Of a stretch of DNA of 64,000 nt, positions 1-64,000 are shown one piece after another. The notes beneath the pieces were generated by a model that did no database searches, was not told where the DNA came from, and worked only from the letters and a program-made list of their open reading frames with translations. Each line of letters begins with the position of its first letter. Position 1 is the first letter of the stretch. The position numbers were made by a program, and so were the translations under genes. Source of the DNA: Candidatus Gemmiger stercorigallinarum. Its GTDB lineage: Bacteria > Bacillota > Clostridia > Oscillospirales > Ruminococcaceae. Where the stretch lies: the NCBI GenBank assembly GCA_019119495.1, contig DWWX01000021.1:1-64000 (forward strand), read 5' to 3'.

Positions 1-1161
<1,161 letters not shown>

Positions 1162-1237
1162 ACCGCGCAGGCCGCACAGGGCCGCGCCCTCCGGGAAAAA
1201 GGGGGCAGCCGCCGCATGGCCGTTTGACACACAGCAA

Positions 1238-1270
1238 GAGGGCGCTGCCTGACGGCAGCGCCCTCTTTTT
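1238..1270 (+). terminator. Intrinsic terminator after the GH1 gene
   Basis: A perfect 12-bp stem (1238-1249 with 1254-1265) has a TGAC loop and is followed by five T residues. The T-run lies on the + strand, so it serves the GH1 gene; the convergent permease gene ends 27 bp further on. Confidence 0.9.
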
Positions 1271-1296
1271 GCGTTTTGCGTGCTTTGCACGATGGT

Positions 1297-3525
1297 TTAC
1301 CGCAGGCTGTCGTCCTTCAGCAGCCCGGTCAGGTCGCCGGTCAGCACCCGGCGGGCGCCCAGGGCGTAGGCAAGGGCCACCGCGGCGACGATCAGCGCGG
1401 CAAACAGTGCCACCGGCAGCACCGGCGCACGGGCCAGGAACACCCCGGCGTCCAGATAGCTGGCGCGCAGCATAAAGGCCACCATCAGGGCGGTCAGCGG
1501 CAGGGTGACGGCCAGCGGCCGCCCGGCCAGCACCGCGGCCTCGATCCAGAACAGGCTGCGCAGCTCCCCGGGCGTCATGCCCACGGCAAGGCAGCGGGCA
1601 AACTCCCGCCGGCGCTGGCCCGCATAGCCCAGCGTGTTGAGAAAGACGTTGGCCAGCCCGATGGCCGCCAGCAGCAGGCAGAACCCGCCCAGGATCCCCT
1701 GTGCGCCGGCGATCATCCGGTCGTTGGCCAGCTGTTCGCCAATGCGGTTCTCGATGGTAAAGGCATAGCCGGCCTGTTCCAGCAGGGGGCGGATCTGCGC
1801 TTCCAGCGCCTCGCACCCGGCCAGGGTGATGCCCTCCCCGCCCAGGATGCGCAGGTTCGTCCCGCCGGCGTCGGCAAGGCCCAGCCGGCCGCCCAGGCTC
1901 TGCCACAGGCTCAGCGGCCAGAACTGCACCAGCGTGTACTGGTCGTATTCCTCCCGCAGGGCGGGCGGCGTATCGGTGCAGCCCAGCAGCGGCAGTTCCC
2001 CCAGCGGGCTGCCGTCCGGGCCGGCCAGCGGCAGGGCCGCCAGGTCCGGCTGTACAAAGGGAAGATACGCCCGGTCGCGGAAATTGCTGTGCAGGCTGTC
2101 CCATACCCGGTTGAGCAGCACCGCCCCTTCCAGCGACGGCTCCACGCCCGCCTGCCGGCAGTAGGCAAGAAAGCTGGCGTCGTCCAGCACCACCACGGGC
2201 GCGTCCACCAGCCAGCCGCTGCCCTGGGGCACGGCGTCGCTGCCGGCCAGGGCGGAAAGCCCGCCCAGCGCCTGCAGTTCATCGCTTTGGGCGTCGGCCG
2301 GCAGCAGGCAGGCGGCGTCGGCCCGGCTGTAGGCCGCGCAGCTCTCAACGCCGGGCAGGTCCTGCAGCTGCTGCGTCAGCGCAAATTCCGAGAGCGGCAC
2401 ATCCGGCAGGACGGCCATCACGTCCCAGGCGTCCTGGTAGCGGGCAAAGTAGGTCATCTGGGTGCTGATGCCGGACAGGGTAAAGAAACACAGCATGGCC
2501 GTAAACCCCAGAAAGGACAAAAGCAGCGACACATTGGCGATGCGCAGAGACTTTGCCTGGGCTTTCAGCGCGCCGCCGGCCAACTCGCCCCGTATGCCGA
2601 ACAGCAGCGCCAGCAGCCGGGCGGGCCGGCGGCGCCTGCCGCGGGCGGCGGGGGCGGGGTCAGGCCCGTCCCGCAAAGCCTGCAGCGGCGTCATGCGGCT
2701 GAGGCGGCGGGCCGGCAGCCAGGCCGAGAACAGCACCGTCAGCCCGGCGGCCAGCAGCGCCCCCGCGGCCACCAGCGGATGCAGCTGGAAAACGGCCGGC
2801 AGCCGCCCGGCCACGTCGGCGGCCGCGGCGTTTACGGCGGCCAGCACGGCCCGGCAGGCGGCCAGGCCCAGCGCCGTGCCCGCAGCCAGCGGCGCCAGCG
2901 ACAGGGCGGCGGCCTCCTGCAGCAGGCAGGCGCGGATCTGGCGGGGCGTTGCGCCGATGCTGGCCAGGATGCCGAACTGGTGCAGCCGTGCCTGCATGGT
3001 GATCTCGAAAGAACTGCGGATCAGTAGCACCAGCGCGGCGGCCGCCGCGCCCAGCACTGCCAGCAAAAAGGGCAGCAGCAGCGGCGGGCTGGGGTCCTGC
3101 GGGTCGGTGACCAGATAAAGGGCCAGCAGCGTGCTGTGGGTCTGGACCGCATCCGCCGGCAGCGCCAGGGCGTCCCGGATCAGCGCCAGGTCCCGGTAGA
3201 TGCTGCCCCGGTCCCGGAAGGTCAGCTCAATGACGGCGCTGCCCTCCGCCGCCGGGGCGGGGGAGAGCACCGCCGTTTCCACGTTGGCAAACTGCGTCAG
3301 CTTTTGCAGCGTTTCGTCCGGCTGGCCGCCGTCCTGCGCCACGGTGACGCGGGCGTGCCAGCCGCCTTCCTCCTGTGTGATGCGCCGGATCTCGTAGACC
3401 CACAGGTTGTAGGCCAGGCTGCACAGCAGCGACAGGAAAAAGGCGGCGGCCAGTGCAGCGGCGGCCACCGTCCACCCGGCGGCGCGGTTGCGGGCCAGAT
3501 AACTGCGGGAAAAGTCCTTCCACAT
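1297..3525 (-). CDS. ABC transporter permease, FtsX/MacB-like, double extracytoplasmic domain
   Basis: A 742-residue membrane protein, starting at the ATG 5 bases after the ATPase stop codon. One membrane segment lies at about residues 18-45, then an extracellular domain, then three segments between about 180 and 330 ending in LSRMTPLQALRDG, the classic end of an FtsX repeat. A second copy follows: one segment near 370, a second large extracellular domain, and three C-terminal segments. This makes eight predicted helices with two extracytoplasmic domains, the layout of ABC3-type permeases (PF02687 twice), and unlike BceB, which has ten helices and one large loop. It pairs with the ATPase upstream and lies beside a two-component system, a frequent arrangement for cell-envelope stress or antimicrobial peptide export. 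The substrate is unknown. Confidence 0.85.
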   Translation of the reverse strand: MWKDFSRSYLARNRAAGWTVAAAALAAAFFLSLLCSLAYNLWVYEIRRITQEEGGWHARVTVAQDGGQPDETLQKLTQFANVETAVLSPAPAAEGSAVIELTFRDRGSIYRDLALIRDALALPADAVQTHSTLLALYLVTDPQDPSPPLLLPFLLAVLGAAAAALVLLIRSSFEITMQARLHQFGILASIGATPRQIRACLLQEAAALSLAPLAAGTALGLAACRAVLAAVNAAAADVAGRLPAVFQLHPLVAAGALLAAGLTVLFSAWLPARRLSRMTPLQALRDGPDPAPAARGRRRRPARLLALLFGIRGELAGGALKAQAKSLRIANVSLLLSFLGFTAMLCFFTLSGISTQMTYFARYQDAWDVMAVLPDVPLSEFALTQQLQDLPGVESCAAYSRADAACLLPADAQSDELQALGGLSALAGSDAVPQGSGWLVDAPVVVLDDASFLAYCRQAGVEPSLEGAVLLNRVWDSLHSNFRDRAYLPFVQPDLAALPLAGPDGSPLGELPLLGCTDTPPALREEYDQYTLVQFWPLSLWQSLGGRLGLADAGGTNLRILGGEGITLAGCEALEAQIRPLLEQAGYAFTIENRIGEQLANDRMIAGAQGILGGFCLLLAAIGLANVFLNTLGYAGQRRREFARCLAVGMTPGELRSLFWIEAAVLAGRPLAVTLPLTALMVAFMLRASYLDAGVFLARAPVLPVALFAALIVAAVALAYALGARRVLTGDLTGLLKDDSLR

Positions 3526-3530
3526 ACGCC

Positions 3531-4211
3531 TTACCCCCGCCTGCGGTCGCTGACGATGCGGCCGTCGCTCAGCGTGATGACCCGGTCTGCCTGGGCGGCC
3601 AGACGCTCGTCGTGGGTCACCAGCAGGATGGTCTGCCCCAGGTCGCGGTGGCAGCGCCGCAGCAGGTCCAGGATCTCGGCGCTGTTGCGGCGGTCCAGGT
3701 TGCCGGTGGGCTCGTCCGCCAGCAGCAGCGCGGGGCGATAGCACAATGCCCGCGCGATGGCCGCCCGCTGCTGCTGCCCGCCGGACAGCTGCCCCGGCAG
3801 GGCGCCCAGCTTGTCCTGCAGGCCCAGAGTGGACGTCAGCCGGCGCAGCAGCTCCGGGTCCGGGCGGCGTTTGTCCAAAAGCAGCGGCATGGCGATGTTC
3901 TGCTCCACCGTCAGGGTGGGGATCAGGTTGAAAAACTGGTAGACCAGCCCCACCTTGCGCCGGCGGAACAGCGCCGCGCGGGTGGCGTCCAGGCCGCCCA
4001 CGTCCACGCCGTCCACCAAAACGGTGCCGGCGGTGGGGCGGTCCACGCTGGCCAAAATGTGCAAAAGCGTCGATTTGCCGGAGCCGGACGCCCCCACGAT
4101 GGCGGCAAACTCGCCCCGCTCCACCGTCAGGTCGACGCCGTCCAGCGCACGGACGGCAGTGTCGCCGCGGCCGTAGATCTTTTGCAGACCGCTGCATTGC
4201 AGCAATGCCAT
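3531..4211 (-). CDS. ABC transporter ATP-binding protein, LolD/MacB type
   Basis: A 226-residue nucleotide-binding subunit. Walker A GASGSGKST, signature LSGGQQQRAAIARAL, Walker B LLLADEPTGNLD and the switch His (VTHDERLA) are all present. The start is the ATG at 4211, preceded by AAGGAGG at good spacing; longer in-frame extensions run past the promoter and lack a ribosome site. It shares a transcript with the FtsX-like permease downstream (5-base gap) and follows the histidine kinase gene by 100 bases, which hold their own promoter and repeats. MacB-type ATPases power mechanotransmission rather than classic transport; whether that holds here is inferred from the permease type. Confidence 0.93.
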   Translation of the reverse strand: MALLQCSGLQKIYGRGDTAVRALDGVDLTVERGEFAAIVGASGSGKSTLLHILASVDRPTAGTVLVDGVDVGGLDATRAALFRRRKVGLVYQFFNLIPTLTVEQNIAMPLLLDKRRPDPELLRRLTSTLGLQDKLGALPGQLSGGQQQRAAIARALCYRPALLLADEPTGNLDRRNSAEILDLLRRCHRDLGQTILLVTHDERLAAQADRVITLSDGRIVSDRRRG

Positions 4212-4270
4212 AAAGAATGCCTCCTTCCGCGCGGCAAAAGGGCCGCCGCGCCGGGATCTGGTATGCCCCC

Positions 4271-4314
4271 ATTGTAGCAGGGCAAAGTGACATCCCGGTG
4301 ACAGGGCGGTGTCA
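4271..4314 (-). promoter_or_regulatory. Activator-type promoter of the ABC genes with three 11-bp-spaced half-sites
   Basis: On the minus strand a TACAAT -10 lies at 4271-4276 with no recognisable -35. Instead, TGACAC, TGTCAC and TGTCAC half-sites (plus-strand starts 4309, 4298, 4287) repeat every 11 bp and cover the -35 position. One DNA turn between direct repeats is the usual layout of OmpR-family response-regulator sites, and the neighbouring gene encodes such a regulator. The binding partner is inferred. Confidence 0.6.
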
Positions 4315-5475
4315 GGCAAAGTAGAACCGCACGGTGAACTGCCCGCCGCCGTCGGGGGCGTTGCCGGCGGTCAGCAGGGCGTTCTGGCGTTCCAGCAGCT
4401 CGCGGGCGATGGCCAGGCCGATGCCGGTGCTGCCCGGCCCGGCGCCGGCCCCGCGGTAGAACCGCTCAAACAGGCGGGGCAGGTCGGCAGGGGCAAAGCC
4501 CGGCCCCCGGTCGCGGATGCAGACATCGGCGTACAGCGGGGTTTGGGTGTAGGTACAGCGGACGGCGCTGCCCGGCGGGCTGTGCTCCACGCAGTTTTTC
4601 ATCAGGTTCAGCAGGGCCTCCATCGTCCAGTCGGGGTCCGCCTGCACGGCGACGGGCGGGCCTTCCGGCACCTCCAGCTTCACCTTCCGCTGCGCGGCCA
4701 GGGGCTCCAAATTGTCGGCGGCCATCGCCAGCAGCGTAAACAGGTCGGCCTGCGCGGGGCAGAGCTGCAGCGTGCCGGAATCCAGCCGCGCCAGCAGCAA
4801 CAGCGATTCCTCCAGGCGGGTCAGCCGCGCCAGCTGGGGCTCCATCCGGCGGCGTGCCTCGCCGCCCGCCGCCTGCGCCGCCAGCGAAAGCGCCGTCAGC
4901 GGCGTTTTCAGCTGGTGGGCGATGTTGGCCAGGTTTTGGGCGAAACGGTCGCGGGCGGCCAGGGCGGCCTGCCGGGTGCGGGTCAGTTCGGTCACCGTCT
5001 TGCCGATCTCGTCGGCCAGGCGGGCGGCCTCGCCCTCGCCGCCGTCAAGCAGCGGCATCGCCCCGCCGGCGCGGGCGGCCTCCAGCGCGTCGGTCAGCCG
5101 GCGCAGCTGCCGCGCCTGCGCCCGCCGGCACAGCGTCCAGGCCAGCACGGTCAGCCCGCCGCCCAGCGCAAGGCCGGCCGCTGCCGCTGCCGCCAGCGCC
5201 CCGGCCCCGGCGGCAAAATCCCCGGCGTCGTAGCCCAGCGCCGCCAGCACGCCGGGGCCGGCGGCAAAGCTGCGCTGCCGGGCCAGCCGGAAGACCGCCT
5301 CCGCCGTGTCCGGCGCGCCGGCCACCAGGGCGGTGCAGAACCCGTCCAAAAGCGCCAGCTGCCGCCGGGCGTGCCAGCCGGCCAGCAGCAGGGCGGTCAG
5401 GCCGGACGCCAGCAGGCAGGCGGCCAGGATCAGGCAGACAGGGGCGGCGCGCTGCGCCCGGCGGGTGTGCTTCAC
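4312..5475 (-). CDS. Sensor histidine kinase
   Basis: A 387-residue membrane kinase. Two membrane segments (about residues 11-32 and 95-118) enclose a short outer loop of about 60 residues. The H-box is IAHQLKTPLT with the phospho-acceptor His at about 187, then N-box NLMKNCVEHS, and G-boxes DRGPGFAP and GSTGIGLAIA. The GTG start overlaps the response regulator stop codon (GTGA), with a GGAGG seven bases upstream, so the two are translationally coupled. The very short sensor loop is typical of kinases that sense at the membrane or through a partner ABC transporter; the adjacent ABC pair is the obvious partner and probable target. Confidence 0.93.
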   Translation of the reverse strand: MKHTRRAQRAAPVCLILAACLLASGLTALLLAGWHARRQLALLDGFCTALVAGAPDTAEAVFRLARQRSFAAGPGVLAALGYDAGDFAAGAGALAAAAAAGLALGGGLTVLAWTLCRRAQARQLRRLTDALEAARAGGAMPLLDGGEGEAARLADEIGKTVTELTRTRQAALAARDRFAQNLANIAHQLKTPLTALSLAAQAAGGEARRRMEPQLARLTRLEESLLLLARLDSGTLQLCPAQADLFTLLAMAADNLEPLAAQRKVKLEVPEGPPVAVQADPDWTMEALLNLMKNCVEHSPPGSAVRCTYTQTPLYADVCIRDRGPGFAPADLPRLFERFYRGAGAGPGSTGIGLAIARELLERQNALLTAGNAPDGGGQFTVRFYFA

Positions 5476-6143
5476 GGTGCATCCTCCTCCATACGGTAGC
5501 CAAAGCTGCGCACGGTTTTCAGGCAGCGGGGCTGGCCCAGCTTTTCGCGCAGGCGCTTCATGGTCACGGTCAGGGTGTTGTCGTTGACAAAGCGGCCGTT
5601 GTGGTCCCACAGTTCGGCCAGCAGCTGCTGCCGGGTGACGGTGCGCCCCTTGTTTTTCAGCAGCAGGCGAAGCAGCTGGTATTCCAGAAAGCCCAGGCTC
5701 ACCGGCCGGCCCCGGCAGGTCACGGCCTGGCGGCTCTCGTCCAGGGCGATGCCGCCGCATTGCAGCACCGGCCCGCCCTGCTGCCCGCTGCGCCGCAGCA
5801 GCGCCTGCATGCGGGAAAACAGCACCTCCCGGTCAAAGGGCTTGGCTACATAGTCGTCGGCGCCGCAGGCAAAGCCGTCCAAAATGTCTTTGGTGTCGCT
5901 GCGGACCGTCAGCATCAGGATGGGCAGCTGCGGGCTGCGGCTGCGCAGCGCCCGGCAGAAAGCCGTGCCCTCCCCGTCGGGCAGGTTCCAGTCCAGCAGG
6001 ACCAGGTCGGGCAGGCGCTCTGCCAGGGCGCGCCGCGCTTCGGCCAGGGTGGGGCACCATACCGTCCGCCAGCCTTTTTCGGCCAGGAAATCCCGCACCG
6101 CCGCGGCGATGGCGGCGTCGTCCTCCAGGTATAAGATCGTCAT
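5472..6143 (-). CDS. Response regulator, OmpR/PhoB family
   Basis: A 223-residue DNA-binding regulator. The receiver domain (1-115) shows the acidic pair DD at 8-9, phospho-acceptor Asp51 in LVLLDWNLP, a Thr in LMLTVRS and the Lys of AKPFD. The C-terminal winged helix (about 125-220) ends in TVRSFGYRME, typical of the OmpR/PhoB class. The ATG at 6143 follows a modest ribosome site; longer frames upstream run through the promoter. It is the first gene of the operon with the kinase. It probably binds the 11-bp direct repeats before the ABC genes. Confidence 0.94.
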   Translation of the reverse strand: MTILYLEDDAAIAAAVRDFLAEKGWRTVWCPTLAEARRALAERLPDLVLLDWNLPDGEGTAFCRALRSRSPQLPILMLTVRSDTKDILDGFACGADDYVAKPFDREVLFSRMQALLRRSGQQGGPVLQCGGIALDESRQAVTCRGRPVSLGFLEYQLLRLLLKNKGRTVTRQQLLAELWDHNGRFVNDNTLTVTMKRLREKLGQPRCLKTVRSFGYRMEEDAP

Positions 6144-6185
6144 GGCAGTCACCTGTTTGCAAGTGGAAATGCGTTCTTTTCCACC

Positions 6186-6215
6186 AGTATATAACGCAGC
6201 CCGGCGGCAGGGCAA
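6186..6215 (-). promoter_or_regulatory. Promoter of the two-component operon
   Basis: Minus-strand TTGCCC-18-TATACT, about 50 bases before the response regulator start. A reasonable sigma-A match. Confidence 0.55.
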
Positions 6216-6236
6216 GGGCCGCGGGTACGCCGGCAC

Positions 6237-6265
6237 TTGCAATCCGGGACGATTTCGGTTAATAT
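6237..6265 (+). promoter_or_regulatory. glmS promoter
   Basis: TTGCAA-17-TAATAT. Transcription would start near 6272, leaving a leader of about 160 bases rich in GC hairpins. An imperfect palindrome GTTAATATTGTTAAC covers the -10 (6258-6272). I looked for the glmS ribozyme core in the leader and did not recognise it. Confidence 0.65.
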
Positions 6266-6432
6266 TGTTAACGTGCAATACGCAGAACTTACCGCATCGG
6301 GGCGGCCGCTGCACCCTGCGCGCAGGGCCGCCCTGCATTTTGTTTTTGGCGCGGCCGCCGCAAGGCCCGCCGCCGCGCCGCATATGCTTTACCACGGCAC
6401 ACACTATCACAGCAAACGGGAGGGAAATACCC

Positions 6433-8274
6433 ATGTGCGGAATCGTTGGATTTACCGGCGCGGCCCAGGCTGCGCCCATTCTGCTGGACGGCCTGGCAAA
6501 ACTGGAATACCGCGGCTATGACTCCGCCGGCATCGCGGTGGAGAACGCCGCCGGCAAGATCGAGGTGGTCAAGGCCAAGGGCCGCCTGCGCGTTTTGTCC
6601 GAGATGACCGACGGCGGCAGCACCGTGCCCGGCAGCTGCGGCATCGGCCACACCCGCTGGGCCACCCATGGCGAGCCTTCCGTCATCAACGCCCATCCCC
6701 ATTATTCCCGCGACCAGAAGATTGCGGTGGTACACAACGGCATCATTGAAAACTTTCAGGAGCTGAAAGACCGGCTGACCGCCCGCGGCTTTACCTTCAC
6801 CTCCCAGACCGACACCGAAGTGGCCGCCCAGATGATCGACTATTATTATACCGGCGAGTCCGCCGGCGACCCGCTGGACGCCATCACCCGCATGATGCTG
6901 CATGTGCGCGGCAGCTACGCGCTGGGCGTGCTGTTTGCCGACCAGCCCGGCGTCATCTACGCCGTCCGCAAGGACAGCCCGCTGATCGTGGGCAGGGCCG
7001 AAAACGGCAGCCTGATCGCCTCGGACGTGCCGGCGCTGCTCAAGTACACCCGCACCGTCTACTACATCGACAACCTGGAGATCGCCCGGCTGACGCCCGA
7101 CTCCATCGAGTTTTTCAACATCGACAAGGAACCCATCGAAAAGACCCCCTCCACCATCGAGTGGGACGCCGAGGCGGCCGAGAAGGGCGGCTTCGAGCAC
7201 TTTATGATGAAGGAGATCCACGAGCAGCCCGCCGCCGTGCGGGAAACGCTGTCCCCCCGCATTAAGGACGGCCGCATCGACCTGTCCGAGGTCAGCCTGG
7301 ACGGGGAGGCCATCCGCGCCGTCCGCCGGCTGTACATCATCGGCTGCGGCTCGGCCTACCATGTGGGCGTGGCGGCCCGCTACGTGTTCGAGAGCCTGGC
7401 CCGCCTGCCGGTGGAGGTGGACGTGGCCAGCGAGTTCCGCTACCGCGACCCGGTGCTGGAGGATGACGCCCTGGCCATCATCATCAGCCAGAGCGGCGAG
7501 ACCGCCGACAGCCTGGCCGCCTTGCGGGAATGCAAGGCCCGCGGCGTGCGCACGCTGGGCATCGTCAACGTGGTGGGCAGCTCCATCGCCCGCGAGGCCG
7601 ACGCGGTGCTGTACACCTGGGCGGGGCCGGAGATCGCCGTAGCCACCACCAAGGCCTACTCCACCCAGCTGGCGGCCGTCTACCTGCTGGCCACCGAGTT
7701 CGGCCGGGTGCGCGGCGTGCTGGAGGAGGAGCGGTACGCCGCGCTGGTGCAGGAGCTGGAAGCCCTGCCCGGCAAGATCGAGAAAACGCTGGCCGACAAG
7801 GAGCGCATCCAGTGGTTTGCCAGCAAGTACGCCGCCGCCAAGGACGCTTTCTTCATCGGCCGCGGGCTGGACTACGCCGTGGCGCTGGAGGGCAGCCTGA
7901 AGTTCAAGGAGATCAGCTACATCCACTCGGAGGCGTTTGCCGCCGGCGAGATGAAGCACGGCCCCATCTCTCTGGTGGAGAAAGGCACGCTGGTGGTGGG
8001 CATTGCCACCCAGCCCGGCCTGTACGAAAAGACCATCTCCAACATGGTGGAGGCCAAAAGCCGGGGCGCTTTCCTGATGGGGCTGACCAGCTACGGCAAC
8101 TACAACATCGAGGACACCGCCGGCTTTACCGTCTACGTGCCCCGCACCGACCCCCACTTTGCCACCAGCCTGGCGGTCATCCCGCTGCAGCTGCTGGCCT
8201 ACTATGTCAGCTGCGCCAAGGGCCTGGATGTGGACAAACCCCGCAACCTGGCCAAGAGCGTGACGGTGGAATAA
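6433..8274 (+). CDS. glmS: Glutamine--fructose-6-phosphate aminotransferase (isomerizing)
   Basis: A 613-residue cytoplasmic enzyme making glucosamine-6-phosphate from fructose-6-P and glutamine, the entry step to UDP-GlcNAc, peptidoglycan and surface glycans. The N-terminal nucleophile Cys is in MCGIVGFTG, so the start must be the ATG at 6433 (GGGAGGG upstream), because the Cys becomes N-terminal after Met removal. The glutaminase domain covers about 1-240. Two SIS isomerase domains follow, with SQSGETADSL in the first and the conserved C-terminal NLAKSVTVE. Length is normal for the family. It precedes the glycan-initiation genes, which use UDP-GlcNAc derived from this product, but has its own promoter. 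Confidence 0.98.
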   Translation: MCGIVGFTGAAQAAPILLDGLAKLEYRGYDSAGIAVENAAGKIEVVKAKGRLRVLSEMTDGGSTVPGSCGIGHTRWATHGEPSVINAHPHYSRDQKIAVVHNGIIENFQELKDRLTARGFTFTSQTDTEVAAQMIDYYYTGESAGDPLDAITRMMLHVRGSYALGVLFADQPGVIYAVRKDSPLIVGRAENGSLIASDVPALLKYTRTVYYIDNLEIARLTPDSIEFFNIDKEPIEKTPSTIEWDAEAAEKGGFEHFMMKEIHEQPAAVRETLSPRIKDGRIDLSEVSLDGEAIRAVRRLYIIGCGSAYHVGVAARYVFESLARLPVEVDVASEFRYRDPVLEDDALAIIISQSGETADSLAALRECKARGVRTLGIVNVVGSSIAREADAVLYTWAGPEIAVATTKAYSTQLAAVYLLATEFGRVRGVLEEERYAALVQELEALPGKIEKTLADKERIQWFASKYAAAKDAFFIGRGLDYAVALEGSLKFKEISYIHSEAFAAGEMKHGPISLVEKGTLVVGIATQPGLYEKTISNMVEAKSRGAFLMGLTSYGNYNIEDTAGFTVYVPRTDPHFATSLAVIPLQLLAYYVSCAKGLDVDKPRNLAKSVTVE

Positions 8275-8329
8275 GCCGCTGATTATGGCATAGCATACAA
8301 ACATTCAAGCGGATTTTTGTGCAACTTTT

Positions 8330-8382
8330 GCTCCGTTTGGCGGGCCGACCACCCGGCAAACGGAGCGAACTTGTGTTATAAT
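8330..8382 (+). promoter_or_regulatory. Promoter with a large inverted repeat before the glycan-initiation genes
   Basis: A TATAAT -10 lies at 8377-8382 but the -35 (CGGCAA) is poor. The -35 position falls inside an inverted repeat: arms 8330-8344 and 8352-8366, 10 perfect bp plus 4 more after one mismatch, with a 7-base spacer. There is no T-run on either side, so it does not look like the glmS terminator. It reads best as an operator or activator site. Confidence 0.55.
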
Positions 8383-8601
8383 ACAAAAAAGAGAGTTGCC
8401 CTTTGCAGGGCGGTGCGGCCGCCCTGCGGCTGTGCCGTGCCCCGCTGCGGCGGGCAGAGGATAAAAAACGGTCGTGCCGGCCGCCGCGGCCGGCGCGGCC
8501 TGACATAGACAACGCGGCGGCCGGCGGCGCAAGCGCGCCCGGCCGGCCTGCGCAAAGCACTGCCCGCCGCCGGGACGGCGGCGGGAGATGGGAATGGCGG
8601 A
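8383..8601 (+). other. GC-rich leader of the glycan-initiation operon
   Basis: About 210 bases between the TATAAT and the first gene. It is almost pure G+C after 8400 and contains a 19-base palindrome (8476-8494) and other possible stems. I see no convincing coding frame with a ribosome site, and no known riboswitch class. Confidence 0.4.
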
Positions 8602-10608
8602 ATGAAACAAGATAACCGACAAATCATAAAGGGGCTGCCGCGCCGCATCGCGCTGATGTGCCTGGACTGCGGGCTGATCGTGCTGTCCTACCTGATCGCC
8701 ATCATGCTGCGGTTTGACGCCGAGAACGCCTACATGCGCCCCGGCGTCATCGAGACGATGCTGCCCTGGCTGCCCTATATCCTGCTGATCTATATGATCG
8801 TGTTCTGGTTCGGCGGCCTGTACGAGATCCTGTGGGAATACGCCGGCGTGCGGGACCTGGCCCAGCTGACGCTGCTGGCCGGGCTTGCCACCGGCATCGT
8901 CATGCTGATCGACCTGATGCTGGAGGGCGTCTTGTACCGCACCGTGCTGGTGCTGGGCGCGGTGTTCATTGTGGCGCTGGTGGGCGGCGTGCGCTTTTTG
9001 TGGCGCGGGGTGCGCAGCCTGGCCGCCCAGGCCCGCAGCAGCAAAAAGGACCGCCGCCGCAAGGGCGAGCGCGCCGCCCCGCTTTTGATCGTGGGCGCGG
9101 GCAATGCCGGCGCCTGGGCGGTCAACCTGTGCAAAAACAAAAACCGCAGTTTCGGCGACCCGGTCTGCATCGTGGACGACGACCTGACCAAAAAGAACCT
9201 GCGGGTGCAGGGCGTGCCGGTGCGGGGCACTATCTCGGACATCCCGGAGCTGGTGCGCAAGTACCACATCGTCGAGATCGTCATCGCCATCACCAGCCTG
9301 AAGGGCGAGCGCCTGCGGGAAGTCATCAACCTGTGCAATTCCACCCACTGCCGGGTGCGGATGCTGTCCGACCCGCAGGCGGTGGACGAGAACGGCAACC
9401 CCGCCGCGGCCCCCGGCTTCGGCCTGCGGGAGCTGAACACCGCCGACTTCCTTTCCCGCGACGAGGTCCAGCTGAACAACGCCCAGATCTCGGAGTACCT
9501 GCACGACAAGGTGGTGCTGGTCACCGGCGGCGGCGGGTCCATCGGCAGCGAGCTGTGCCGCCAGATCATCCGCTACCGCCCCAAACAGCTGCTGATCTTT
9601 GATATTTACGAAAACTGCGCCTACGAGCTGGAGATGGAGCTGCGCAACAAGTACGGCAGCAAGGTGCCGGTGGTCACGCTGATCGGCTCCATCCGGGACA
9701 AGCAGCGGCTGGACGAGGTGTTCGAGATCTACCGCCCGTCGGTGGTGTTCCACGCCGCCGCCCACAAGCACGTGCCGCTGATGGAGGTCAGCCCGGCCGA
9801 GGCGGTCAAGAACAACGTGTTCGGCACCAAAAACCTGCTGACCTCCGCCGCCGAGCACGGTGTCGAGCGGTTTGTGCAGCTTTCCACCGACAAGGCGGTC
9901 AACCCCACCAACGTCATGGGCTGCACCAAGCGCATCTGCGAGATGCTGATCCAGACCTTTGCCCAGAACACCACCATGAAGTGCATGGCGGTGCGGTTCG
10001 GCAACGTGCTGGGCAGCCACGGCAGCGTCATCCCGCTGTTTGAGGAGCAGATCAAGCAGGGCGGGCCCGTCACCATCACCCACCCGGAGATCGTGCGCTA
10101 CTTTATGACCATCACCGAGGCCGCCCAGCTGGTGCTGCAGGCCGGCGCGCTGGCCAAAAGCGGCAGCATCTACGTGCTGGACATGGGCGAGCCGGTCAGG
10201 ATCATGGACCTGGCCACCCGTCTGATCCGCTTTTACGGCTACGAGCCGGGCGTGAACATGGACATCAAGGTGACCGGCCTGCGCCCCGGCGAAAAGCTGT
10301 ACGAGGAGCTGATGATGGACGCCGAGCAGGACAAGATGGGCAAGACCGCCCACGACAAGATCTTTGTGGCGCCGCCCATGCAGATCGATCTGCCCAGCTT
10401 CTACGCCCAGCTGCAGGAGCTGCAGGAACACCTGGAAAACAAGGACGACGCCATTGTGGAGCAGCTGCAAAAGATGGTCAGCAGCTACCACCCCAACCGC
10501 CATGTCAACGAGGACCACACCGTCAGCGCCAAAAGCGGCAACACCGGCCTGCTGGACAAGGCCGAGGTCGCCCGCGCCCTGAACGACGCCCAAAAGCCCA
10601 CAGCCTGA
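8602..10608 (+). CDS. CapD/WbpM-like nucleoside-diphosphate-sugar 4,6-dehydratase (membrane)
   Basis: A 668-residue protein with four N-terminal membrane segments (about residues 14-130), a CoA-binding-like/Rossmann region (about 150-270), and a C-terminal extended SDR domain. The SDR nucleotide site is TGGGGSIGSELC. The active site STDKAVNPTNVMGCTKR has Met in place of the usual Tyr before Lys, as in the long WbpM/PglF/CapD family that converts UDP-GlcNAc to the 4-keto-6-deoxy sugar. The start ATG lies 18 bases after a GGGAGATGG stretch. Just downstream is a sugar-1-phosphate transferase, so the pair probably makes a deoxy-amino sugar and loads it on undecaprenyl phosphate. Confidence 0.9.
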   Translation: MKQDNRQIIKGLPRRIALMCLDCGLIVLSYLIAIMLRFDAENAYMRPGVIETMLPWLPYILLIYMIVFWFGGLYEILWEYAGVRDLAQLTLLAGLATGIVMLIDLMLEGVLYRTVLVLGAVFIVALVGGVRFLWRGVRSLAAQARSSKKDRRRKGERAAPLLIVGAGNAGAWAVNLCKNKNRSFGDPVCIVDDDLTKKNLRVQGVPVRGTISDIPELVRKYHIVEIVIAITSLKGERLREVINLCNSTHCRVRMLSDPQAVDENGNPAAAPGFGLRELNTADFLSRDEVQLNNAQISEYLHDKVVLVTGGGGSIGSELCRQIIRYRPKQLLIFDIYENCAYELEMELRNKYGSKVPVVTLIGSIRDKQRLDEVFEIYRPSVVFHAAAHKHVPLMEVSPAEAVKNNVFGTKNLLTSAAEHGVERFVQLSTDKAVNPTNVMGCTKRICEMLIQTFAQNTTMKCMAVRFGNVLGSHGSVIPLFEEQIKQGGPVTITHPEIVRYFMTITEAAQLVLQAGALAKSGSIYVLDMGEPVRIMDLATRLIRFYGYEPGVNMDIKVTGLRPGEKLYEELMMDAEQDKMGKTAHDKIFVAPPMQIDLPSFYAQLQELQEHLENKDDAIVEQLQKMVSSYHPNRHVNEDHTVSAKSGNTGLLDKAEVARALNDAQKPTA

Positions 10609-10631
10609 CCCCGCAAAGCAAGGAGGGAACC

Positions 10632-11267
10632 GTGTTGTACCAAACCTATGTCAAGCGCGCGCTGGATTTTATCCTTTCGCTGCTGGCGGTCATTGTGCTG
10701 GCCATCCCCATGGGGATCATTGCGCTGTGGATCAAGCTGGACAGCCCCGGCCCGGTGCTGTTCCGCCAGCGCCGCGTGGGGCGCGACCGCACCCATTTCA
10801 ACATCCTGAAATTCCGCACCATGCGGGGCGACACCCCCCATGACGTGCCCACCCATCTTTTGAAAAACCCCGACTCCTACATTACCAAAAGCGGCGCGTT
10901 CCTGCGCAAGACCAGCTTGGACGAGCTGCCCCAGATCTACAACATCCTGGCCGGGCAGATGAGCATCGTCGGCCCGCGGCCGGCGCTGTACAACCAGTAC
11001 GACCTGATCGAGGCGCGGGAAAAGGTCCACGCCAACGACGTGCGCCCCGGCCTGACCGGCCTGGCCCAGGTCAACGGCCGGGACGAGCTGCCCATCGACG
11101 TCAAGGCCCGCTACGACGGCGAGTACGCCGCCCATGTGACCTTTGGCATGGATGTGTCCATCTTTTTCCGCACCATCGGCTATGTGTTCCAGCGCCGCGG
11201 CGTCGTCGAGGGCGGCACTGGCGCCATGCAGGACCGGCAGGACGGCCGGGACGGCACCGGCCGTTGA
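10632..11267 (+). CDS. Undecaprenyl-phosphate sugar phosphotransferase (bacterial sugar transferase family)
   Basis: A 211-residue membrane-associated initiating transferase (PF02397) that moves a sugar-1-phosphate from UDP-sugar to undecaprenyl phosphate. A hydrophobic segment at about 12-35 precedes LDSPGPVLFRQRRVG, then ILKFRTM, TSLDELPQIYNILAGQMS, VGPRP and RPGLTGLAQVNGRD, the full family signature including the catalytic DE pair. It is of the small PglC-like catalytic size, without the WcaJ N-terminal domain. The start is GTG with AGGAGGG just upstream, 24 bases after the dehydratase. The last 20 residues are low-complexity (Asp/Gly/Arg) and not part of the family. Confidence 0.93.
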   Translation: MLYQTYVKRALDFILSLLAVIVLAIPMGIIALWIKLDSPGPVLFRQRRVGRDRTHFNILKFRTMRGDTPHDVPTHLLKNPDSYITKSGAFLRKTSLDELPQIYNILAGQMSIVGPRPALYNQYDLIEAREKVHANDVRPGLTGLAQVNGRDELPIDVKARYDGEYAAHVTFGMDVSIFFRTIGYVFQRRGVVEGGTGAMQDRQDGRDGTGR

Positions 11268-11282
11268 CCCTGTGTGCGGCAG

Positions 11283-11312
11283 GCAGCCCGGCAGCCGGGC
11301 TGCTGTTTTTTT
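11283..11312 (+). terminator. Intrinsic terminator of the glycan-initiation operon
   Basis: A perfect 9-bp GC stem with a CAG loop, then a T-rich tail of nine bases with one G. It ends the two-gene unit. Confidence 0.88.
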
Positions 11313-11490
11313 GCGCCGGTGCGGGCGGGTCCCGTTTTTGGGCCCGCATCCCCTGCGGGGCCGCAGCCGGCCGCCATTGCATGGGCAAAATGACGGACAG
11401 GCTTCCGGCCGGTTTGTTCCGTCGAACTGCCAGCAAAAACAAAAGTTAAAATTTTGACCAAGAAAGCGCAAAAAAAATCGGTCAAATATG

Positions 11491-11519
11491 TTGCAAAACA
11501 CAACTGGATTGTGTAAAAT
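11491..11519 (+). promoter_or_regulatory. Promoter with internal operator, CdaR-like regulator gene
   Basis: TTGCAA-17-TAAAAT. The spacer holds an inverted repeat ACACAA-n5-TTGTGT (11498-11514) that reaches the -10, so a bound protein would block polymerase. The rest of the 11313-11670 gap is AT-rich with no other gene seen. Confidence 0.7.
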
Positions 11520-11670
11520 ATACATCAGAGAGTTTGGTATTTGGTAAATTTCACAACTGTTCAAGCCACCGGGTGATGGGCAAAACTGCACAACGCCCCG
11601 TGCGGCTGCGCTGGCACGCAGCCCGGCTGTACAAACTGCCAGCATATGGTTCAGGTAAGGGGAGACTGTT

Positions 11671-12756
11671 ATGGCAAACAGGGTGTTCCAGAACGTGGTA
11701 TACCAGATGAAGGACGCGGTGGACCGGGTCGTCGGCGTGGCGGACGAGACCGGGGCGGTCATCGCCTGCTCGGAACTGGGCCAGATCGGCGAGGTGCGCG
11801 AGGGCTTTGCCGCCCAGCGGCTGACCTCCGGCGACGCCTTTGTGCGCGACGGCTACGCCTACCACCAGTTCTCCGGTTCCAAGCACAACGACTACGCTGT
11901 CTTTGTGGAAGGCTCCGACCAGGTGGCAGAGCAGTTTGCCTCCATGCTGGCCATCAGCCTGCAAAGCATCAAGCAGTACCACGACGAAAAGTTTGACAAG
12001 ACCAACTTTATCAAAAATGTCGTGCTGGACAATATCCTGCCCGGCGATATCTACGCCAAGGCGCGGGAGCTGCATTTTGTCTCGGACGTGCAGCGGGTGG
12101 TGCTGCTGATCCGTGTTACCAGCTCCAACGATATCTCGGCCTACGACGTGGTCAGCAGCCTGTTCCCGGACAAGCAGAAGGACTTTGTCTTTAACATCAG
12201 CGAGACCGACACCGTGCTGGTCAAGGAGATCAAGCCGGACAACAGCACCCGCGATATGGAAAAGCTGGCCGCCTCCATTGTGGACACCCTTTCGGGCGAG
12301 CACTACATCAAGGCGGTGGTGGGCATCGGCACCCCCATCAACAACATCAAGGACCTGGCCGCCAGCTTCAAGGAAGCGCAGATCGCCATGGAAGTGGGCA
12401 AGGTGTTCGACACCGAGCGCCAGGTCATCTCCTACGACCACCTGGGCATCGCCCGGCTGATCTACCAGCTGCCCACCACCCTGTGCGAGGCCTTCCTGCG
12501 CGAGGTGTTCAAGCAGGACAGCATCGACTCGCTGGACTCCGAGACGCTGTTCACCATCCAGCGGTTCTTCGAGAACAACCTGAACGTGTCCGAGACCAGC
12601 CGCGGCCTGTTTGTCCACCGCAACACGCTGGTCTACCGGCTGGAGAAAATCAAAAAGCTCACCGGCCTGGATCTGCGCAAGTTCGACGACGCCATCGTCT
12701 TTAAGGTGGCGCTGATGGTCAAAAAGTACCTGTCCGCCAACCCGGCCAAGTACTGA
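11671..12756 (+). CDS. CdaR/PucR-type transcriptional regulator
   Basis: A 361-residue regulator. The first 130 residues resemble the diacid-recognition domain of CdaR (VDRVVGVADETGAVIACS matches the start of that domain), the middle matches the GGDEF-like segment of this family, and the C-terminal 60 residues form the PucR-type HTH with VSETSRGLFVHRNTLVYRL. CdaR of E. coli senses glycerate or glucarate; no such genes are near, so the ligand is unknown. It is a single gene between two terminators with its own promoter and operator-like repeat, consistent with autoregulation. Start ATG preceded by AAGGGGAG. Confidence 0.8.
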   Translation: MANRVFQNVVYQMKDAVDRVVGVADETGAVIACSELGQIGEVREGFAAQRLTSGDAFVRDGYAYHQFSGSKHNDYAVFVEGSDQVAEQFASMLAISLQSIKQYHDEKFDKTNFIKNVVLDNILPGDIYAKARELHFVSDVQRVVLLIRVTSSNDISAYDVVSSLFPDKQKDFVFNISETDTVLVKEIKPDNSTRDMEKLAASIVDTLSGEHYIKAVVGIGTPINNIKDLAASFKEAQIAMEVGKVFDTERQVISYDHLGIARLIYQLPTTLCEAFLREVFKQDSIDSLDSETLFTIQRFFENNLNVSETSRGLFVHRNTLVYRLEKIKKLTGLDLRKFDDAIVFKVALMVKKYLSANPAKY

Positions 12757-12795
12757 CCGCCGCGCCCGCGGCGGGCGGCAAAAAATACGCTCCGA

Positions 12796-12837
12796 CGGCG
12801 CCTTTCGGTGCAATGCACCGGCGGGCGCCGCCTTTTT
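12796..12837 (+). terminator. Terminator after the CdaR-like gene
   Basis: Outer 7-bp GC stem (12796-12802 with 12824-12830) enclosing a second small stem, followed by five T residues. Confidence 0.7.
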
Positions 12838-13170
12838 GCGCCCCGGCGGGGCAGGGGCGTGCCGTGCCGGCTCAAAAAATTTACAAACTTTCCACATTCC
12901 CGGCGGGAGAGGCGGCGCACAAAAATTTACGCGTACATATGGTAAAAATTGGCGCTTTTGCCGCGGAGGGCCATCTTGACGCAGGGTTGCCGGGCATGGT
13001 AAGCTAGAATATGTATAGCGGCGGGCGGCGTCCCCCTGTAACATTTCTGCACAAAACCCGTTGCTGAAATATAGATCGGGGCGCTTTGCGGGCAGGGCCC
13101 GCGGCTGCCGGCGGAAAGCGCCGGGCGGCGCGCACCGGGGAATGTCGACGGGTGTAACAGGAGTTCAAAC
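12838..13170 (+). other. Upstream region of ftsE
   Basis: It holds no gene I can support. A TAGAAT at 13005-13010 could be a -10 but has no -35 at proper distance; TTGACG lies 23 bases upstream. The 5' region is AT-rich with short A-runs, while 13020-13140 is GC-rich. The promoter of ftsEX is probably here but cannot be fixed by eye. Confidence 0.35.
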
Positions 13171-13911
13171 ATGATCGACTTTGTACATGTAACAAAGGTA
13201 TATGAAACGCAGAACGACGAGAACGTCGCGCTGGAGGACATCAACCTCCACATCGACGACGGCGAGTTCGTTTTTGTGCTGGGCCATTCCGGCGCCGGCA
13301 AATCCACCTTCCTCAAGCTGATCCTGCTGGAGGAAAAATGCACCGAGGGTTCGGTCGTCATCAACGGCCAGGACATCGGCAAGCTCAAGCGCCGCAAGGT
13401 GCCCTATATGCGCCGCCAGATGGGCGTGGTGTTCCAGGACTTCCGCCTGATCCCCACCATGACCGCCTACGAGAACGTGGCCTTTGCCATGCGCGTTACC
13501 AACATCTCTACCCGCAACATCAAAAAGCGGGTGCCCTACGTGCTGGGCCTGGTGGGCCTGGGCGACAAGATGGACCGCCTGCCGGACGAGCTTTCCGGCG
13601 GCGAGCAGCAGCGCGTGGCGCTGGCCCGCGCGCTGGCCCACAGCCCCAAGCTGATCATCGCCGACGAGCCCACCGGCAACATCGACCCGGAGATGAGCTT
13701 TGAGATGATGGAGCTGCTGTCCGCCATCAACAGCGTGGGCATCACCGTTGTCGTCGTCACCCATGAGCACGAGCTGGTCCACCGCTTCAACAAGCGGGTG
13801 GTCACCCTGTCCCACGGGCACATCGCGTCGGACACCGCCCACCCCGAAGTGGCCGAGCAGTTCATCGCCGCCGGCGGCGTGCTGCCCCGCGACGTGGACT
13901 ACGCGCACTGA
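13171..13911 (+). CDS. ftsE: Cell division ATP-binding protein FtsE
   Basis: A 246-residue cytoplasmic ABC ATPase that works with FtsX to activate peptidoglycan hydrolases at division or elongation sites. Walker A GHSGAGKST, Q-loop in VFQDFRLIPTM (diagnostic for FtsE), signature LSGGEQQRVALARAL, Walker B LIIADEPTGNID. The start ATG follows AGGAG. About 20 residues longer than the common FtsE length at the C-terminus. It is followed at 22 bases by ftsX and then an EnvC-like hydrolase, so the module is complete. Confidence 0.97.
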   Translation: MIDFVHVTKVYETQNDENVALEDINLHIDDGEFVFVLGHSGAGKSTFLKLILLEEKCTEGSVVINGQDIGKLKRRKVPYMRRQMGVVFQDFRLIPTMTAYENVAFAMRVTNISTRNIKKRVPYVLGLVGLGDKMDRLPDELSGGEQQRVALARALAHSPKLIIADEPTGNIDPEMSFEMMELLSAINSVGITVVVVTHEHELVHRFNKRVVTLSHGHIASDTAHPEVAEQFIAAGGVLPRDVDYAH

Positions 13912-13933
13912 GCAAGGGAGGGACAGGACTGTT

Positions 13934-14839
13934 ATGCGTTTTTCCAGTTTTACTTATCTTGTCCGCCAGGGCCTGCACAATATGCGGGCCAACCGGCTGA
14001 TGACCTTTGCCTCCATGGGCGTTTTGACCGTCTGCATGATCCTGATCGGCGTGGCCTACCTGCTGGGCGCCAATGTGGACGCTATTGTGGAGTACATCGG
14101 CGAGCAGAACGAGACCATCGTCTACCTGCAGGACGGCCTGACGGACGAGCAGATCGCCAACGCCGACGCGGCCATCCGCGCCACGCCGGGCGTTATCTCG
14201 GTCACTTACGTCTCGCCGGAGGACGTGCTGGCCAATTACAGCTCGATGCTGGACGAATATGCCAACATGTACGAGGCCTTTGCCAACGACAACCCCTTCT
14301 CGGCCAACTACCGCGTGGTCATTGACGATATCTCCCGCCTGCAGGAGGTCTCGAGCCAGCTCAGCCAGATCGAGGGCGTGGACGAGGTCAGCGCCCCGCT
14401 GGAGCTGTCCCGCACCTTCACCTCCATCCAGCGGGTCATCAATTACGCCAGCTACGGTCTGGTGGCGGTGCTGGCCATCGTCAGCATCGTGGTCATCAAC
14501 AATACCATCCGCATCACGGTGTTTGCCCGCCGCAAGGAGATCGCCATCATGAAGCTGGTGGGCGCCACCAACGGCTTTATCCGCTTCCCCTTCTTTGTGG
14601 AGGGCACCACCTCCGGCCTGATCTCGGCGGCCATCTCGTCGGGTATCGTCTGCGGCGCCTACTATGCGCTGTGCCGCTGGTATACCGAAAATCCCTCCAC
14701 CTTCTCGCAGATGTTCGGCGGCCAGCTGGTGCCGCTGTCGTCGGTGTGGTACTATATCGTCATCGGTTTTGTGCTGCTGGGCTTTGTGCTGTGCGGCATC
14801 GGCACCGCCACCAGCATCCGCAAACACCTGAACGTCTGA
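13934..14839 (+). CDS. ftsX: Cell division protein FtsX
   Basis: A 301-residue permease-like partner of FtsE. N-terminal membrane segment at about 22-45, an outer domain of about 130 residues with the FtsX_ECD pattern (NETIVYLQDGLTDEQI and the VISVTYVSPEDVL beta strands), then three C-terminal segments from about 175 on, including NNTIRITVFARRKEIAIMKLVGA, read here as the cytoplasmic coupling helix region. It transmits ATP hydrolysis to an extracellular hydrolase; the next gene is the obvious partner. The start chosen is the ATG at 13934; the frame upstream of it overlaps ftsE and lacks FtsX character. Confidence 0.96.
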   Translation: MRFSSFTYLVRQGLHNMRANRLMTFASMGVLTVCMILIGVAYLLGANVDAIVEYIGEQNETIVYLQDGLTDEQIANADAAIRATPGVISVTYVSPEDVLANYSSMLDEYANMYEAFANDNPFSANYRVVIDDISRLQEVSSQLSQIEGVDEVSAPLELSRTFTSIQRVINYASYGLVAVLAIVSIVVINNTIRITVFARRKEIAIMKLVGATNGFIRFPFFVEGTTSGLISAAISSGIVCGAYYALCRWYTENPSTFSQMFGGQLVPLSSVWYYIVIGFVLLGFVLCGIGTATSIRKHLNV

Positions 14840-14920
14840 CCGCAGGGGGCGCAAAAGGCCCCGGGAAGTCAAAACCGGCCGGCCGCCCCGCGGGGCGCCG
14901 GGCAGAGGAGGGAAACAGCC

Positions 14921-16144
14921 GTGCATTGTAAAGCAGACAAAGCCCAAAAAGGGATCGCGCTTTTGCTCAGCCTGGTCATGGCGGCGGTGCTGGCCGTATC
15001 GGCGGCCATGCCGGCGCAGGCCGACGATGTGGACGAACTGCGCCAGCAGAAGGAGCAGCTCCAGCAGCAGCTGGACGCCATCAACCAGCAGATCGAGGAC
15101 AACCAGGCCGGCCTGGCCGACGCCGAGGAACAGCGCGACCTGCTGCAGCAGCAGCGCCAGGTCATCCAGCAGCAGATCTCGGTCATCCAGAGCCAGCTCA
15201 GCGATGTGAACAACCAGATCACCGCCAAGCAGGCCGAAGTGGACGCCAAGCAGGTGGAGATCAACGAAAAGCAGGCCGACATCGACCAGCGTTGGAGCGA
15301 TTTCAAGCTGCGCATGAAGGCGATGCAACGCCTGAACGACGGCGGCTCCATCGCGCTGCTCAGCTCGGCCACCAACCTGTATGAGCTGCTCAGCTTCCAG
15401 CAGACGCTGGAGGATATCTACTCCAAGGACGACCAGGTCCTGGCGGAGCTGGACGCCCAGTATGACGAGCTGAACACCCAGAAGCAGGAGCTGGAGACCC
15501 AGATGGCCGACCTGGAGGCCAACCTGGCCACCCTGCAGGACCTGGGCAGCCAGCTGGACAGCAAGCAGAACGAGCTGCAGACTAACCTGACGCAGACCGA
15601 GGCCCAGATCTCGGAGGCCGAGGCCCTGGCCGAGAACCTGACTGCCGAGCAGCAGGAGATCGAGCGGCAGTTCAACGAGGCGGCCGACGCCCTGGACGCC
15701 GCCCTGCGGGAATCGCTGCAGCAGTATGATAACGCCGCGCAGATCCACTGCTCGCTGAACTTTATCAACCCGCTGAACAGCTACAAGTACATTTCCTGCT
15801 ACTTTGGCGACGGCGGCCACGGCGGCACCGACTTTGCGGCCCCCGGCGGCACCGAGATCCACGCCATGGCCGACGGCATCGTCACCAACGCCACCTACCA
15901 TTACAGCTACGGCTATTACGTCATGATCACCCACGGCACCGCCGACGACGGCAACACCTACGCCACGCTGTACGCCCACATGAACTCGGCCCCGCTGGTC
16001 AGCGCCGGCCAGGCCGTCACCCAGGGGCAGACCATCGGCTACGTGGGCACCACCGGCTATTCCACCGGCAACCACCTGCATCTGGAAATGCGCATCAACG
16101 GCGTGCGCACCAGCGTGCTGCCTTATATCTCGTACCATGCCTAA
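14921..16144 (+). CDS. EnvC/PcsB-like murein hydrolase: coiled coil plus active M23 domain
   Basis: A 407-residue secreted protein. A signal peptide covers about 1-38 (hydrophobic LLLSLVMAAVLAVSAAM, cleavage near AQA-D). A long Gln/Glu-rich coiled coil covers about 40-265, the part that binds FtsX in EnvC, PcsB and CwlO. The M23/LytM domain covers about 280-405 and keeps all four metal and catalytic ligands: His300 and Asp304 (GHGGTD), His353 (LYAHM), and His385/His387 (NHLHLE). It is therefore probably an endopeptidase itself rather than only an activator. GTG start, with GAGGAGGGAA upstream. It sits directly after ftsEX. Confidence 0.93.
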   Translation: MHCKADKAQKGIALLLSLVMAAVLAVSAAMPAQADDVDELRQQKEQLQQQLDAINQQIEDNQAGLADAEEQRDLLQQQRQVIQQQISVIQSQLSDVNNQITAKQAEVDAKQVEINEKQADIDQRWSDFKLRMKAMQRLNDGGSIALLSSATNLYELLSFQQTLEDIYSKDDQVLAELDAQYDELNTQKQELETQMADLEANLATLQDLGSQLDSKQNELQTNLTQTEAQISEAEALAENLTAEQQEIERQFNEAADALDAALRESLQQYDNAAQIHCSLNFINPLNSYKYISCYFGDGGHGGTDFAAPGGTEIHAMADGIVTNATYHYSYGYYVMITHGTADDGNTYATLYAHMNSAPLVSAGQAVTQGQTIGYVGTTGYSTGNHLHLEMRINGVRTSVLPYISYHA

Positions 16145-16181
16145 GGCCGCACCCCGGCCCGGACAATAAGGGGGACTACCC

Positions 16182-16283
16182 ATGAAGCATAAACTTTCTG
16201 TGCGCATTGCCTGCCTGTGCATCGCCGCGCTGCTGTGCGTGACGCTGTTCGGCTCTGCCATCGCCTCGGCGGCGATGCTGTAA
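16182..16283 (+). CDS. Small hydrophobic peptide, 33 residues
   Basis: An ATG nine bases after a GGGGGAC ribosome site opens a 33-codon frame ending in TAA. The peptide has a basic start (MKHKLSVRIA), a hydrophobic core (CLCIAALLCVTLFGSAIA) and an AxA-like end, so it looks like a signal peptide or a single-pass small membrane protein. It lies between the hydrolase gene and the S41-family gene, each gap under 50 bases, so it would be co-transcribed. It may be a real small division or envelope peptide, or a remnant of a longer secreted protein. Unknown function. Confidence 0.5.
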   Translation: MKHKLSVRIACLCIAALLCVTLFGSAIASAAML

Positions 16284-16329
16284 CGCCTGCCGGCAAGGCC
16301 GGCGCAGAAAAAGGAGAGAACGACCCCAC

Positions 16330-17538
16330 ATGAGCAAAAAGATCAGCCTGGGCGTGGCGCTTACCATCATGTTCATCGCCATGGCGGTGACCTTTTCGGT
16401 CACCATGGCTTTCTCGCAGAACATGTTCAACAACAGCGTCACCAGCGTCAAAAGCCGCGAGCGCATGTACAACAAGCTGTCCGAGATCGACCGCTATGTC
16501 CGCGCCAACGAATATTTTGACATCAACGAGGATACCCTCAACGACACCATCGCTTCCGGCTATATGCTGGGCATCAGCGACCGCTACGCCCGCTACTACT
16601 CGGCCCAAAGCTATAACGAGCTGGTAAGCACCCAGTCCGGCCGGCTGATGGGCATCGGCGTCTCGGTGGTCAAGGACAGCTCCTCCGGCTACGCCCGCAT
16701 CCTGCGTGTGTACGAGAACTCGCCCGCGGCCGAGGTCGGCCTGGAGGCGGGCGGCTTTATCACCTCCATCGGGGACACCAGCCTGCGCAGCCTGAGCGAT
16801 ACCGCCGCCATCCAGTCCGCCCTGCTGGGCGAGGAGGGCAGCGTGGTCACCATCGGATACCTGACCCCCGCCCGCGAGGAGCAGACCCACGACATCACCC
16901 GCGCCAACTACACCGTTGCCACCGTGTTCGGCCAGCTGATCGGCGACAGCTGCGGCTATGTGGAGATCGACGATTTCTCTGCCAACACCGGCACCGAGTT
17001 CCGCAATGTCATCGACGATCTGCGCAGCCAGGGGGCGGTCAGCTTTATCTTTGACCTGCGGGACAACGCCGGCACCAACCTGAACGCCGCGCTGATCGCC
17101 GCCGACTACTGCGTGCCCTCCGGCCTGATCGCCCAAAGCCAGGCCAAGGACGGCACCACCGAGGACCTGCGCGTCTCGGACGACACCGAGATCACCCAGC
17201 CCATGGTCTGCATCGTCAACGGCAGCACCGCCGGCGGGGCCGAGCTGTTTGCCAACGCGCTGCGCAAGATGGGCGGCGCCACGCTGCTGGGCAGCACCAC
17301 CGCCGGCCAGGGCGTTGTCCTGAGCGACCCGCAGAGCCTTTCGGACGGCAGCGCCATCGTCATCACGGTGGGCCTGCTGCTGGACAACGAGGGCCAGTCC
17401 TGGAACGGCACCGGCCTGACGCCGGACGTGGACGCGGCCCTGACCTCCGACGAGCAGAACAGCTACTACGACTTTACCGTTGACACCGACCCGCAGATCC
17501 AGCGCGCCCTCAGCGCGGTGCAGACCCAGGCGGGCTGA
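16330..17538 (+). CDS. S41-family (CtpA-like) PDZ protein lacking catalytic residues
   Basis: A 402-residue membrane-anchored protein: N-terminal segment at about 6-30, a helical cap, a PDZ domain (about 95-185, GIGVSVV to GYLTP), and an S41 core to the end (closing GTGLTPDVDAAL). In active C-terminal processing peptidases the nucleophile lies in TASAAEL-type motifs and the base in TFGKGxVQ, 25 residues later. Here the segments read STAGGAELFA and TTAGQGVVL: Gly302 replaces Ser, Gln327 replaces Lys (spacing exactly 25) and Leu331 replaces the supporting Gln. The fold appears intact but the protein should be inactive as a protease. It belongs to the ftsEX-hydrolase operon, which suggests a binding or scaffold role. 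Confidence 0.88.
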   Translation: MSKKISLGVALTIMFIAMAVTFSVTMAFSQNMFNNSVTSVKSRERMYNKLSEIDRYVRANEYFDINEDTLNDTIASGYMLGISDRYARYYSAQSYNELVSTQSGRLMGIGVSVVKDSSSGYARILRVYENSPAAEVGLEAGGFITSIGDTSLRSLSDTAAIQSALLGEEGSVVTIGYLTPAREEQTHDITRANYTVATVFGQLIGDSCGYVEIDDFSANTGTEFRNVIDDLRSQGAVSFIFDLRDNAGTNLNAALIAADYCVPSGLIAQSQAKDGTTEDLRVSDDTEITQPMVCIVNGSTAGGAELFANALRKMGGATLLGSTTAGQGVVLSDPQSLSDGSAIVITVGLLLDNEGQSWNGTGLTPDVDAALTSDEQNSYYDFTVDTDPQIQRALSAVQTQAG

Positions 17539-17865
17539 CAGCATCCGATCCCCGGAAAGCCGGCGCACGGCAAAGCGGGGCAAGCACAGGGAAGCATTGG
17601 TTTTGCCGTGCAGGCGGCAAAACTGCAAAGCAGCAAAATCGCAGCAACAGGCCGGTGGCAAGGCGCCGGAACGCTGGCGCCCTTTGCGGACGCCAAGCGG
17701 ACGGAAACGCAGCCAGCGGCCTGTTTTGGTCGGATTTTGCGGCAAAGATCCCTTGGGCGTGCTCTGCGGATGGGGCAGGGCAGGCGCCGCCGGCCCGCCC
17801 CGCGTTCCGCGCGCCGCTTTTTGCGCCCCGACCCATCCACACAGACCCGCAGGAGGGAATGCCGC
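17539..17865 (+). other. Gap between the S41-family gene and ksgA
   Basis: No gene is supported here. A hairpin with a perfect 9-bp stem and 6-base loop (17600-17623) stands without a T-run on either strand. No clear sigma-A promoter for ksgA was found; frames through this region merely extend ksgA and lack ribosome sites. Confidence 0.4.
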
Positions 17866-18747
17866 ATGCCCGCGTTGACCGACCTTTCCACCATCCGCAG
17901 CCTCTGCGACCGGTACGGCTTTTCGCTGTCCAAGGGGTTCGGACAGAACTTTATCATCAACCCCGGCGTCTGCCCCCGCATTGCCGAGTCGGCCGGCATC
18001 GGCCCCGACTGGGGCGTGCTGGAGATCGGCCCCGGCATCGGCGTGCTGACCGAGCAGCTGGCAAAGCGGGCGGCCAAGGTGGTCTCGGTGGAGATCGACC
18101 GCCGGCTGTTCCCGCTGCTGGACGAGACGCTGGCCGGGTACGGCAACGTCAAGATCGTGGAGGGCGACGTGCTGAAGGTGGACCTGCGCGCGCTGATCCG
18201 GCAGGAGTTTGCCGGCCGGCCGGTGGCGGTCTGCGCCAACCTGCCTTACTACATCACCAGCCCCATCCTGATGCGCCTGCTGGAGGAGCGCCTGCCGGTG
18301 GAAAACATCACCGTCATGGTCCAGCGCGAGGCCGCCCAGCGGCTGTGCGCCCCGCCCGGCACCCGGCAGGCCGGGGCCATCAGCTATGCGGTGGCCTACT
18401 ACGCCAGCCCCCGGCAGCTGTTTACCGTGCAGCCGGGCAGCTTTTACCCCGCCCCCAAGGTCACCAGCGCGGTCATCCGCCTGGATGTGCGCAAGACCCC
18501 CGCGGGGGATCTGGACCCGGCGGCGGAGCGGGCGCTGTTTGCCGTGATCCGGGCGGCGTTCTCGCAGCGGCGCAAGACCGCAGCCAACGGCATCTCGGCG
18601 GGGCTTGCCGCCGACAAGGCCGCCGTTCTGGCCGCCATGGCCGACGCCGGCCTGGACGCCCGCCTGCGCCCCGAACAGCTGACGCTGGAGCAGTTTACCG
18701 CCCTGCAGGCTGCGCTGGCGGCGCGGGGCATCCCGGCCAGGAAATGA
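17866..18747 (+). CDS. rsmA: 16S rRNA (adenine1518-N6/adenine1519-N6)-dimethyltransferase
   Basis: KsgA, 293 residues, dimethylates two adjacent adenines in the 3' terminal helix of 16S rRNA late in 30S assembly; loss gives kasugamycin resistance. SAM-binding motif LEIGPGIGVLTEQL, acidic VEID, and catalytic NLPYY are present, and the N-terminal KGFGQNFIIN is typical. The ATG at 17866 lies eight bases after AGGAGGG; the much longer upstream frame has no ribosome site. It ends about 50 bases before the promoter of the ACP cassette. Confidence 0.97.
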   Translation: MPALTDLSTIRSLCDRYGFSLSKGFGQNFIINPGVCPRIAESAGIGPDWGVLEIGPGIGVLTEQLAKRAAKVVSVEIDRRLFPLLDETLAGYGNVKIVEGDVLKVDLRALIRQEFAGRPVAVCANLPYYITSPILMRLLEERLPVENITVMVQREAAQRLCAPPGTRQAGAISYAVAYYASPRQLFTVQPGSFYPAPKVTSAVIRLDVRKTPAGDLDPAAERALFAVIRAAFSQRRKTAANGISAGLAADKAAVLAAMADAGLDARLRPEQLTLEQFTALQAALAARGIPARK

Positions 18748-18795
18748 AAATCCTGTAAAACTTTGCGCCGGCGGCGGGGCAGGGCGGGATGCGCC

Positions 18796-18825
18796 TTGCA
18801 TATCCTGCCCCGGTTGTGGTACACT
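18796..18825 (+). promoter_or_regulatory. Promoter of the ACP cassette
   Basis: TTGCAT-18-TACACT, about 85 bases before the ACP start. Confidence 0.55.
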
Positions 18826-18911
18826 GTATCTGACAAATTTTGCCGCCGGCCCGGCGCCTGCCCGCCGCGCGGCCGCAGCAATGCTATTTTATGTTTAAGG
18901 AGAGTTGCCCA

Positions 18912-19154
18912 ATGACGGAGCAAGCTATTTTGGAAGCCGTACAGGAGATCTTCCGCGATAATTTTGACGACGACACCCTGGTCATCACCCGCGATACCTG
19001 CGCCGATGACATCGAGGACTGGGACAGCCTGGAGCAGATCAACCTGCTGACGGCCATCGAGAAAAAGTTCCAGATCAAGTTCAAGCTGGCGGACGTCCGC
19101 GGTCTGAAGGACGTGGGCGACCTGCTGGACCTGGTGGGGCGCATGGTGGGCTGA
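18912..19154 (+). CDS. Acyl carrier protein, non-FAS type
   Basis: An 80-residue acidic carrier. The phosphopantetheine site is DSLEQ with Ser39. The surrounding IEDWDSLEQINLLTAIEKKF with FKLADVRGLKDVGDLLDLV resembles the carriers found in polysaccharide and secondary-metabolite clusters rather than the FAS AcpP (which has GADSLDTVELVM). Start ATG with AAGGAGAG upstream. It is the first gene of a cassette with a MaoC-like hydratase, an SDR reductase and a GNAT-like protein, so it probably carries the acyl group these act upon. No phosphopantetheinyl transferase is in the window. Confidence 0.93.
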   Translation: MTEQAILEAVQEIFRDNFDDDTLVITRDTCADDIEDWDSLEQINLLTAIEKKFQIKFKLADVRGLKDVGDLLDLVGRMVG

Positions 19155-19191
19155 GCCTGCCGCGCCGTACAAAAAACAAACCATACAGCCG

Positions 19192-19216
19192 GAGGGCGGG
19201 CCATGCGCCCGCCCTC
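19192..19216 (+). other. Intercistronic hairpin between the ACP and MaoC genes
   Basis: A perfect 10-bp GC stem with a 5-base loop and no T-run. It could protect the ACP part of the message or lower downstream expression, as carriers are often needed in excess. Function is inferred only from position. Confidence 0.45.
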
Positions 19217-19286
19217 TGATCCTATGCCCCGGCCGCAGGGCGGGGCGGCAAAAACGGCCGGCACGCCCGGCGGAAGGGGACATTCC

Positions 19287-19703
19287 ATGAACCACTACAC
19301 CCTGGCCGACATGAAGCCCGGCCTGGCCGAAAGCTTTACCGTCACCGTCACACAGGAGATGATGGACCAATTCCTGGCCATCACCGGCGACTGTTCGCCC
19401 ATCCATGTGGACGCGGACTACGCCAAAGGCCGCGGCTACCCCGGCTGCGTTGTTTACGGTATGCTGGGGGCCAGCTTTTTCTCCACGCTGGCCGGCGTCT
19501 ATCTGCCCGGCGAGCACTGCCTGCTCCACGGCGTCGAGTGCAAGTTCGCCCGCCCCATCTTTGTGGGGGACACGCTGACCGTCACCGGCACCGTCGCCGA
19601 CGTCAGCGAAGCGGTGGCCGAGGCGGAGATCAAAGCGGTCATCACCAACCAGGACGGCAAAAAAGTTACCCGCGGCGTTATCCGGGCGGGGCTGGCAAAG
19701 TAA
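19287..19703 (+). CDS. MaoC-like (R)-hydratase/dehydratase, hot-dog fold
   Basis: A 138-residue single hot-dog protein. The active-site pattern TGDCSPIHVDADYAKG keeps the Asp and His of the (R)-specific enoyl hydratase motif (usually GDxNPIH; the Asn is Ser here), followed by GCVVYGML, where the usual His before Gly-Met is Tyr. Members hydrate or dehydrate beta-hydroxyacyl thioesters on CoA or ACP. Start ATG after GGAAGGGG. With the ACP upstream and the reductase downstream it would supply two of the three beta-processing steps of a small fatty-acid cycle. Confidence 0.85.
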   Translation: MNHYTLADMKPGLAESFTVTVTQEMMDQFLAITGDCSPIHVDADYAKGRGYPGCVVYGMLGASFFSTLAGVYLPGEHCLLHGVECKFARPIFVGDTLTVTGTVADVSEAVAEAEIKAVITNQDGKKVTRGVIRAGLAK

Positions 19704-19738
19704 GGTCCGCCGCGCCGCACCCACAGGAGGCAAACCCT

Positions 19739-20482
19739 ATGGCATATACCTATCTGATCACCGGCGCCACCAGCGACGTCGGCACCGCACTGATCCACCG
19801 CCTGCTGGCAAGCGCCCCGGCCGATACGCTGGTGCTGGCCCAGGGCTGCGGCGACGTGGAAAAACTGGCCCCGCTGGTGCAGAAGTACCCCGGCCAGGTG
19901 CGCCCCTTTGACGTGGATCTGTCCGACCGGCTCAAGGTGGACGCCTTTGTCCGCCTGCTGGAGCAGACCGCCCCGGCGCCCACCCACTTTGTCCACCTGC
20001 CGGCGCTGCCGGTGGTGAACGCCCGCTTCAAAAATTTTGACGAGGAGCGGTTTGCCAGGGACCTGAACATCCAGCTCAACAGCGCCATCGCCATCTGCCG
20101 GGTGTTTTTGCCCAAGATGGCCAAGGCAAATTTCGGCCGGGTGCTGTTTATCCAGACCAGCTACACCATCGGCTGCCCGCCCAAAAACACCGCGGCCTAT
20201 GTCATCGCCAAAAGCGCGCTGGGCGGCCTGGTCAAGAGCCTGGCGGTGGAGTATGCCCCCAAGCACGTCACCGTCAATTGCGTGGCCCCCAGCATGATGG
20301 AGACCAATTTCCTGAAAGACACCCCCGACCTGATCGTCCAGGCCGCCGCGGCGGACAACCCCATGGGCCGCAACGCCGCCCCCGCCGACGTGGTGCCGGC
20401 CATGGCGTTCCTGCTCTCGGACGAGGCGGGCTTTATCACGGGCGTGACGCTGCCCGTCACGGGAGGGTCGGCCATTGTCTGA
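19739..20482 (+). CDS. SDR-family oxidoreductase, ketoacyl-ACP-reductase-like
   Basis: A 247-residue classical SDR. The nucleotide motif is TGATSDVG. The catalytic Ser is in IQTSYTIG and Tyr-x-x-x-Lys in AAYVIAKSALGG. The usual NAG strand motif is replaced (HLPALPV), and the C-terminus GFITGVTLPVTGGSAIV resembles FabG. Start ATG after ACAGGAGG. It overlaps the next gene by 8 bases, so the two are translationally coupled. Reduction of a 3-ketoacyl-ACP is the most likely reaction; a sugar or alcohol substrate is not excluded. Confidence 0.87.
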   Translation: MAYTYLITGATSDVGTALIHRLLASAPADTLVLAQGCGDVEKLAPLVQKYPGQVRPFDVDLSDRLKVDAFVRLLEQTAPAPTHFVHLPALPVVNARFKNFDEERFARDLNIQLNSAIAICRVFLPKMAKANFGRVLFIQTSYTIGCPPKNTAAYVIAKSALGGLVKSLAVEYAPKHVTVNCVAPSMMETNFLKDTPDLIVQAAAADNPMGRNAAPADVVPAMAFLLSDEAGFITGVTLPVTGGSAIV

Positions 20483-21479
20483 GGTCACGTTCCGGCTGGC
20501 CCGCCTGGGCGAGGACGCCGCCATCATCGATTTTATCAACCGGCATTTTGACATGCGCCTGCCGCTGGTCAACCGGCCGGAGTTTTACCATTACTATTAT
20601 GCCGGCCGCGGCGGCGTGCCGCAGTTTGCGGTGGCGGAGCAGGACGGCTGCTACCTGAGCGCCGCCGGCTACATCCTGGCCAACACCGGCGCCCGCCCCG
20701 ACGTCTGGGTGTCGGTGTGGGTGGCGGTCAAGGGGCACAACGGCGTGGGGCTGGAACTGATGAACGCCCTGCCCGGCCTGACCCATGCCCGCGTGCTGGC
20801 CTGCAACAACATCCGCGCCGCCACCTGCGCCATGTACCGCTTTTTGGGCTGGAAGGCCGAGCGGATGGGCCACTATTACCGCCTGGCCGACCTGCCCGCC
20901 TATCAGCTGGCCCAGCCAGGGCCCAAAACCATCCTGCCCGTCACCGGCGCGCGGGTGCTCAAGCATGTGGACTCGGCCGCCGACCTGATCCCCCTGGGCA
21001 TGCCAAAAACAAACCACACGCCCCGCAAGGACATGTGGTACATGCTGCGGCGGTATTTCCATTTTCCGCATTTCCGGTATGACGTCTGGGCGGCGCTGAA
21101 CTACGGCCGGTCGGACGGCTACGTGGTCACCCGCACGGTGCCCGCGGCGGACACCGGCAGCGCGGCGGTGCTGCGGCTGGTGGACTACATCGGCCCCGAC
21201 GAGCTGCTGCCCCAGCTGGGCCGCGCCATCGACGGCATCCTGCAGCAGTCCGGCGCCGAGTACATCGACTGCTACAACGCCGGCATCCCCGCCGAGGTCT
21301 GGCGCGCAGCCGGCTTGGTGGAGCGGGAGCCGGGGGACGGCGTGGTCATCCCCAACTACCTGACCCCGCCGCTGCGGGAAAACACCGACTACTACTATTT
21401 TACCAGTGAGCCGGAAAACTTTGTCATCTTCAAGGCCGACGGCGACCAGGACCGGCCCAACCTGCCGGCGGACGCCTGA
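20475..21479 (+). CDS. Uncharacterised GNAT-like acyltransferase candidate of the ACP cassette
   Basis: A 334-residue protein. The first half (about 1-150) has GNAT features: a central acetyl-transfer region with VWVSVWVAVKGHNGVGLELM and a following NNIRAATCAMYRFLGWKAERM, equal to the N-x-x-x-x-x-x-Y-x-x-x-G-F motif. The second half may be another degenerate GNAT-like fold (GAEYIDCYNAGIPAEVWRAAGLVER). The start is TTG at 20475 inside the end of the SDR gene, with GGGAGGG eight bases upstream. It probably transfers the ACP-bound acyl group to an amine, perhaps on a surface sugar. The function is inferred from neighbours. Confidence 0.65.
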   Translation: MSEVTFRLARLGEDAAIIDFINRHFDMRLPLVNRPEFYHYYYAGRGGVPQFAVAEQDGCYLSAAGYILANTGARPDVWVSVWVAVKGHNGVGLELMNALPGLTHARVLACNNIRAATCAMYRFLGWKAERMGHYYRLADLPAYQLAQPGPKTILPVTGARVLKHVDSAADLIPLGMPKTNHTPRKDMWYMLRRYFHFPHFRYDVWAALNYGRSDGYVVTRTVPAADTGSAAVLRLVDYIGPDELLPQLGRAIDGILQQSGAEYIDCYNAGIPAEVWRAAGLVEREPGDGVVIPNYLTPPLRENTDYYYFTSEPENFVIFKADGDQDRPNLPADA

Positions 21480-21505
21480 GCCGTAGACGGCGCACGGCGC
21501 ACACC

Positions 21506-21820
21506 TTACCAGCCGTAATCCTCCAGCCGCTTTTGCAGATCGGCCTCGTCGGCCACGGCCACGCCCTGCTGCAGGGCCAGAAAATCCTGCTCCGGCAAAA
21601 GCCGGGTGTAGATGTCGTACTCGGCCAGCGGGCCGGTGCCGTCGGCGGCGTACAGGGCCAGCCGGCCGCCGTTGTCCATCAGCAGATAGCCGGCAGGCTC
21701 CTCCGGCGGGCGGCGCGCCTCCAGCGCAAACCAGACCGCCGCCGCCACAATGCACAAAAGCGCCAGCGCCGCGATCAGCGAGCAGCACAAGTTCCGCCCG
21801 CGGTCCTGCCTGTGTCCCAT
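21506..21820 (-). CDS. Small membrane protein with BofC C-terminal-like domain
   Basis: A 104-residue protein. After a short basic start, a membrane segment lies at about residues 13-36 (LIAALALLCIVAAAVWFAL), then an outer domain whose pattern YLLMDNGGRLALY, RLLPEQDFLALQQGVAV and LQKRLEDYGW matches the BofC C-terminal domain found in many clostridial proteins. In Bacillus, BofC restrains SpoIVB during sporulation; in other Firmicutes the role is unknown. The start is the ATG at 21820 with AAGGAGG seven bases upstream. It is convergent with the GNAT-like gene (26-base gap, no terminator seen). Confidence 0.7.
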   Translation of the reverse strand: MGHRQDRGRNLCCSLIAALALLCIVAAAVWFALEARRPPEEPAGYLLMDNGGRLALYAADGTGPLAEYDIYTRLLPEQDFLALQQGVAVADEADLQKRLEDYGW

Positions 21821-22007
21821 ACCGCAGCCTCCTTCCGGGCAACCCTGCCGGGCGGCTGCGGCAGCCGGGGCCGGCGGTTTTGTATCCGTTTTGATACTTT
21901 GCAAAATTCAACGTCCTTACACACAGTATGCCCGGCGCGGCCGTTGTGCAATCCTGCGCCGTTGTGAATTTTTCATGCATCGCTGTACTTTTGGCAATAC
22001 TTTGTGC

Positions 22008-22013
22008 TATAAT
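22008..22013 (+). promoter_or_regulatory. Extended -10 promoter of the class A PBP gene
   Basis: TATAAT preceded by TGC (extended -10), with only a weak -35 (GTACTT). The rest of 21821-22150 shows no gene; the leader of about 130 bases is GC-rich. Confidence 0.6.
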
Positions 22014-22150
22014 GCAAGCTGTAATATCAGCCGGTATCCCCGCCGGGCGGCCACCCGCCGCCGCGGCAGGCCGCAGCAGAGACCGGGCCGGCCGGGCGCG
22101 CACAGCGCCCCTTGGCCCTTTCCATAATCCTTGCAAAGGAGGCGGTCCCC

Positions 22151-24658
22151 ATAGACCCCAAAAAGCCCCGGCATATCCAAACGAACGGCGCCAAAGCGCC
22201 CGATCCGCAGAATGCCGCCGCGTCCGGCAGCGGCGAAAAAAAGAAGAAAAAGTCCCGCAGGCACTTTACCGTGTGGGGCTATATCTGGCGTACCCTGGCC
22301 TGCCTGTTCTGTGTGGGCATTATGGCGTGCAGCGTGGGCGGCGTGGTGCTGGCCATGTATATCGTGCAGGCCACTGCCGATGACAGCGAGCTGGATCTGG
22401 ACAACCAGAAGCTGAAACAGACCACCATTGTCTATGCCATGGACCGCGATACCAGCGAGTGGGTCGAATATGCCCGCTTTTCCGGCAGCGACAACCGCAT
22501 CTGGGTAAGCCTGGAGCAGATCCCGGAGGATCTGCAGCACGCGGTCATCGCCATTGAGGACAAGGACTTTTACAACGAGCCCGGCATCAACATCACCCGT
22601 ACCATCGGCGCGGCCCTCAACGAGTTTACCGGTAACCGCATCTACGGCCGCACCACCGGTGCCTCCACCATCGAGCAGCAGCTGGTCAAAAACCTGACCA
22701 ATGACAACGAGGACAGCGGCATCGCCGGCTACATGCGCAAGGTGCGCGAGATTTTCCGTGCCATCGGCCTGTGCAACCGCTACAGCAAAGAGACCATCCT
22801 GGAAGCCTACCTGAACACCATCCCGCTGACCGGCCAGATCTACGGCATGGAGGTGGGCGCCAACACTTACTTCGGCAAGACGGTGTCCGAGCTGACGCTG
22901 AGCGAGTGCGCCACGCTGGCTTCCATCACCAACAACCCCACCGCCTACAACCCCTTTACCAACCCGGAAAACCTGATCCAGCGCCGCAACCATGTGCTGT
23001 GGGAGATGCTGGACCAGGGCTATATCACCCAGGAAGAGTATGACGCGGCCTGCGCCGAGTCCATCACGGTGGTGGACAACTCTGCCTCCACCCGGACGGC
23101 CACCGTCACCTCCAACAACTCCTACTTCACCGACGCGCTGTTCGAGGACCTGACCCAGGCCATCATGGAGGAGTACGGCCTGGACGAGAGCGCCGCCCGC
23201 TCGGAGATCCTCAACGGCGGCCTGCAGGTTTACTCCACCGTTGACCCCGATATGCAGACCGAGCTGGAAACGCTGATGCTCAACGAGGATGACGCCATCT
23301 TCCCGGCCTACTGGACCGAGCAGGAGGTCAGCTCCACCATCAGCGCCGACAGCGAGATCACCTACGACGAGAATGGCATGCCGCTGGAGCCCAACTCCGA
23401 CGGCGAGATGGTGTCGGTGTTCCGCGACGACCAGACGCCTGTCTACGAGGATGACGGCGTCACCTTCAAGACCGACGTGGACGAGGACAGCAACACGCTG
23501 ATCTTCTACGAGAGCGTCCGTACCCAGGCGTCGGCGGCCGTGGTGGACTACGACGGCCAGGTGCTGGCCCTTGTGGGCGGCCTGGGCGAAAAGACCAACG
23601 ACCTGGTGCTCAACCGCGCCACCACGCCCCACCAGACCGGCTCCTCGGCCAAGCCCATCGCCGCCTACTGCCTGGCGCTGGACAACGGCCTGATCACCTA
23701 TTCCTCCCAGCAGGTGGACTCGCCGCTTTATACGGCGGCGGACAAAAAGGTGCTCAAGTCGAAGTATTCCTATATGGACCCCTTCTCCGCCGAGGCGCTG
23801 AACCGCAGCGACGTCTGGCGTGACTGGCCGGTGAACGTAAGTGGCAGCTACACCAACTCGACGGTGCTGGTCTACGACGCGCTGCGCCAGTCGCTGAACA
23901 CCGTGGCGGTGCGCATCGGCTCGCTGGTGGGCGCCGAGATGATGTTCAACTTTGTCCACGACACCCTGCAGTGCGAATCCCTGGATGCCGAGAACGACGT
24001 GGACCTGGCGCCCATGGTGCTGGGTTCCCAGTATCAGGGTCTCAGCGCGGTGGAGCTGGCCGCCTCCTACACCATCTTCTACGACGGCACCTTCACCACG
24101 CCCCACTATTTCACCCAGGTCTACGACTACCAGGACAACCTGTATCTGGACAATTCCAAGCGCATCTCCACCACCCAGGCCATCAAGCCCTCCACCGCGA
24201 CGATCATGAACCGCATGCTGCAGAACGTGCTGCGCAGCGGCGGCACGGCCAGCGGTATGACCCCGGAGACCACCAACGACCTGCCCGCCGCCGCCAAGAC
24301 CGGTACCACGTCGGATTACCGCGACTTTACCTTTGCCGGCCTGACGCCCTATTTCAGCATGGCGGTATGGTGGGGCTACGACCAGCCGCAGAAGATGGGC
24401 ACCACCAGCGGCCGGCCCACCCAGGTACTGTGGAAGCAGTTCTGCGAGGCGGTCCTGGCCGACGCGCCCTATCAGGATTTCCCCATGGCGGACGATGTGC
24501 AGGAACTGCGCTTTGACCCTGCCACAGGCTCCATTGTGTCCAGCGGCGGCCAGGTGGGCTACTACACCAGCGACAACCTGCCCGAAAGCTATACCGACAC
24601 CACCACCGACCCCTATGCCCAGGCCGCGCAGGACGCCGCCAACGCCCCTGCCGCCTGA
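22151..24658 (+). CDS. Class A penicillin-binding protein (PBP1A type)
   Basis: A bifunctional membrane enzyme of about 835 residues: a short basic cytoplasmic tail, one membrane segment (about 50-75), a GT51 glycosyltransferase (EDKDFYNEPG, GASTIEQQLVKN, EAYLNTIPL), and a transpeptidase with SxxK (GSSAKPI), SxN (SLN) and KTG (AKTGTTSDY). It polymerises and cross-links peptidoglycan. The start is unusual: the only good ribosome site (AAAGGAGG, 22135-22142) is eight bases before an ATA codon at 22151. The nearest upstream start, TTG at 22112, has no ribosome site and the next GTG (22271) would remove the tail. I placed the start at the ATA but TTG remains possible. The C-terminus is Ala/Thr-rich. 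Confidence 0.93.
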   Translation: MDPKKPRHIQTNGAKAPDPQNAAASGSGEKKKKKSRRHFTVWGYIWRTLACLFCVGIMACSVGGVVLAMYIVQATADDSELDLDNQKLKQTTIVYAMDRDTSEWVEYARFSGSDNRIWVSLEQIPEDLQHAVIAIEDKDFYNEPGINITRTIGAALNEFTGNRIYGRTTGASTIEQQLVKNLTNDNEDSGIAGYMRKVREIFRAIGLCNRYSKETILEAYLNTIPLTGQIYGMEVGANTYFGKTVSELTLSECATLASITNNPTAYNPFTNPENLIQRRNHVLWEMLDQGYITQEEYDAACAESITVVDNSASTRTATVTSNNSYFTDALFEDLTQAIMEEYGLDESAARSEILNGGLQVYSTVDPDMQTELETLMLNEDDAIFPAYWTEQEVSSTISADSEITYDENGMPLEPNSDGEMVSVFRDDQTPVYEDDGVTFKTDVDEDSNTLIFYESVRTQASAAVVDYDGQVLALVGGLGEKTNDLVLNRATTPHQTGSSAKPIAAYCLALDNGLITYSSQQVDSPLYTAADKKVLKSKYSYMDPFSAEALNRSDVWRDWPVNVSGSYTNSTVLVYDALRQSLNTVAVRIGSLVGAEMMFNFVHDTLQCESLDAENDVDLAPMVLGSQYQGLSAVELAASYTIFYDGTFTTPHYFTQVYDYQDNLYLDNSKRISTTQAIKPSTATIMNRMLQNVLRSGGTASGMTPETTNDLPAAAKTGTTSDYRDFTFAGLTPYFSMAVWWGYDQPQKMGTTSGRPTQVLWKQFCEAVLADAPYQDFPMADDVQELRFDPATGSIVSSGGQVGYYTSDNLPESYTDTTTDPYAQAAQDAANAPAA

Positions 24659-24699
24659 CCCGGACGGGAGAGCATAGAAAGGCCACAGGATCAATACCC

Positions 24700-24758
24700 C
24701 ACAGCGCCGTGCGGGCGCACAGCGGCCAGTGCCGCGCCACCCGCACGGCGCTGTGTTT
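24700..24758 (+). terminator. Long hairpin after the PBP gene, probable terminator
   Basis: Sixteen perfect bp (24700-24715 with 24740-24755) with an inner 5-bp stem in the 24-base loop. The T tract is short (TTT), so termination strength is uncertain. The remainder of 24759-24999 holds only the next promoter; no gene is seen. Confidence 0.6.
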
Positions 24759-24924
24759 GTGCGGCGTACTGCCCGCCCGGTGCGTGCGGATGCCTGCCGC
24801 TGCAAGACAGCCCGCAGCGGCGGGCCGACCTGTGCAAAAGCGACAAAATCCGCCGCCAACGCACAGCCGGCTTGTGCCACACGCTGAAAAGCGGGGCCGC
24901 GGCCCCCAAAACGGGCAAAATTGC

Positions 24925-24953
24925 TTGCACGCCGCGTACAGTCGTGGTATGAT
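24925..24953 (+). promoter_or_regulatory. Promoter of the ACT-hom operon
   Basis: TTGCAC-17-TATGAT, 47 bases before the ACT protein start. A good sigma-A match. Confidence 0.75.
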
Positions 24954-24999
24954 AATCCTTGTATGAAATACATTTGTGTACGGGAGGGAAACAAACAAC

Positions 25000-25428
25000 A
25001 TGAGCGAGCGCCGCTTTCTTTTGGTAGATACCTCGGTGCTGCCGGACGTGTTCCTCAAAGTGCTGGAGGCCAAGCAGCTGCTGGCCTCCGGCGAGGTGAC
25101 CAACATCTCGTCCGCGGCGCGCCGGGCAGGGATCTCCCGCAGCGCCTTTTATAAATACAAGGACTGTGTGTTCGACGCCGAGACCGGGCGCGAGACCATC
25201 ACCGTCATCGCCACGCTGCTGGATAAGACCGGCGCGCTGCAAAGCCTTTTGTCCGGCATCTCGTCGGCGGGGGCGTCCATCGTCACCATCACCCAGTCCC
25301 GGCCGGAAAACGGCACCGCCCAGGTGGAAGTCACCGTCCGCACCGGCATGATGCAGATGACCGTGGACAATCTGCTGACGCATCTTTCGCGCCAGCCCAA
25401 CGTCGTCGAAGTCCACCGCGGGGCCTGA
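25000..25428 (+). CDS. UPF0735-type ACT domain protein
   Basis: A 142-residue protein. The N-terminal half (LPDVFLKVLEAKQLLASGEV, then SSAARRAGISRSAFYKYKDCVF) is a helix-turn-helix-like segment characteristic of the UPF0735/PheB-like family. The C-terminal half (about 68-140, TITVIATLLDKTGALQSLLS) is an ACT domain, which binds amino acids. It stands just before homoserine dehydrogenase with 103 bases between, and likely shares its transcript. Together with its HTH-like part this suggests an amino-acid-responsive regulator of the Thr/Lys branch, but no biochemical role is established for the family. Confidence 0.88.
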   Translation: MSERRFLLVDTSVLPDVFLKVLEAKQLLASGEVTNISSAARRAGISRSAFYKYKDCVFDAETGRETITVIATLLDKTGALQSLLSGISSAGASIVTITQSRPENGTAQVEVTVRTGMMQMTVDNLLTHLSRQPNVVEVHRGA

Positions 25429-25531
25429 CGCCGCCCCGCATCAAAAACGCCCGGCCCGGCAGGCGCTGCCTGTGCGGGAAACCACAGCGGCGGGCCGCAG
25501 CCGCGCCGCAGCAAAAGGGGGAAGGGAACCT

Positions 25532-26749
25532 ATGGCAAAAATTGCGATCCTTGGTTTTGGCACCGTGGGCAGCGGCGTGCTGGAGGTCTGCCGCAAAAAC
25601 GCGGCCTCCATCGCCCGCCGCGCCGGCGAGCCGGTGGAGGTCAAATATATCCTGGACGTGCGGGACTTTTCCGCCAGCCCCGACGCCGCGCTGTTTGTCA
25701 AAGACCTGGATGTCATCCTGGCGGACCCGGAGGTGCGCGCCGTGGTCGAGACCATCGGCGGCACAAAGTTTGCCTACCCGTATGTGCGCCGCTGCCTGGA
25801 AAGCGGCCGCAGCGTCTGCACCAGCAACAAGGAGATGGTGGCCACCTACGGCGCCGAACTGCTGGCCCTGGCCAAGGCCCATGGCTGCGCCTTCCTGTTT
25901 GAGGCCAGCGTGGGCGGCGGCACGCCCATCATCACGCCGATGCACCAGTGCATGGCCGCCAACCACATCAGCCGCATCGAGGGCATCGTCAACGGCACCA
26001 CCAACTTTATGCTGACCAAGATGAAGCGGGACGGCATGCGCTTTGACGAGGCGCTCAAGCTGGCCCAGCAGCTGGGCTACGCCGAGACCAAGGACCCCGG
26101 CGACGACGTGGACGGCCGCGACGCCTGCCGCAAGATCGCCATTCTGGGCAGCCTGGCCTGCGGGCACCACATCTACCCGGACAACGTCCCCGCGCGGGGC
26201 ATCCGGGAGCTGACCCCGCTGGACGTCCGCGCGGCCGAAAGCCGCGACTGCGTGGTCAAGCTGATCGCCTGGTACCGCGAGGAAGCCGCCGGCAGCCTGG
26301 CCGCCGGCGTTGAGCCGATGCTGGTGCCGGAACACAACCAGCTGGCCGGCGTGGACGATGTGTTCAACGCCATCCTGGTCAAGGGCGATATGCTGGGCGA
26401 CGTGGTATTCTACGGCAAGGGCGCGGGCAAGCTGCCCACCGCCAGCGCCGTGGTGGCCGACGTGATCGACGCCCTGAAGGAGGGCGCCGCCATCCACGAC
26501 AGCCTGTTCTGGCAGCCGGCCGAAAAGCTGGACCACATGCTGCCGGACAACGCTGCTTACACCTGGCACCTGCGGGTGCGGGGCGCCGCCTACGGGCTCC
26601 GGCTGCCTTTGGAGCCGGTGCGCAGCGAGGGCGGCGAGACGGTCTACCGGGCGGACAACGCCACCCCCGCCCAGATCGATGCGCTGGCCGCCGAACTGCA
26701 GGCCCGCGGCTGCCAGCTGCTGCTGGCCATGAAACAGCTGGCCGAATAA
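25532..26749 (+). CDS. hom: Homoserine dehydrogenase
   Basis: A 405-residue enzyme reducing aspartate semialdehyde to homoserine, the branch leading to Thr and Met. The NAD(P) motif is ILGFGTVGSGV; the substrate region has EGIVNGTTNFMLTKM and the catalytic Lys/Asp segment AETKDPGDDVDGRDACRK. The C-terminal segment (about 340-405) resembles a reduced ACT domain, a little shorter than the usual 430-residue form, so feedback by threonine may be weak or differ. The ATG at 25532 has GGGGAAGGG upstream; the longer GTG frame is unsupported. It is followed by thrB and lysC; thrC is not in the window. Confidence 0.97.
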   Translation: MAKIAILGFGTVGSGVLEVCRKNAASIARRAGEPVEVKYILDVRDFSASPDAALFVKDLDVILADPEVRAVVETIGGTKFAYPYVRRCLESGRSVCTSNKEMVATYGAELLALAKAHGCAFLFEASVGGGTPIITPMHQCMAANHISRIEGIVNGTTNFMLTKMKRDGMRFDEALKLAQQLGYAETKDPGDDVDGRDACRKIAILGSLACGHHIYPDNVPARGIRELTPLDVRAAESRDCVVKLIAWYREEAAGSLAAGVEPMLVPEHNQLAGVDDVFNAILVKGDMLGDVVFYGKGAGKLPTASAVVADVIDALKEGAAIHDSLFWQPAEKLDHMLPDNAAYTWHLRVRGAAYGLRLPLEPVRSEGGETVYRADNATPAQIDALAAELQARGCQLLLAMKQLAE

Positions 26750-26773
26750 CGCCGGAAGGAGCTGCCGCATACC

Positions 26774-27670
26774 ATGATAACAGTCACCGTACCTGCCACC
26801 AGCGCCAACGTGGGCGCCGGCTTTGACGCGCTGGGGCTGGCGCTGTCCATGCACAACGTCTTTACCTTTGAGGAGTGCGACCACATCGACATCACCTCGG
26901 TGGACGGCACCCACGTGCCCGCCGGCAACAACAACCTGGTCTACCGCAGCGCCCGCGCCGTCTACGACCAGCTGGGCATCCCGCTGCCGGGCCTGCGCAT
27001 CACCCAGAAAAACGACATCCCCATGGCCCGCGGGCTGGGTTCCAGCTCCGCCTGCATCGTGGCGGGCATTTTGGGCGCCAACGCGCTGCTGGGCGGCCGG
27101 CTGACCCGCCGCCAGATGCTGACGCTGGCCACCGCCATCGAGGGCCACCCGGACAACGTGGCCCCCGCCATGCTGGGCGGCTTTGTCACCAGCGTTTACG
27201 ACGAGGGGCAGGTCTACACCGTCAAAAAGGACATCGATGAGGCGCTGGCCTTTGCGGCCTTTGTGCCGGATTTTCCGCTGCTGACCGCCAAGGCCCGCGC
27301 GGCGCTGCCCCAGATGGTCAGCCACAAGGACGCGGTCTACAACCTGTCCCGCGCGGCGCTGGCCACCGCGGCTTTCTGCGACGGCGACTACGAGCTGCTG
27401 GGCGTGGCCACCAAGGACGCGCTGCACCAGAGCTACCGCCTGCCGCTGATCCCCGGCGGGGACGAATTGTTTGATTTTGCACTTGACCTGGGGGCGCTGG
27501 CCGTGTATATTTCTGGTGCAGGGCCTACCATCATGGCGGTGGTCCGCCGCAGCGACAAAAACTTTTTCGAGCGCGCCGCCGCGGCACTGCCCCGGCACGA
27601 GACGCTGAAAGCTTTTACCGTTCACCGCCTGCTGGCCGACAATATCGGCGCCACCGTGCAGGGAACGTGA
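26774..27670 (+). CDS. thrB: Homoserine kinase
   Basis: A 298-residue GHMP-family kinase phosphorylating homoserine for threonine synthesis. N-terminal VPATSANVGAGFDALGLAL and the ATP loop ARGLGSSSACIVAG are the family signatures; the C-terminal motif GAGPTIMAV is also present. It lies 24 bases after hom and was likely transcribed with it. Start ATG, with GGAAGGAG 12 or more bases upstream. Confidence 0.97.
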   Translation: MITVTVPATSANVGAGFDALGLALSMHNVFTFEECDHIDITSVDGTHVPAGNNNLVYRSARAVYDQLGIPLPGLRITQKNDIPMARGLGSSSACIVAGILGANALLGGRLTRRQMLTLATAIEGHPDNVAPAMLGGFVTSVYDEGQVYTVKKDIDEALAFAAFVPDFPLLTAKARAALPQMVSHKDAVYNLSRAALATAAFCDGDYELLGVATKDALHQSYRLPLIPGGDELFDFALDLGALAVYISGAGPTIMAVVRRSDKNFFERAAAALPRHETLKAFTVHRLLADNIGATVQGT

Positions 27671-27787
27671 GCATATACAAAACGTGCCGCCCCGCTGCCG
27701 CCCGGCAGCGGAACGGCGCAGGCCGGAGAGGCAGGCCGTCCGGCGGCGCCCCCGGCAAGCAAGACGAAAAGGGGAGGACAGAAACGA

Positions 27788-28993
27788 ATGGGACTTATTG
27801 TGCAAAAGTTTGGCGGTACCTCGGTCAGGGACCGCAGCCGCATTTTTAATGTGGCGCGCATTGTGGCCAACACCCGCAAGGCCGGCAACGACGTGGTGGT
27901 GGTGGTATCCGCCCAGGGCGATACCACCGACGACCTGATCGCCAAGGCGGCCGAGATCAGCGCAAACCCCTCTGACCGGGAGATGGATATGCTGCTTTCC
28001 ACCGGCGAGCAGATCTCCATCGCGCTGCTGACCATGGCGCTGCAGGAGCTGGGGATCTCGGCCATCAGCCTGACCGGCTGGCAGGCCGGCTTTGCCACCA
28101 ACCGCGCCTACACCAAGGCACGCATCCGCCGCATCAACACCGAGCGGCTGGAAAGCGAGCTGGCCCGCAACCGCGTGGTGGTGGTGGCAGGCTTCCAGGG
28201 CCTGAACCGCAACGACGATATCACCACCCTGGGCCGCGGCGGCAGCGATACCAGCGCCGTGGCGCTGGCGGCCGCGCTGCACGCCGACCGCTGCCAGATT
28301 TACACCGACGTGGAGGGCGTTTACACCGCCGACCCCCGCAAGCTGCCCAAAGCCACCAAGCTCAAAGAGATCACCTTTGACGAGATGCTGGAGCTGGCCA
28401 GCCTGGGCGCCCAGGTGCTGAACAACCGCAGCGTGGAGCTTGCCAAGAAATACGGGGTGGAGCTGGAAGTGCTTTCCAGCCTGAACCCCATGCCCGGTAC
28501 TGTTGTGAAGGAGGAAACCAAAGTGGAAGGTATGCTGATCAAGGGCGTCGCCAAGGACGAGAACGTCGCCGTCATTTCGATTCTGGAGGTGCCGGATGTG
28601 CCCGGCATGTCCTTCAAGGTGTTCAGCCTGCTGGCGCAGCGCAACATCAATGTGGATATCATCCTGCAAAGCTCCGGCCGCGGCAACAATAAGGACCTGA
28701 CCTTTACCGTGCCCCTGACCGAAGCCCAGACCGCCATCTCGGTGCTGGAGGAAAACAAGAACCGCTTTGGCGGCGGCGCCATCTCGCTCAGCACCGAATA
28801 CGCCAAGGTGTCCATCGTGGGCGCCGGCATGCAGAGCCATTCCGGCGTGGCCTCCACCATGTTCGAGGCGCTGTTCAACCAGGGCATCAACATCCATATG
28901 ATCTCCACCAGCGAGATCAAGATCAGCGTCATCATCGACAAGACCGACGCGGACCGCGCCGTGGCGGCCATCCACGACGCCTTCATCCACTGA
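27788..28993 (+). CDS. lysC: Aspartate kinase
   Basis: A 401-residue monofunctional enzyme catalysing the first step of the Asp family (Lys, Thr, Met). The kinase domain (1-245) begins VQKFGGTSVRD and contains TLGRGGSDTSAVALA. Two ACT domains follow (about 265-335 and 345-401), which bind lysine and/or threonine for feedback control. It is read after thrB with 117 bases between and ends at a strong terminator. In Bacillus the lysC beta subunit starts internally; an ATG near 28528 (VEGMLIKGV) with AAGGAGG about 20 bases upstream could serve similarly. Confidence 0.97.
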   Translation: MGLIVQKFGGTSVRDRSRIFNVARIVANTRKAGNDVVVVVSAQGDTTDDLIAKAAEISANPSDREMDMLLSTGEQISIALLTMALQELGISAISLTGWQAGFATNRAYTKARIRRINTERLESELARNRVVVVAGFQGLNRNDDITTLGRGGSDTSAVALAAALHADRCQIYTDVEGVYTADPRKLPKATKLKEITFDEMLELASLGAQVLNNRSVELAKKYGVELEVLSSLNPMPGTVVKEETKVEGMLIKGVAKDENVAVISILEVPDVPGMSFKVFSLLAQRNINVDIILQSSGRGNNKDLTFTVPLTEAQTAISVLEENKNRFGGGAISLSTEYAKVSIVGAGMQSHSGVASTMFEALFNQGINIHMISTSEIKISVIIDKTDADRAVAAIHDAFIH

Positions 28994-29043
28994 GAACACG
29001 GTCCGCCGCCGGCGGCCAAATAGCTGAAAAAAGTTTTTTTTCG

Positions 29044-29073
29044 TGCCCCGCTCTTGCAGGCGGGGCATTTTTT
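29044..29073 (+). terminator. Terminator of the hom-thrB-lysC operon
   Basis: An 8-bp GC stem with an 8-base loop followed by six T residues. Confidence 0.9.
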
Positions 29074-29120
29074 GTCGGCCGTTTGCAGACAAGAGCGGAT
29101 ATCGGAATTATCTTTTGTTA

Positions 29121-29150
29121 TTGACAGCCCTGCCTGCCATCCCCCATAAT
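29121..29150 (+). promoter_or_regulatory. Promoter of the PadR-like gene
   Basis: TTGACA-18-CATAAT, about 60 bases before the GTG start. Confidence 0.65.
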
Positions 29151-29212
29151 ATCTCTGTCGCAGGCCATTGCGGAGCAGAGAGAAATGCGGCCTGACGGGA
29201 AAGGGGAGCGCC

Positions 29213-29593
29213 GTGCCGCGCAAATTGCACCATATCTACGAGACCAAAAAAGGGCGTGAGATCCTGCGGATGCAGACGCTGGACATGCTGGTGCTGGCGC
29301 TGCTCAGCAGCAGCACCATGTGCGCGCCGGAACTTCTGGCCCGTATGGGCGAGCTGACCGACAACGCGCTGGCATACGTCAAGCTGCAGACGCCGCTCAG
29401 CCGGCTGGAACGGCAGGGCTATATCTGCCGGGCCAAGACCCCGCCCGGCGGTATGGCAGCGCGGGTGTATTTTGCCATCACCCCGGACGGCTGGCGGTAT
29501 CTCGGCTACCTGACCACCGAGTTCCGCCGTTTTACCGGGGCGGTGGAGTCCATTTTGGAGCAGATCCCGCCGCAGCAGCGCAGGGCTGAGTGA
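29213..29593 (+). CDS. PadR-like winged-helix regulator
   Basis: A 126-residue protein. The winged helix covers about 15-90: MLVLALLSSSTMCAPELLARM, then TPLSRLERQGYICRAKTPPGGMAARVYFAITPDGWRYL, which follows the PadR pattern of helix-recognition-wing-YxLTxxG. The C-terminal helix is short. The start is GTG at 29213 with AAGGGGAG just upstream. It is monocistronic, convergent with the phosphate operon and divergent from nothing, so its target is unclear and may be itself. Confidence 0.75.
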   Translation: MPRKLHHIYETKKGREILRMQTLDMLVLALLSSSTMCAPELLARMGELTDNALAYVKLQTPLSRLERQGYICRAKTPPGGMAARVYFAITPDGWRYLGYLTTEFRRFTGAVESILEQIPPQQRRAE

Positions 29594-29608
29594 CGGGAAC
29601 ATAAAACG

Positions 29609-29644
29609 GGGCCGGGCCCTTGCCAAACGGCAAAGGCCCGGCCC
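29609..29644. terminator. Bidirectional terminator between the PadR-like and DUF47 genes
   Basis: A 10-bp GC stem, a mismatch, then five more bp around an AAAC loop. AAAA precedes it on the + strand, giving TTTT on the minus strand for the DUF47 gene; TTT follows on the + strand. Confidence 0.8.
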
Positions 29645-29711
29645 TGTTTCAATCAAGGAAGAAATGGCATCTGCGTCCGGGCAAAGCCCGGAACATCAGA
29701 AAAGGCAGAAA

Positions 29712-30335
29712 TCAGGTGTTTTTCATCACGATGCTCTCGACGGCGTCGGCCACGTGCTCGCAGGCGTCGGCGCATTTTTCCAGGTAGATGTAGATCTCAC
29801 GCCAGGTGATGATGACGATGGGGTCGGTGCAGGTGGTGTGCAGCTTGCGCATGGCGGCAATAAACAGCTTGTCGGCCTGCTCCTCCATGGTGTTGATGTG
29901 GATGATATGCTCCCGCAGCTTTTTGGAGTGATGGAAGTCCGAAAACTCGTTCATCAGCATGCGGACTTCCTCGCAGCAGCGGATCAGCACGGCGCCCAGC
30001 TCAATGGCGTCGGGGCGCATGACCTGGATGTTGTTGCAGTACATCCGCACCAGCACGTCCTCGATCTTGTCCACCACTTCGTCCAGGCTCTGGCTCAGCA
30101 GGATGATGTCCTCCCGCTCAATGGGGGTGATGAACGCGCGGGCCAGCACGTTGGAAAGCTCGTGCTTTTTGCCGTCGGCGGCGTGCTCCACCTGGTGCAG
30201 GCCGTCCAGCTTTTCGTGCAAATGCTCCGGGTCAAAGTTCTTGAAGGCTTCTTCCAGGTAGTGCGCAGCCTCGCAGGCGCAGGAGGCGCAGGCGATAAAG
30301 TTATCGAAATAGAAGGCGTCTTGCTTTTTTGACAT
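29712..30335 (-). CDS. PhoU-like DUF47 protein
   Basis: A 207-residue all-helical protein of the DUF47/PhoU-like family, often encoded with PiT phosphate transporters and thought to adjust their activity. It is rich in acidic and His residues, with repeats resembling PhoU metal-binding motifs (LDEVVDKIEDVL, MEEQADKLF, CADACEHVADAVES). The ATG at 30335 (MSKKQD) follows AAAGGAG at eight bases; a GTG nine bases further upstream would sit inside that site. It is downstream of pit in the same operon, separated by 120 bases that contain a small hairpin (30358-30387). Confidence 0.9.
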   Translation of the reverse strand: MSKKQDAFYFDNFIACASCACEAAHYLEEAFKNFDPEHLHEKLDGLHQVEHAADGKKHELSNVLARAFITPIEREDIILLSQSLDEVVDKIEDVLVRMYCNNIQVMRPDAIELGAVLIRCCEEVRMLMNEFSDFHHSKKLREHIIHINTMEEQADKLFIAAMRKLHTTCTDPIVIITWREIYIYLEKCADACEHVADAVESIVMKNT

Positions 30336-30455
30336 AAAGGCCACTCCTTTTTATATGGCGGCGCGCTGCTTGCAGCAGATGCGCCGCGTGCCGGCCAGCG
30401 GCTTGCCGTTGCGGGCCGCCGGCAGGATACTACAGTAACTTGCCGGTTTCCGCGC

Positions 30456-31508
30456 TTAGAAGATCGCCATAAACAGCTTTGCCATCACAAAGCTGATCAG
30501 GCCGCAGCCGGGAAAGGTGAACACCCAGGTCAGCATCATGTCCTTGACCACGCCGAAGTTGATGGCGCTTAACCGCTTGACGGCGCCTACGCCCATAATG
30601 GCGCTGGTCTTGGTGTGGGTGGTGGACACCGGGATGCCGAACAGGCTGGAGATCAGCAGGCACAGCGCGCCCGAAAGGTCGGCTGCAAAGCCCTGGTATT
30701 TTTCCAGCTTGACCATGTCCATGCCCACGGCCTTGATGATCTTCTCGCCGCCCACGCTGGTGCCGATGCTCATCACGGCGCTGCACAAAAGCATCAGCCA
30801 GATGGGGATGGTCACGCCGGCCACGCTGTTCATGCCGTTGCTGAAGGCCACGCCCAAAAACAGCACGCCGATAAATTTCTGGCCGTCCTGGGCGCCGTGC
30901 ATAAAGCTCATGGCGGCGGCGCCAAAGATTTCGGCCCCGGTAAAGAACTTGTTGGTGTGGCGCCGGTCCATGTTTGCGCACAGAATGGTCAGCCCTTTGC
31001 AGACCACCCAGCCAATGGCAAAGCCCATGGCCAGGCTGGCCACCAGACCGTACAGCACCTTGACCCACTCGTTCATGTTGATGCCGCCCACGCCGTTCTG
31101 GATGGCGATGGCCGCGCCGGACAGACCGGCGATCAGGCTGTGGCTCTCGCTGGTGGGGATGCCGAACACCGACGCCGTGACACTGTACACCACAATGGAG
31201 AACAGCGCCGCGCACAGGGCGATCAGCGCCTCGTGGGTGTCGCCGCCGAAATCCACCATGTTGCTGATGGTGGACGCCACCGAGCTGTTGATCTGCGTCA
31301 TCACCAGAACGCCCAGAAAGTTGAACACCGCGCTGAGCAGAATGGCCGGGCGCGGCGCCATGCACCGGGTGGTGATACAGGTGGCGATGGCGTTGGGGGC
31401 GTCGGTCCATCCGTTGACGAAGATGACGCCCAGCGTCAGGACCACGGTGATCAAAAGCACCGGGCTTTGCGACATGGCGCTGACAAAATACGAAAATGAT
31501 ACATCCAT
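30456..31508 (-). CDS. pit: PiT-family inorganic phosphate transporter
   Basis: A 350-residue membrane permease with about ten hydrophobic segments. The duplicated PiT signature is clear: GWTDAPNAIATCI near the N-terminus and SFMHGAQDGQK in the second half, with the matching SVFGIPTSESHSLIAG and SLFGIPVSTTHTKTSAIMG repeats. It brings in phosphate (or metal-phosphate) with H+ or Na+. ATG start; the ribosome site GGCAGG is weak. The gene has a leader of roughly 250 bases with an intrinsic terminator, and is followed by DUF47. Confidence 0.95.
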   Translation of the reverse strand: MDVSFSYFVSAMSQSPVLLITVVLTLGVIFVNGWTDAPNAIATCITTRCMAPRPAILLSAVFNFLGVLVMTQINSSVASTISNMVDFGGDTHEALIALCAALFSIVVYSVTASVFGIPTSESHSLIAGLSGAAIAIQNGVGGINMNEWVKVLYGLVASLAMGFAIGWVVCKGLTILCANMDRRHTNKFFTGAEIFGAAAMSFMHGAQDGQKFIGVLFLGVAFSNGMNSVAGVTIPIWLMLLCSAVMSIGTSVGGEKIIKAVGMDMVKLEKYQGFAADLSGALCLLISSLFGIPVSTTHTKTSAIMGVGAVKRLSAINFGVVKDMMLTWVFTFPGCGLISFVMAKLFMAIF

Positions 31509-31647
31509 ATACGATACCTGCCTTGCGTTGGGCCGGAAGCCGCCGGGACCGGTTGGGACCGGGAATGGGGGCGGTCAAAAACCAGAAGGGCAGGGCAGCC
31601 GGCCGGAACTCGCGTTGCATCCGCACGGGCGCGGAGGGACGGCTGCG

Positions 31648-31685
31648 AAAAAAAAGACCGGCCCTCAGGAAAAGGAGGCCGGCCT
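31648..31685 (-). terminator. Terminator inside the pit leader (candidate attenuator)
   Basis: On the minus strand a 9-bp GC stem (one G-U pair) with a 13-base loop is followed by eight T residues. It lies about 140 bases upstream of pit and no minus-strand gene lies before it, so it can only stop transcripts heading into pit. Confidence 0.8.
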
Positions 31686-31766
31686 GCGGGGTTCAATTGA
31701 TCAAAAGCTCCCGTCTGCGCCCGGGAAGGCGCACGGCAGGCAATTCCGCTTCATCCTGACGTATCA

Positions 31767-31795
31767 AGGGTAACACTAAAATGCAACTGCGTCAA
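31767..31795 (-). promoter_or_regulatory. Candidate pit promoter
   Basis: Minus-strand TTGACG-17-TACCCT; the -10 is weak. TTGCAT-17-TACGTC slightly downstream is an alternative. The gap 31509-32131 otherwise contains the leader terminator, the repeats at 31804-31866 and the + strand promoter at 32043; no gene is seen. Confidence 0.4.
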
Positions 31796-31803
31796 TAGAA
31801 AAT

Positions 31804-31866
31804 AAAAAACTGGTCAAAAAACTGTAAAATCATGCGAAAAAAGAGCGCATCCCGCCAAAAAAACTG
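31804..31866 (-). repeat. CAGTTTTTT repeats upstream of the pit promoter
   Basis: On the minus strand CAGTTTTTT occurs at 31804-31812 and 31816-31824 (12-bp period), just upstream of the -35, and a third copy lies at 31857-31866. Direct repeats near one helical turn suggest a regulator site. Confidence 0.5.
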
Positions 31867-32042
31867 TCATCCTGAAAAAAATGCAGACCCCGCGCGGCGG
31901 AGCGGGAGGTGCCGGGCTGCCTTGCCGGGACCGGACAATGCCGGGGATCTCTCCGCTGCCGCCCCGGGGCGGCAGCCCGGCACCCATTGCAGACAAATTG
32001 TGTAAAATTTGCGCAAAACGCCGCAGATATCACAAGATATAT

Positions 32043-32071
32043 TTGACGCGGACGGAAAAATCGTGTATGAT
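32043..32071 (+). promoter_or_regulatory. Promoter of the MarR operon
   Basis: TTGACG-17-TATGAT; a strong sigma-A match. Confidence 0.78.
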
Positions 32072-32131
32072 AGAAGAAAGTTCGCCAGTGAACTGATGGG
32101 CGCGGGCGGACGGGAACAGGCAGGGATCGGC

Positions 32132-32572
32132 ATGCTGCAAAATGATATCTTGTTGGTGGTGCAGGGCGCGCGCCGGATGCTGGAGCACGCCAGCCAGGGG
32201 CTGCTGCGCCAGAGCGGGCTGCGCCTTGTGGAGCTGGACGTGCTGTGCTTTCTGGCAAACGCCGGCGCCGGTGATACCGCCAGGGACATCAGCGAGGCGC
32301 GCAAGATCTCCAAGGCGCATATCTCCAAGGCGGTGGACAATCTCCGCCGCGCCGGGTGCATCACGCTGCGCCACGACGAGGAGGACCGCCGCTGCCTGCA
32401 TCTCAGCCTGACGCCGCAGGGCCGCGCCTACGCCGACGCCTACTTTGAGGTGCGCCGCGGCGTTGCCTGCCGGCTGATGGAGGGCATCAGCCCGGAGGAA
32501 CAGCGGCTGATCCACACCGCGCTGCAAAAAATGTACCGCAACATCCAGCAGGTGGACGGCGGCACGAAATGA
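32132..32572 (+). CDS. MarR-family transcriptional regulator
   Basis: A 146-residue winged-helix dimeric repressor. The DNA-recognition part RDISEARKISKAHISKAVDNLRRAGCI and the wing LRHDEEDRRCLHLSLTPQG are typical. MarR proteins usually respond to small phenolics, metals or redox and control nearby genes; here the next gene (36-base gap) encodes a cytidylate-kinase-like protein. Two in-frame ATGs are possible, 32096 and 32132; neither has a strong ribosome site. I chose 32132 because the added 12 residues are Gly-rich and outside the family. Confidence 0.88.
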   Translation: MLQNDILLVVQGARRMLEHASQGLLRQSGLRLVELDVLCFLANAGAGDTARDISEARKISKAHISKAVDNLRRAGCITLRHDEEDRRCLHLSLTPQGRAYADAYFEVRRGVACRLMEGISPEEQRLIHTALQKMYRNIQQVDGGTK

Positions 32573-32608
32573 CGGACCCGGCCAACCGGGCCGAATGGAG
32601 GAGTTTCC

Positions 32609-33217
32609 ATGAGATCCATTGCCATTGAACGGGAATTTGGCAGCGGCGGCCGGGAGGTCGGCCGCCTGGCGGCCCAGCTGCTGGGCGTGCCCTTTTACGA
32701 CGGCGAGCTGCTGCTGGACGCAGCCGAACACGGCGGTGCAGATCTGAGCCGCCTGCGCAATTTTGACGAGCGCCAGGCCGGCAGCCTGCTGTATGACCTG
32801 GCGCTGGCAGGCAGCCCCAACCAGTACAGCGAGCGCACCAGCCTGCACGAGATGTTTGCCACTTTGCAGAATACCATCCGCCGCCTGGCGGGGGAGGGGC
32901 CGGCGGTGTTTATCGGCCGCTGCTCCACCGACGCGCTTTCCGGCCGCGACGGCGGCCCGCGGGCGCTGCGCACCTTTATCTATGCCTCTGACGCCGAGGC
33001 CCGCTGTGCCCGCGTGATGGAGACCGAGGGGGTGGGGGAGAGCGAAGCCCGCCGCATGATCCGCCACAAGGACAAGGAGCGGGAGCAGTATTTCCGCTAC
33101 TTTACCCAGAAGAACTGGGGCGACCGCACCAACTACGACATTCAGCTGAACACCTCGGTCCTGCCCGCACAGCAGTGCGCCGAGCTTTTGGCCGAGATGG
33201 CCCGCCGGCTGCCGTAA
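32609..33217 (+). CDS. Cytidylate kinase-like family protein
   Basis: A 202-residue P-loop protein of the Cytidylate_kin2 type (PF13189). Its loop REFGSGGREVGRLAAQLL is the family variant of Walker A in which the Lys-Ser/Thr is replaced by Arg-Glu, followed by LGVPFYDGELL, and later FIGRCSTDAL and RMIRHKDKEREQYFRYFT for the lid. Such proteins are common beside regulators in gut Firmicutes; substrate is unproven. ATG with GGAGGAG upstream; same operon as the MarR gene. Confidence 0.85.
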   Translation: MRSIAIEREFGSGGREVGRLAAQLLGVPFYDGELLLDAAEHGGADLSRLRNFDERQAGSLLYDLALAGSPNQYSERTSLHEMFATLQNTIRRLAGEGPAVFIGRCSTDALSGRDGGPRALRTFIYASDAEARCARVMETEGVGESEARRMIRHKDKEREQYFRYFTQKNWGDRTNYDIQLNTSVLPAQQCAELLAEMARRLP

Positions 33218-33296
33218 GGCGGAACAGACGGCGGCTGCAAGGCCCAAAACCGACCGCGAAAAAGAGAGCAGTATGCAAACGGAAAAGGAGGCAGCC

Positions 33297-34652
33297 ATGG
33301 CAAACTACGCAGAGATCGAAAACGAAGCAAAACGCTACCTGGACATCTGCGTCGAACACGACCGCGTCGACCCCGGACTGTATGACCGGTTCGGCGTCAA
33401 GCGCGGTCTGCGCGACAAGGACGGCAAGGGCGTGCTGACCGGCATCACCCATATTTCCCGCATCGACGCGTTCAAGATGGTAGACGGCAAAAAGACCCCC
33501 TGCGAGGGCAAGCTGTGGTACCGCGGCTACAACGTCTACGACCTGATCCGCGGCCTGCACGGCAAACGCTTCGGCTTTGAGGAAGCCGCCTACCTGCTTT
33601 TGATGGGCGAGCTGCCCAACGCCGGCCAGCTGGCCGAGTTCAGCAACGTGCTGTCCAAGTGCCGGGACCTGCCCTCCAATTTTACCCGCGACGTGATCAT
33701 GAAAGCCCCCACCCGGGACCTGATGAACTCGCTGACCCGCAGCGTGCTGACGCTGGCCTCCTACGATGACACCATCGGCGACAGCAGCCTGCAGACCCAG
33801 CTGGAGCAGTGCATCAAGCTGATCAGCGTGTTCCCCATGCTGGCGGTATACGGCTACCACGCCTACAATTATTATGTCAACGGCGACAGCATGTACATCC
33901 ACCGCCCCCAGCCGGAGCTTTCCACCGCCGAAAACCTGCTGCAGATGCTGCGCCCCGACCGCAGCTACACCCCGCTGGAAGCCCACGTGCTGGATACCGC
34001 CCTGCTTTTGCACATGGAGCACGGCGGCGGCAACAACTCCACCTTTACCACCCGCGTGGTCACCTCCTCCGGGTCGGACACCTACTCGGTCATGGCGGCG
34101 GCGCTCTGCTCGCTGAAAGGCCCCAAGCACGGCGGCGCCAACATCAAGGTGGTGGAGATGGTCAACCACATCCGCGAGACCATCCGCGACGAGACCGACG
34201 AGGACGAGGTCAAGGACTACCTCGGCAAGATCCTGGACAAGCAGGCATTCGACCACAAGGGCCTGATCTACGGCATGGGCCACGCGGTCTACTCTCTGTC
34301 CGACCCCCGCGCGGTGGTGTTCAAGAGCTTTGTGCAGCAGCTGGCCGAGGCCAAGGGCCGCAAAAAGGACTTTGACTTCTATAATATGATCGAGCGCCTG
34401 GCGCCCCAGGTCATTGCCGAAAAACGCCACATCTACAAGGGCGTTTCCACCAACGTGGACTTCTACTCCGGCTTTGTCTACAATATGCTGGACATCCCGC
34501 TGGAACTGTACACCCCCATCTTTGCCATCGCCCGTATCGTCGGCTGGAGCGCCCACCGTATGGAGGAGCTGGTCAACGTGGACAAGATCATCCGCCCCGC
34601 CTACGAGAGCATCATGGAACCGCGGGAGTATATCCCCCTGGAAAAACGCTGA
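33297..34652 (+). CDS. gltA: Citrate synthase
   Basis: A 451-residue enzyme condensing acetyl-CoA and oxaloacetate. The catalytic His segments MEHGGGNNSTFT and GPKHGGANIKVVEM, and the region YGMGHAVYSLSDPRA with substrate-binding Arg, are all present. The N-terminal 60 residues extend beyond the short type II form. In an anaerobe it most likely feeds 2-oxoglutarate and glutamate synthesis; no aconitase or isocitrate dehydrogenase genes are nearby. ATG with AAAAGGAGG upstream. A strong terminator follows. Confidence 0.95.
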   Translation: MANYAEIENEAKRYLDICVEHDRVDPGLYDRFGVKRGLRDKDGKGVLTGITHISRIDAFKMVDGKKTPCEGKLWYRGYNVYDLIRGLHGKRFGFEEAAYLLLMGELPNAGQLAEFSNVLSKCRDLPSNFTRDVIMKAPTRDLMNSLTRSVLTLASYDDTIGDSSLQTQLEQCIKLISVFPMLAVYGYHAYNYYVNGDSMYIHRPQPELSTAENLLQMLRPDRSYTPLEAHVLDTALLLHMEHGGGNNSTFTTRVVTSSGSDTYSVMAAALCSLKGPKHGGANIKVVEMVNHIRETIRDETDEDEVKDYLGKILDKQAFDHKGLIYGMGHAVYSLSDPRAVVFKSFVQQLAEAKGRKKDFDFYNMIERLAPQVIAEKRHIYKGVSTNVDFYSGFVYNMLDIPLELYTPIFAIARIVGWSAHRMEELVNVDKIIRPAYESIMEPREYIPLEKR

Positions 34653-34685
34653 CCCTGCACGGGGCCTTGCAAAAAAATGCGCCCG

Positions 34686-34717
34686 GACGGACCGACCCGG
34701 TCGGCCCGTCTTTTTTT
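34686..34717 (+). terminator. Terminator after citrate synthase
   Basis: Stem of 11 bp interrupted by one mismatch, then seven T residues. Confidence 0.9.
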
Positions 34718-34756
34718 GCTCCGCATAAAACGAAATGCATAAAAATAATCACAAAC

Positions 34757-34784
34757 TGAGGAATTTATCTTGAGGAATTTATCT
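34757..34784 (+). repeat. Tandem 14-bp direct repeat upstream of the ATP synthase promoter
   Basis: TGAGGAATTTATCT occurs twice head to tail with no spacer and ends one base before the TTGAAA -35. It may be an operator, an UP-like element, or a simple duplication. Confidence 0.9.
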
Positions 34785-34785
34785 A

Positions 34786-34815
34786 TTGAAAAACACGCCA
34801 CGGTTGCGATATACT
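34786..34815 (+). promoter_or_regulatory. Promoter of the ATP synthase operon
   Basis: TTGAAA-18-TATACT, start expected near 34822, 50 bases before the first gene. Confidence 0.75.
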
Positions 34816-34871
34816 AAACACAGACCGCTGCGGCAGGCAGCAGGGCGCTTTGCGCCGGAAGGGAGACCCGG

Positions 34872-35147
34872 ATGAAAGAATTTTACCGTGCCGCCCGGCT
34901 GCTTTCCTGGGTGACGCAGTTCGGGTTTTCTGTGGCGGCGCCGCTGGCAGGGTGCATTCTGCTGGCGGTCTGGCTGCGGGGGCAGTTCGGCCTGGGCGGC
35001 TGGGTCGTGGTGCTGGGCATCGCGCTGGGGCTGATGGGCGCCGCAGGCGGGCTGGTCACGTCGCTGCGCCGGATGGACCGCCAGGGGGCGGCCGAGCAGA
35101 AGCGTCAAAAAACGGGGGAGTCCCCGGTCTATTTCAACAGCCATTGA
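34872..35147 (+). CDS. AtpZ/AtpI-like small membrane protein, first gene of the atp operon
   Basis: A 91-residue protein with two membrane segments (about 12-36 and 42-64) and a polar C-terminus. Position and topology match the AtpZ family (F0F1-ATPase-associated, PF09527) that precedes the F-type synthase genes in many Firmicutes and helps c-ring assembly or Mg2+ uptake. Start ATG after GGAAGGGAG. The next gene encodes the companion AtpI. Confidence 0.78.
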   Translation: MKEFYRAARLLSWVTQFGFSVAAPLAGCILLAVWLRGQFGLGGWVVVLGIALGLMGAAGGLVTSLRRMDRQGAAEQKRQKTGESPVYFNSH

Positions 35148-35211
35148 GCCGCCCGCAGGCGGCCTGCATTCCGGCCCTGCAAACCGGGCAATACTGAAAG
35201 GGGGCACCCTT

Positions 35212-35618
35212 ATGGGAAAATACCGCGACGTGCTGGGCCAGGTGCTGCGCCTGGCGCTGATCGTTGCCGTCTGTGTGGCAGTCATGTTCGGCGTGTATGC
35301 CCTGCTGGGGCGGTTTGACCGGAAGGTGCTGCTGGGCGGCCTGATCGGGGGCGGCATTGCGGTGGGGCATTTTTTGTTCCTCTCCATCACCATCGCCCGT
35401 GCGCTGGACCGCGCGGCGGAGGACAGTGACCCCGCGCGGCTGCAGCTTTCCATCCAGGCGTCCACCGGCATCCGGCTGCTGTTCATCGCCGTGGTGCTGA
35501 TCCTGCTGTTCCGGGCTGACATCTGCGACCCGGTGGCGGCGATGATCCCGCTGCTGTTCGCCCAGTTCGCCCTCAAGTTCATCGACCTGCTCCGCGCCGG
35601 GAAGGGGGACGACAAGCC

Positions 35619-35622
<4 letters not shown>
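35212..35622 (+). CDS. atpI: ATP synthase protein I (AtpI)
   Basis: A 136-residue protein with four hydrophobic segments (about 12-34, 40-62, 80-100, 104-124), as expected for AtpI, which aids assembly of the c-ring. Sequence conservation in this family is low, so the call rests on topology and position. ATG with AAAGGGGG upstream. The stop codon overlaps the TTG start of atpB by four bases. Confidence 0.8.
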
Positions 35623-36840
<1,218 letters not shown>

Positions 36841-36934
36841 GACCGCCGCGCGCATCCGCCGGGGGAGCTGCAGCCGCCATTGCCGGCCGCGCAGGCCCCC
36901 GTATCCCGCGCCGCAAGAAAGGAGGGGAAAGCCC

Positions 36935-37453
36935 TTGCCTGAATTTGAGAGCGCCTTTGAGAGCTTTGTGGGCGTCAACCCCTGGACGGCGCTGTTCACC
37001 TTCTGCAATATGATGGTCACGTTCCTGGTGCTGAGACATTTTCTGTTCCAGCCGGTCAAAAAGATGATCGATGACCGCCAGGCCGAGATCGACGCCATGT
37101 ACGCCCAGGCGGACGCCGCCAGGCAGCAGGCCGCCGAGCTGGAACAGCAGTACCAGGCCCGCCTGGAGGATGTGAAGCAGGAGAGCGATGCGCTGCTGCG
37201 CCAGGCTGCGGATCGCGCCCGCGCCAGGGAGGCGGAGATCGTCGCCGAGGCCAAACAGCAGGCCCGCACCCTGCGGGAAAGCGCCGAGGCCCAGATCGCC
37301 CAGGAGAAAAAGAAGGCCGTCAACGAGCTGAAAGGCGAGATCGGCGGCATTGCCATGGAGATCGCCAGCCAGGTGGTGGAGCGGGAGGTGCGAGAGCAGG
37401 ACCACCAGGCCCTGATCGACGAGTTCATCGCCCATGTGGGTGATGCCTCATGA
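36935..37453 (+). CDS. atpF: ATP synthase F0 subunit b
   Basis: A 172-residue peripheral stalk subunit: membrane helix at about 18-40, then an almost continuous charged helix (Ala/Glu/Gln/Arg-rich) to the end, and a C-terminal part that binds delta. The start is TTG at 36935, with AAAGGAGGGG at proper distance. It overlaps atpH by four bases (ATGA). Confidence 0.95.
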   Translation: MPEFESAFESFVGVNPWTALFTFCNMMVTFLVLRHFLFQPVKKMIDDRQAEIDAMYAQADAARQQAAELEQQYQARLEDVKQESDALLRQAADRARAREAEIVAEAKQQARTLRESAEAQIAQEKKKAVNELKGEIGGIAMEIASQVVEREVREQDHQALIDEFIAHVGDAS

Positions 37454-37989
37454 CCGCCGCGGCAGCGCGCTACGGCGCCAGCCTGTTTGAACTGGCGGCC
37501 GAGGAGCGCCTGGACGAACGCATTTTGCAGGAGCTGGACTGTGCCGCCGGCTGCATTGCGGCGGAACCGGCTTATGTCCGGCTGCTGTCCGCCCCCAATA
37601 TCCCCAGGCGGGAGCGGCGCGCCCTGCTGGACGAGGCGTTCGGCGGGCAGATGCACCCCTACACCGTCAGCTTTTTGAAGATCCTGTGCGACGAGGGGCT
37701 GGCGGCGCAGCTGCCGGCCTGCGCCAGGGCATACCGGGACTGCTACAACCGGGCCCATGGCATCCTGGAGGTGCGGGCCGCCGCCGCGGTGCCGCTGGAC
37801 GACGCCGCACGGCAGCGCCTGGCAGAAAAGCTGGCCGCCGTGACCGGCAGACAGATCGACCTGACGGTGACGGTGGAGCCGGAACTGCTGGGCGGCATCC
37901 GCCTGGACATGGACGGCACCCGCCTGGACGGCACCCTGCGCCGCCGCTTGGACGCGATCCGGGAGGGGCTGGATGCGCTGACGCTGTGA
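37450..37989 (+). CDS. atpH: ATP synthase F1 subunit delta
   Basis: A 179-residue OSCP/delta subunit linking the b stalk to alpha. N-terminal ARYGASLFELAAEE and C-terminal PELLGGIRLDMDGTRLDGTLRRRLD are the family signatures. It overlaps atpF. A terminator-like hairpin follows before atpA. Confidence 0.94.
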   Translation: MTAAAARYGASLFELAAEERLDERILQELDCAAGCIAAEPAYVRLLSAPNIPRRERRALLDEAFGGQMHPYTVSFLKILCDEGLAAQLPACARAYRDCYNRAHGILEVRAAAAVPLDDAARQRLAEKLAAVTGRQIDLTVTVEPELLGGIRLDMDGTRLDGTLRRRLDAIREGLDALTL

Positions 37990-38009
37990 TCCGGCGCGGC
38001 CCTGCCCCG

Positions 38010-38047
38010 CCGCGGCGGAAAGCACGCCGCGGGGCGGTGTGTTTTTT
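38010..38047 (+). terminator. Terminator-like hairpin inside the atp operon (atpH-atpA gap)
   Basis: A perfect 8-bp GC stem with a GAAAGCA loop, extended by further G-C pairs with small bulges, and six T residues nine bases later. No new promoter is evident downstream, so it probably acts as a partial terminator or attenuator, or the T-run is too distant and it only stabilises RNA. Confidence 0.55.
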
Positions 38048-38097
38048 GATTTCGCCAATTTCCCATATCCATAGAAAACAGGTGGTGATCCATCCCC

Positions 38098-39621
<1,524 letters not shown>

Positions 39622-39680
39622 GCGCGGGGCCGCGGCGTCCGCCCGCCCCGCCGCCCGCAGGCAAGAAAGGAGGCCCCGCC

Positions 39681-40535
39681 ATGCCCGCGTCCATGAAGGA
39701 CATCAAGCTGCGCATCAAAAGCGTGCAGGGCACCATGCAGATCACCAGGGCCATGGAGCTGGTGGCCTCCAGCAAGCTGCGGCGCGCCCGCGACCGGGTG
39801 GAGCACAGCCGCCCCTATTTCGAGACGCTGTACGCCACCCTGTGCGATATGGCCGCCGCCGAGCCCCGGCTGCAAAGCCCCTATCTGGAACACCGCGCTT
39901 CCGGCAGGACCTGCTACATCGTCATAGCCGGCGACCGCGGCCTGGCGGGCGGCTACAACGCCAACGTGTTCCGCGCCGCCGCGGCTGACGCCGAAGGGCG
40001 GGACGTCTGCGTGCTGCCCATCGGCCGCCGCACTGTCGAGCACTTTGAGCGGCAGGGGACCCCCATCGTCAGCAGGGCGTTTGCCGTGGCGGGGGAGCTT
40101 TCGGTCAGCGACTGCTTTGAGATCAGCCGCATGCTCTGCGGGATGCTTGCCGCCGGCGAACTGTGCGAGATCCGCATCGTTTACACCCGCTTTGTCTCGA
40201 TGCTGACCCAGACGGCCCGGGTGCTGCCGGTGCTGCCCTTCCGCCCGCCGGAGCAGGGCGGCAAAAACGCCCACCCCATGGTGCTGTACGAGCCGGACGG
40301 CGAGACGGTGTTTGACGCCATCATCCCCGAATATCTGGCCGGCATCGTCTACGGCGCCCTGTGCGAGAGCGTTTCCAGCGAGCTGGGCGCCCGCCGCACC
40401 GCCATGGACTCGGCCAGCAAGAACGCCGCCGAGATGATCGACCGTCTCAGCCTCAACTACAACCGTGCCCGCCAGGCCGCCATCACCCAGGAACTCACCG
40501 AGATCGTGGCCGGCGCCAACGCGGAGGCCATGTAG
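39681..40535 (+). CDS. atpG: ATP synthase F1 subunit gamma
   Basis: A 284-residue central rotor. The N-terminal helix DIKLRIKSVQGTMQITRAMELVASSKLRRA, the GDRGLAGGYNANV segment and the C-terminal helix AMDSASKNAAEMIDRLSLNYNRARQAAIT are diagnostic. ATG after AAAGGAGG. Confidence 0.97.
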   Translation: MPASMKDIKLRIKSVQGTMQITRAMELVASSKLRRARDRVEHSRPYFETLYATLCDMAAAEPRLQSPYLEHRASGRTCYIVIAGDRGLAGGYNANVFRAAAADAEGRDVCVLPIGRRTVEHFERQGTPIVSRAFAVAGELSVSDCFEISRMLCGMLAAGELCEIRIVYTRFVSMLTQTARVLPVLPFRPPEQGGKNAHPMVLYEPDGETVFDAIIPEYLAGIVYGALCESVSSELGARRTAMDSASKNAAEMIDRLSLNYNRARQAAITQELTEIVAGANAEAM

Positions 40536-40586
40536 CGCGGCGGCCCGCCTGCAAAATCTGCCTGCGGCGGTCTGCCCTGTATATGA

Positions 40587-42002
<1,416 letters not shown>

Positions 42003-42064
42003 GCGCCGGATGCGGCCTGCGGCGCCGTCCCAACAAAACTGACCGTCAAAGGAGGCGCCCTGCC

Positions 42065-42469
42065 ATGAAACCCTACCCCCTCACCGTGGTCACGCCGGAC
42101 GGCTGCCAGTTCGACGGCCCCGCCGTCCGGCTGGTCTGCCGCACCGTGGGCGGGGACGCGGCCATCCTGGCCGGCCACTGCGATTACTGCACCGCCCTTG
42201 CCATGGGCGAGGCCCACATCGTCACGCCGGACGGGAATACCCGTTCCGCCGCCTGCATCGGCGGCATGCTGACGGTGCTGGGCGGCCGGGTGCGGCTGAT
42301 CGCCACCACCTGGGAGTGGGCGGAGGAGATCGACGCCGACCGGGCCGAGCGCAGCCGCCAGCGCGCCGAGGCAAAACTGAAGGAGACCGGCCTGGACGAG
42401 CGGGAGCTTCAGCTTGCCCGCGCCCGCCTGCACCGCGCGCTGGTGCGCAAGTCGGTGGCGCGCCGCTGA
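42065..42469 (+). CDS. atpC: ATP synthase F1 subunit epsilon
   Basis: A 134-residue subunit: beta-sandwich about 1-85 (LTVVTPDGCQFDGPAVRLVCRTVGGDAAI) and a C-terminal helical hairpin (RAERSRQRAEAKLKE and ARARLHRALVRKSVARR) that can inhibit hydrolysis. ATG after AAAGGAGG. It is the last gene of the operon and is followed by a strong terminator. Confidence 0.94.
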   Translation: MKPYPLTVVTPDGCQFDGPAVRLVCRTVGGDAAILAGHCDYCTALAMGEAHIVTPDGNTRSAACIGGMLTVLGGRVRLIATTWEWAEEIDADRAERSRQRAEAKLKETGLDERELQLARARLHRALVRKSVARR

Positions 42470-42525
42470 ACACCGCCGCTTTGCCGGCGACGGCCGCAAA
42501 AAAAGCCCGCCCCCGGGATCACGCA

Positions 42526-42577
42526 AAAACGACCCGCAAAAGAAGCCGCTACCAGGGCTTGTTTTGCGGGTCGTTTT
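42526..42577 (+). terminator. Terminator of the atp operon
   Basis: A perfect 16-bp outer stem plus 5 more bp, with flanking A and T tracts; the symmetry could stop transcription from both sides, including the HAD gene. Confidence 0.92.
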
Positions 42578-42717
42578 GTTCTGGCGCTTTTTGTGTGGGG
42601 GCAGCTGCATGGCGCGCAGTTTCGCTTTGCGGAGATGCCTGTTAGAATGAAAAAATCCGGGATAACAGGCTGGGCACATCACCGCAAACGGAAAACAGAC
42701 GGTTCGGGGCCGCGCCC

Positions 42718-43563
42718 TTACCCCTCGATCAGACCAAAGTGGACAAAGCCCTCGTACAGGCCGTCCTTGTCCACGTCGCCGGTGACCCAGCCGGCGGCGG
42801 CCCTGGCCTCAGGGCCGCCGGAACCCATGCAGCAGCTCTCGGCGCAGGCCTCGAACATGGGGATGTCCACCTTGGCGTCGCCGAAGGCGATGGTGTCCGC
42901 GCGGGACGCGCCCAGGTGCTCCAGCAGCTTTTCGATGGCATAGCCCTTGCTGATGTTGGCTACGCCCAAATCGCCGAACAGCGCGTGCTCGCCCTTGCCG
43001 CCCCAGGTGCCGGCCTTCAGGTGGGGGAAAGCCTCCCTGGCGTCCAGGTAGTCCTGGTAGCTGTCCAGCACAAAGCTGACCTTGTTCAGGTCGTCCCGGT
43101 ACAGCTCGCCGCCAAAGACCATGTCCGGAAAAGCCTTGCGCACCGTCATCTCGCCGGCGTTGGGCGCGCCCTTGCCGGCGGCGTAGTCCTGAATGGTGCG
43201 CTGGGCGCGCTCCTCAAAATGTTCGCTGGCAAACAGGCCGTTGTTGCTTTCCAGGTAAAACTCCAGCCCGCGGCTGTGCAGCCAGTCCACGATGGCGCGG
43301 CAGTCCCCGGCGGAAAGATGCTGGTCCAGCACCACCGTGCCGCCGTCCTCCACATAGCTGCCGTTGCCGCCGATCATGCCGTCCAGCCCGATGGCCCACA
43401 GCTCCGGGTAGACCTCGGCCTTGCTGCGGCCGGTGCTGATGTAGACCCGGTGCCCGTTGGCCCGCGCGGCGCGCACCGCCTGCACGGCGGAATCGGGCAG
43501 ATCGCCGTTGTAGTCCACCAGCGTGCCGTCCACATCCAGGAAAACGATTTTTTTGTCGGACAT
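42718..43563 (-). CDS. HAD-IIB (Cof-type) phosphatase
   Basis: A 281-residue cytoplasmic phosphatase of the Cof/YidA type. Motif I is FLDVDGTLVDYNG with the nucleophile and acid Asp, motif II is STGRSKAE, the C2B cap lies between about 85 and 190, motif III Lys is in NISKGYAIEKLL, and motif IV is AFGDAKVDIPMFE (usually GDxxND; here DAKVD). Likely substrates are sugar phosphates or flavin/pyridoxal phosphates. The ATG at 43563 follows GGGAGG by seven bases. Own promoter; single gene. Confidence 0.92.
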   Translation of the reverse strand: MSDKKIVFLDVDGTLVDYNGDLPDSAVQAVRAARANGHRVYISTGRSKAEVYPELWAIGLDGMIGGNGSYVEDGGTVVLDQHLSAGDCRAIVDWLHSRGLEFYLESNNGLFASEHFEERAQRTIQDYAAGKGAPNAGEMTVRKAFPDMVFGGELYRDDLNKVSFVLDSYQDYLDAREAFPHLKAGTWGGKGEHALFGDLGVANISKGYAIEKLLEHLGASRADTIAFGDAKVDIPMFEACAESCCMGSGGPEARAAAGWVTGDVDKDGLYEGFVHFGLIEG

Positions 43564-43631
43564 AACAAAACCTCCCGGTCCGGCGGGCAGCCCTGCCCGG
43601 CCGGATGCTGTCTGTTCCATTTGCTACTGCC

Positions 43632-43660
43632 ATTGTATTCCATGCGCCAGGGAATGTCAA
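43632..43660 (-). promoter_or_regulatory. Promoter of the HAD phosphatase gene
   Basis: Minus-strand TTGACA-17-TACAAT, almost consensus. Confidence 0.85.
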
Positions 43661-43765
43661 AGGCAAAGTGTGCGTGAGATGGCGACAAATGCATGCGCAT
43701 ATCGCACGAAAATGCTGACGATGATTTGACAAATCTGCCCAAACTGACAAAATGTGACAGAATTA

Positions 43766-43795
43766 TTGACAAACTGTTACCAAAAGGACTAGGAT
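43766..43795 (+). promoter_or_regulatory. Promoter of the cstA T-box leader
   Basis: TTGACA-18-TAGGAT. Start expected near 43802, which places the whole T-box in the transcript. The A/T-rich bases before it (43680-43765) contain repeated TTGACA/TGACAA-like words. Confidence 0.7.
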
Positions 43796-43801
43796 ATACC
43801 C

Positions 43802-44145
43802 ATATCGTTCAAATGCAGTGAACGGGACACGATCCGCAGCCCACCGGCTTGCAGAAAGCCGCCGGTTTGTGAAAGACGGCAGCCAGGCGCCGCGGACCAT
43901 CGCCCGCAAGCAGTTTGGGGGAACCTGCGGCAGTTGTGCGCGCCGCGGCAGTAACCCGGACCGGATGCCCGCCGTTACCGGGCGCGCGGCGGCCGTGCGG
44001 GCCGCTGCGGCCGAGTGGCCGGCAGGCAGGGCAGGGGTGCCCGGCCCGCCGGCAAGCGAAGTGGTATCGCGGAGGTGTGTTACGGGCCTTCGTCTTCGGC
44101 AGCCTGAAGGTAAGGCTGCCAGAGACGAAGGCCCGTTTCGTTTTT
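43802..44145 (+). ncRNA. T-box leader before cstA, specifier aligned as AUC (Ile)
   Basis: The antiterminator core GAAGTGGTATCGCGG (44058-44072) matches the T-box, with UGGU for pairing with the NCCA end of tRNA. A terminator follows: a 14-bp outer stem (44082-44095 with 44123-44136), an inner 7-bp stem, then a T-rich tail. In Stem I the 3' side reads GCGG-ACCATCG-CCCG then CAAGCAG, which lines up with GCGG-TTGTCG-CCCCC then AAGCAG of the valS leader. The valS specifier is GUC (Val), so here it is ATC at 43899-43901, an Ile codon, followed by the usual purine. The frame could shift by a base; Ile is the best fit. Confidence 0.85.
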
Positions 44146-44248
44146 GCGTTTGCGGCATCGGGGCGGTAAAAAACACAGGGGGAAAGACGCGGCGCGGCCA
44201 AGCGGGGCCGGACGCAGCCTTTCCCCGTGAAAGAGGGAAAGATCTGTT

Positions 44249-45958
44249 ATGAACACACTCGTCATCGTGCTGATCGCGGCGGTCTGCCTGATCGCCGCCT
44301 ACGCGCTGTACGGCCGCTGGCTGGCAAAAAGCTGGGGCATCGACCCCAAGGCCGTCACCCCGGCCCATCGCTTTCAGGACGGCAAGGACTATGTCCCCAC
44401 CGACGGCTGGACGGTGTTCAGCCACCAGTTTTCGTCCATTGCAGGCGCCGGCCCGGTCACCGGCGCCATCCAGGCCGCGGCCTTCGGCTGGCTGCCGGTG
44501 CTTTTGTGGATCTTGATCGGCGGCATCTTCTTCGGCGCCGTCACCGACTTTGGCGCGCTGTATGCCAGCGTCAAAAATGACGGCAAGTCGATGGGCCTGC
44601 TGATCGAAAAGTACATCGGCAAGTTTGGCCGCAAGGTGTTCCTTTTGTTCTGCTGGCTGTTCACGCTGCTGGTCATTGCCGCCTTTGCCGACATGGTGGC
44701 CGGCACCTTTACCGCCTACGAGACGGTGGACGGCGTGACCCAGCTGTCCGCCGCGGCCCAGACCAACGGGGCGGCGGGCTGCATCTCGCTGTTCTTTATC
44801 CTGTTTGCCATGATCCTGGGCCTTGTCCAGAAAAAGTTCCGCCTGACCGGCTGGCGCGAGGTCGCGGCCGGGCTGGCCTGCACCGTGGCCGCGCTGGCGC
44901 TGGGCATGCTGCTGCCCATCACCCTGGGCAAGGACGCCTGGCTGTACATCACCTTTATCTATATCTTCTTTGCCGCCACGCTGCCCATGTGGCTGCTGAA
45001 ACAGCCCCGCGATTTTATGACCACCTTTATGTTCGTGGGCATGATCGCCGGCGCGGTGCTGGGCCTGCTGGTGGCCCACCCCACCATGAACCTGAAAGCC
45101 TACACCGGCTTTGACAACGCAAGCCTGGGCACCCTGTTCCCGATCCTGTTCGTCACGGTGGCCTGCGGCGCGGTGTCCGGCTTCCACAGCCTGGTGTCCT
45201 CCGGCACCTCCTCCAAGACCATCGACAACGAGCGCGATATGCCCAAGGTCGGCTACGGCGCCATGGTGCTGGAAAGCCTGCTGGCGGTGCTGGCGCTGTG
45301 CGTGGCCGGCGCGGCCGCCGCAGCCGACGGCACCCCGGCGGCCGGCACCCCGTTCCAGATCTTCTCCACCGGCGTGGCCGGCTTCTTCGAGATGTTCGGC
45401 GTGCCGGTCTACGTGGCCCAGTGCTTTATGACCATGTGCGTCAGCGCCCTGGCGCTGACCAGCCTGGACGCGGTGGCCCGCATCGGCCGCATGAGCTTCC
45501 AGGAACTGTTCAGCGTGGACGACATGAAAAACGCCGAGGGCTGGCGCAAGGTGCTTTGCAACACCTACTTTGCCACCATCGTCACGCTGGTCTGCGGCTT
45601 TGTGCTGGCCAAGATCGGCTACTCCAACATCTGGCCGCTGTTCGGCTCGGCCAACCAGCTGCTCAGCGCGCTGGTGCTGGCCACCCTGTGCGTCTTTATG
45701 AAGGTCACCGGCCGCAGCAACAAGATGCTGTTCCCGCCGCTGGTCATCATGCTGTGCGTCACCTTCACCGCGCTGGTGCAGCGGCTGATCGCCCTGGTGC
45801 AGGCGGTGGCCGCCGGCAGCGCCAGCTTCTGGGTCGAGGGCCTGCAGCTGATCATCGCGGTGCTGCTGATCGCCCTGGGCCTGACCATCGTGGTCAGCTC
45901 GGTCAAAGCCTACGTTTCCTCCCGCAAAAACGCCGAGACGGAGAGCGTCAAGGCGTGA
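44249..45958 (+). CDS. cstA: CstA-family transporter under T-box control
   Basis: A 569-residue membrane protein with about 16 hydrophobic segments, of the carbon-starvation CstA/BtsT family. Conserved blocks include HRFQDGKDYVPTDGWTVFSHQFSSIAGAGPVTG, FGAVTDFGALYASVK and VACGAVSGFHSLVSSGTSSK. Known members carry peptides or pyruvate, driven by H+. Control by a tRNA-sensing leader implies the substrate is an amino acid or a peptide source of it; if the Ile specifier is right, branched-chain residues. ATG with AGAGGGAA upstream. It is monocistronic, ending at the shared terminator with prfC. Confidence 0.94.
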   Translation: MNTLVIVLIAAVCLIAAYALYGRWLAKSWGIDPKAVTPAHRFQDGKDYVPTDGWTVFSHQFSSIAGAGPVTGAIQAAAFGWLPVLLWILIGGIFFGAVTDFGALYASVKNDGKSMGLLIEKYIGKFGRKVFLLFCWLFTLLVIAAFADMVAGTFTAYETVDGVTQLSAAAQTNGAAGCISLFFILFAMILGLVQKKFRLTGWREVAAGLACTVAALALGMLLPITLGKDAWLYITFIYIFFAATLPMWLLKQPRDFMTTFMFVGMIAGAVLGLLVAHPTMNLKAYTGFDNASLGTLFPILFVTVACGAVSGFHSLVSSGTSSKTIDNERDMPKVGYGAMVLESLLAVLALCVAGAAAAADGTPAAGTPFQIFSTGVAGFFEMFGVPVYVAQCFMTMCVSALALTSLDAVARIGRMSFQELFSVDDMKNAEGWRKVLCNTYFATIVTLVCGFVLAKIGYSNIWPLFGSANQLLSALVLATLCVFMKVTGRSNKMLFPPLVIMLCVTFTALVQRLIALVQAVAAGSASFWVEGLQLIIAVLLIALGLTIVVSSVKAYVSSRKNAETESVKA

Positions 45959-45982
45959 CCGCCTGACCTTCCATCCAGAAAA

Positions 45983-46028
45983 CAGACAAGGCGCGGCCGC
46001 CCCATCCGGGGCGGCCGCGCCTTGTCTG
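45983..46028. terminator. Perfect 21-bp hairpin between cstA and prfC
   Basis: Arms 45983-46003 and 46008-46028 with an ATCC loop. TTTT follows on the minus strand, so it is at least the prfC terminator and may act for cstA too. Confidence 0.88.
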
Positions 46029-46040
46029 CATGGCGGCAGA

Positions 46041-47654
46041 TCAAAAGGTCAGGTTGCCGAACTCGCTCAGCTTCAAAGTGTCGTTGTGCTGGGCGGCCCA
46101 GTCGATGCTCCAGGGGCTGGTGAACAGCAGCAGGCGGTTGCCCTTCAGGTCCTCGATGCAGCGGGTGTCGCTGGTGATATCCAGCATCTTGGGGTCCAGC
46201 TCATCGGGGCTGTTCAGGATCCAGCGGATATACTCGTAGGGCAGGTTCTGCAGGCGGATGTCCACGTTGTACTCGTTTTTCAGCCGGTACTCCAGCACTT
46301 CCAGCTGCAAAACGCCCACCACGCCGACGATGACTTCCTCCATACCGGCGCCCAGGTCGCGGAAGATCTGGATGGCGCCCTCCTGGGCGATCTGCTCCAT
46401 GCCCTTGACGAACTGCTTGCGCTTCATGGTGTCCACCTGGGTCACGCGGGCAAAATGCTCCGGCGCAAAGGTGGGGATGCCGGCAAACTGCACGTGCTGC
46501 TTGCCGGTGCACAGCGTGTCGCCGATGGAGAAGATGCCGGGGTCGAACAGGCCGATGATGTCGCCGGCGTAGGCCTCGTCCACAATGGCGCGGTCATCGG
46601 CCATCAGGCTGGTGCCGGTGGCCAGCTTGATGTTCTTGCCCTGCTGGACGTGGAACGCCTCCATGCCGCGCTCAAACTTGCCGGAGCAGATGCGCAGGAA
46701 GGCGATGCGGTCCCGGTGGTTCTTGTTCATGTTGGCCTGGATCTTGAAGATAAAGCCGGAAAATTCCTGCCGGCAGGGGTCCACCGGCTCGCCGGTCAGG
46801 GCGTCGGGCCGGGCCAGCGGGGTGGGGGTCAGGCGCAGGAAATCCTTCAAAAACGGTTCCACGCCAAAGTTGGTCAGAGCCGAGCCGAAAAACACCGGCG
46901 ACAGGGTGCCGTTCTGCACCGCTTCCAGGTCAAACTCCTCGGCGGCGCCGTCCAGCAGCTCGATGTCGTCGGCCAGCTGCTGGTGGTTCTCAGCGCCGAT
47001 CAGCTCGTCCATGGCGGGGTCGCCCAATTCGGCCGAGATCTCGTCCACCATCTTGACGCCGTTGGCGCGGCCGTCGCCCTCAAAGGCAAGCACTCGGCGG
47101 CTGCCACGGTCAAACACGCCCTTGAACCGCTTGCCGCTGCCGATGGGCCAGTTCATCGGGTAGGTCTTGATACCCAGGATCTCCTCGATGTTCTCCATCA
47201 GCTCAAAGGGGTCGCGGGCTTCCCGGTCCATCTTGTTGATGAAGGTGAAAATGGGGATATGCCGCAGCGTGCAGACCTTGAACAGCTTGATGGTCTGCGC
47301 CTCGACGCCCTTGGCCGCGTCGATGACCATGACCGCCGAGTCGGCGGCCATCAGGGTGCGGTAGGTGTCCTCGCTGAAATCCTGGTGGCCGGGGGTGTCC
47401 AGGATGTTGATGCACTTGCCGTCGTAGTGGAACTGCAAAACCGACGAGGTGACGCTGATGCCGCGCTGTTTTTCAATGTCCATCCAGTCGGACACGGCGT
47501 GGCGGGCGCTCTGCTTGCCCTTGACGGAGCCGGCGGTCTGGATGGCGCCCCCGTACAAAAGCAGCTTTTCGGTCAGGGTGGTCTTGCCGGCGTCCGGGTG
47601 CGAGATGATCGCAAACGTGCGCCGGCTCTCGATTTCTTCGCGCATGGTTGGCAT
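46041..47654 (-). CDS. prfC: Peptide chain release factor 3
   Basis: A 537-residue GTPase that removes RF1/RF2 from ribosomes after termination. G1 SHPDAGKTTLTEK, switch II DTPGHQDFSEDT, G4 NKMDREARD. The long RF3-specific middle and C-terminal domains separate it from EF-G. The start chosen is the ATG at 47654 (MPTMREEIE); a second ATG three codons later is possible. AAGGAG lies 15 bases upstream. Monocistronic, with a leader of about 200 bases. Confidence 0.96.
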   Translation of the reverse strand: MPTMREEIESRRTFAIISHPDAGKTTLTEKLLLYGGAIQTAGSVKGKQSARHAVSDWMDIEKQRGISVTSSVLQFHYDGKCINILDTPGHQDFSEDTYRTLMAADSAVMVIDAAKGVEAQTIKLFKVCTLRHIPIFTFINKMDREARDPFELMENIEEILGIKTYPMNWPIGSGKRFKGVFDRGSRRVLAFEGDGRANGVKMVDEISAELGDPAMDELIGAENHQQLADDIELLDGAAEEFDLEAVQNGTLSPVFFGSALTNFGVEPFLKDFLRLTPTPLARPDALTGEPVDPCRQEFSGFIFKIQANMNKNHRDRIAFLRICSGKFERGMEAFHVQQGKNIKLATGTSLMADDRAIVDEAYAGDIIGLFDPGIFSIGDTLCTGKQHVQFAGIPTFAPEHFARVTQVDTMKRKQFVKGMEQIAQEGAIQIFRDLGAGMEEVIVGVVGVLQLEVLEYRLKNEYNVDIRLQNLPYEYIRWILNSPDELDPKMLDITSDTRCIEDLKGNRLLLFTSPWSIDWAAQHNDTLKLSEFGNLTF

Positions 47655-47868
47655 GGGTCTGATACTCTCCTTACTCTCTGGCTGCGGCCGGGCGGCGGGG
47701 CCTTGCCCCGCGCTGCGCTGACCGCAAAACGCTCTCTATCACTTGGTATGGACTGAACTGTGACACAAATCGGCCGTGCGCGGTCTGTTTAAGGCTCCAA
47801 CCGGGTCCACCTCGCTCTGTCTTTTGCAGCAAATCCGCGTTCCGCAGCGGAAACGCACATACCAACAT

Positions 47869-47897
47869 AGTATACATGGTTTTGGGCGGAAAGGCAA
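47869..47897 (-). promoter_or_regulatory. prfC promoter
   Basis: Minus-strand TTGCCT-17-TATACT, starting near 47862. The first leader bases TTGGTATG can pair with CATACCAA near 47743-47750 (minus strand), which could fold the leader. The region 47655-47860 holds no gene that I can support. Confidence 0.65.
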
Positions 47898-47977
47898 CAG
47901 GTTTGCGCCGGGAAAACGCCGGGGCAGCCGGCGCAGTTCCCGCTCCAAAAGTAAGGGAAAATTTTTTGCGGGAAAAT

Positions 47978-48042
47978 GGAAAGCACGCTTTACATTAGCG
48001 CATGACTGTGCTAGAATACAGATGACGGAAAGCAAACTTTCC
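47978..48042 (+). promoter_or_regulatory. Promoter flanked by two GGAAAG/CTTT palindromes
   Basis: TTTACA-17-TAGAAT (47989-48017). One palindrome, GGAAAG-CACG-CTTT (47978-47991), overlaps the -35; another, GGAAAG-CAAA-CTTTCC (48027-48042), begins ten bases after the -10. The arrangement suggests a repressor binding both sites. Confidence 0.6.
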
Positions 48043-48104
48043 ATCAGGCTTGTTCCAACCCTATACCCGCAAGGGCAGGGTCGCCTGCCGTCAGGAGGGA
48101 AACC

Positions 48105-48728
48105 ATGGAAGCTGTCAAAAAGATCTTGATGTCGCCCCGTCCCGCGGTGCGCGCGCTGGCGCTGTACCTGCCGGGCGTGGCTGCCGCGCTGGCGGTGGCG
48201 GCGGTCAGCTGCCTGCTGCTGCCGGAGGGCAGCTTCAAAAACGCCAATCCGCTGTGGAACTGGCAGGTCTCGGCCGATCCGCTGACCGGCGCGGCGCAGA
48301 TCTTCGGCTTCAACCTGCTGTTCACCGCGGTGGTCGTTGGCGGCAACCTGTTTGCCAAGTGCGGCGCGCACAGCAGGGTGTACCTGCCCTATGGCTACCT
48401 GGCGCTGGCGGCGCTGTTTGTCATCTACGGGCTGATGATCGGCACCTGGTCCTTCCAGATGGCGGCCGGGTCCCTGCCTTTTGCCGACCGCATCCGGCGG
48501 ATGTTCGACCTGCGCGAAGCGTCCGGCCTGCTGGAGCTGGCGTCCTTCTGCTGCACGGCGGCGGCCACCGCCAACATCGCCTTTGTCCGGGTGCGGGGCA
48601 GGGAAGTGACCGCCGCCCGCCTGCGGGACATCCGCCTGACCCGCGGCGAGGCCGCCCTGCTGGCCGCGGGCATCCTGGCGCTGTTTGCCGCCGCCTGGAT
48701 CGAGGCGAACAGCATCGCCCGGCTGTGA
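48105..48728 (+). CDS. Uncharacterised membrane protein
   Basis: A 207-residue protein with five likely membrane segments (about 18-40, 64-84, 92-115, 140-158, 184-203). I do not recognise the family. The order of helices and a polar segment between the third and fourth (FADRIRRMFDLREASG) recall the SpoIIM/DUF95 group only loosely. ATG after AGGAGGG. Single gene with its own promoter and operator-like palindromes, lying between divergent prfC and the valS leader. No signal peptide cleavage site. Confidence 0.7.
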   Translation: MEAVKKILMSPRPAVRALALYLPGVAAALAVAAVSCLLLPEGSFKNANPLWNWQVSADPLTGAAQIFGFNLLFTAVVVGGNLFAKCGAHSRVYLPYGYLALAALFVIYGLMIGTWSFQMAAGSLPFADRIRRMFDLREASGLLELASFCCTAAATANIAFVRVRGREVTAARLRDIRLTRGEAALLAAGILALFAAAWIEANSIARL

Positions 48729-48793
48729 GAAAGCTGAGGGCCGGCCGCCGTCCCCGTTTTGCCCGCTGCGGGGCGGTTTTGGCAGGGTTTTGC

Positions 48794-48822
48794 TTGACAA
48801 CGCCGCCAAACTGCACTAAACT
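48794..48822 (+). promoter_or_regulatory. Promoter of the valS T-box leader
   Basis: TTGACA-17-TAAACT; near consensus, start about 48829. Confidence 0.85.
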
Positions 48823-48828
48823 AAAAGG

Positions 48829-49110
48829 CAAGCAAATGCAGTGCGGGGGAGTTCTGCCGGCACAGCGCCTTTTCCAGAAAGCCGGGTGGTGTGGAAACCT
48901 GGCAAAGGCCGCCGGCGGTTGTCGCCCCCAAGCAGGGCAGGCGAACGGTGCGCAGCACCCGGTAACCGGCCCCGCCCCGCCCCCGTTATCGGGCGTTCAA
49001 GTGGTCTGCCTAGGGCAGGCAATTTGGGTGGTACCGCGGCCACTCGTGCAGTTTTTTTGAAATGATGCACGGCCGTCCCAAGAGATCTCTCCTGGGGCGG
49101 CCGTTTTGTT
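48829..49110 (+). ncRNA. T-box leader before valS, specifier GUC (Val)
   Basis: The T-box core GGGTGGTACCGCGG is at 49026-49039. Stem I has a GGGGG/CCCCC base, and the specifier loop 3' strand reads TTGTCG with GTC at 48921-48923, a Val codon followed by G, in agreement with the gene downstream. The terminator is a 12-bp stem with one mismatch (49069-49080 with 49093-49104) enclosing AGAGATCTCT, followed by TTTTGTTTT. Uncharged tRNA-Val should favour the antiterminator and read-through. Confidence 0.95.
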
Positions 49111-49161
49111 TTGCAAATGGCCACCCCCACACATCCACACAGACAGAAGGAGGACGCCGTT

Positions 49162-51867
49162 ATGGCAAAGGAACTCGCCAAACAGTACGACCCCAGATCC
49201 ACCGAGGACCGGATCTACCAGACCTGGTGCGACAAGGGCTATTTCCACACCCAAATCGACCGCAGCAAAAAGCCGTTTACCATCGTTATGCCGCCGCCCA
49301 ACGTCACCGGCCAGCTGCACATGGGCCACGCCATGGACGAGACCTGGCAGGATATCCTGACCCGCTACAAGCGGATGCAGGGCTACGCGGCCTTGTGGGT
49401 GCCCGGCACCGACCATGCTTCCATCGCCACCGAGGCCAAGGTGGTGGCCGAGATGGCCAAGGAAGGCCTGACCAAGGACATGCTGGGCCGCGACGGCTTT
49501 TTGGAGCGCGCCTGGGCCTGGAAGGAAAAGTACGGCAGCCGCATCGTCAGCCAGCTGAAAAAGCTGGGCTGCTCCTGCGACTGGGAGCGGGAACGCTTTA
49601 CCATGGACGAGGGCTGCTCCGACGCGGTGAAGGAAGTGTTCGTCCGCCTGTACGACCAGGGCCTGATCTACCGCGGCAACCGCATGGTCAACTGGTGCCC
49701 CCACTGCAACACCTCCATCTCGGACGCCGAGGTGGAATATGAGGAGAAGGACGGCAGCTTCTGGCACCTGCTCTACCCGGTCAAGGAGACCGGCGAGATG
49801 CTGGAGCTAGCCACCACCCGCCCCGAGACGATGCTGGGCGACACCGCTGTGGCCATCAACCCGGACGACCCCCGCTACGCCCACCTGCACGGTTGCCATG
49901 TGATCCTGCCGCTGCTGAACAAGGAGCTCCCCATCGTCTGCGACGAGCACGCCGACATGGAAAAGGGCACCGGCGTGGTCAAGATCACCCCCGCCCACGA
50001 CCCCAACGACTTTGAGGTGGGCAAGCGCCACGATCTGCCCATGGTCCGCGTGCTGACCTACGACGGCCGCATGACCGGCGCCGCCGACAAGGCCGAGGCC
50101 GACGCACTGAAAGCCAGCGGCCGGGCCGCCGCCGACGAGCCGGATGTGCTGGACTGCGGCAAGTACGCCGGCATGACCGCCATGCAGGCCCGCAAGGCCA
50201 TCCTGGCCGACCTGGAGGCCGGCGGCTACCTGAAAGAGACCGAGTCCATTAAGCACGAGGTGGGCACCTGCTACCGCTGCCACACCGTCATCGAGCCGAT
50301 GGTGTCCAAGCAGTGGTTCGTCAAGATGGAGCCGCTGGCCGGCCCTGCCATCGAGGCGGTGGAAAAGGGTGACATCAAGTTTGTGCCCGAACGCTTTACC
50401 AAAAACTACCTGAACTGGATGCGCGGCACCCGCGACTGGTGCATCAGCCGCCAGCTGTGGTGGGGCCACCAGATCCCCGCTTGGTACTGCGCCGACTGCG
50501 GCGAGACCATCGTGGCCAAAGAGGCCCCCAAAACCTGCCCCCGCTGCGGCGGCGCCAGCCTGGCCCAGGACCCGGACACGCTGGACACCTGGTTCTCCAG
50601 CGCGCTGTGGCCCTTCTCCACGCTGGGCTGGCCCAACGAGACCGAGGACTACGACTATTTCTACCCCACCAGCACGCTGGTCACCGGTTACGACATCATC
50701 GGTTTCTGGGTGTCCCGCATGATCTTCTCCGGCCTGGCCTACACCGGCAAGGCGCCCTTTGACACCGTGCTGATCCACGGCATCGTCCGCGACAGCCAGG
50801 GCCGCAAAATGTCCAAGAGCCTGGGCAACGGCATCGACCCGCTGGAGGTCATCGACCAGTACGGCGCCGACGCCCTGCGCATGATGCTGGTGGTGGGCTC
50901 CACCGCCGGCAACGACATGCGCTACAGCGAGGAGCGGGTCAAGGCCTGCCGCAACTTTGCCAACAAGCTGTGGAACGCCAGCCGCTTTGTGCAGATGAAC
51001 CTGCCGGAGGACTTCCAGCCCGGCCTGCCGGCGGAAAGCCTGTTGGACATGAGCGACAAGTGGGTGCTCTCGCAGCTGAACGCCACCGCCCGCGACGCCA
51101 CCGCCAACCTGGACAAGTACGAGATGGGCCTGGCCGCCGACAAGATCGAGCATTTTATCTGGGAGGTCTACTGCGACTGGTATATCGAGATCTGCAAGGC
51201 GCGGCTGAACTCCGGCGACGCGCAGCAGGCCGACACCGCCCGCAAGGTGCTGGTGTATGTGCTGAGCCAGGCGCTCAAGCTGCTGCATCCTTTCATGCCC
51301 TTTGTCACCGAGGCCATCTACCAGAGCCTGCCCGGCAGCGCCGAGACCATCATGGACCAGGCCTGGCCGGTGTTTGACGCCGCCCATGACTGGCCGGAGG
51401 AGGAAGCCGACTTCAACAAGCTGATGGACTACATCAAGGCGGTGCGCGCGGTGCGCAACGATATGAACGTCCACCCGGCCAAAAAGACCAGCATGGTCAT
51501 CGAGACGGCGGACGAAAACGCCTTCCGCAAGGGCGAGGCCTACCTGGCCCGGTTCGCCTTTGCCACCGACGTGACGCTGACCGCCCGTTACGACGGCGAT
51601 ACCGCCGGCATGGTGCAGGTCAACACCCCCGCCGCCCGCGGTTTTATCCCCATGATGGAGCTGATTGACCGCGAGAAGGAGCTGGCCCGCCTGAACCGCG
51701 AGCTGGCCAAGGCAGAGAAAGAGCTGGCCACCTTCGAGAATCAGCTGGCCAACCCCAAGTTTGTGGAAAAGGCCCCCGCCAAGCTGGTGGAGGACGTGCG
51801 CGCCAAGCAGGCCGCCGCCAGGGACAAGCTGGCCAACATCCGCCAGTCCATCCAGGCCCTGGGCTGA
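49162..51867 (+). CDS. valS: Valine--tRNA ligase
   Basis: A 901-residue class I synthetase. HIGH motif is NVTGQLHMGHAMDE (about residue 48), the editing CP1 domain has TTRPETMLGDTAVAINPDD, and KMSKS is at about 549 (GRKMSKSLGNGIDP). A C-terminal coiled coil (EKELARLNRELAKAEKELATFENQL) is the normal ValRS arm. The ATG at 49162 follows GAAGGAGG; the longer frame begins inside the T-box terminator. Confidence 0.98.
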   Translation: MAKELAKQYDPRSTEDRIYQTWCDKGYFHTQIDRSKKPFTIVMPPPNVTGQLHMGHAMDETWQDILTRYKRMQGYAALWVPGTDHASIATEAKVVAEMAKEGLTKDMLGRDGFLERAWAWKEKYGSRIVSQLKKLGCSCDWERERFTMDEGCSDAVKEVFVRLYDQGLIYRGNRMVNWCPHCNTSISDAEVEYEEKDGSFWHLLYPVKETGEMLELATTRPETMLGDTAVAINPDDPRYAHLHGCHVILPLLNKELPIVCDEHADMEKGTGVVKITPAHDPNDFEVGKRHDLPMVRVLTYDGRMTGAADKAEADALKASGRAAADEPDVLDCGKYAGMTAMQARKAILADLEAGGYLKETESIKHEVGTCYRCHTVIEPMVSKQWFVKMEPLAGPAIEAVEKGDIKFVPERFTKNYLNWMRGTRDWCISRQLWWGHQIPAWYCADCGETIVAKEAPKTCPRCGGASLAQDPDTLDTWFSSALWPFSTLGWPNETEDYDYFYPTSTLVTGYDIIGFWVSRMIFSGLAYTGKAPFDTVLIHGIVRDSQGRKMSKSLGNGIDPLEVIDQYGADALRMMLVVGSTAGNDMRYSEERVKACRNFANKLWNASRFVQMNLPEDFQPGLPAESLLDMSDKWVLSQLNATARDATANLDKYEMGLAADKIEHFIWEVYCDWYIEICKARLNSGDAQQADTARKVLVYVLSQALKLLHPFMPFVTEAIYQSLPGSAETIMDQAWPVFDAAHDWPEEEADFNKLMDYIKAVRAVRNDMNVHPAKKTSMVIETADENAFRKGEAYLARFAFATDVTLTARYDGDTAGMVQVNTPAARGFIPMMELIDREKELARLNRELAKAEKELATFENQLANPKFVEKAPAKLVEDVRAKQAAARDKLANIRQSIQALG

Positions 51868-51906
51868 TCGGCCTGAAAAGCCGCCCGGCGGCGTAAAAAA
51901 AGAAAG

Positions 51907-51939
51907 AAGGCCGGCACGGCAAGACGCCGTGCCGGCCTT
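51907..51939 (+). terminator. Terminator after valS
   Basis: A perfect 14-bp stem with a 5-base loop, followed by TTGTT. Confidence 0.8.
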
Positions 51940-51958
51940 GTTGCGCCCTGTTCCCGTC

Positions 51959-51987
51959 TTGCCATCCCGCCGGCCCGATGCTATAAT
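51959..51987 (+). promoter_or_regulatory. Promoter of vanZ-folC
   Basis: TTGCCA-17-TATAAT with an extended -10 TGC. Confidence 0.85.
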
Positions 51988-52113
51988 GTCGGTACAGCGC
52001 GGGCGGCTTTGCGGCAGGGCCTGCGCTGTGCGATATCTGTGTCTGCCATACAGTAGAGGGAAAGATGCGCGGCTTGCCTGCGGCATCCGCGCAGAAAGGA
52101 AAAACAAAGTATC

Positions 52114-52746
52114 ATGTCCAACGAAACCGAAAAGACCAGCCCCTGGCTGATCGCGTTCCGGGTGATCTTTACCATCGCCGTGGCGGGGTGCATCCTGTTC
52201 ATCTTCAGCAACTCGCTGGAGATCGGGCCGGAATCCTCCGCCCGCAGCCAGGCGGTCATGCGCTATATGAACGCCATCCTGGACCGCATCGGCCTGGGCC
52301 CTGTGTCCGAGCACACCATCCGCAAGCTGGCCCATTTTGCCGAGTACTGCCTGGAGGGCCTGCTGCTCACGCTCTGCCTGCGGGTCTATACCCGGCGGTT
52401 TGTGCGGCACATCAGCTGGCCGCTTTTGGGCGGCCTGCTCACCGCCGTCACCGACGAGACCATCCAGCGGTATGTGGCCGGGCGCTCGTCCCAGGTCACC
52501 GACGTCTGGATCGACTTTGCCGGCGTGGTGGCCGGCATGCTGGTGTCGCTGGTGCTTTTGCTGATCGTCCGCGCCGTCACCTCCTTCTATTCTATCAAGA
52601 AGGAGAACCGCCGCCTGCGCCAGGAGCGGGACGAGCTGCGCCGCCGGCAGGCACGCATCCGCCGCCAGCCCGCCGGGCACGACGCCCCGGACGCCGCCGG
52701 CGCCGAAACCGACTATGAACTTGAAGAAGGGGAGGAATACCAATGA
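52114..52746 (+). CDS. VanZ-family membrane protein
   Basis: A 210-residue membrane protein. VanZ signatures are IRKLAHFAEYCLEGLLL and TDETIQRYVAGRSSQVTDVWIDFAGVVAG. Four membrane segments lie within residues 12-160, then a charged tail of 50 residues (coiled KKENRRLRQERDELRRRQ and acidic end). In enterococci VanZ gives low teicoplanin resistance; most chromosomal copies have unknown roles. ATG after AGAAAGGAAA. The stop overlaps folC by four bases, so they are co-translated. Confidence 0.9.
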   Translation: MSNETEKTSPWLIAFRVIFTIAVAGCILFIFSNSLEIGPESSARSQAVMRYMNAILDRIGLGPVSEHTIRKLAHFAEYCLEGLLLTLCLRVYTRRFVRHISWPLLGGLLTAVTDETIQRYVAGRSSQVTDVWIDFAGVVAGMLVSLVLLLIVRAVTSFYSIKKENRRLRQERDELRRRQARIRRQPAGHDAPDAAGAETDYELEEGEEYQ

Positions 52747-54035
52747 CCCCGCAACAGGCAATCGACGCCCTGCACGCGCTGCCCCGCGGCGGGCACGGCA
52801 CGCTGGACCGCATGCGCGCCTTGATGAACGCCCTGGGCAACCCGGAAAAGGACCTGAAATGCGTGCAGATCGCCGGCACCAACGGCAAGGGCACGCTGGC
52901 GGTGATGACCGCCTCCATCCTGCAAAAGGCCGGCTACAAGACCGGCCTGACCATCAGCCCCTATGTCACCGATTTCCGCGAGCGGTTCCAGATCAACGGC
53001 GAGATGATCCCGCCCCAAACGCTGGCCGATTTGACCCAGCGGGTGCTGGACGTCATCGACGCCATTGTCATCGACGGGGGCGACAGCCCGCGGGAGTTTG
53101 AGGCGGTTACCGCGGTGGCGCTGCTGTGGTTTGCCCAGTCGGCCTGCGACATTGTGGTGCTGGAGACCGGCATGGGCGGCCTGTACGACGCCACCAACAT
53201 CGTGCCCCGCACGCTGGTGGCGGCCATCACCCGCATCGGCATGGACCACATGGAATTTCTGGGCGATACCCTGGCGGACATCGCCGCCGAAAAAGCCGGC
53301 ATCATCAAGGACGGCTGCACTGTCGTCTGCTACCCCGACCAGCCGCAGGAGGCCATGGGGCCCATCCTGACCGCCGCGGCCAACGCCCATGCCGCCATCG
53401 TTACGCCGGAGACCGACGACCTGGTCCGCCGCAAATGCCGCCCGCTGGAAAACTACATCGACTACGGCGGCTACCAGGTCATGCTCAAAATGCCCGGCCG
53501 CCACCAGGGCTGGCACGCCGCCATGGCGGTGGAGATCGCCCTGACCCTGTGGCGGGAGCACGGCTTTGCCATCTCGGACGAGGCCATCCTGGACGGATTG
53601 GCCGCCGCCCGGATGCCTGCCCGGCTGGAAGTGCTGCGCCGCCACCCGCTGCTTTTGCTGGACGGCTGCCACAACCCGGACGGCGCCGCCGGCCTGGCCC
53701 AGACGCTGGCCGACGCCGGCTACGAGGGGAACCTGGTGGCGGTCATCGGTATGGTGGCGGACAAGGACATCGACGGCTTTTTGGACAAGCTGGAACCCTG
53801 CTTTGAAAAAGTGTTCACCACCGCGCCCTCCACGCCGCGGGCGCTGCCTGCGGAAGAATTGCGGAAAAAGGCCCGCTTCCATTTTGACGCCGAGGCGGGC
53901 GGCCCGGTGGAGCAGGCCATCCGCAAGGCGGTGGACTACGCCGACGACCATAACCTGCCCGGCGTGGTGGTGTGCGGCAGCCTGTATCTGGCCGCCGACG
54001 CCCGCCCGCTGCTGCTGAAAGAGGCGGAAAACTGA
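52743..54035 (+). CDS. folC: Folylpolyglutamate synthase / dihydrofolate synthase
   Basis: A 430-residue Mur-ligase-family enzyme adding glutamate to folates. P-loop IAGTNGKGTLAVM, the folate-site segment FRERFQINGE, ETGMGGLYDATNIV, MDHMEFLGDTLADIAAEKAGIIK and DGCHNPDGAAGL are all typical of FolC. ATG start overlaps vanZ. A bidirectional hairpin follows. Confidence 0.96.
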   Translation: MTPQQAIDALHALPRGGHGTLDRMRALMNALGNPEKDLKCVQIAGTNGKGTLAVMTASILQKAGYKTGLTISPYVTDFRERFQINGEMIPPQTLADLTQRVLDVIDAIVIDGGDSPREFEAVTAVALLWFAQSACDIVVLETGMGGLYDATNIVPRTLVAAITRIGMDHMEFLGDTLADIAAEKAGIIKDGCTVVCYPDQPQEAMGPILTAAANAHAAIVTPETDDLVRRKCRPLENYIDYGGYQVMLKMPGRHQGWHAAMAVEIALTLWREHGFAISDEAILDGLAAARMPARLEVLRRHPLLLLDGCHNPDGAAGLAQTLADAGYEGNLVAVIGMVADKDIDGFLDKLEPCFEKVFTTAPSTPRALPAEELRKKARFHFDAEAGGPVEQAIRKAVDYADDHNLPGVVVCGSLYLAADARPLLLKEAEN

Positions 54036-54060
54036 CCGACGCACCCCCAAAAAGATAAAA

Positions 54061-54095
54061 CGAAAGCCCTGCTGCGGCAAGCAGCAGGGCTTTCG
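54061..54095. terminator. Bidirectional terminator between folC and the DUF4177 gene
   Basis: A perfect 15-bp stem with a GGCAA loop; on the minus strand it is followed by TTTTATCTTTTT. Confidence 0.85.
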
Positions 54096-54124
54096 CTGTG
54101 CAGAAGGGCGAAAAGCGGCCGGGT

Positions 54125-54322
54125 TCAGGCTTCCCGCTCAAACACCAGGTCTGCTTTGCGCGGGCAGCCGTTGGCGCTGACCTCGGTGGGGATCAGCCCC
54201 ACATAGCGCCAGCCCCCGGCGGCCCGGCGGGCGATGATCTCCCGGTGCTCCTCCGCCACGGCCAGCACGGCGGCGTGGGCATTGTACGGGACGGGTTCGT
54301 ACGCGTATTCATAGTGTTTCAT
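54125..54322 (-). CDS. DUF4177-like small protein
   Basis: A 65-residue protein beginning MKHYEYAYEPVP and containing GGWRYVGLIPTE and ADLVFEREA, which matches the DUF4177 pattern (MKKYEY..., GWELV..., FxRE). Role unknown; the domain is small, one sheet and a helix. ATG with AAAGGAGG upstream, so expression is probably good. It lies downstream of the ABC operon, 61 bases from the last permease, and may be its final gene. Confidence 0.75.
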   Translation of the reverse strand: MKHYEYAYEPVPYNAHAAVLAVAEEHREIIARRAAGGWRYVGLIPTEVSANGCPRKADLVFEREA

Positions 54323-54382
54323 GGGCAGACGCCTCCTTTTGGCGTTTTGGGCGGCCCGGCGGCCGCCCGAAGCGCGGCGCGG

Positions 54383-55045
54383 TCAATACTCCTTTTTCCG
54401 GTAGATCGCGGTGCTTACGCCCCAGCTGGCCAGGAACAGCACCAGGCTGACCCCGGCCAGCGCGGCGGATGCCAGCAGGGAAAGCACTTCGTCGGAAAGG
54501 CCGCTGGCATCCGCCGCGGCGTTCAGGCCGTCAAGCGCGCCGTCCGGCAGGCGGGTGAACACCAGCATGACCAGGCAGAAGATGCCCGCCAGCACCAGCA
54601 GGACGGCGGTGCGCGCCCGGTCGCAGCCGAACTTGTAGCTCAGCGGTACGCTCAGGGAAAAATAAAACGTCGAGGTGGTAGCCGCCGAGAGGATGCCCAG
54701 CAGGATCTCGGCTGAATCGCCCTTGCTGGCCACGGGCGAGAGAACAAACGCCGCGGCGGCCAGCAGGCACCCGGCCAGGATGGCGCCGCCGCCCAAAATA
54801 TACTTGCTGCCCACCAGCGCCGCCGGCCGCACCGGCAGCGTGTGGCCGTACATGTCCCAGTGGCTGTACTCGTCAAAGCTGATGGCGCTTTGCACGTACA
54901 TGCCCAGCACAAACACCAGCGCATAGAGCATGAACGGCATATCGAACAAAATGGCCCAGACGATGTACAGCACAAACACCACCAGAAAGTTTTTCTTGTA
55001 CCGGGATGTCAGGGTACACAGGTCTTTGTAAAGCAAACCTTTCAT
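54383..55045 (-). CDS. ABC-2 type permease (second paralogue)
   Basis: A 220-residue membrane protein with six hydrophobic segments, starting MKGLLYKDLCTLTSRYKKNF. It is a clear paralogue of the preceding gene: identical opening motif, FMLYALVFVLGMYVQSAISFDE, LVGSKYILGGGAILAGCLLA, and the C-terminal STAIYRKKEY. It lacks an insertion of about 25 residues present in the other before the last helix. ABC-2_membrane_5-type permeases work with YtrB-like ATPases. Start ATG after AAGGAGGGA. Confidence 0.88.
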   Translation of the reverse strand: MKGLLYKDLCTLTSRYKKNFLVVFVLYIVWAILFDMPFMLYALVFVLGMYVQSAISFDEYSHWDMYGHTLPVRPAALVGSKYILGGGAILAGCLLAAAAFVLSPVASKGDSAEILLGILSAATTSTFYFSLSVPLSYKFGCDRARTAVLLVLAGIFCLVMLVFTRLPDGALDGLNAAADASGLSDEVLSLLASAALAGVSLVLFLASWGVSTAIYRKKEY

Positions 55046-55080
55046 GGAATGTTCCCTCCTTGTCAGGCGGTTTCCCTCTG

Positions 55081-55821
55081 TCAAAACTCTTTTTTCTTGT
55101 AGATCGCGGTGCTCAGCGCCCAGCTGGCGGCGTACAGCGCCGCACTGGCAAGCAGCATGACCAGGATCGTCCACTGAATGCGCCCGCCTTCCTGGATCGC
55201 AACGGTCAGGTTGCCGTACCAGACCTCCGTGCCGGGGGCCAGCCCGGCCGCCAGGTCCTGGGCCGCGCCCATCGGGCCGCGCAGGCCGAGAAAGCGCCCC
55301 AGACTTTCCTGCATCCCCTGGGGCAGGGCAAATGCCGCGGCGGCCAGGCCGCCCACCAGCATAAAAATGGCAAGGATCACCGCTGTGCGCGCCCGGTCGC
55401 TGCCAAACTTGTAGCCCAGCGGCATGCTGAGCGAAAAGTAAAAGCAGGTCAGGCAGGCCGCCGCCAGCAGCCCCAGCAGGACCTCCTCCGGCGAGCCCTT
55501 CGTCTCGCTGGGATCAAACACGAACGCCAGAAAGGCGATCAGGCAGCCGGCCAGGATGGCGCATCCGCCCAGGATAAACTTGCTGCCCACCATGGCGGCT
55601 GGGGTCACCGGCAGCGTGCGGCCGTAGACGTCCCAGCGGCTCTGCTCGTCAAAGCTGAGAGAAGTCTGCACATACAGCCCCAGCACAAACACCAGCGCAT
55701 ACAGCATAAACGACAGATCCAAAAGGATCGCCATGCCCAGATACAGCACAAGCAGCAGGATAAAGTTATTCTTGTACCGGGCCGTCATGGTGCACAGGTC
55801 CTTGTAAAGCAGGCCCTTCAT
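55081..55821 (-). CDS. ABC-2 type permease (first paralogue)
   Basis: A 246-residue membrane protein starting MKGLLYKDLCTMTARYKNNF, with six membrane segments and the end LSTAIYKKKEF. Its start overlaps the ATPase stop by four bases, so it is tightly coupled to it. An extra outer loop (about 180-215, GLRGPMGAAQDLAAGLAPGTEVWYG) distinguishes it from its sister. The two paralogues likely form a heterodimer. Confidence 0.88.
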   Translation of the reverse strand: MKGLLYKDLCTMTARYKNNFILLLVLYLGMAILLDLSFMLYALVFVLGLYVQTSLSFDEQSRWDVYGRTLPVTPAAMVGSKFILGGCAILAGCLIAFLAFVFDPSETKGSPEEVLLGLLAAACLTCFYFSLSMPLGYKFGSDRARTAVILAIFMLVGGLAAAAFALPQGMQESLGRFLGLRGPMGAAQDLAAGLAPGTEVWYGNLTVAIQEGGRIQWTILVMLLASAALYAASWALSTAIYKKKEF

Positions 55822-56684
55822 TGCTTTTCCCTCCCGGAATAAAACCGCATGATGTCGTCGATGCCGGCGTGGTCCAGCACCGCGCCGGGCAGCAGGCGGG
55901 ATACCTGTGCGCGGTCTTTTACCAGTGTTTCGCAGCCGAAATCGGTGCGGCGGGTGTGGATGATGCAGCGTTCCGGCAAAGCGGCCAGCTGCTCCTGCCG
56001 GCAGCGCAGGATGCCGTACTCGGCCAGAAGGGCGTCCTTGTCCTCCTGGAACAGCAGCCTGCCGCGGTGCAGGTAGGCGATGCTGTCGGCCACCTGCTCC
56101 AAGTCGCTGGTGATGTGGCTGCTGATCAGGATGCTGCGGCTCTCGTCCTGGATAAAGTCCAAAAACAGGTCCAGCATCTCGCCGCGGACTACGGGGTCCA
56201 GGCCGGCGGTGGCCTCGTCCAGCACCAGCAGATGGGGATGGTGGGCCAGCGCGGTGGCCAGGCTCAGCTTCATGCGCATGCCGCGGCTGTAAGTCTTGAC
56301 TGTCTTGGCGGCGTCCAGCCCAAACCGCGCCAGCAGGCCGCGGTAGGCTTCGCCGTCCCACCGGCCGCCAAAGATGCCGGCCAGGCTTTTGCCGATCTGT
56401 TTGGCGGTCATCGACTCGTAAAAATAGGCGTCCTCAAACACCACGCCCAGGTCTGCGCGGCTGGCAAGGTCGCCGGGCGCGCCGCCCAGCAGGGTGATCT
56501 CGCCGGCGTCGGCGGGGTTGATGCCGGTCAGCAGCTTTAACAGCGTGGTTTTGCCCGCGCCGTTTTCGCCCACCAGGCCGACGATGCTGCCGGCGGGCAC
56601 GGTCAAATCAACAGGGCCAAGGGTGAAACCGGGATAACGCTTCTCGACGCCGCGCAAAACGGCATTGCAGGCTGCGGTTTCCAT
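55818..56684 (-). CDS. ABC transporter ATP-binding protein, YtrB-like
   Basis: A 288-residue ATPase: Walker A GENGAGKTTLLKLL, a degenerate signature TYSRGMRMKLSLATAL (as in YtrB/ABC-2 drug-type ATPases), Walker B LLVLDEATAGLDP and the switch His in SSHITSD. The last 80 residues form the extra C-terminal domain of this class. The ATG at 56684 follows GGGAGG at seven bases and begins just after the GntR stop codon. Confidence 0.94.
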   Translation of the reverse strand: METAACNAVLRGVEKRYPGFTLGPVDLTVPAGSIVGLVGENGAGKTTLLKLLTGINPADAGEITLLGGAPGDLASRADLGVVFEDAYFYESMTAKQIGKSLAGIFGGRWDGEAYRGLLARFGLDAAKTVKTYSRGMRMKLSLATALAHHPHLLVLDEATAGLDPVVRGEMLDLFLDFIQDESRSILISSHITSDLEQVADSIAYLHRGRLLFQEDKDALLAEYGILRCRQEQLAALPERCIIHTRRTDFGCETLVKDRAQVSRLLPGAVLDHAGIDDIMRFYSGREKQ

Positions 56685-56686
56685 AG

Positions 56687-57058
56687 TCAATCCTCCCATA
56701 ATACATTCAGGGTATCCAGGACCTCGTCGTAGCTGACGCCGCCTGTTTTCGCCGCGTTGACGGCGTTCTGCAGGTGGGTCTCGACCTGCTTGAGCATCTC
56801 CTCGCGGCGCAGTTCGGGGTTCTGCGCCGCCACAAAGCTGCCCTTGCCGGGGGCGGTGACGATAAAACCGTCCGCCTCCAGGTCCTCATAAGCTCGTTTG
56901 GTGGTGATGACGCTGATGCGCAGCTCCTTGGCCAAAAGCCGGATGCTGGGCAGGGCGTCGCCCTCTTTTAATGTGCCGGACAGGATCTGCTCCTTGATCT
57001 GCCGCGTGATCTGCGCGTAGATGGGCTCCTGCCCGGTGTTGGAGATGTACAGCTCCAT
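56687..57058 (-). CDS. GntR-family repressor, YtrA subfamily
   Basis: A 123-residue regulator: winged helix (about 1-75, PIYAQITRQIKEQILSGTL, LPSIRLLAKELRISVITTKRAYEDLE) and a short helical tail, the YtrA form lacking a large effector domain. YtrA proteins repress their own ABC operon and respond to cell-wall antibiotics such as ramoplanin or vancomycin in Bacillus. It is the first gene here; TATA-rich palindromes cover the promoter. ATG with AAGGGAG upstream. Confidence 0.93.
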   Translation of the reverse strand: MELYISNTGQEPIYAQITRQIKEQILSGTLKEGDALPSIRLLAKELRISVITTKRAYEDLEADGFIVTAPGKGSFVAAQNPELRREEMLKQVETHLQNAVNAAKTGGVSYDEVLDTLNVLWED

Positions 57059-57156
57059 GGCGCTGCTCCCTTCGCTGGGTTTGGATGCCGCCGGCAAAGC
57101 CCTGCGCATTGGCCCTGCGGGCGGCATCCGGTAAGATTTGAACTGTTCATATCTTA

Positions 57157-57192
57157 TATACACAGTATATACGGTATATACACAGCTGTCAA
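57157..57192 (-). promoter_or_regulatory. YtrA-type operator and promoter of the ABC operon
   Basis: Minus-strand TTGACA-17-TATACT. GTATATAC elements occur twice within the spacer and -10, plus a related TGTGTATATA, the inverted-repeat style of GntR/YtrA sites. Autoregulation by the first gene is likely. Confidence 0.78.
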
Positions 57193-57243
57193 TAGGGAAG
57201 ATCCACTTTTTACAAGTCTAATTTTTTGAAATGAAAAACAAGA

Positions 57244-57280
57244 AAAGCAAGAGCATCTTGTAAAAAGATGCCCTTGCTTT
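57244..57280 (-). terminator. Terminator of the Lrp-GNAT operon
   Basis: Fifteen bp with one mismatch and a 5-base loop; on the minus strand followed by a T-rich tract. Confidence 0.85.
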
Positions 57281-57304
57281 GGCCAATATAATTTCCCGGC
57301 GGGG

Positions 57305-57739
57305 TCAATCTGCGCGCCGCCACACCATGGTCAGCTCCGGCTGGCCGGTGTCCGGGTCGATGCCCTCGGCGGCGACGGCAAAGCCCTCCCGCCGGTAAAA
57401 GGCCGCCGCGCGGGGGTTCTGCCGGTAGACGTGCAGCGTCAGCGCAGGGTGCAGCGCCTTGCACCGGTCCAGTAGCTGCCGGCCGACGCCCCGGCCGCGG
57501 GCGGAGTCGTCCACAAAGATGCCGGCCAGATAATCCCCCTGCAGGCCGGCAAAGCCCAGCACGGCACCGCCGGCCTCGTACACGTGCAGTTCGGCCTGCG
57601 GCAGCTGCCGCCGCACCTGCGGGGCATTGCCGGTCCAGTATTCGGCCGGCACAAAGCAGTGGGCCTGCAGGTTGGCGGCCAGCCAGATCTCCATGACCCG
57701 GTCCAGGTCGGCAGGGGCAAAGGGGCGCACCATGGTCAT
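57305..57739 (-). CDS. GNAT family N-acetyltransferase
   Basis: A 144-residue acetyltransferase. Motif A is GIFVDDSARGRGVGRQLLDRC (acetyl-CoA loop RGRGVG), motif B NPRAAAFYRREGF. It resembles YjaB/PhnO-type small GNATs; substrate unknown. The start ATG overlaps the Lrp stop by four bases (ATGA), so the two genes are coupled. Confidence 0.9.
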   Translation of the reverse strand: MTMVRPFAPADLDRVMEIWLAANLQAHCFVPAEYWTGNAPQVRRQLPQAELHVYEAGGAVLGFAGLQGDYLAGIFVDDSARGRGVGRQLLDRCKALHPALTLHVYRQNPRAAAFYRREGFAVAAEGIDPDTGQPELTMVWRRAD

Positions 57740-58185
57740 TCCTCCTCCGGGCGGCTTACCGGCACGCCGCGGTGCTCCACACAGGTGGAAAAGACGATCT
57801 GGGTGCGGGTGCGGCCAAACTGCTGCAGCCGGTTGATAAAGTGGTCCAGCTCCTGGGTGGAGGCAAACAGCACCTCGATCAGCATGCTGTAGTCGCCGGT
57901 GACGCAGTTGCACTCCACCACGTTGGGGCAGCTTTCGATATAGGGGTAAAACTCCGGCTTGCGCTGGGGGTCCAGTTCCAGGTTGATGAACGCTTTGACG
58001 CCGTAGCCCAGCGCCGGCGCGTCCACCTGCGCCTGGTAGCCCCGCAGCAGGCCCGCCTGCTCCAGCCGGGCAATGCGCGCCGACACCGCCGGGGAGGACA
58101 GAAACACCTGCTCGGCGATCTCCTTCAGCGGCGCGCGGGCGTCGGCCTGTAAAATATCGATGATCCTGCGGTCGATGCGGTCCAT
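57736..58185 (-). CDS. Lrp/AsnC-family regulator
   Basis: A 149-residue feast/famine regulator: N-terminal HTH (MDRIDRRIIDILQADARAPLKEIAEQVFLSSPAVSARIARLEQ) and a C-terminal RAM/ACT-like effector domain from about 65 (AFINLELDP, NVVECNCVTGDYSMLIEV). It usually senses amino acids. The ATG at 58185 follows AAAGGGG. Coupled to a GNAT gene. Confidence 0.94.
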   Translation of the reverse strand: MDRIDRRIIDILQADARAPLKEIAEQVFLSSPAVSARIARLEQAGLLRGYQAQVDAPALGYGVKAFINLELDPQRKPEFYPYIESCPNVVECNCVTGDYSMLIEVLFASTQELDHFINRLQQFGRTRTQIVFSTCVEHRGVPVSRPEEE

Positions 58186-58254
58186 TCCAAGGCCCCTTTC
58201 TTTGCAAAGCGCAGCCTGCCCCGCGCGGCACTGCCCGCGCAGGATGTTACCGCC

Positions 58255-58283
58255 ATTGTAGCACAGAGCAGGGGCGGGGTAAA
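58255..58283 (-). promoter_or_regulatory. Promoter of the Lrp-GNAT operon
   Basis: Minus-strand TTTACC-17-TACAAT. Confidence 0.65.
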
Positions 58284-58329
58284 GGGGCGCCGCCGGCAAA
58301 AGGCAGACTGCGCCGGCACTGCGGCAGCT

Positions 58330-60381
58330 TCACTCGTCCAGCGTCGGGTCATTCTCGCCGGTGGTGTCCAGCATCACCACCGAGCCTTTGCGTGCCTGCA
58401 CGCCCGCCTGGGGGTACTGGGCCACCACACGCTCGGCGTCGCCGTCGATGTGGGCTTCCAGGCCGTACTCCCGCAGCTTCAGCTTTGCGGCCGCAGTGCG
58501 CCAGCCGGTCACGTCGGGCACTGCGGCAAACAGCTTTTGCTGCTCCTCCTCGGTGTAGTGGGGCTCGATGCCGAGATAGGGCAGCGACTTTTCCAGCACT
58601 TCGGCGCAGACGGGGGCGGACAGCGCGCCGCCGGAGGTGGTCCAGCTGTGGGGTTCGTCCAGGCAGACCAGCACCGCCAGCTTGGGGTCGTCGATGGGCG
58701 CCACCGCCACAAAGCTGGCAATGCGGGCGCCGGCGTCCTCGCTGTCCAGCTTTTGGCTGGTGCCGGATTTGCCGCCCACCCGGTAGCCGGCCACGGCGGC
58801 GTTTTTGCCGGTGCCGTCGGTGACAACGCCCTCCATCAGCGTGCGCATGACGGCGGAGGTCTCCTCCGAGATGACCTGTGCTTTGACGGTGGGCTCGGTC
58901 TCCCACAGCGGCATGCCGTCGGCGTCGGCGGCGCCGGCCACCACATAGGGCTGCATCAGCCGCCCGCCGTTGACGATGGCCGCCACCGCCGTGATCATCT
59001 GCAGGTAGCTGACCTTGCTGCTCTGCCCAAAGGAACAGCTGGCCAGCTCCACCGGGCCCATCTTATCGGAGGTATAATACTCGCTGCGTGTGATCTCGCC
59101 GGGCAGGTCGATGCCGGTGGCCTCCCGCAGGCCGAAGGCAGCAAAGTAGTCGCAGAAGGCCTCCTTGCCCAGCCGCGCCCCGATCTGGATAAAGCAGGGG
59201 TTGCAGCTGACCGCCAGCCCCTGGGCAAAGGTCTCCAGCCCGTGGATGTGCCCGTTGGCGCAGCGGAACCGGGTCCCCGCCACGTTGATGGACCCGGCGC
59301 AGACAAACTGGCTGTCCGCCGTGCAGGCGCCGGTGTCCAGCGCCGCCGCGGCGGTGATCAGCTTGAACACGCTGCCCGGCTCGTACAAATCACTGATGGC
59401 CTTGTTGCGCCACTGTGCCTGCTGGGCGGACTGCAGGGCCTCGCTGCGGGCGTCGCCCTCCAGCGCGTCCACCGCGGCGCGCACCTCCCCGTCCACGATG
59501 GTGCGGGGGGCGTTGGGGTCGTAGTCGGGCTTGACGCTCATGGCCAGGATGGCGCCGGTGTCCACGTCCATCACGATGCCCACCGCGCGGGACTCCACGT
59601 GGTGCTCCTGTACGGCGGCGGACAGCGCGCTTTCCAGGTACCGCTGGATGTTGGCGTCGATGGTCAGCGTCAGCGTGGCGCCTGGGGTGGCTTCCACCAG
59701 GGTGCTGTAGCTTTGGGGCATATCGTAGCCCCAGGCGTCCTTGGCGGTCAGCACCCGGCCGTTCTGGCCGGTCAGCAGGTCGTCGTACTCCAGCTCCAGC
59801 CCCCACAGGCCGGCGTTGTCCACGTCGGTAAAGCCCAGCAGTACCCCCATAAAATCGCCCTCCGGGTAGATGCGCTTGGTGTCCTGACGGATCTGGATGC
59901 CCTCGGCGCCGTTTTCCACGCACCAGGCGCGCACCGCGTCGGCGGTCGTTTTGTCCACCCGGCGCTTGAGCAGGCAGTCGTTGGAGGTGCGGTCAGAAAA
60001 GGCCGCCAGCGTTTCTTCATAGTCGATGTCCAAGATCTCGCTCAGCGCCTGGGCGGCGGGCTGGACCAGTTCGTCGGCCAGGTCGCGGGGCGAGGCGCGG
60101 ATGGTCCAGCGGGTCTCGCTGGCGGCCAGCAGGGTGCCGTCGGCAGAGTAGATCTCGCCGCGCGCCGCCGGGATGACAGTGTCCCGCAGCTGCTGGTCGG
60201 CGGCGCGGTCGGCGTAGCCTTCCGGGTCCAGCACCTGCAAAACAAACAGCCGGGCCAGCAGCACGCCGAAGCAGACCACCGCCATCGCCAGGCAGAAAAA
60301 CCTGGTGCGGCGGCGCATGTGGCGGTCCTGCTCCGGCGTGATGTGCCGCGGCGCGGGCGCGGGTTTCGGGCGTGGTTTCAT
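58330..60381 (-). CDS. Class B penicillin-binding protein with PASTA domain (SpoVD/PBP2-like)
   Basis: A 683-residue transpeptidase. Basic tail, membrane helix at about 27-50, N-terminal dimerisation domain (RGEIYSADGTLLAAS), then the penicillin-binding core: SxxK in YEPGSVFKLI, SxN in LAVSCNPCF, KSG in VGGKSGTSQK. The last 65 residues form a PASTA domain (VPDVTGWRTAAAKLKLREYGL). It is the cross-linking enzyme for septum or spore cortex; which of FtsI/PBP2B or SpoVD cannot be decided, since the mur/mra neighbours are absent. The ATG at 60381 is preceded by AAGGAGG, ten bases or more upstream. Confidence 0.93.
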   Translation of the reverse strand: MKPRPKPAPAPRHITPEQDRHMRRRTRFFCLAMAVVCFGVLLARLFVLQVLDPEGYADRAADQQLRDTVIPAARGEIYSADGTLLAASETRWTIRASPRDLADELVQPAAQALSEILDIDYEETLAAFSDRTSNDCLLKRRVDKTTADAVRAWCVENGAEGIQIRQDTKRIYPEGDFMGVLLGFTDVDNAGLWGLELEYDDLLTGQNGRVLTAKDAWGYDMPQSYSTLVEATPGATLTLTIDANIQRYLESALSAAVQEHHVESRAVGIVMDVDTGAILAMSVKPDYDPNAPRTIVDGEVRAAVDALEGDARSEALQSAQQAQWRNKAISDLYEPGSVFKLITAAAALDTGACTADSQFVCAGSINVAGTRFRCANGHIHGLETFAQGLAVSCNPCFIQIGARLGKEAFCDYFAAFGLREATGIDLPGEITRSEYYTSDKMGPVELASCSFGQSSKVSYLQMITAVAAIVNGGRLMQPYVVAGAADADGMPLWETEPTVKAQVISEETSAVMRTLMEGVVTDGTGKNAAVAGYRVGGKSGTSQKLDSEDAGARIASFVAVAPIDDPKLAVLVCLDEPHSWTTSGGALSAPVCAEVLEKSLPYLGIEPHYTEEEQQKLFAAVPDVTGWRTAAAKLKLREYGLEAHIDGDAERVVAQYPQAGVQARKGSVVMLDTTGENDPTLDE

Positions 60382-60561
60382 GGCGGTTCCCCCTCCTTGG
60401 CCGGGATGCGGCAGAATGGCTCTCCCGCATGGATATGCGGCGGGGGAGGGGAGTATGCGGGTGTTACAACGTCGGATAGAATGGGAATGGATGAAAGACG
60501 AGAATGGAAACGGATAGAGAACGGTAAGCGGTTGCATTTTTGCGGAGCGGTATTTATTTCC

Positions 60562-60589
60562 GATATATCGGTTTGATGCTTATACGCAA
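60562..60589 (-). promoter_or_regulatory. Candidate PBP promoter with a palindrome
   Basis: Minus-strand TTGCGT-16-TATATC. The perfect palindrome CCGATATATCGG (60560-60571) covers the -10. Confidence 0.4.
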
Positions 60590-60622
60590 GTCCCCTTCTG
60601 CTTGATAGCAGAAGGGGACTTG
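60587..60622 (-). terminator. Hairpin after the DUF1700-like gene
   Basis: A perfect 15-bp stem with a 6-base loop. The minus-strand tail is not T-rich, but its place after the PadR/DUF1700 pair and before the PBP promoter fits a terminator. Confidence 0.6.
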
Positions 60623-60680
60623 TCTGTCTTTCCTATTTTTCATTTTGCGGTGCCAGCAGGCCCAACCGGTCGTTCCTGCC

Positions 60681-61241
60681 TTACGCGCCCAGCTGCTGCC
60701 GGGTGCGGCCTACCGCCCGCAGGTAGCGCACAAGCAGCCGCCAGCAGGCGCGGCCCAGCCAGAACAGCAGCGCGCCGGCCACCAGCGAGCAGAGGAACCC
60801 CACCGCCACCGGCGGCGTGTAGGGGCCCAGCTGTATGACGGTGTGGGGCACTTTGATGCCCAGCAGGTACCATGCTGCCAGGTCGATCAGGCCGGCCGCC
60901 GGCACTGCCGCGCCGCACAGCATGAACACCGGCCCGCAGATGCCCAGCACCGGGATGACCACCATGCCGCTCAGCCCTGCCAGGCTGTAAAAGGCCAGGA
61001 TGGTCAGCAGCCTGCGCCAGCCGCCCCGCTCCGGCTTGTCCAGCAGGTCGCTCAGATAGGCGCGGGCCAGCGCGTCGGGCCTGCCCAGCCGGCCCAGGAT
61101 GCCCTCCGTCGGCAGGCCGTCCGCCGCCATGTCCTGCATGGCGCTTTTGATCTCACGGACAATGTCCGCCCGCTCCGACGCCGGCAGCGGCCGCAGCTTG
61201 CGGTCAACGGTGTTCAGGTACTGTTCCAGAGCTTTGTCCAT
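60681..61241 (-). CDS. DUF1700-like (HAAS) membrane protein
   Basis: A 186-residue protein. The N-terminal 70 residues are a helical HAAS-type domain (MDKALEQYLNTVDRKL, SERADIVREIKSAMQDM, GRLGRPDALARAYLSDL), followed by three to four membrane segments (about 78-100, 104-125, 140-162). Such proteins are nearly always encoded after a PadR regulator, as here with a 3-base gap. Their role is unclear, perhaps in membrane stress. ATG after AAGGAGG. Confidence 0.85.
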   Translation of the reverse strand: MDKALEQYLNTVDRKLRPLPASERADIVREIKSAMQDMAADGLPTEGILGRLGRPDALARAYLSDLLDKPERGGWRRLLTILAFYSLAGLSGMVVIPVLGICGPVFMLCGAAVPAAGLIDLAAWYLLGIKVPHTVIQLGPYTPPVAVGFLCSLVAGALLFWLGRACWRLLVRYLRAVGRTRQQLGA

Positions 61242-61244
61242 CGG

Positions 61245-61580
61245 TCATTCCTCCTTGTTCAGCCGGGCGACGGCGTCCAGCAGGCTGGCCCAGTCGGCGC
61301 GCATGGCCTGCAGATATTCCTCGCCGGCGGGAGTCAGGGCGTAATACTTGCGCGGCGGCAGCCCCTTGGCGGTGTCCTGCCAGCTGGCCGTAAGGCAGCC
61401 GTCCTTCTGCAGCCGGCGCAGCAGGGGATAGACGGTGCTCTCGGTGGCGGTGGTGACCGCGCACCGCCCCAGCCGCTGCAAAATCTCGTACCCGTAGCAG
61501 GGGCGCCGGTGCAGCATCAGCAAAATGCAGTATTCCAGCGTGCCGCGCCGAAGCTGGCTGCGCCAATCCTCAATGTTCAT
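61245..61580 (-). CDS. PadR-family transcriptional regulator
   Basis: A 111-residue winged-helix repressor: LRRGTLEYCILLMLHRRPCYGYEILQRL, then ESTVYPLLRRLQKDGCLTASWQ and RKYYALTPAGEEYL, the full PadR pattern, with the short C-terminal helix of subfamily 2. The ATG at 61580 follows AAAGGGAG. It likely represses its own operon through GTAC-containing repeats at the promoter. Confidence 0.95.
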   Translation of the reverse strand: MNIEDWRSQLRRGTLEYCILLMLHRRPCYGYEILQRLGRCAVTTATESTVYPLLRRLQKDGCLTASWQDTAKGLPPRKYYALTPAGEEYLQAMRADWASLLDAVARLNKEE

Positions 61581-61622
61581 GCCGGGCTCCCTTTCTGTCG
61601 AGTACTGCTTTGGTATGGGTAC

Positions 61623-61651
61623 ATCGTACCACACAGTACTATGCGTGTCAA
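61623..61651 (-). promoter_or_regulatory. Promoter and probable PadR operator
   Basis: Minus-strand TTGACA-17-TACGAT. Within the spacer and after the -10, AGTACT, GGTAC and GTACC words alternate at about 8-10 bases, like PadR half-sites (ATGT/AGTAC type). The gap contains no gene. Confidence 0.75.
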
Positions 61652-61683
61652 GGCACTGCCCGGCAAAGCGCCGCGGCAAAAAC

Positions 61684-61714
61684 AAAAAGCCCCCGCGCCG
61701 GGCGGCGCAGGGGG
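61684..61714 (-). terminator. typA terminator
   Basis: On the minus strand a 10-bp GC stem with one bulged base is followed by five T residues. Confidence 0.88.
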
Positions 61715-61736
61715 TGCAGGCGGTAAAACTCCCGCC

Positions 61737-63566
<1,830 letters not shown>

Positions 63567-63687
63567 ATTCCTTACAGTACCCCTTACTATTTTGAATCGA
63601 TCCAGGTAACTTTCCATTGCGGCGCCGGCGCAGGACGGCGGTACAGCGCCAAAACCGTCCGCGTGGGCAAAACTCGCATACGAAATA

Positions 63688-63716
63688 ATCATACGTCACA
63701 GTACCCTGCTTGTCAA
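63688..63716 (-). promoter_or_regulatory. typA promoter
   Basis: Minus-strand TTGACA-17-TATGAT; near consensus. The leader is about 115 bases. Confidence 0.88.
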
Positions 63717-63719
63717 GAA

Positions 63720-63748
63720 TCGCAAAACAGTTTTTTCTGTGTTATACT
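63720..63748 (+). promoter_or_regulatory. Promoter of the pyrophosphatase gene
   Basis: TCGCAA-17-TATACT, with a second overlapping TATACT five bases on. It is divergent from typA, with the -35 elements only a few bases apart. Confidence 0.55.
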
Positions 63749-63884
63749 ATACTATATAAGTCTGCGCGGGCAAAAGTGTTCAATTTTACCGCCTGCTGCC
63801 GGCCCGGCGTCCCCGCCGGACGGTGCGGCCTTTCCGCGGTGCGGTCGGTGAAAAAGCGAAACTCTGCCCAAAGGGAGGTATCCC

Positions 63885-64000
63885 ATGTCAACCATGCCAA
63901 GCGCCAAGGTGTGGCGCAAAGTCAACGTCATCGGCCATGTCAACCCGGACACCGATTCGATCTGTTCGGCCATCGCCTACGCCTACCTGAAAAACCAGGC
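63885..64000 (+). CDS. ppaC: DHH-family manganese-dependent inorganic pyrophosphatase (3' end outside window)
   Basis: Thirty-eight codons are visible before the window ends. The segment VNVIGHVNPDTDSICSAIAYAYLK carries the DHH family II pyrophosphatase motif GHxNPDTDS with its metal-binding His and Asp residues. The ATG at 63885 follows AAGGGAGGT. Such enzymes hydrolyse PPi in the cytoplasm; some have regulatory CBS domains, which cannot be judged here. Confidence 0.85.
   Translation, partial: MSTMPSAKVWRKVNVIGHVNPDTDSICSAIAYAYLKNQ

Follow-up and report, generated by a model that had tools for sequence, protein, structure and literature searches.

The window analysed here, a stretch of 64,000 nucleotides from Candidatus Gemmiger stercorigallinarum (source genome 2.06 Mb in 44 contigs), encodes FtsE, FtsX, an M23 hydrolase, a 33-aa open reading frame (ORF) and an S41 homologue, in this order on the + strand. 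FtsE and FtsX are thus encoded together with a coiled-coil wall hydrolase, forming an FtsEX-hydrolase module (TIGR02673, NF038347, PF01551). A first-pass annotation, made from the letters of the window, had placed the S41 homologue inside an ftsEX-M23 operon beside an active-type M23 enzyme; the placement was borne out by the curated scores of FtsE and FtsX, by the PF01551 match and by the survey of flanking genes described below, and the zinc-ligand motifs of the M23 hydrolase (HxxxD and HxH) are intact by motif and alignment checks, in keeping with an active type. The features are:

13171..13911, + strand: FtsE, ABC ATPase, 246 aa (TIGR02673, 281.5 bits against a cut-off of 264.85)
13934..14839, + strand: FtsX, permease-like partner (NF038347, 237.6 bits against a cut-off of 225; FtsX_ECD and FtsX domains)
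14921..16144, + strand: M23 (LytM) hydrolase with a long N-terminal coiled-coil-like region (PF01551, 98.1 bits against a cut-off of 28.7)
16182..16283, + strand: 33-aa ORF between M23 and S41, with a single hydrophobic stretch and a basic N-terminus; a purine-rich stretch precedes it
16330..17538, + strand: predicted pseudoprotease of the S41/CTP family, 402 aa, with membrane anchor, PDZ domain and S41 core (ORF, Pfam, phmmer, fold match)
16348..16425, + strand: likely N-terminal membrane anchor, residues ~7-32 (hydrophobic sequence; low-confidence helix in the model)
16645..16869, + strand: PDZ domain, residues ~106-180, GIG loop kept (PF17820 and PF00595 over cut-offs)
17047..17076, + strand: residues 240-249, FDLRDNAGT against NxGG in most live relatives, with the second Gly lost (alignment column 249)
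17233..17235, + strand: codon 302, Gly at the nucleophile position (TAGGAEL motif)
17308..17310, + strand: codon 327, Gln at the general-base (Lys) position (TAGQG motif)
17320..17322, + strand: codon 331, Leu at the third (Gln) position (alignment to CtpA/CtpB)

The start of FtsX is the ATG at 13934, read from the sequence; the profile search ran from 13940. Across positions 12700-18000 a consensus scan found no sigma-70-type promoter, and seven terminator-like sites were found where 3.8 were expected, with one on the + strand (16099-16120), inside the end of the M23 gene. From these scans a single transcript that reads through the operon is therefore predicted as likely.

A CTP homologue without the catalytic residues

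The S41 catalytic-domain fold of the window protein is identified by Peptidase_S41 (PF03572, 115.1 bits against a cut-off of 24, residues 208-368). As in CTPs, where a PDZ domain stands before or within the protease core, a PDZ domain precedes it, matched above cut-off by PDZ_6 (PF17820, 32.7 bits against 27) and PF00595, with PF13180 just below its own cut-off. Pseudomonas aeruginosa CtpA is the best sequence match (phmmer 2.5e-32), and also the best fold match (Foldseek E 7.8e-28, TM-score 0.64, other CTPs coming next) of an AlphaFold2 model that was built from 19 sequences and has a mean pLDDT of 70.6 and a pTM of 0.61, with residues 31-106 and 330-345 below 50. The protein is likely membrane-anchored, as predicted from a hydrophobic N-terminal helix seen in the sequence and, at low confidence, in the model.

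CtpA, an S41A protease (structures 8sxe/8sxg, and 7rqh for S302A), shares with the window protein the PDZ domain, the S41 core and even the numbering of the catalytic positions, Ser302/Lys327/Gln331, but has a live dyad where the window protein has Gly302 and Gln327. Bacillus subtilis CtpB, an active enzyme of the sporulation checkpoint in what we take to be the gene order ftsE-ftsX-ctpB, has the same architecture and was likewise aligned by phmmer. Its catalytic residues are given as Ser309/Lys334/Gln338 in the available text of PMC11021448. Both alignments are free of gaps between the three columns and set Gly302, Gln327 and Leu331 of the window protein on the catalytic residues, so that the earlier assignment of these replacements, like the earlier proposal of a membrane tether, agrees with alignments, codons and model.

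The Ser-Lys catalytic dyad, named in the same partial source as the defining feature of CTPs (PMC11021448), is therefore missing from the window protein. In the passages on CtpA, S302A and K327A each abolish proteolysis in vivo, and the effect of Q331A depends on the substrate, being minor for one and more obvious for another (PMC11021448). Since either of the first two substitutions is enough in CtpA, loss of the serine alone suffices to predict inactivity, and the window protein should be catalytically dead. It scores 155.1 bits with the prc profile (NCBIfam TIGR00225), below the cut-off of 218.6; with the dyad missing as well, it is therefore not to be filed as a CTP peptidase, though it is a CTP homologue. 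The annotation 'S41 peptidase' in common gut bacteria can mislead about activity.

A further change affects position 249, the second glycine of NxGG, which presumably has an oxyanion role: Gly stands there in 99% of the aligned rows that keep the nucleophile serine (hereafter Ser rows) and in none of 30 Gemmiger rows. The position of CtpB Arg168 (Leu166 in the window protein) was also considered as a marker, and is uninformative because it varies in Ser rows too.

Purifying selection in the genus Gemmiger

The S41 gene was found in 32 of the 35 Gemmiger genomes searched, at 62-100% identity and with an open frame in all 32; the three genomes without it are 68-83% complete. Thirty rows were read together and a 31st (L268, genome G015, Gly at 302) was added, the 32nd genome (G018) being left out of the read set. 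The nucleophile serine is absent from all 31 genomes read, which include those of two isolates, G. gallinarum DSM 109015 (L060) and G. formicilis An812 (L063), and its loss is therefore neither a sequencing error nor an artefact of metagenome assembly. Among the 30 rows, position 302 is Gly in 27, Ala in two and Gln in one; position 327 is Lys in 24, Gln in four (the window protein included), Met in one and Arg in one; and position 331 is Leu or Met throughout. All three positions are replaced in six of the 30, with Ser302 and Gln331 gone from every one, and on the simplest reading of these residues Ser and Gln would have been lost at the base of Gemmiger and Lys later and patchily. Three of the 30 rows have TAGSAEL, with a serine at 303.

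The gene is nonetheless constrained. By the Nei-Gojobori method, dN/dS of the S41 gene is 0.038-0.250 in 10 Gemmiger pairs, and lower than that of the M23 gene in eight of the nine pairs with both computed; pairs of Ser genes give 0.037-0.236 in 10 of 11, the eleventh being saturated. Divided by the protein distance of FtsX, that of S41 has a median of 0.89 across 171 Gemmiger pairs, 1.00 across 36 pairs of Ser genes and 1.22 across 13 pairs of other lost genes. Relative to FtsX, the Gemmiger gene is not evolving faster than Ser genes, whereas the higher ratio of the lost pairs outside Gemmiger (1.22 against 1.00) indicates that some lost genes may be relaxing.

Within Gemmiger, residues 293-312, which hold the dead nucleophile segment, rank by conservation among the top 0.5% of all windows of 20 residues. 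In a ranking whose segment limits were set by the analyst, the Lys/Gln loop (319-346) stands at 0.141 (14%), the PDZ domain at 56% and the remainder of the core (181-290) at 0.904 (90%); the loop is thus only moderately conserved and the remainder of the core is among the less conserved parts. Of the positions fixed to 93% or more in the 199 Ser rows, Asp84, Tyr89, Gly110, Phe216, Asp242, Arg244, Pro291, Glu305, Gly321, Gly326, Gly362, Asp387, Gln389 and Ala393 stay 90-100% fixed in the dead rows (30 from Gemmiger and 49 other non-Ser rows; the row sets include a few duplicates of the same gene). Gly110 is kept in 30 of 30 Gemmiger rows, none of which retains the usual residue at 249, 302 or 331; the other non-Ser rows show erosion, at 47-84%, of positions 246, 248, 249, 327, 328 and 331 as well. 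The Gemmiger S41 gene is under purifying selection despite its lost catalysis, as a regulatory pseudoenzyme would be. That selection rather than decay preserves the PDZ domain and core had been argued from the window, and the open frames, the dN/dS values and the conserved dead-site segment all support it.

Recurrent loss across the Oscillospirales

Close syntenic homologues with an intact serine and lysine (SAS/K) were named in the first-pass annotation as evidence that would speak against its reading. Within the genus this objection fails, as none of the 31 genomes read has the serine; in the wider family most homologues outside Gemmiger keep it (96 of 126), from which it follows that the loss is derived and recurrent. 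A sample of 248 genomes of the family yielded 217 with an S41 match. From these, 156 rows in 74 genera were aligned, 30 from Gemmiger and 126 others (125 genomes and one named record), chosen by hand from the upper part of the match list and then at about one per genus, a sampling that favours better matches to the window protein. In the 126 non-Gemmiger rows position 302 is Ser in 96, Gly in 11, Cys in five, Ala in five, Tyr in four, Arg in two, and Asn, Asp and Gln in one each; the serine is missing from 30 of them, and 21 of the 74 genera hold a loss. Across the Oscillospirales rows the replacements comprise Gly, Ala, Asp, Asn, Gln, Arg, Tyr, Leu and Cys. In genera g67 and g9, and in g110 of family f4, Ser-Lys-Gln and non-Ser orthologues occur within the same genus.

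Surveys of the order and the class covered 117 and 118 genomes, of which 64 and 42 were read. Outside the family, losses were found in f22 (6 of 6 rows), in the first tandem copies of f9, in f4 (1 of 3) and in f14 (1 of 5), and none in the 42 rows from other orders. No loss was seen either in a control set from the order, made up of 18 longer S41 genes (frames of 488-709 aa, with no FtsX or M23 within the ~1 kb read), Ser and Lys being present in 18 of 18.

A tree of 253 rows (142 from the family, 69 from the order and 42 from other orders, with identical and short rows removed and the genes of G046 and G195 entered twice) was built without the catalytic columns; 183 of its 247 branches have support of at least 80. 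It requires at least 20 changes of the Ser state, and at least 19 after branches with support below 80 are collapsed. If loss is irreversible there are 24 lost clades, a number that falls to 21 when Cys is taken as live. Any attraction between fast rows would lower the count of losses by merging them, not raise it. A tree of FtsE and FtsX from 119 family loci gives 13 changes, again 13 after collapsing, and 16 lost clades. As far as these residues and trees can tell, the serine appears to have been lost about 20 separate times across the sampled Oscillospirales rows.

Several rows depart from a simple division into live and dead. L089 (g65) and L130 (g41), which were counted as Ser rows, keep Ser302 and have Arg or Val in place of Lys327; without this lysine they are probably inactive, and their genera are therefore not listed as having both live and dead forms. 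Cysteine stands at the nucleophile position in L092, L136, L152, L171, L174, L291, L297 and L299, with Lys and Gln kept in all except L092, which has His for Lys; judged by these residues, such variants are possibly Cys-type enzymes rather than dead ones. In L385 and L391 (f57) and in L346, L361 and L379 (f20, f7), Ser and Lys are kept and Gln331 is Gly or Ile, which is consistent with the glutamine being less essential. An in-frame stop interrupts the S41 homologue in L291 (G144, Cys at 302) and L367 (G376, Ser), through possible decay or sequence error.

Genomic context of the losses

Of the loci with full flanks, 43 of 46 lost ones and 70 of 82 Ser ones are preceded by FtsE, FtsX and M23; two lost loci, L123 and L176, have no FtsEX within 5 kb upstream. 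The four ligand columns of M23 read H, D, H, H in 83 of 83 Ser loci and 54 of 54 lost loci aligned. By a looser motif count one of 56 lost loci failed, where a contig end cuts the gene. Within the same operon, then, the M23 enzyme has retained its metal ligands where the protease has often lost its nucleophile, and no co-decay of the M23 partner was seen, the ligands being intact in all 137 aligned loci.

Outside Gemmiger, loss was seen at 26 of 100 FtsEX-linked family loci and at 2 of 31 unlinked loci (Fisher p = 0.023, phylogeny ignored), most of the unlinked loci being a different S41 type with ~1 kb of flank read. The 31 comprise nine family loci without FtsEX in reach, four extra family copies (all Ser-Lys-Gln) and the 18 longer genes; L134, half in reach, was left out. 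Among the eight f9 genomes with a match, all seven tandem loci read (L352, L362, L370, L373, L382, L421 and L422) start with a dead copy, which has Gly or Asp at 302, and have a Ser-Lys-Gln copy behind it. In six of the seven the dead copy adjoins M23 behind ftsE-ftsX-M23; the upstream side of L362 is cut off.

Genomes with a single PF03572 match at an E-value of 0.001 number 25 of 32 in Gemmiger, 25 of 30 among the other lost ones and 20 of 30 in the Ser set, so that compensation by another S41 protein was rejected for most lost genomes. The second S41 gene of the source genome (L002, contig C38) is very divergent, with 43.9 bits to PF03572 and no NCBIfam match; it has an ASAS motif and, by eye, no counterpart of the lysine. 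Among the genomes searched, the sporulation protease SpoIVB (S55) occurs in 28 of the 30 lost ones, in all 30 of the Ser set and in all eight from Gemmiger; because it is equally common in lost and Ser sets, nucleophile loss does not follow loss of sporulation, which was rejected as a driver. The C-terminal tails of the M23 proteins, inspected by eye as a marker of PDZ binding, vary and give no clear signal.

A probable non-cutting partner of the FtsEX complex

CTPs are proteases that trim or destroy proteins, wall hydrolases included, and their PDZ domains and grooves take C-terminal tails. We consider it probable that the window protein is a membrane-anchored pseudoprotease that binds a C-terminal tail without cutting it, and holds or gates the M23 hydrolase or FtsX in the FtsEX wall-cutting complex. 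In such a protein the CTP fold, the PDZ domain and the peptide groove would be kept and the nucleophile absent; lacking a nucleophile, it should form no acyl-enzyme. It would capture the C-terminal tail, or an exposed strand, of a partner that stays uncut, and in this way would keep M23 or FtsX in place, or gated, within the complex that FtsEX controls. Binding of a tail or strand is to be expected because the Gly110 loop of the PDZ domain, segments 300-312 and 338-346, and Asp387/Gln389 are kept. As operon neighbours, M23 and FtsX are the best candidates for the partner, with the small membrane ORF third. Gene order alone does not prove contact between the S41 protein and M23 or FtsX; together with the retained PDZ and groove residues and with the control of hydrolases by CTPs and dead LytM proteins, it suggests that the S41 protein may bind or regulate one of them. 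We infer also which of the three the partner would be, the binding of its tail and the direction of regulation.

A wider reading has perhaps an even chance of being right. Under it, the ftsEX-linked CTP of the Oscillospirales would have a conserved non-proteolytic role in the control of FtsEX and M23, likely as a tail-binding scaffold; proteolysis would be dispensable and would have been dropped about 20 times, in one family after a tandem duplication that left a dead and a live copy. Given such a non-proteolytic role, catalysis could be dropped again and again.

Some elements of these readings have counterparts elsewhere. NlpI, to which the window protein had been likened, is the adaptor of an active CTP and so a weaker analogy than dead LytM proteins, also proposed at the outset, of which DipM is an example. 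IRBP (retinol-binding protein 3), an S41-fold relative among the phmmer matches to PDB, is a non-proteolytic retinoid binder of animals; the kind is therefore known. In P. aeruginosa the M23 site of EnvC is itself dead, and CtpA has a lipoprotein activator, LbcA. There the operon envC-ctpA-PA5135 encodes a LytM protein with CtpA, and that partner, EnvC, is an amidase activator whereas CtpA is active (PMC12569750, in the parts available). The window operon, with M23 ligands kept and the CTP dead, is the mirror image of this arrangement. DipM is described, in the accessible portion of PMC10336132, as a catalytically inactive hydrolase-fold protein that regulates wall cutting through a conserved groove; dead LytM regulators of its type have the M23 fold, not that of S41, and are related to the window protein in logic only. 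SweC/SweD and SteA/SteB are membrane proteins that FtsEX needs to control its hydrolase, SweC (16 kDa) and SweD (13 kDa) having cytoplasmic domains (PMC6705773, in excerpt); the window protein is likened to them as an FtsEX cofactor, with no homology claimed. Among the matches listed in our literature searches, mostly titles and openings of abstracts, there was no description of an S41 pseudoprotease linked to FtsEX or of its recurrent inactivation.

The strongest alternative, though an unlikely one, is a pseudoprotease that binds a partner outside FtsEX-M23, such as an ancestral CTP substrate (a division inhibitor, a lipoprotein or a sporulation factor), co-transcription being merely inherited order. 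FtsEX linkage says little about the dead form, because loci that keep the serine also show it (70 of the 82 with full flanks). According to the available text of PMC12569750, P. aeruginosa CtpA degrades endopeptidases encoded outside its own operon, and the presence of SpoIVB in 66 of 68 genomes makes a sporulation partner possible. Against an outside partner, FtsEX-linked loci have lost the serine more often than unlinked ones (26 of 100 and 2 of 31, with phylogeny ignored), 43 of the 46 lost loci preserve the gene order, and the f9 dead copy lies next to M23 in the six of seven tandem loci whose upstream side is visible.

We think it improbable that the dead protein acts as a decoy or heteromer subunit that pairs with a live CTP and tunes it. 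The f9 dead copies lie directly before a Ser-Lys-Gln copy in all seven loci read, and CTP assemblies are among the best fold matches; but in most of the genomes concerned (25 of 32 from Gemmiger, 25 of 30 of the other lost ones) the gene's own PF03572 match is the only one, and the second S41 protein of the source genome is very divergent. Some second copies may have been missed because genomes are incomplete.

Neutral decay of a dispensable protease gene is less probable again. It would agree with the diversity of substitutions at the site (G, A, C, D, L, N, Q, R, Y), with the change of Lys and Gln in some lineages and with the stops in the S41 genes of G144 (Cys at 302) and G376 (Ser). For Gemmiger it is largely refuted by the low dN/dS, the conserved dead-site segment and the open frames of 32 matches at 62-100% identity, and the retained operon also argues against it.

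The least probable reading of all, barely to be entertained, is that the protein is still an enzyme in which Thr300, Ser303 (in some species) or a cysteine takes over: Thr300 is invariant in one alignment (A1), Cys stands at 302 in five of 126 non-Gemmiger rows and Ser303 in three of 30 Gemmiger rows, but Thr or Ser at 300 is also usual where Ser302 is kept, Ser303 is absent from the other 27 Gemmiger rows, and the window protein has lost Lys327, Gln331 and Gly249 too.

A pseudoprotease that binds within the FtsEX complex thus remains our preferred reading. Repeated loss at one position of a division operon, with fold and hydrolase kept, is natural evidence for a useful role of a CTP that does not cut, and this role can be tested by means of live and dead orthologues in g67, g9 and g110 and of the f9 tandem pairs.

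A small membrane-type ORF

The gap between M23 and S41 holds counterparts of the 33-aa ORF (~26-44 aa, with an R(I/V)xCLxIA-like motif) in 15 of the 16 Gemmiger loci examined, and similar ORFs lie in the same gap in L177, L178 and L180. The 33-aa peptide of the window drew no match from Pfam or NCBIfam at E-values up to 1, and three of the small gap ORFs have none below E 0.15; this membrane-type ORF is possibly an uncharacterised microprotein of the FtsEX operon. Elsewhere in the operon, the gap between FtsX and M23 is ~1.2 kb longer in L059, L060 and L061 than in other Gemmiger loci, leaving room for an extra gene, and some f11, f12 and f18 loci have two M23 genes between FtsX and the S41 region.
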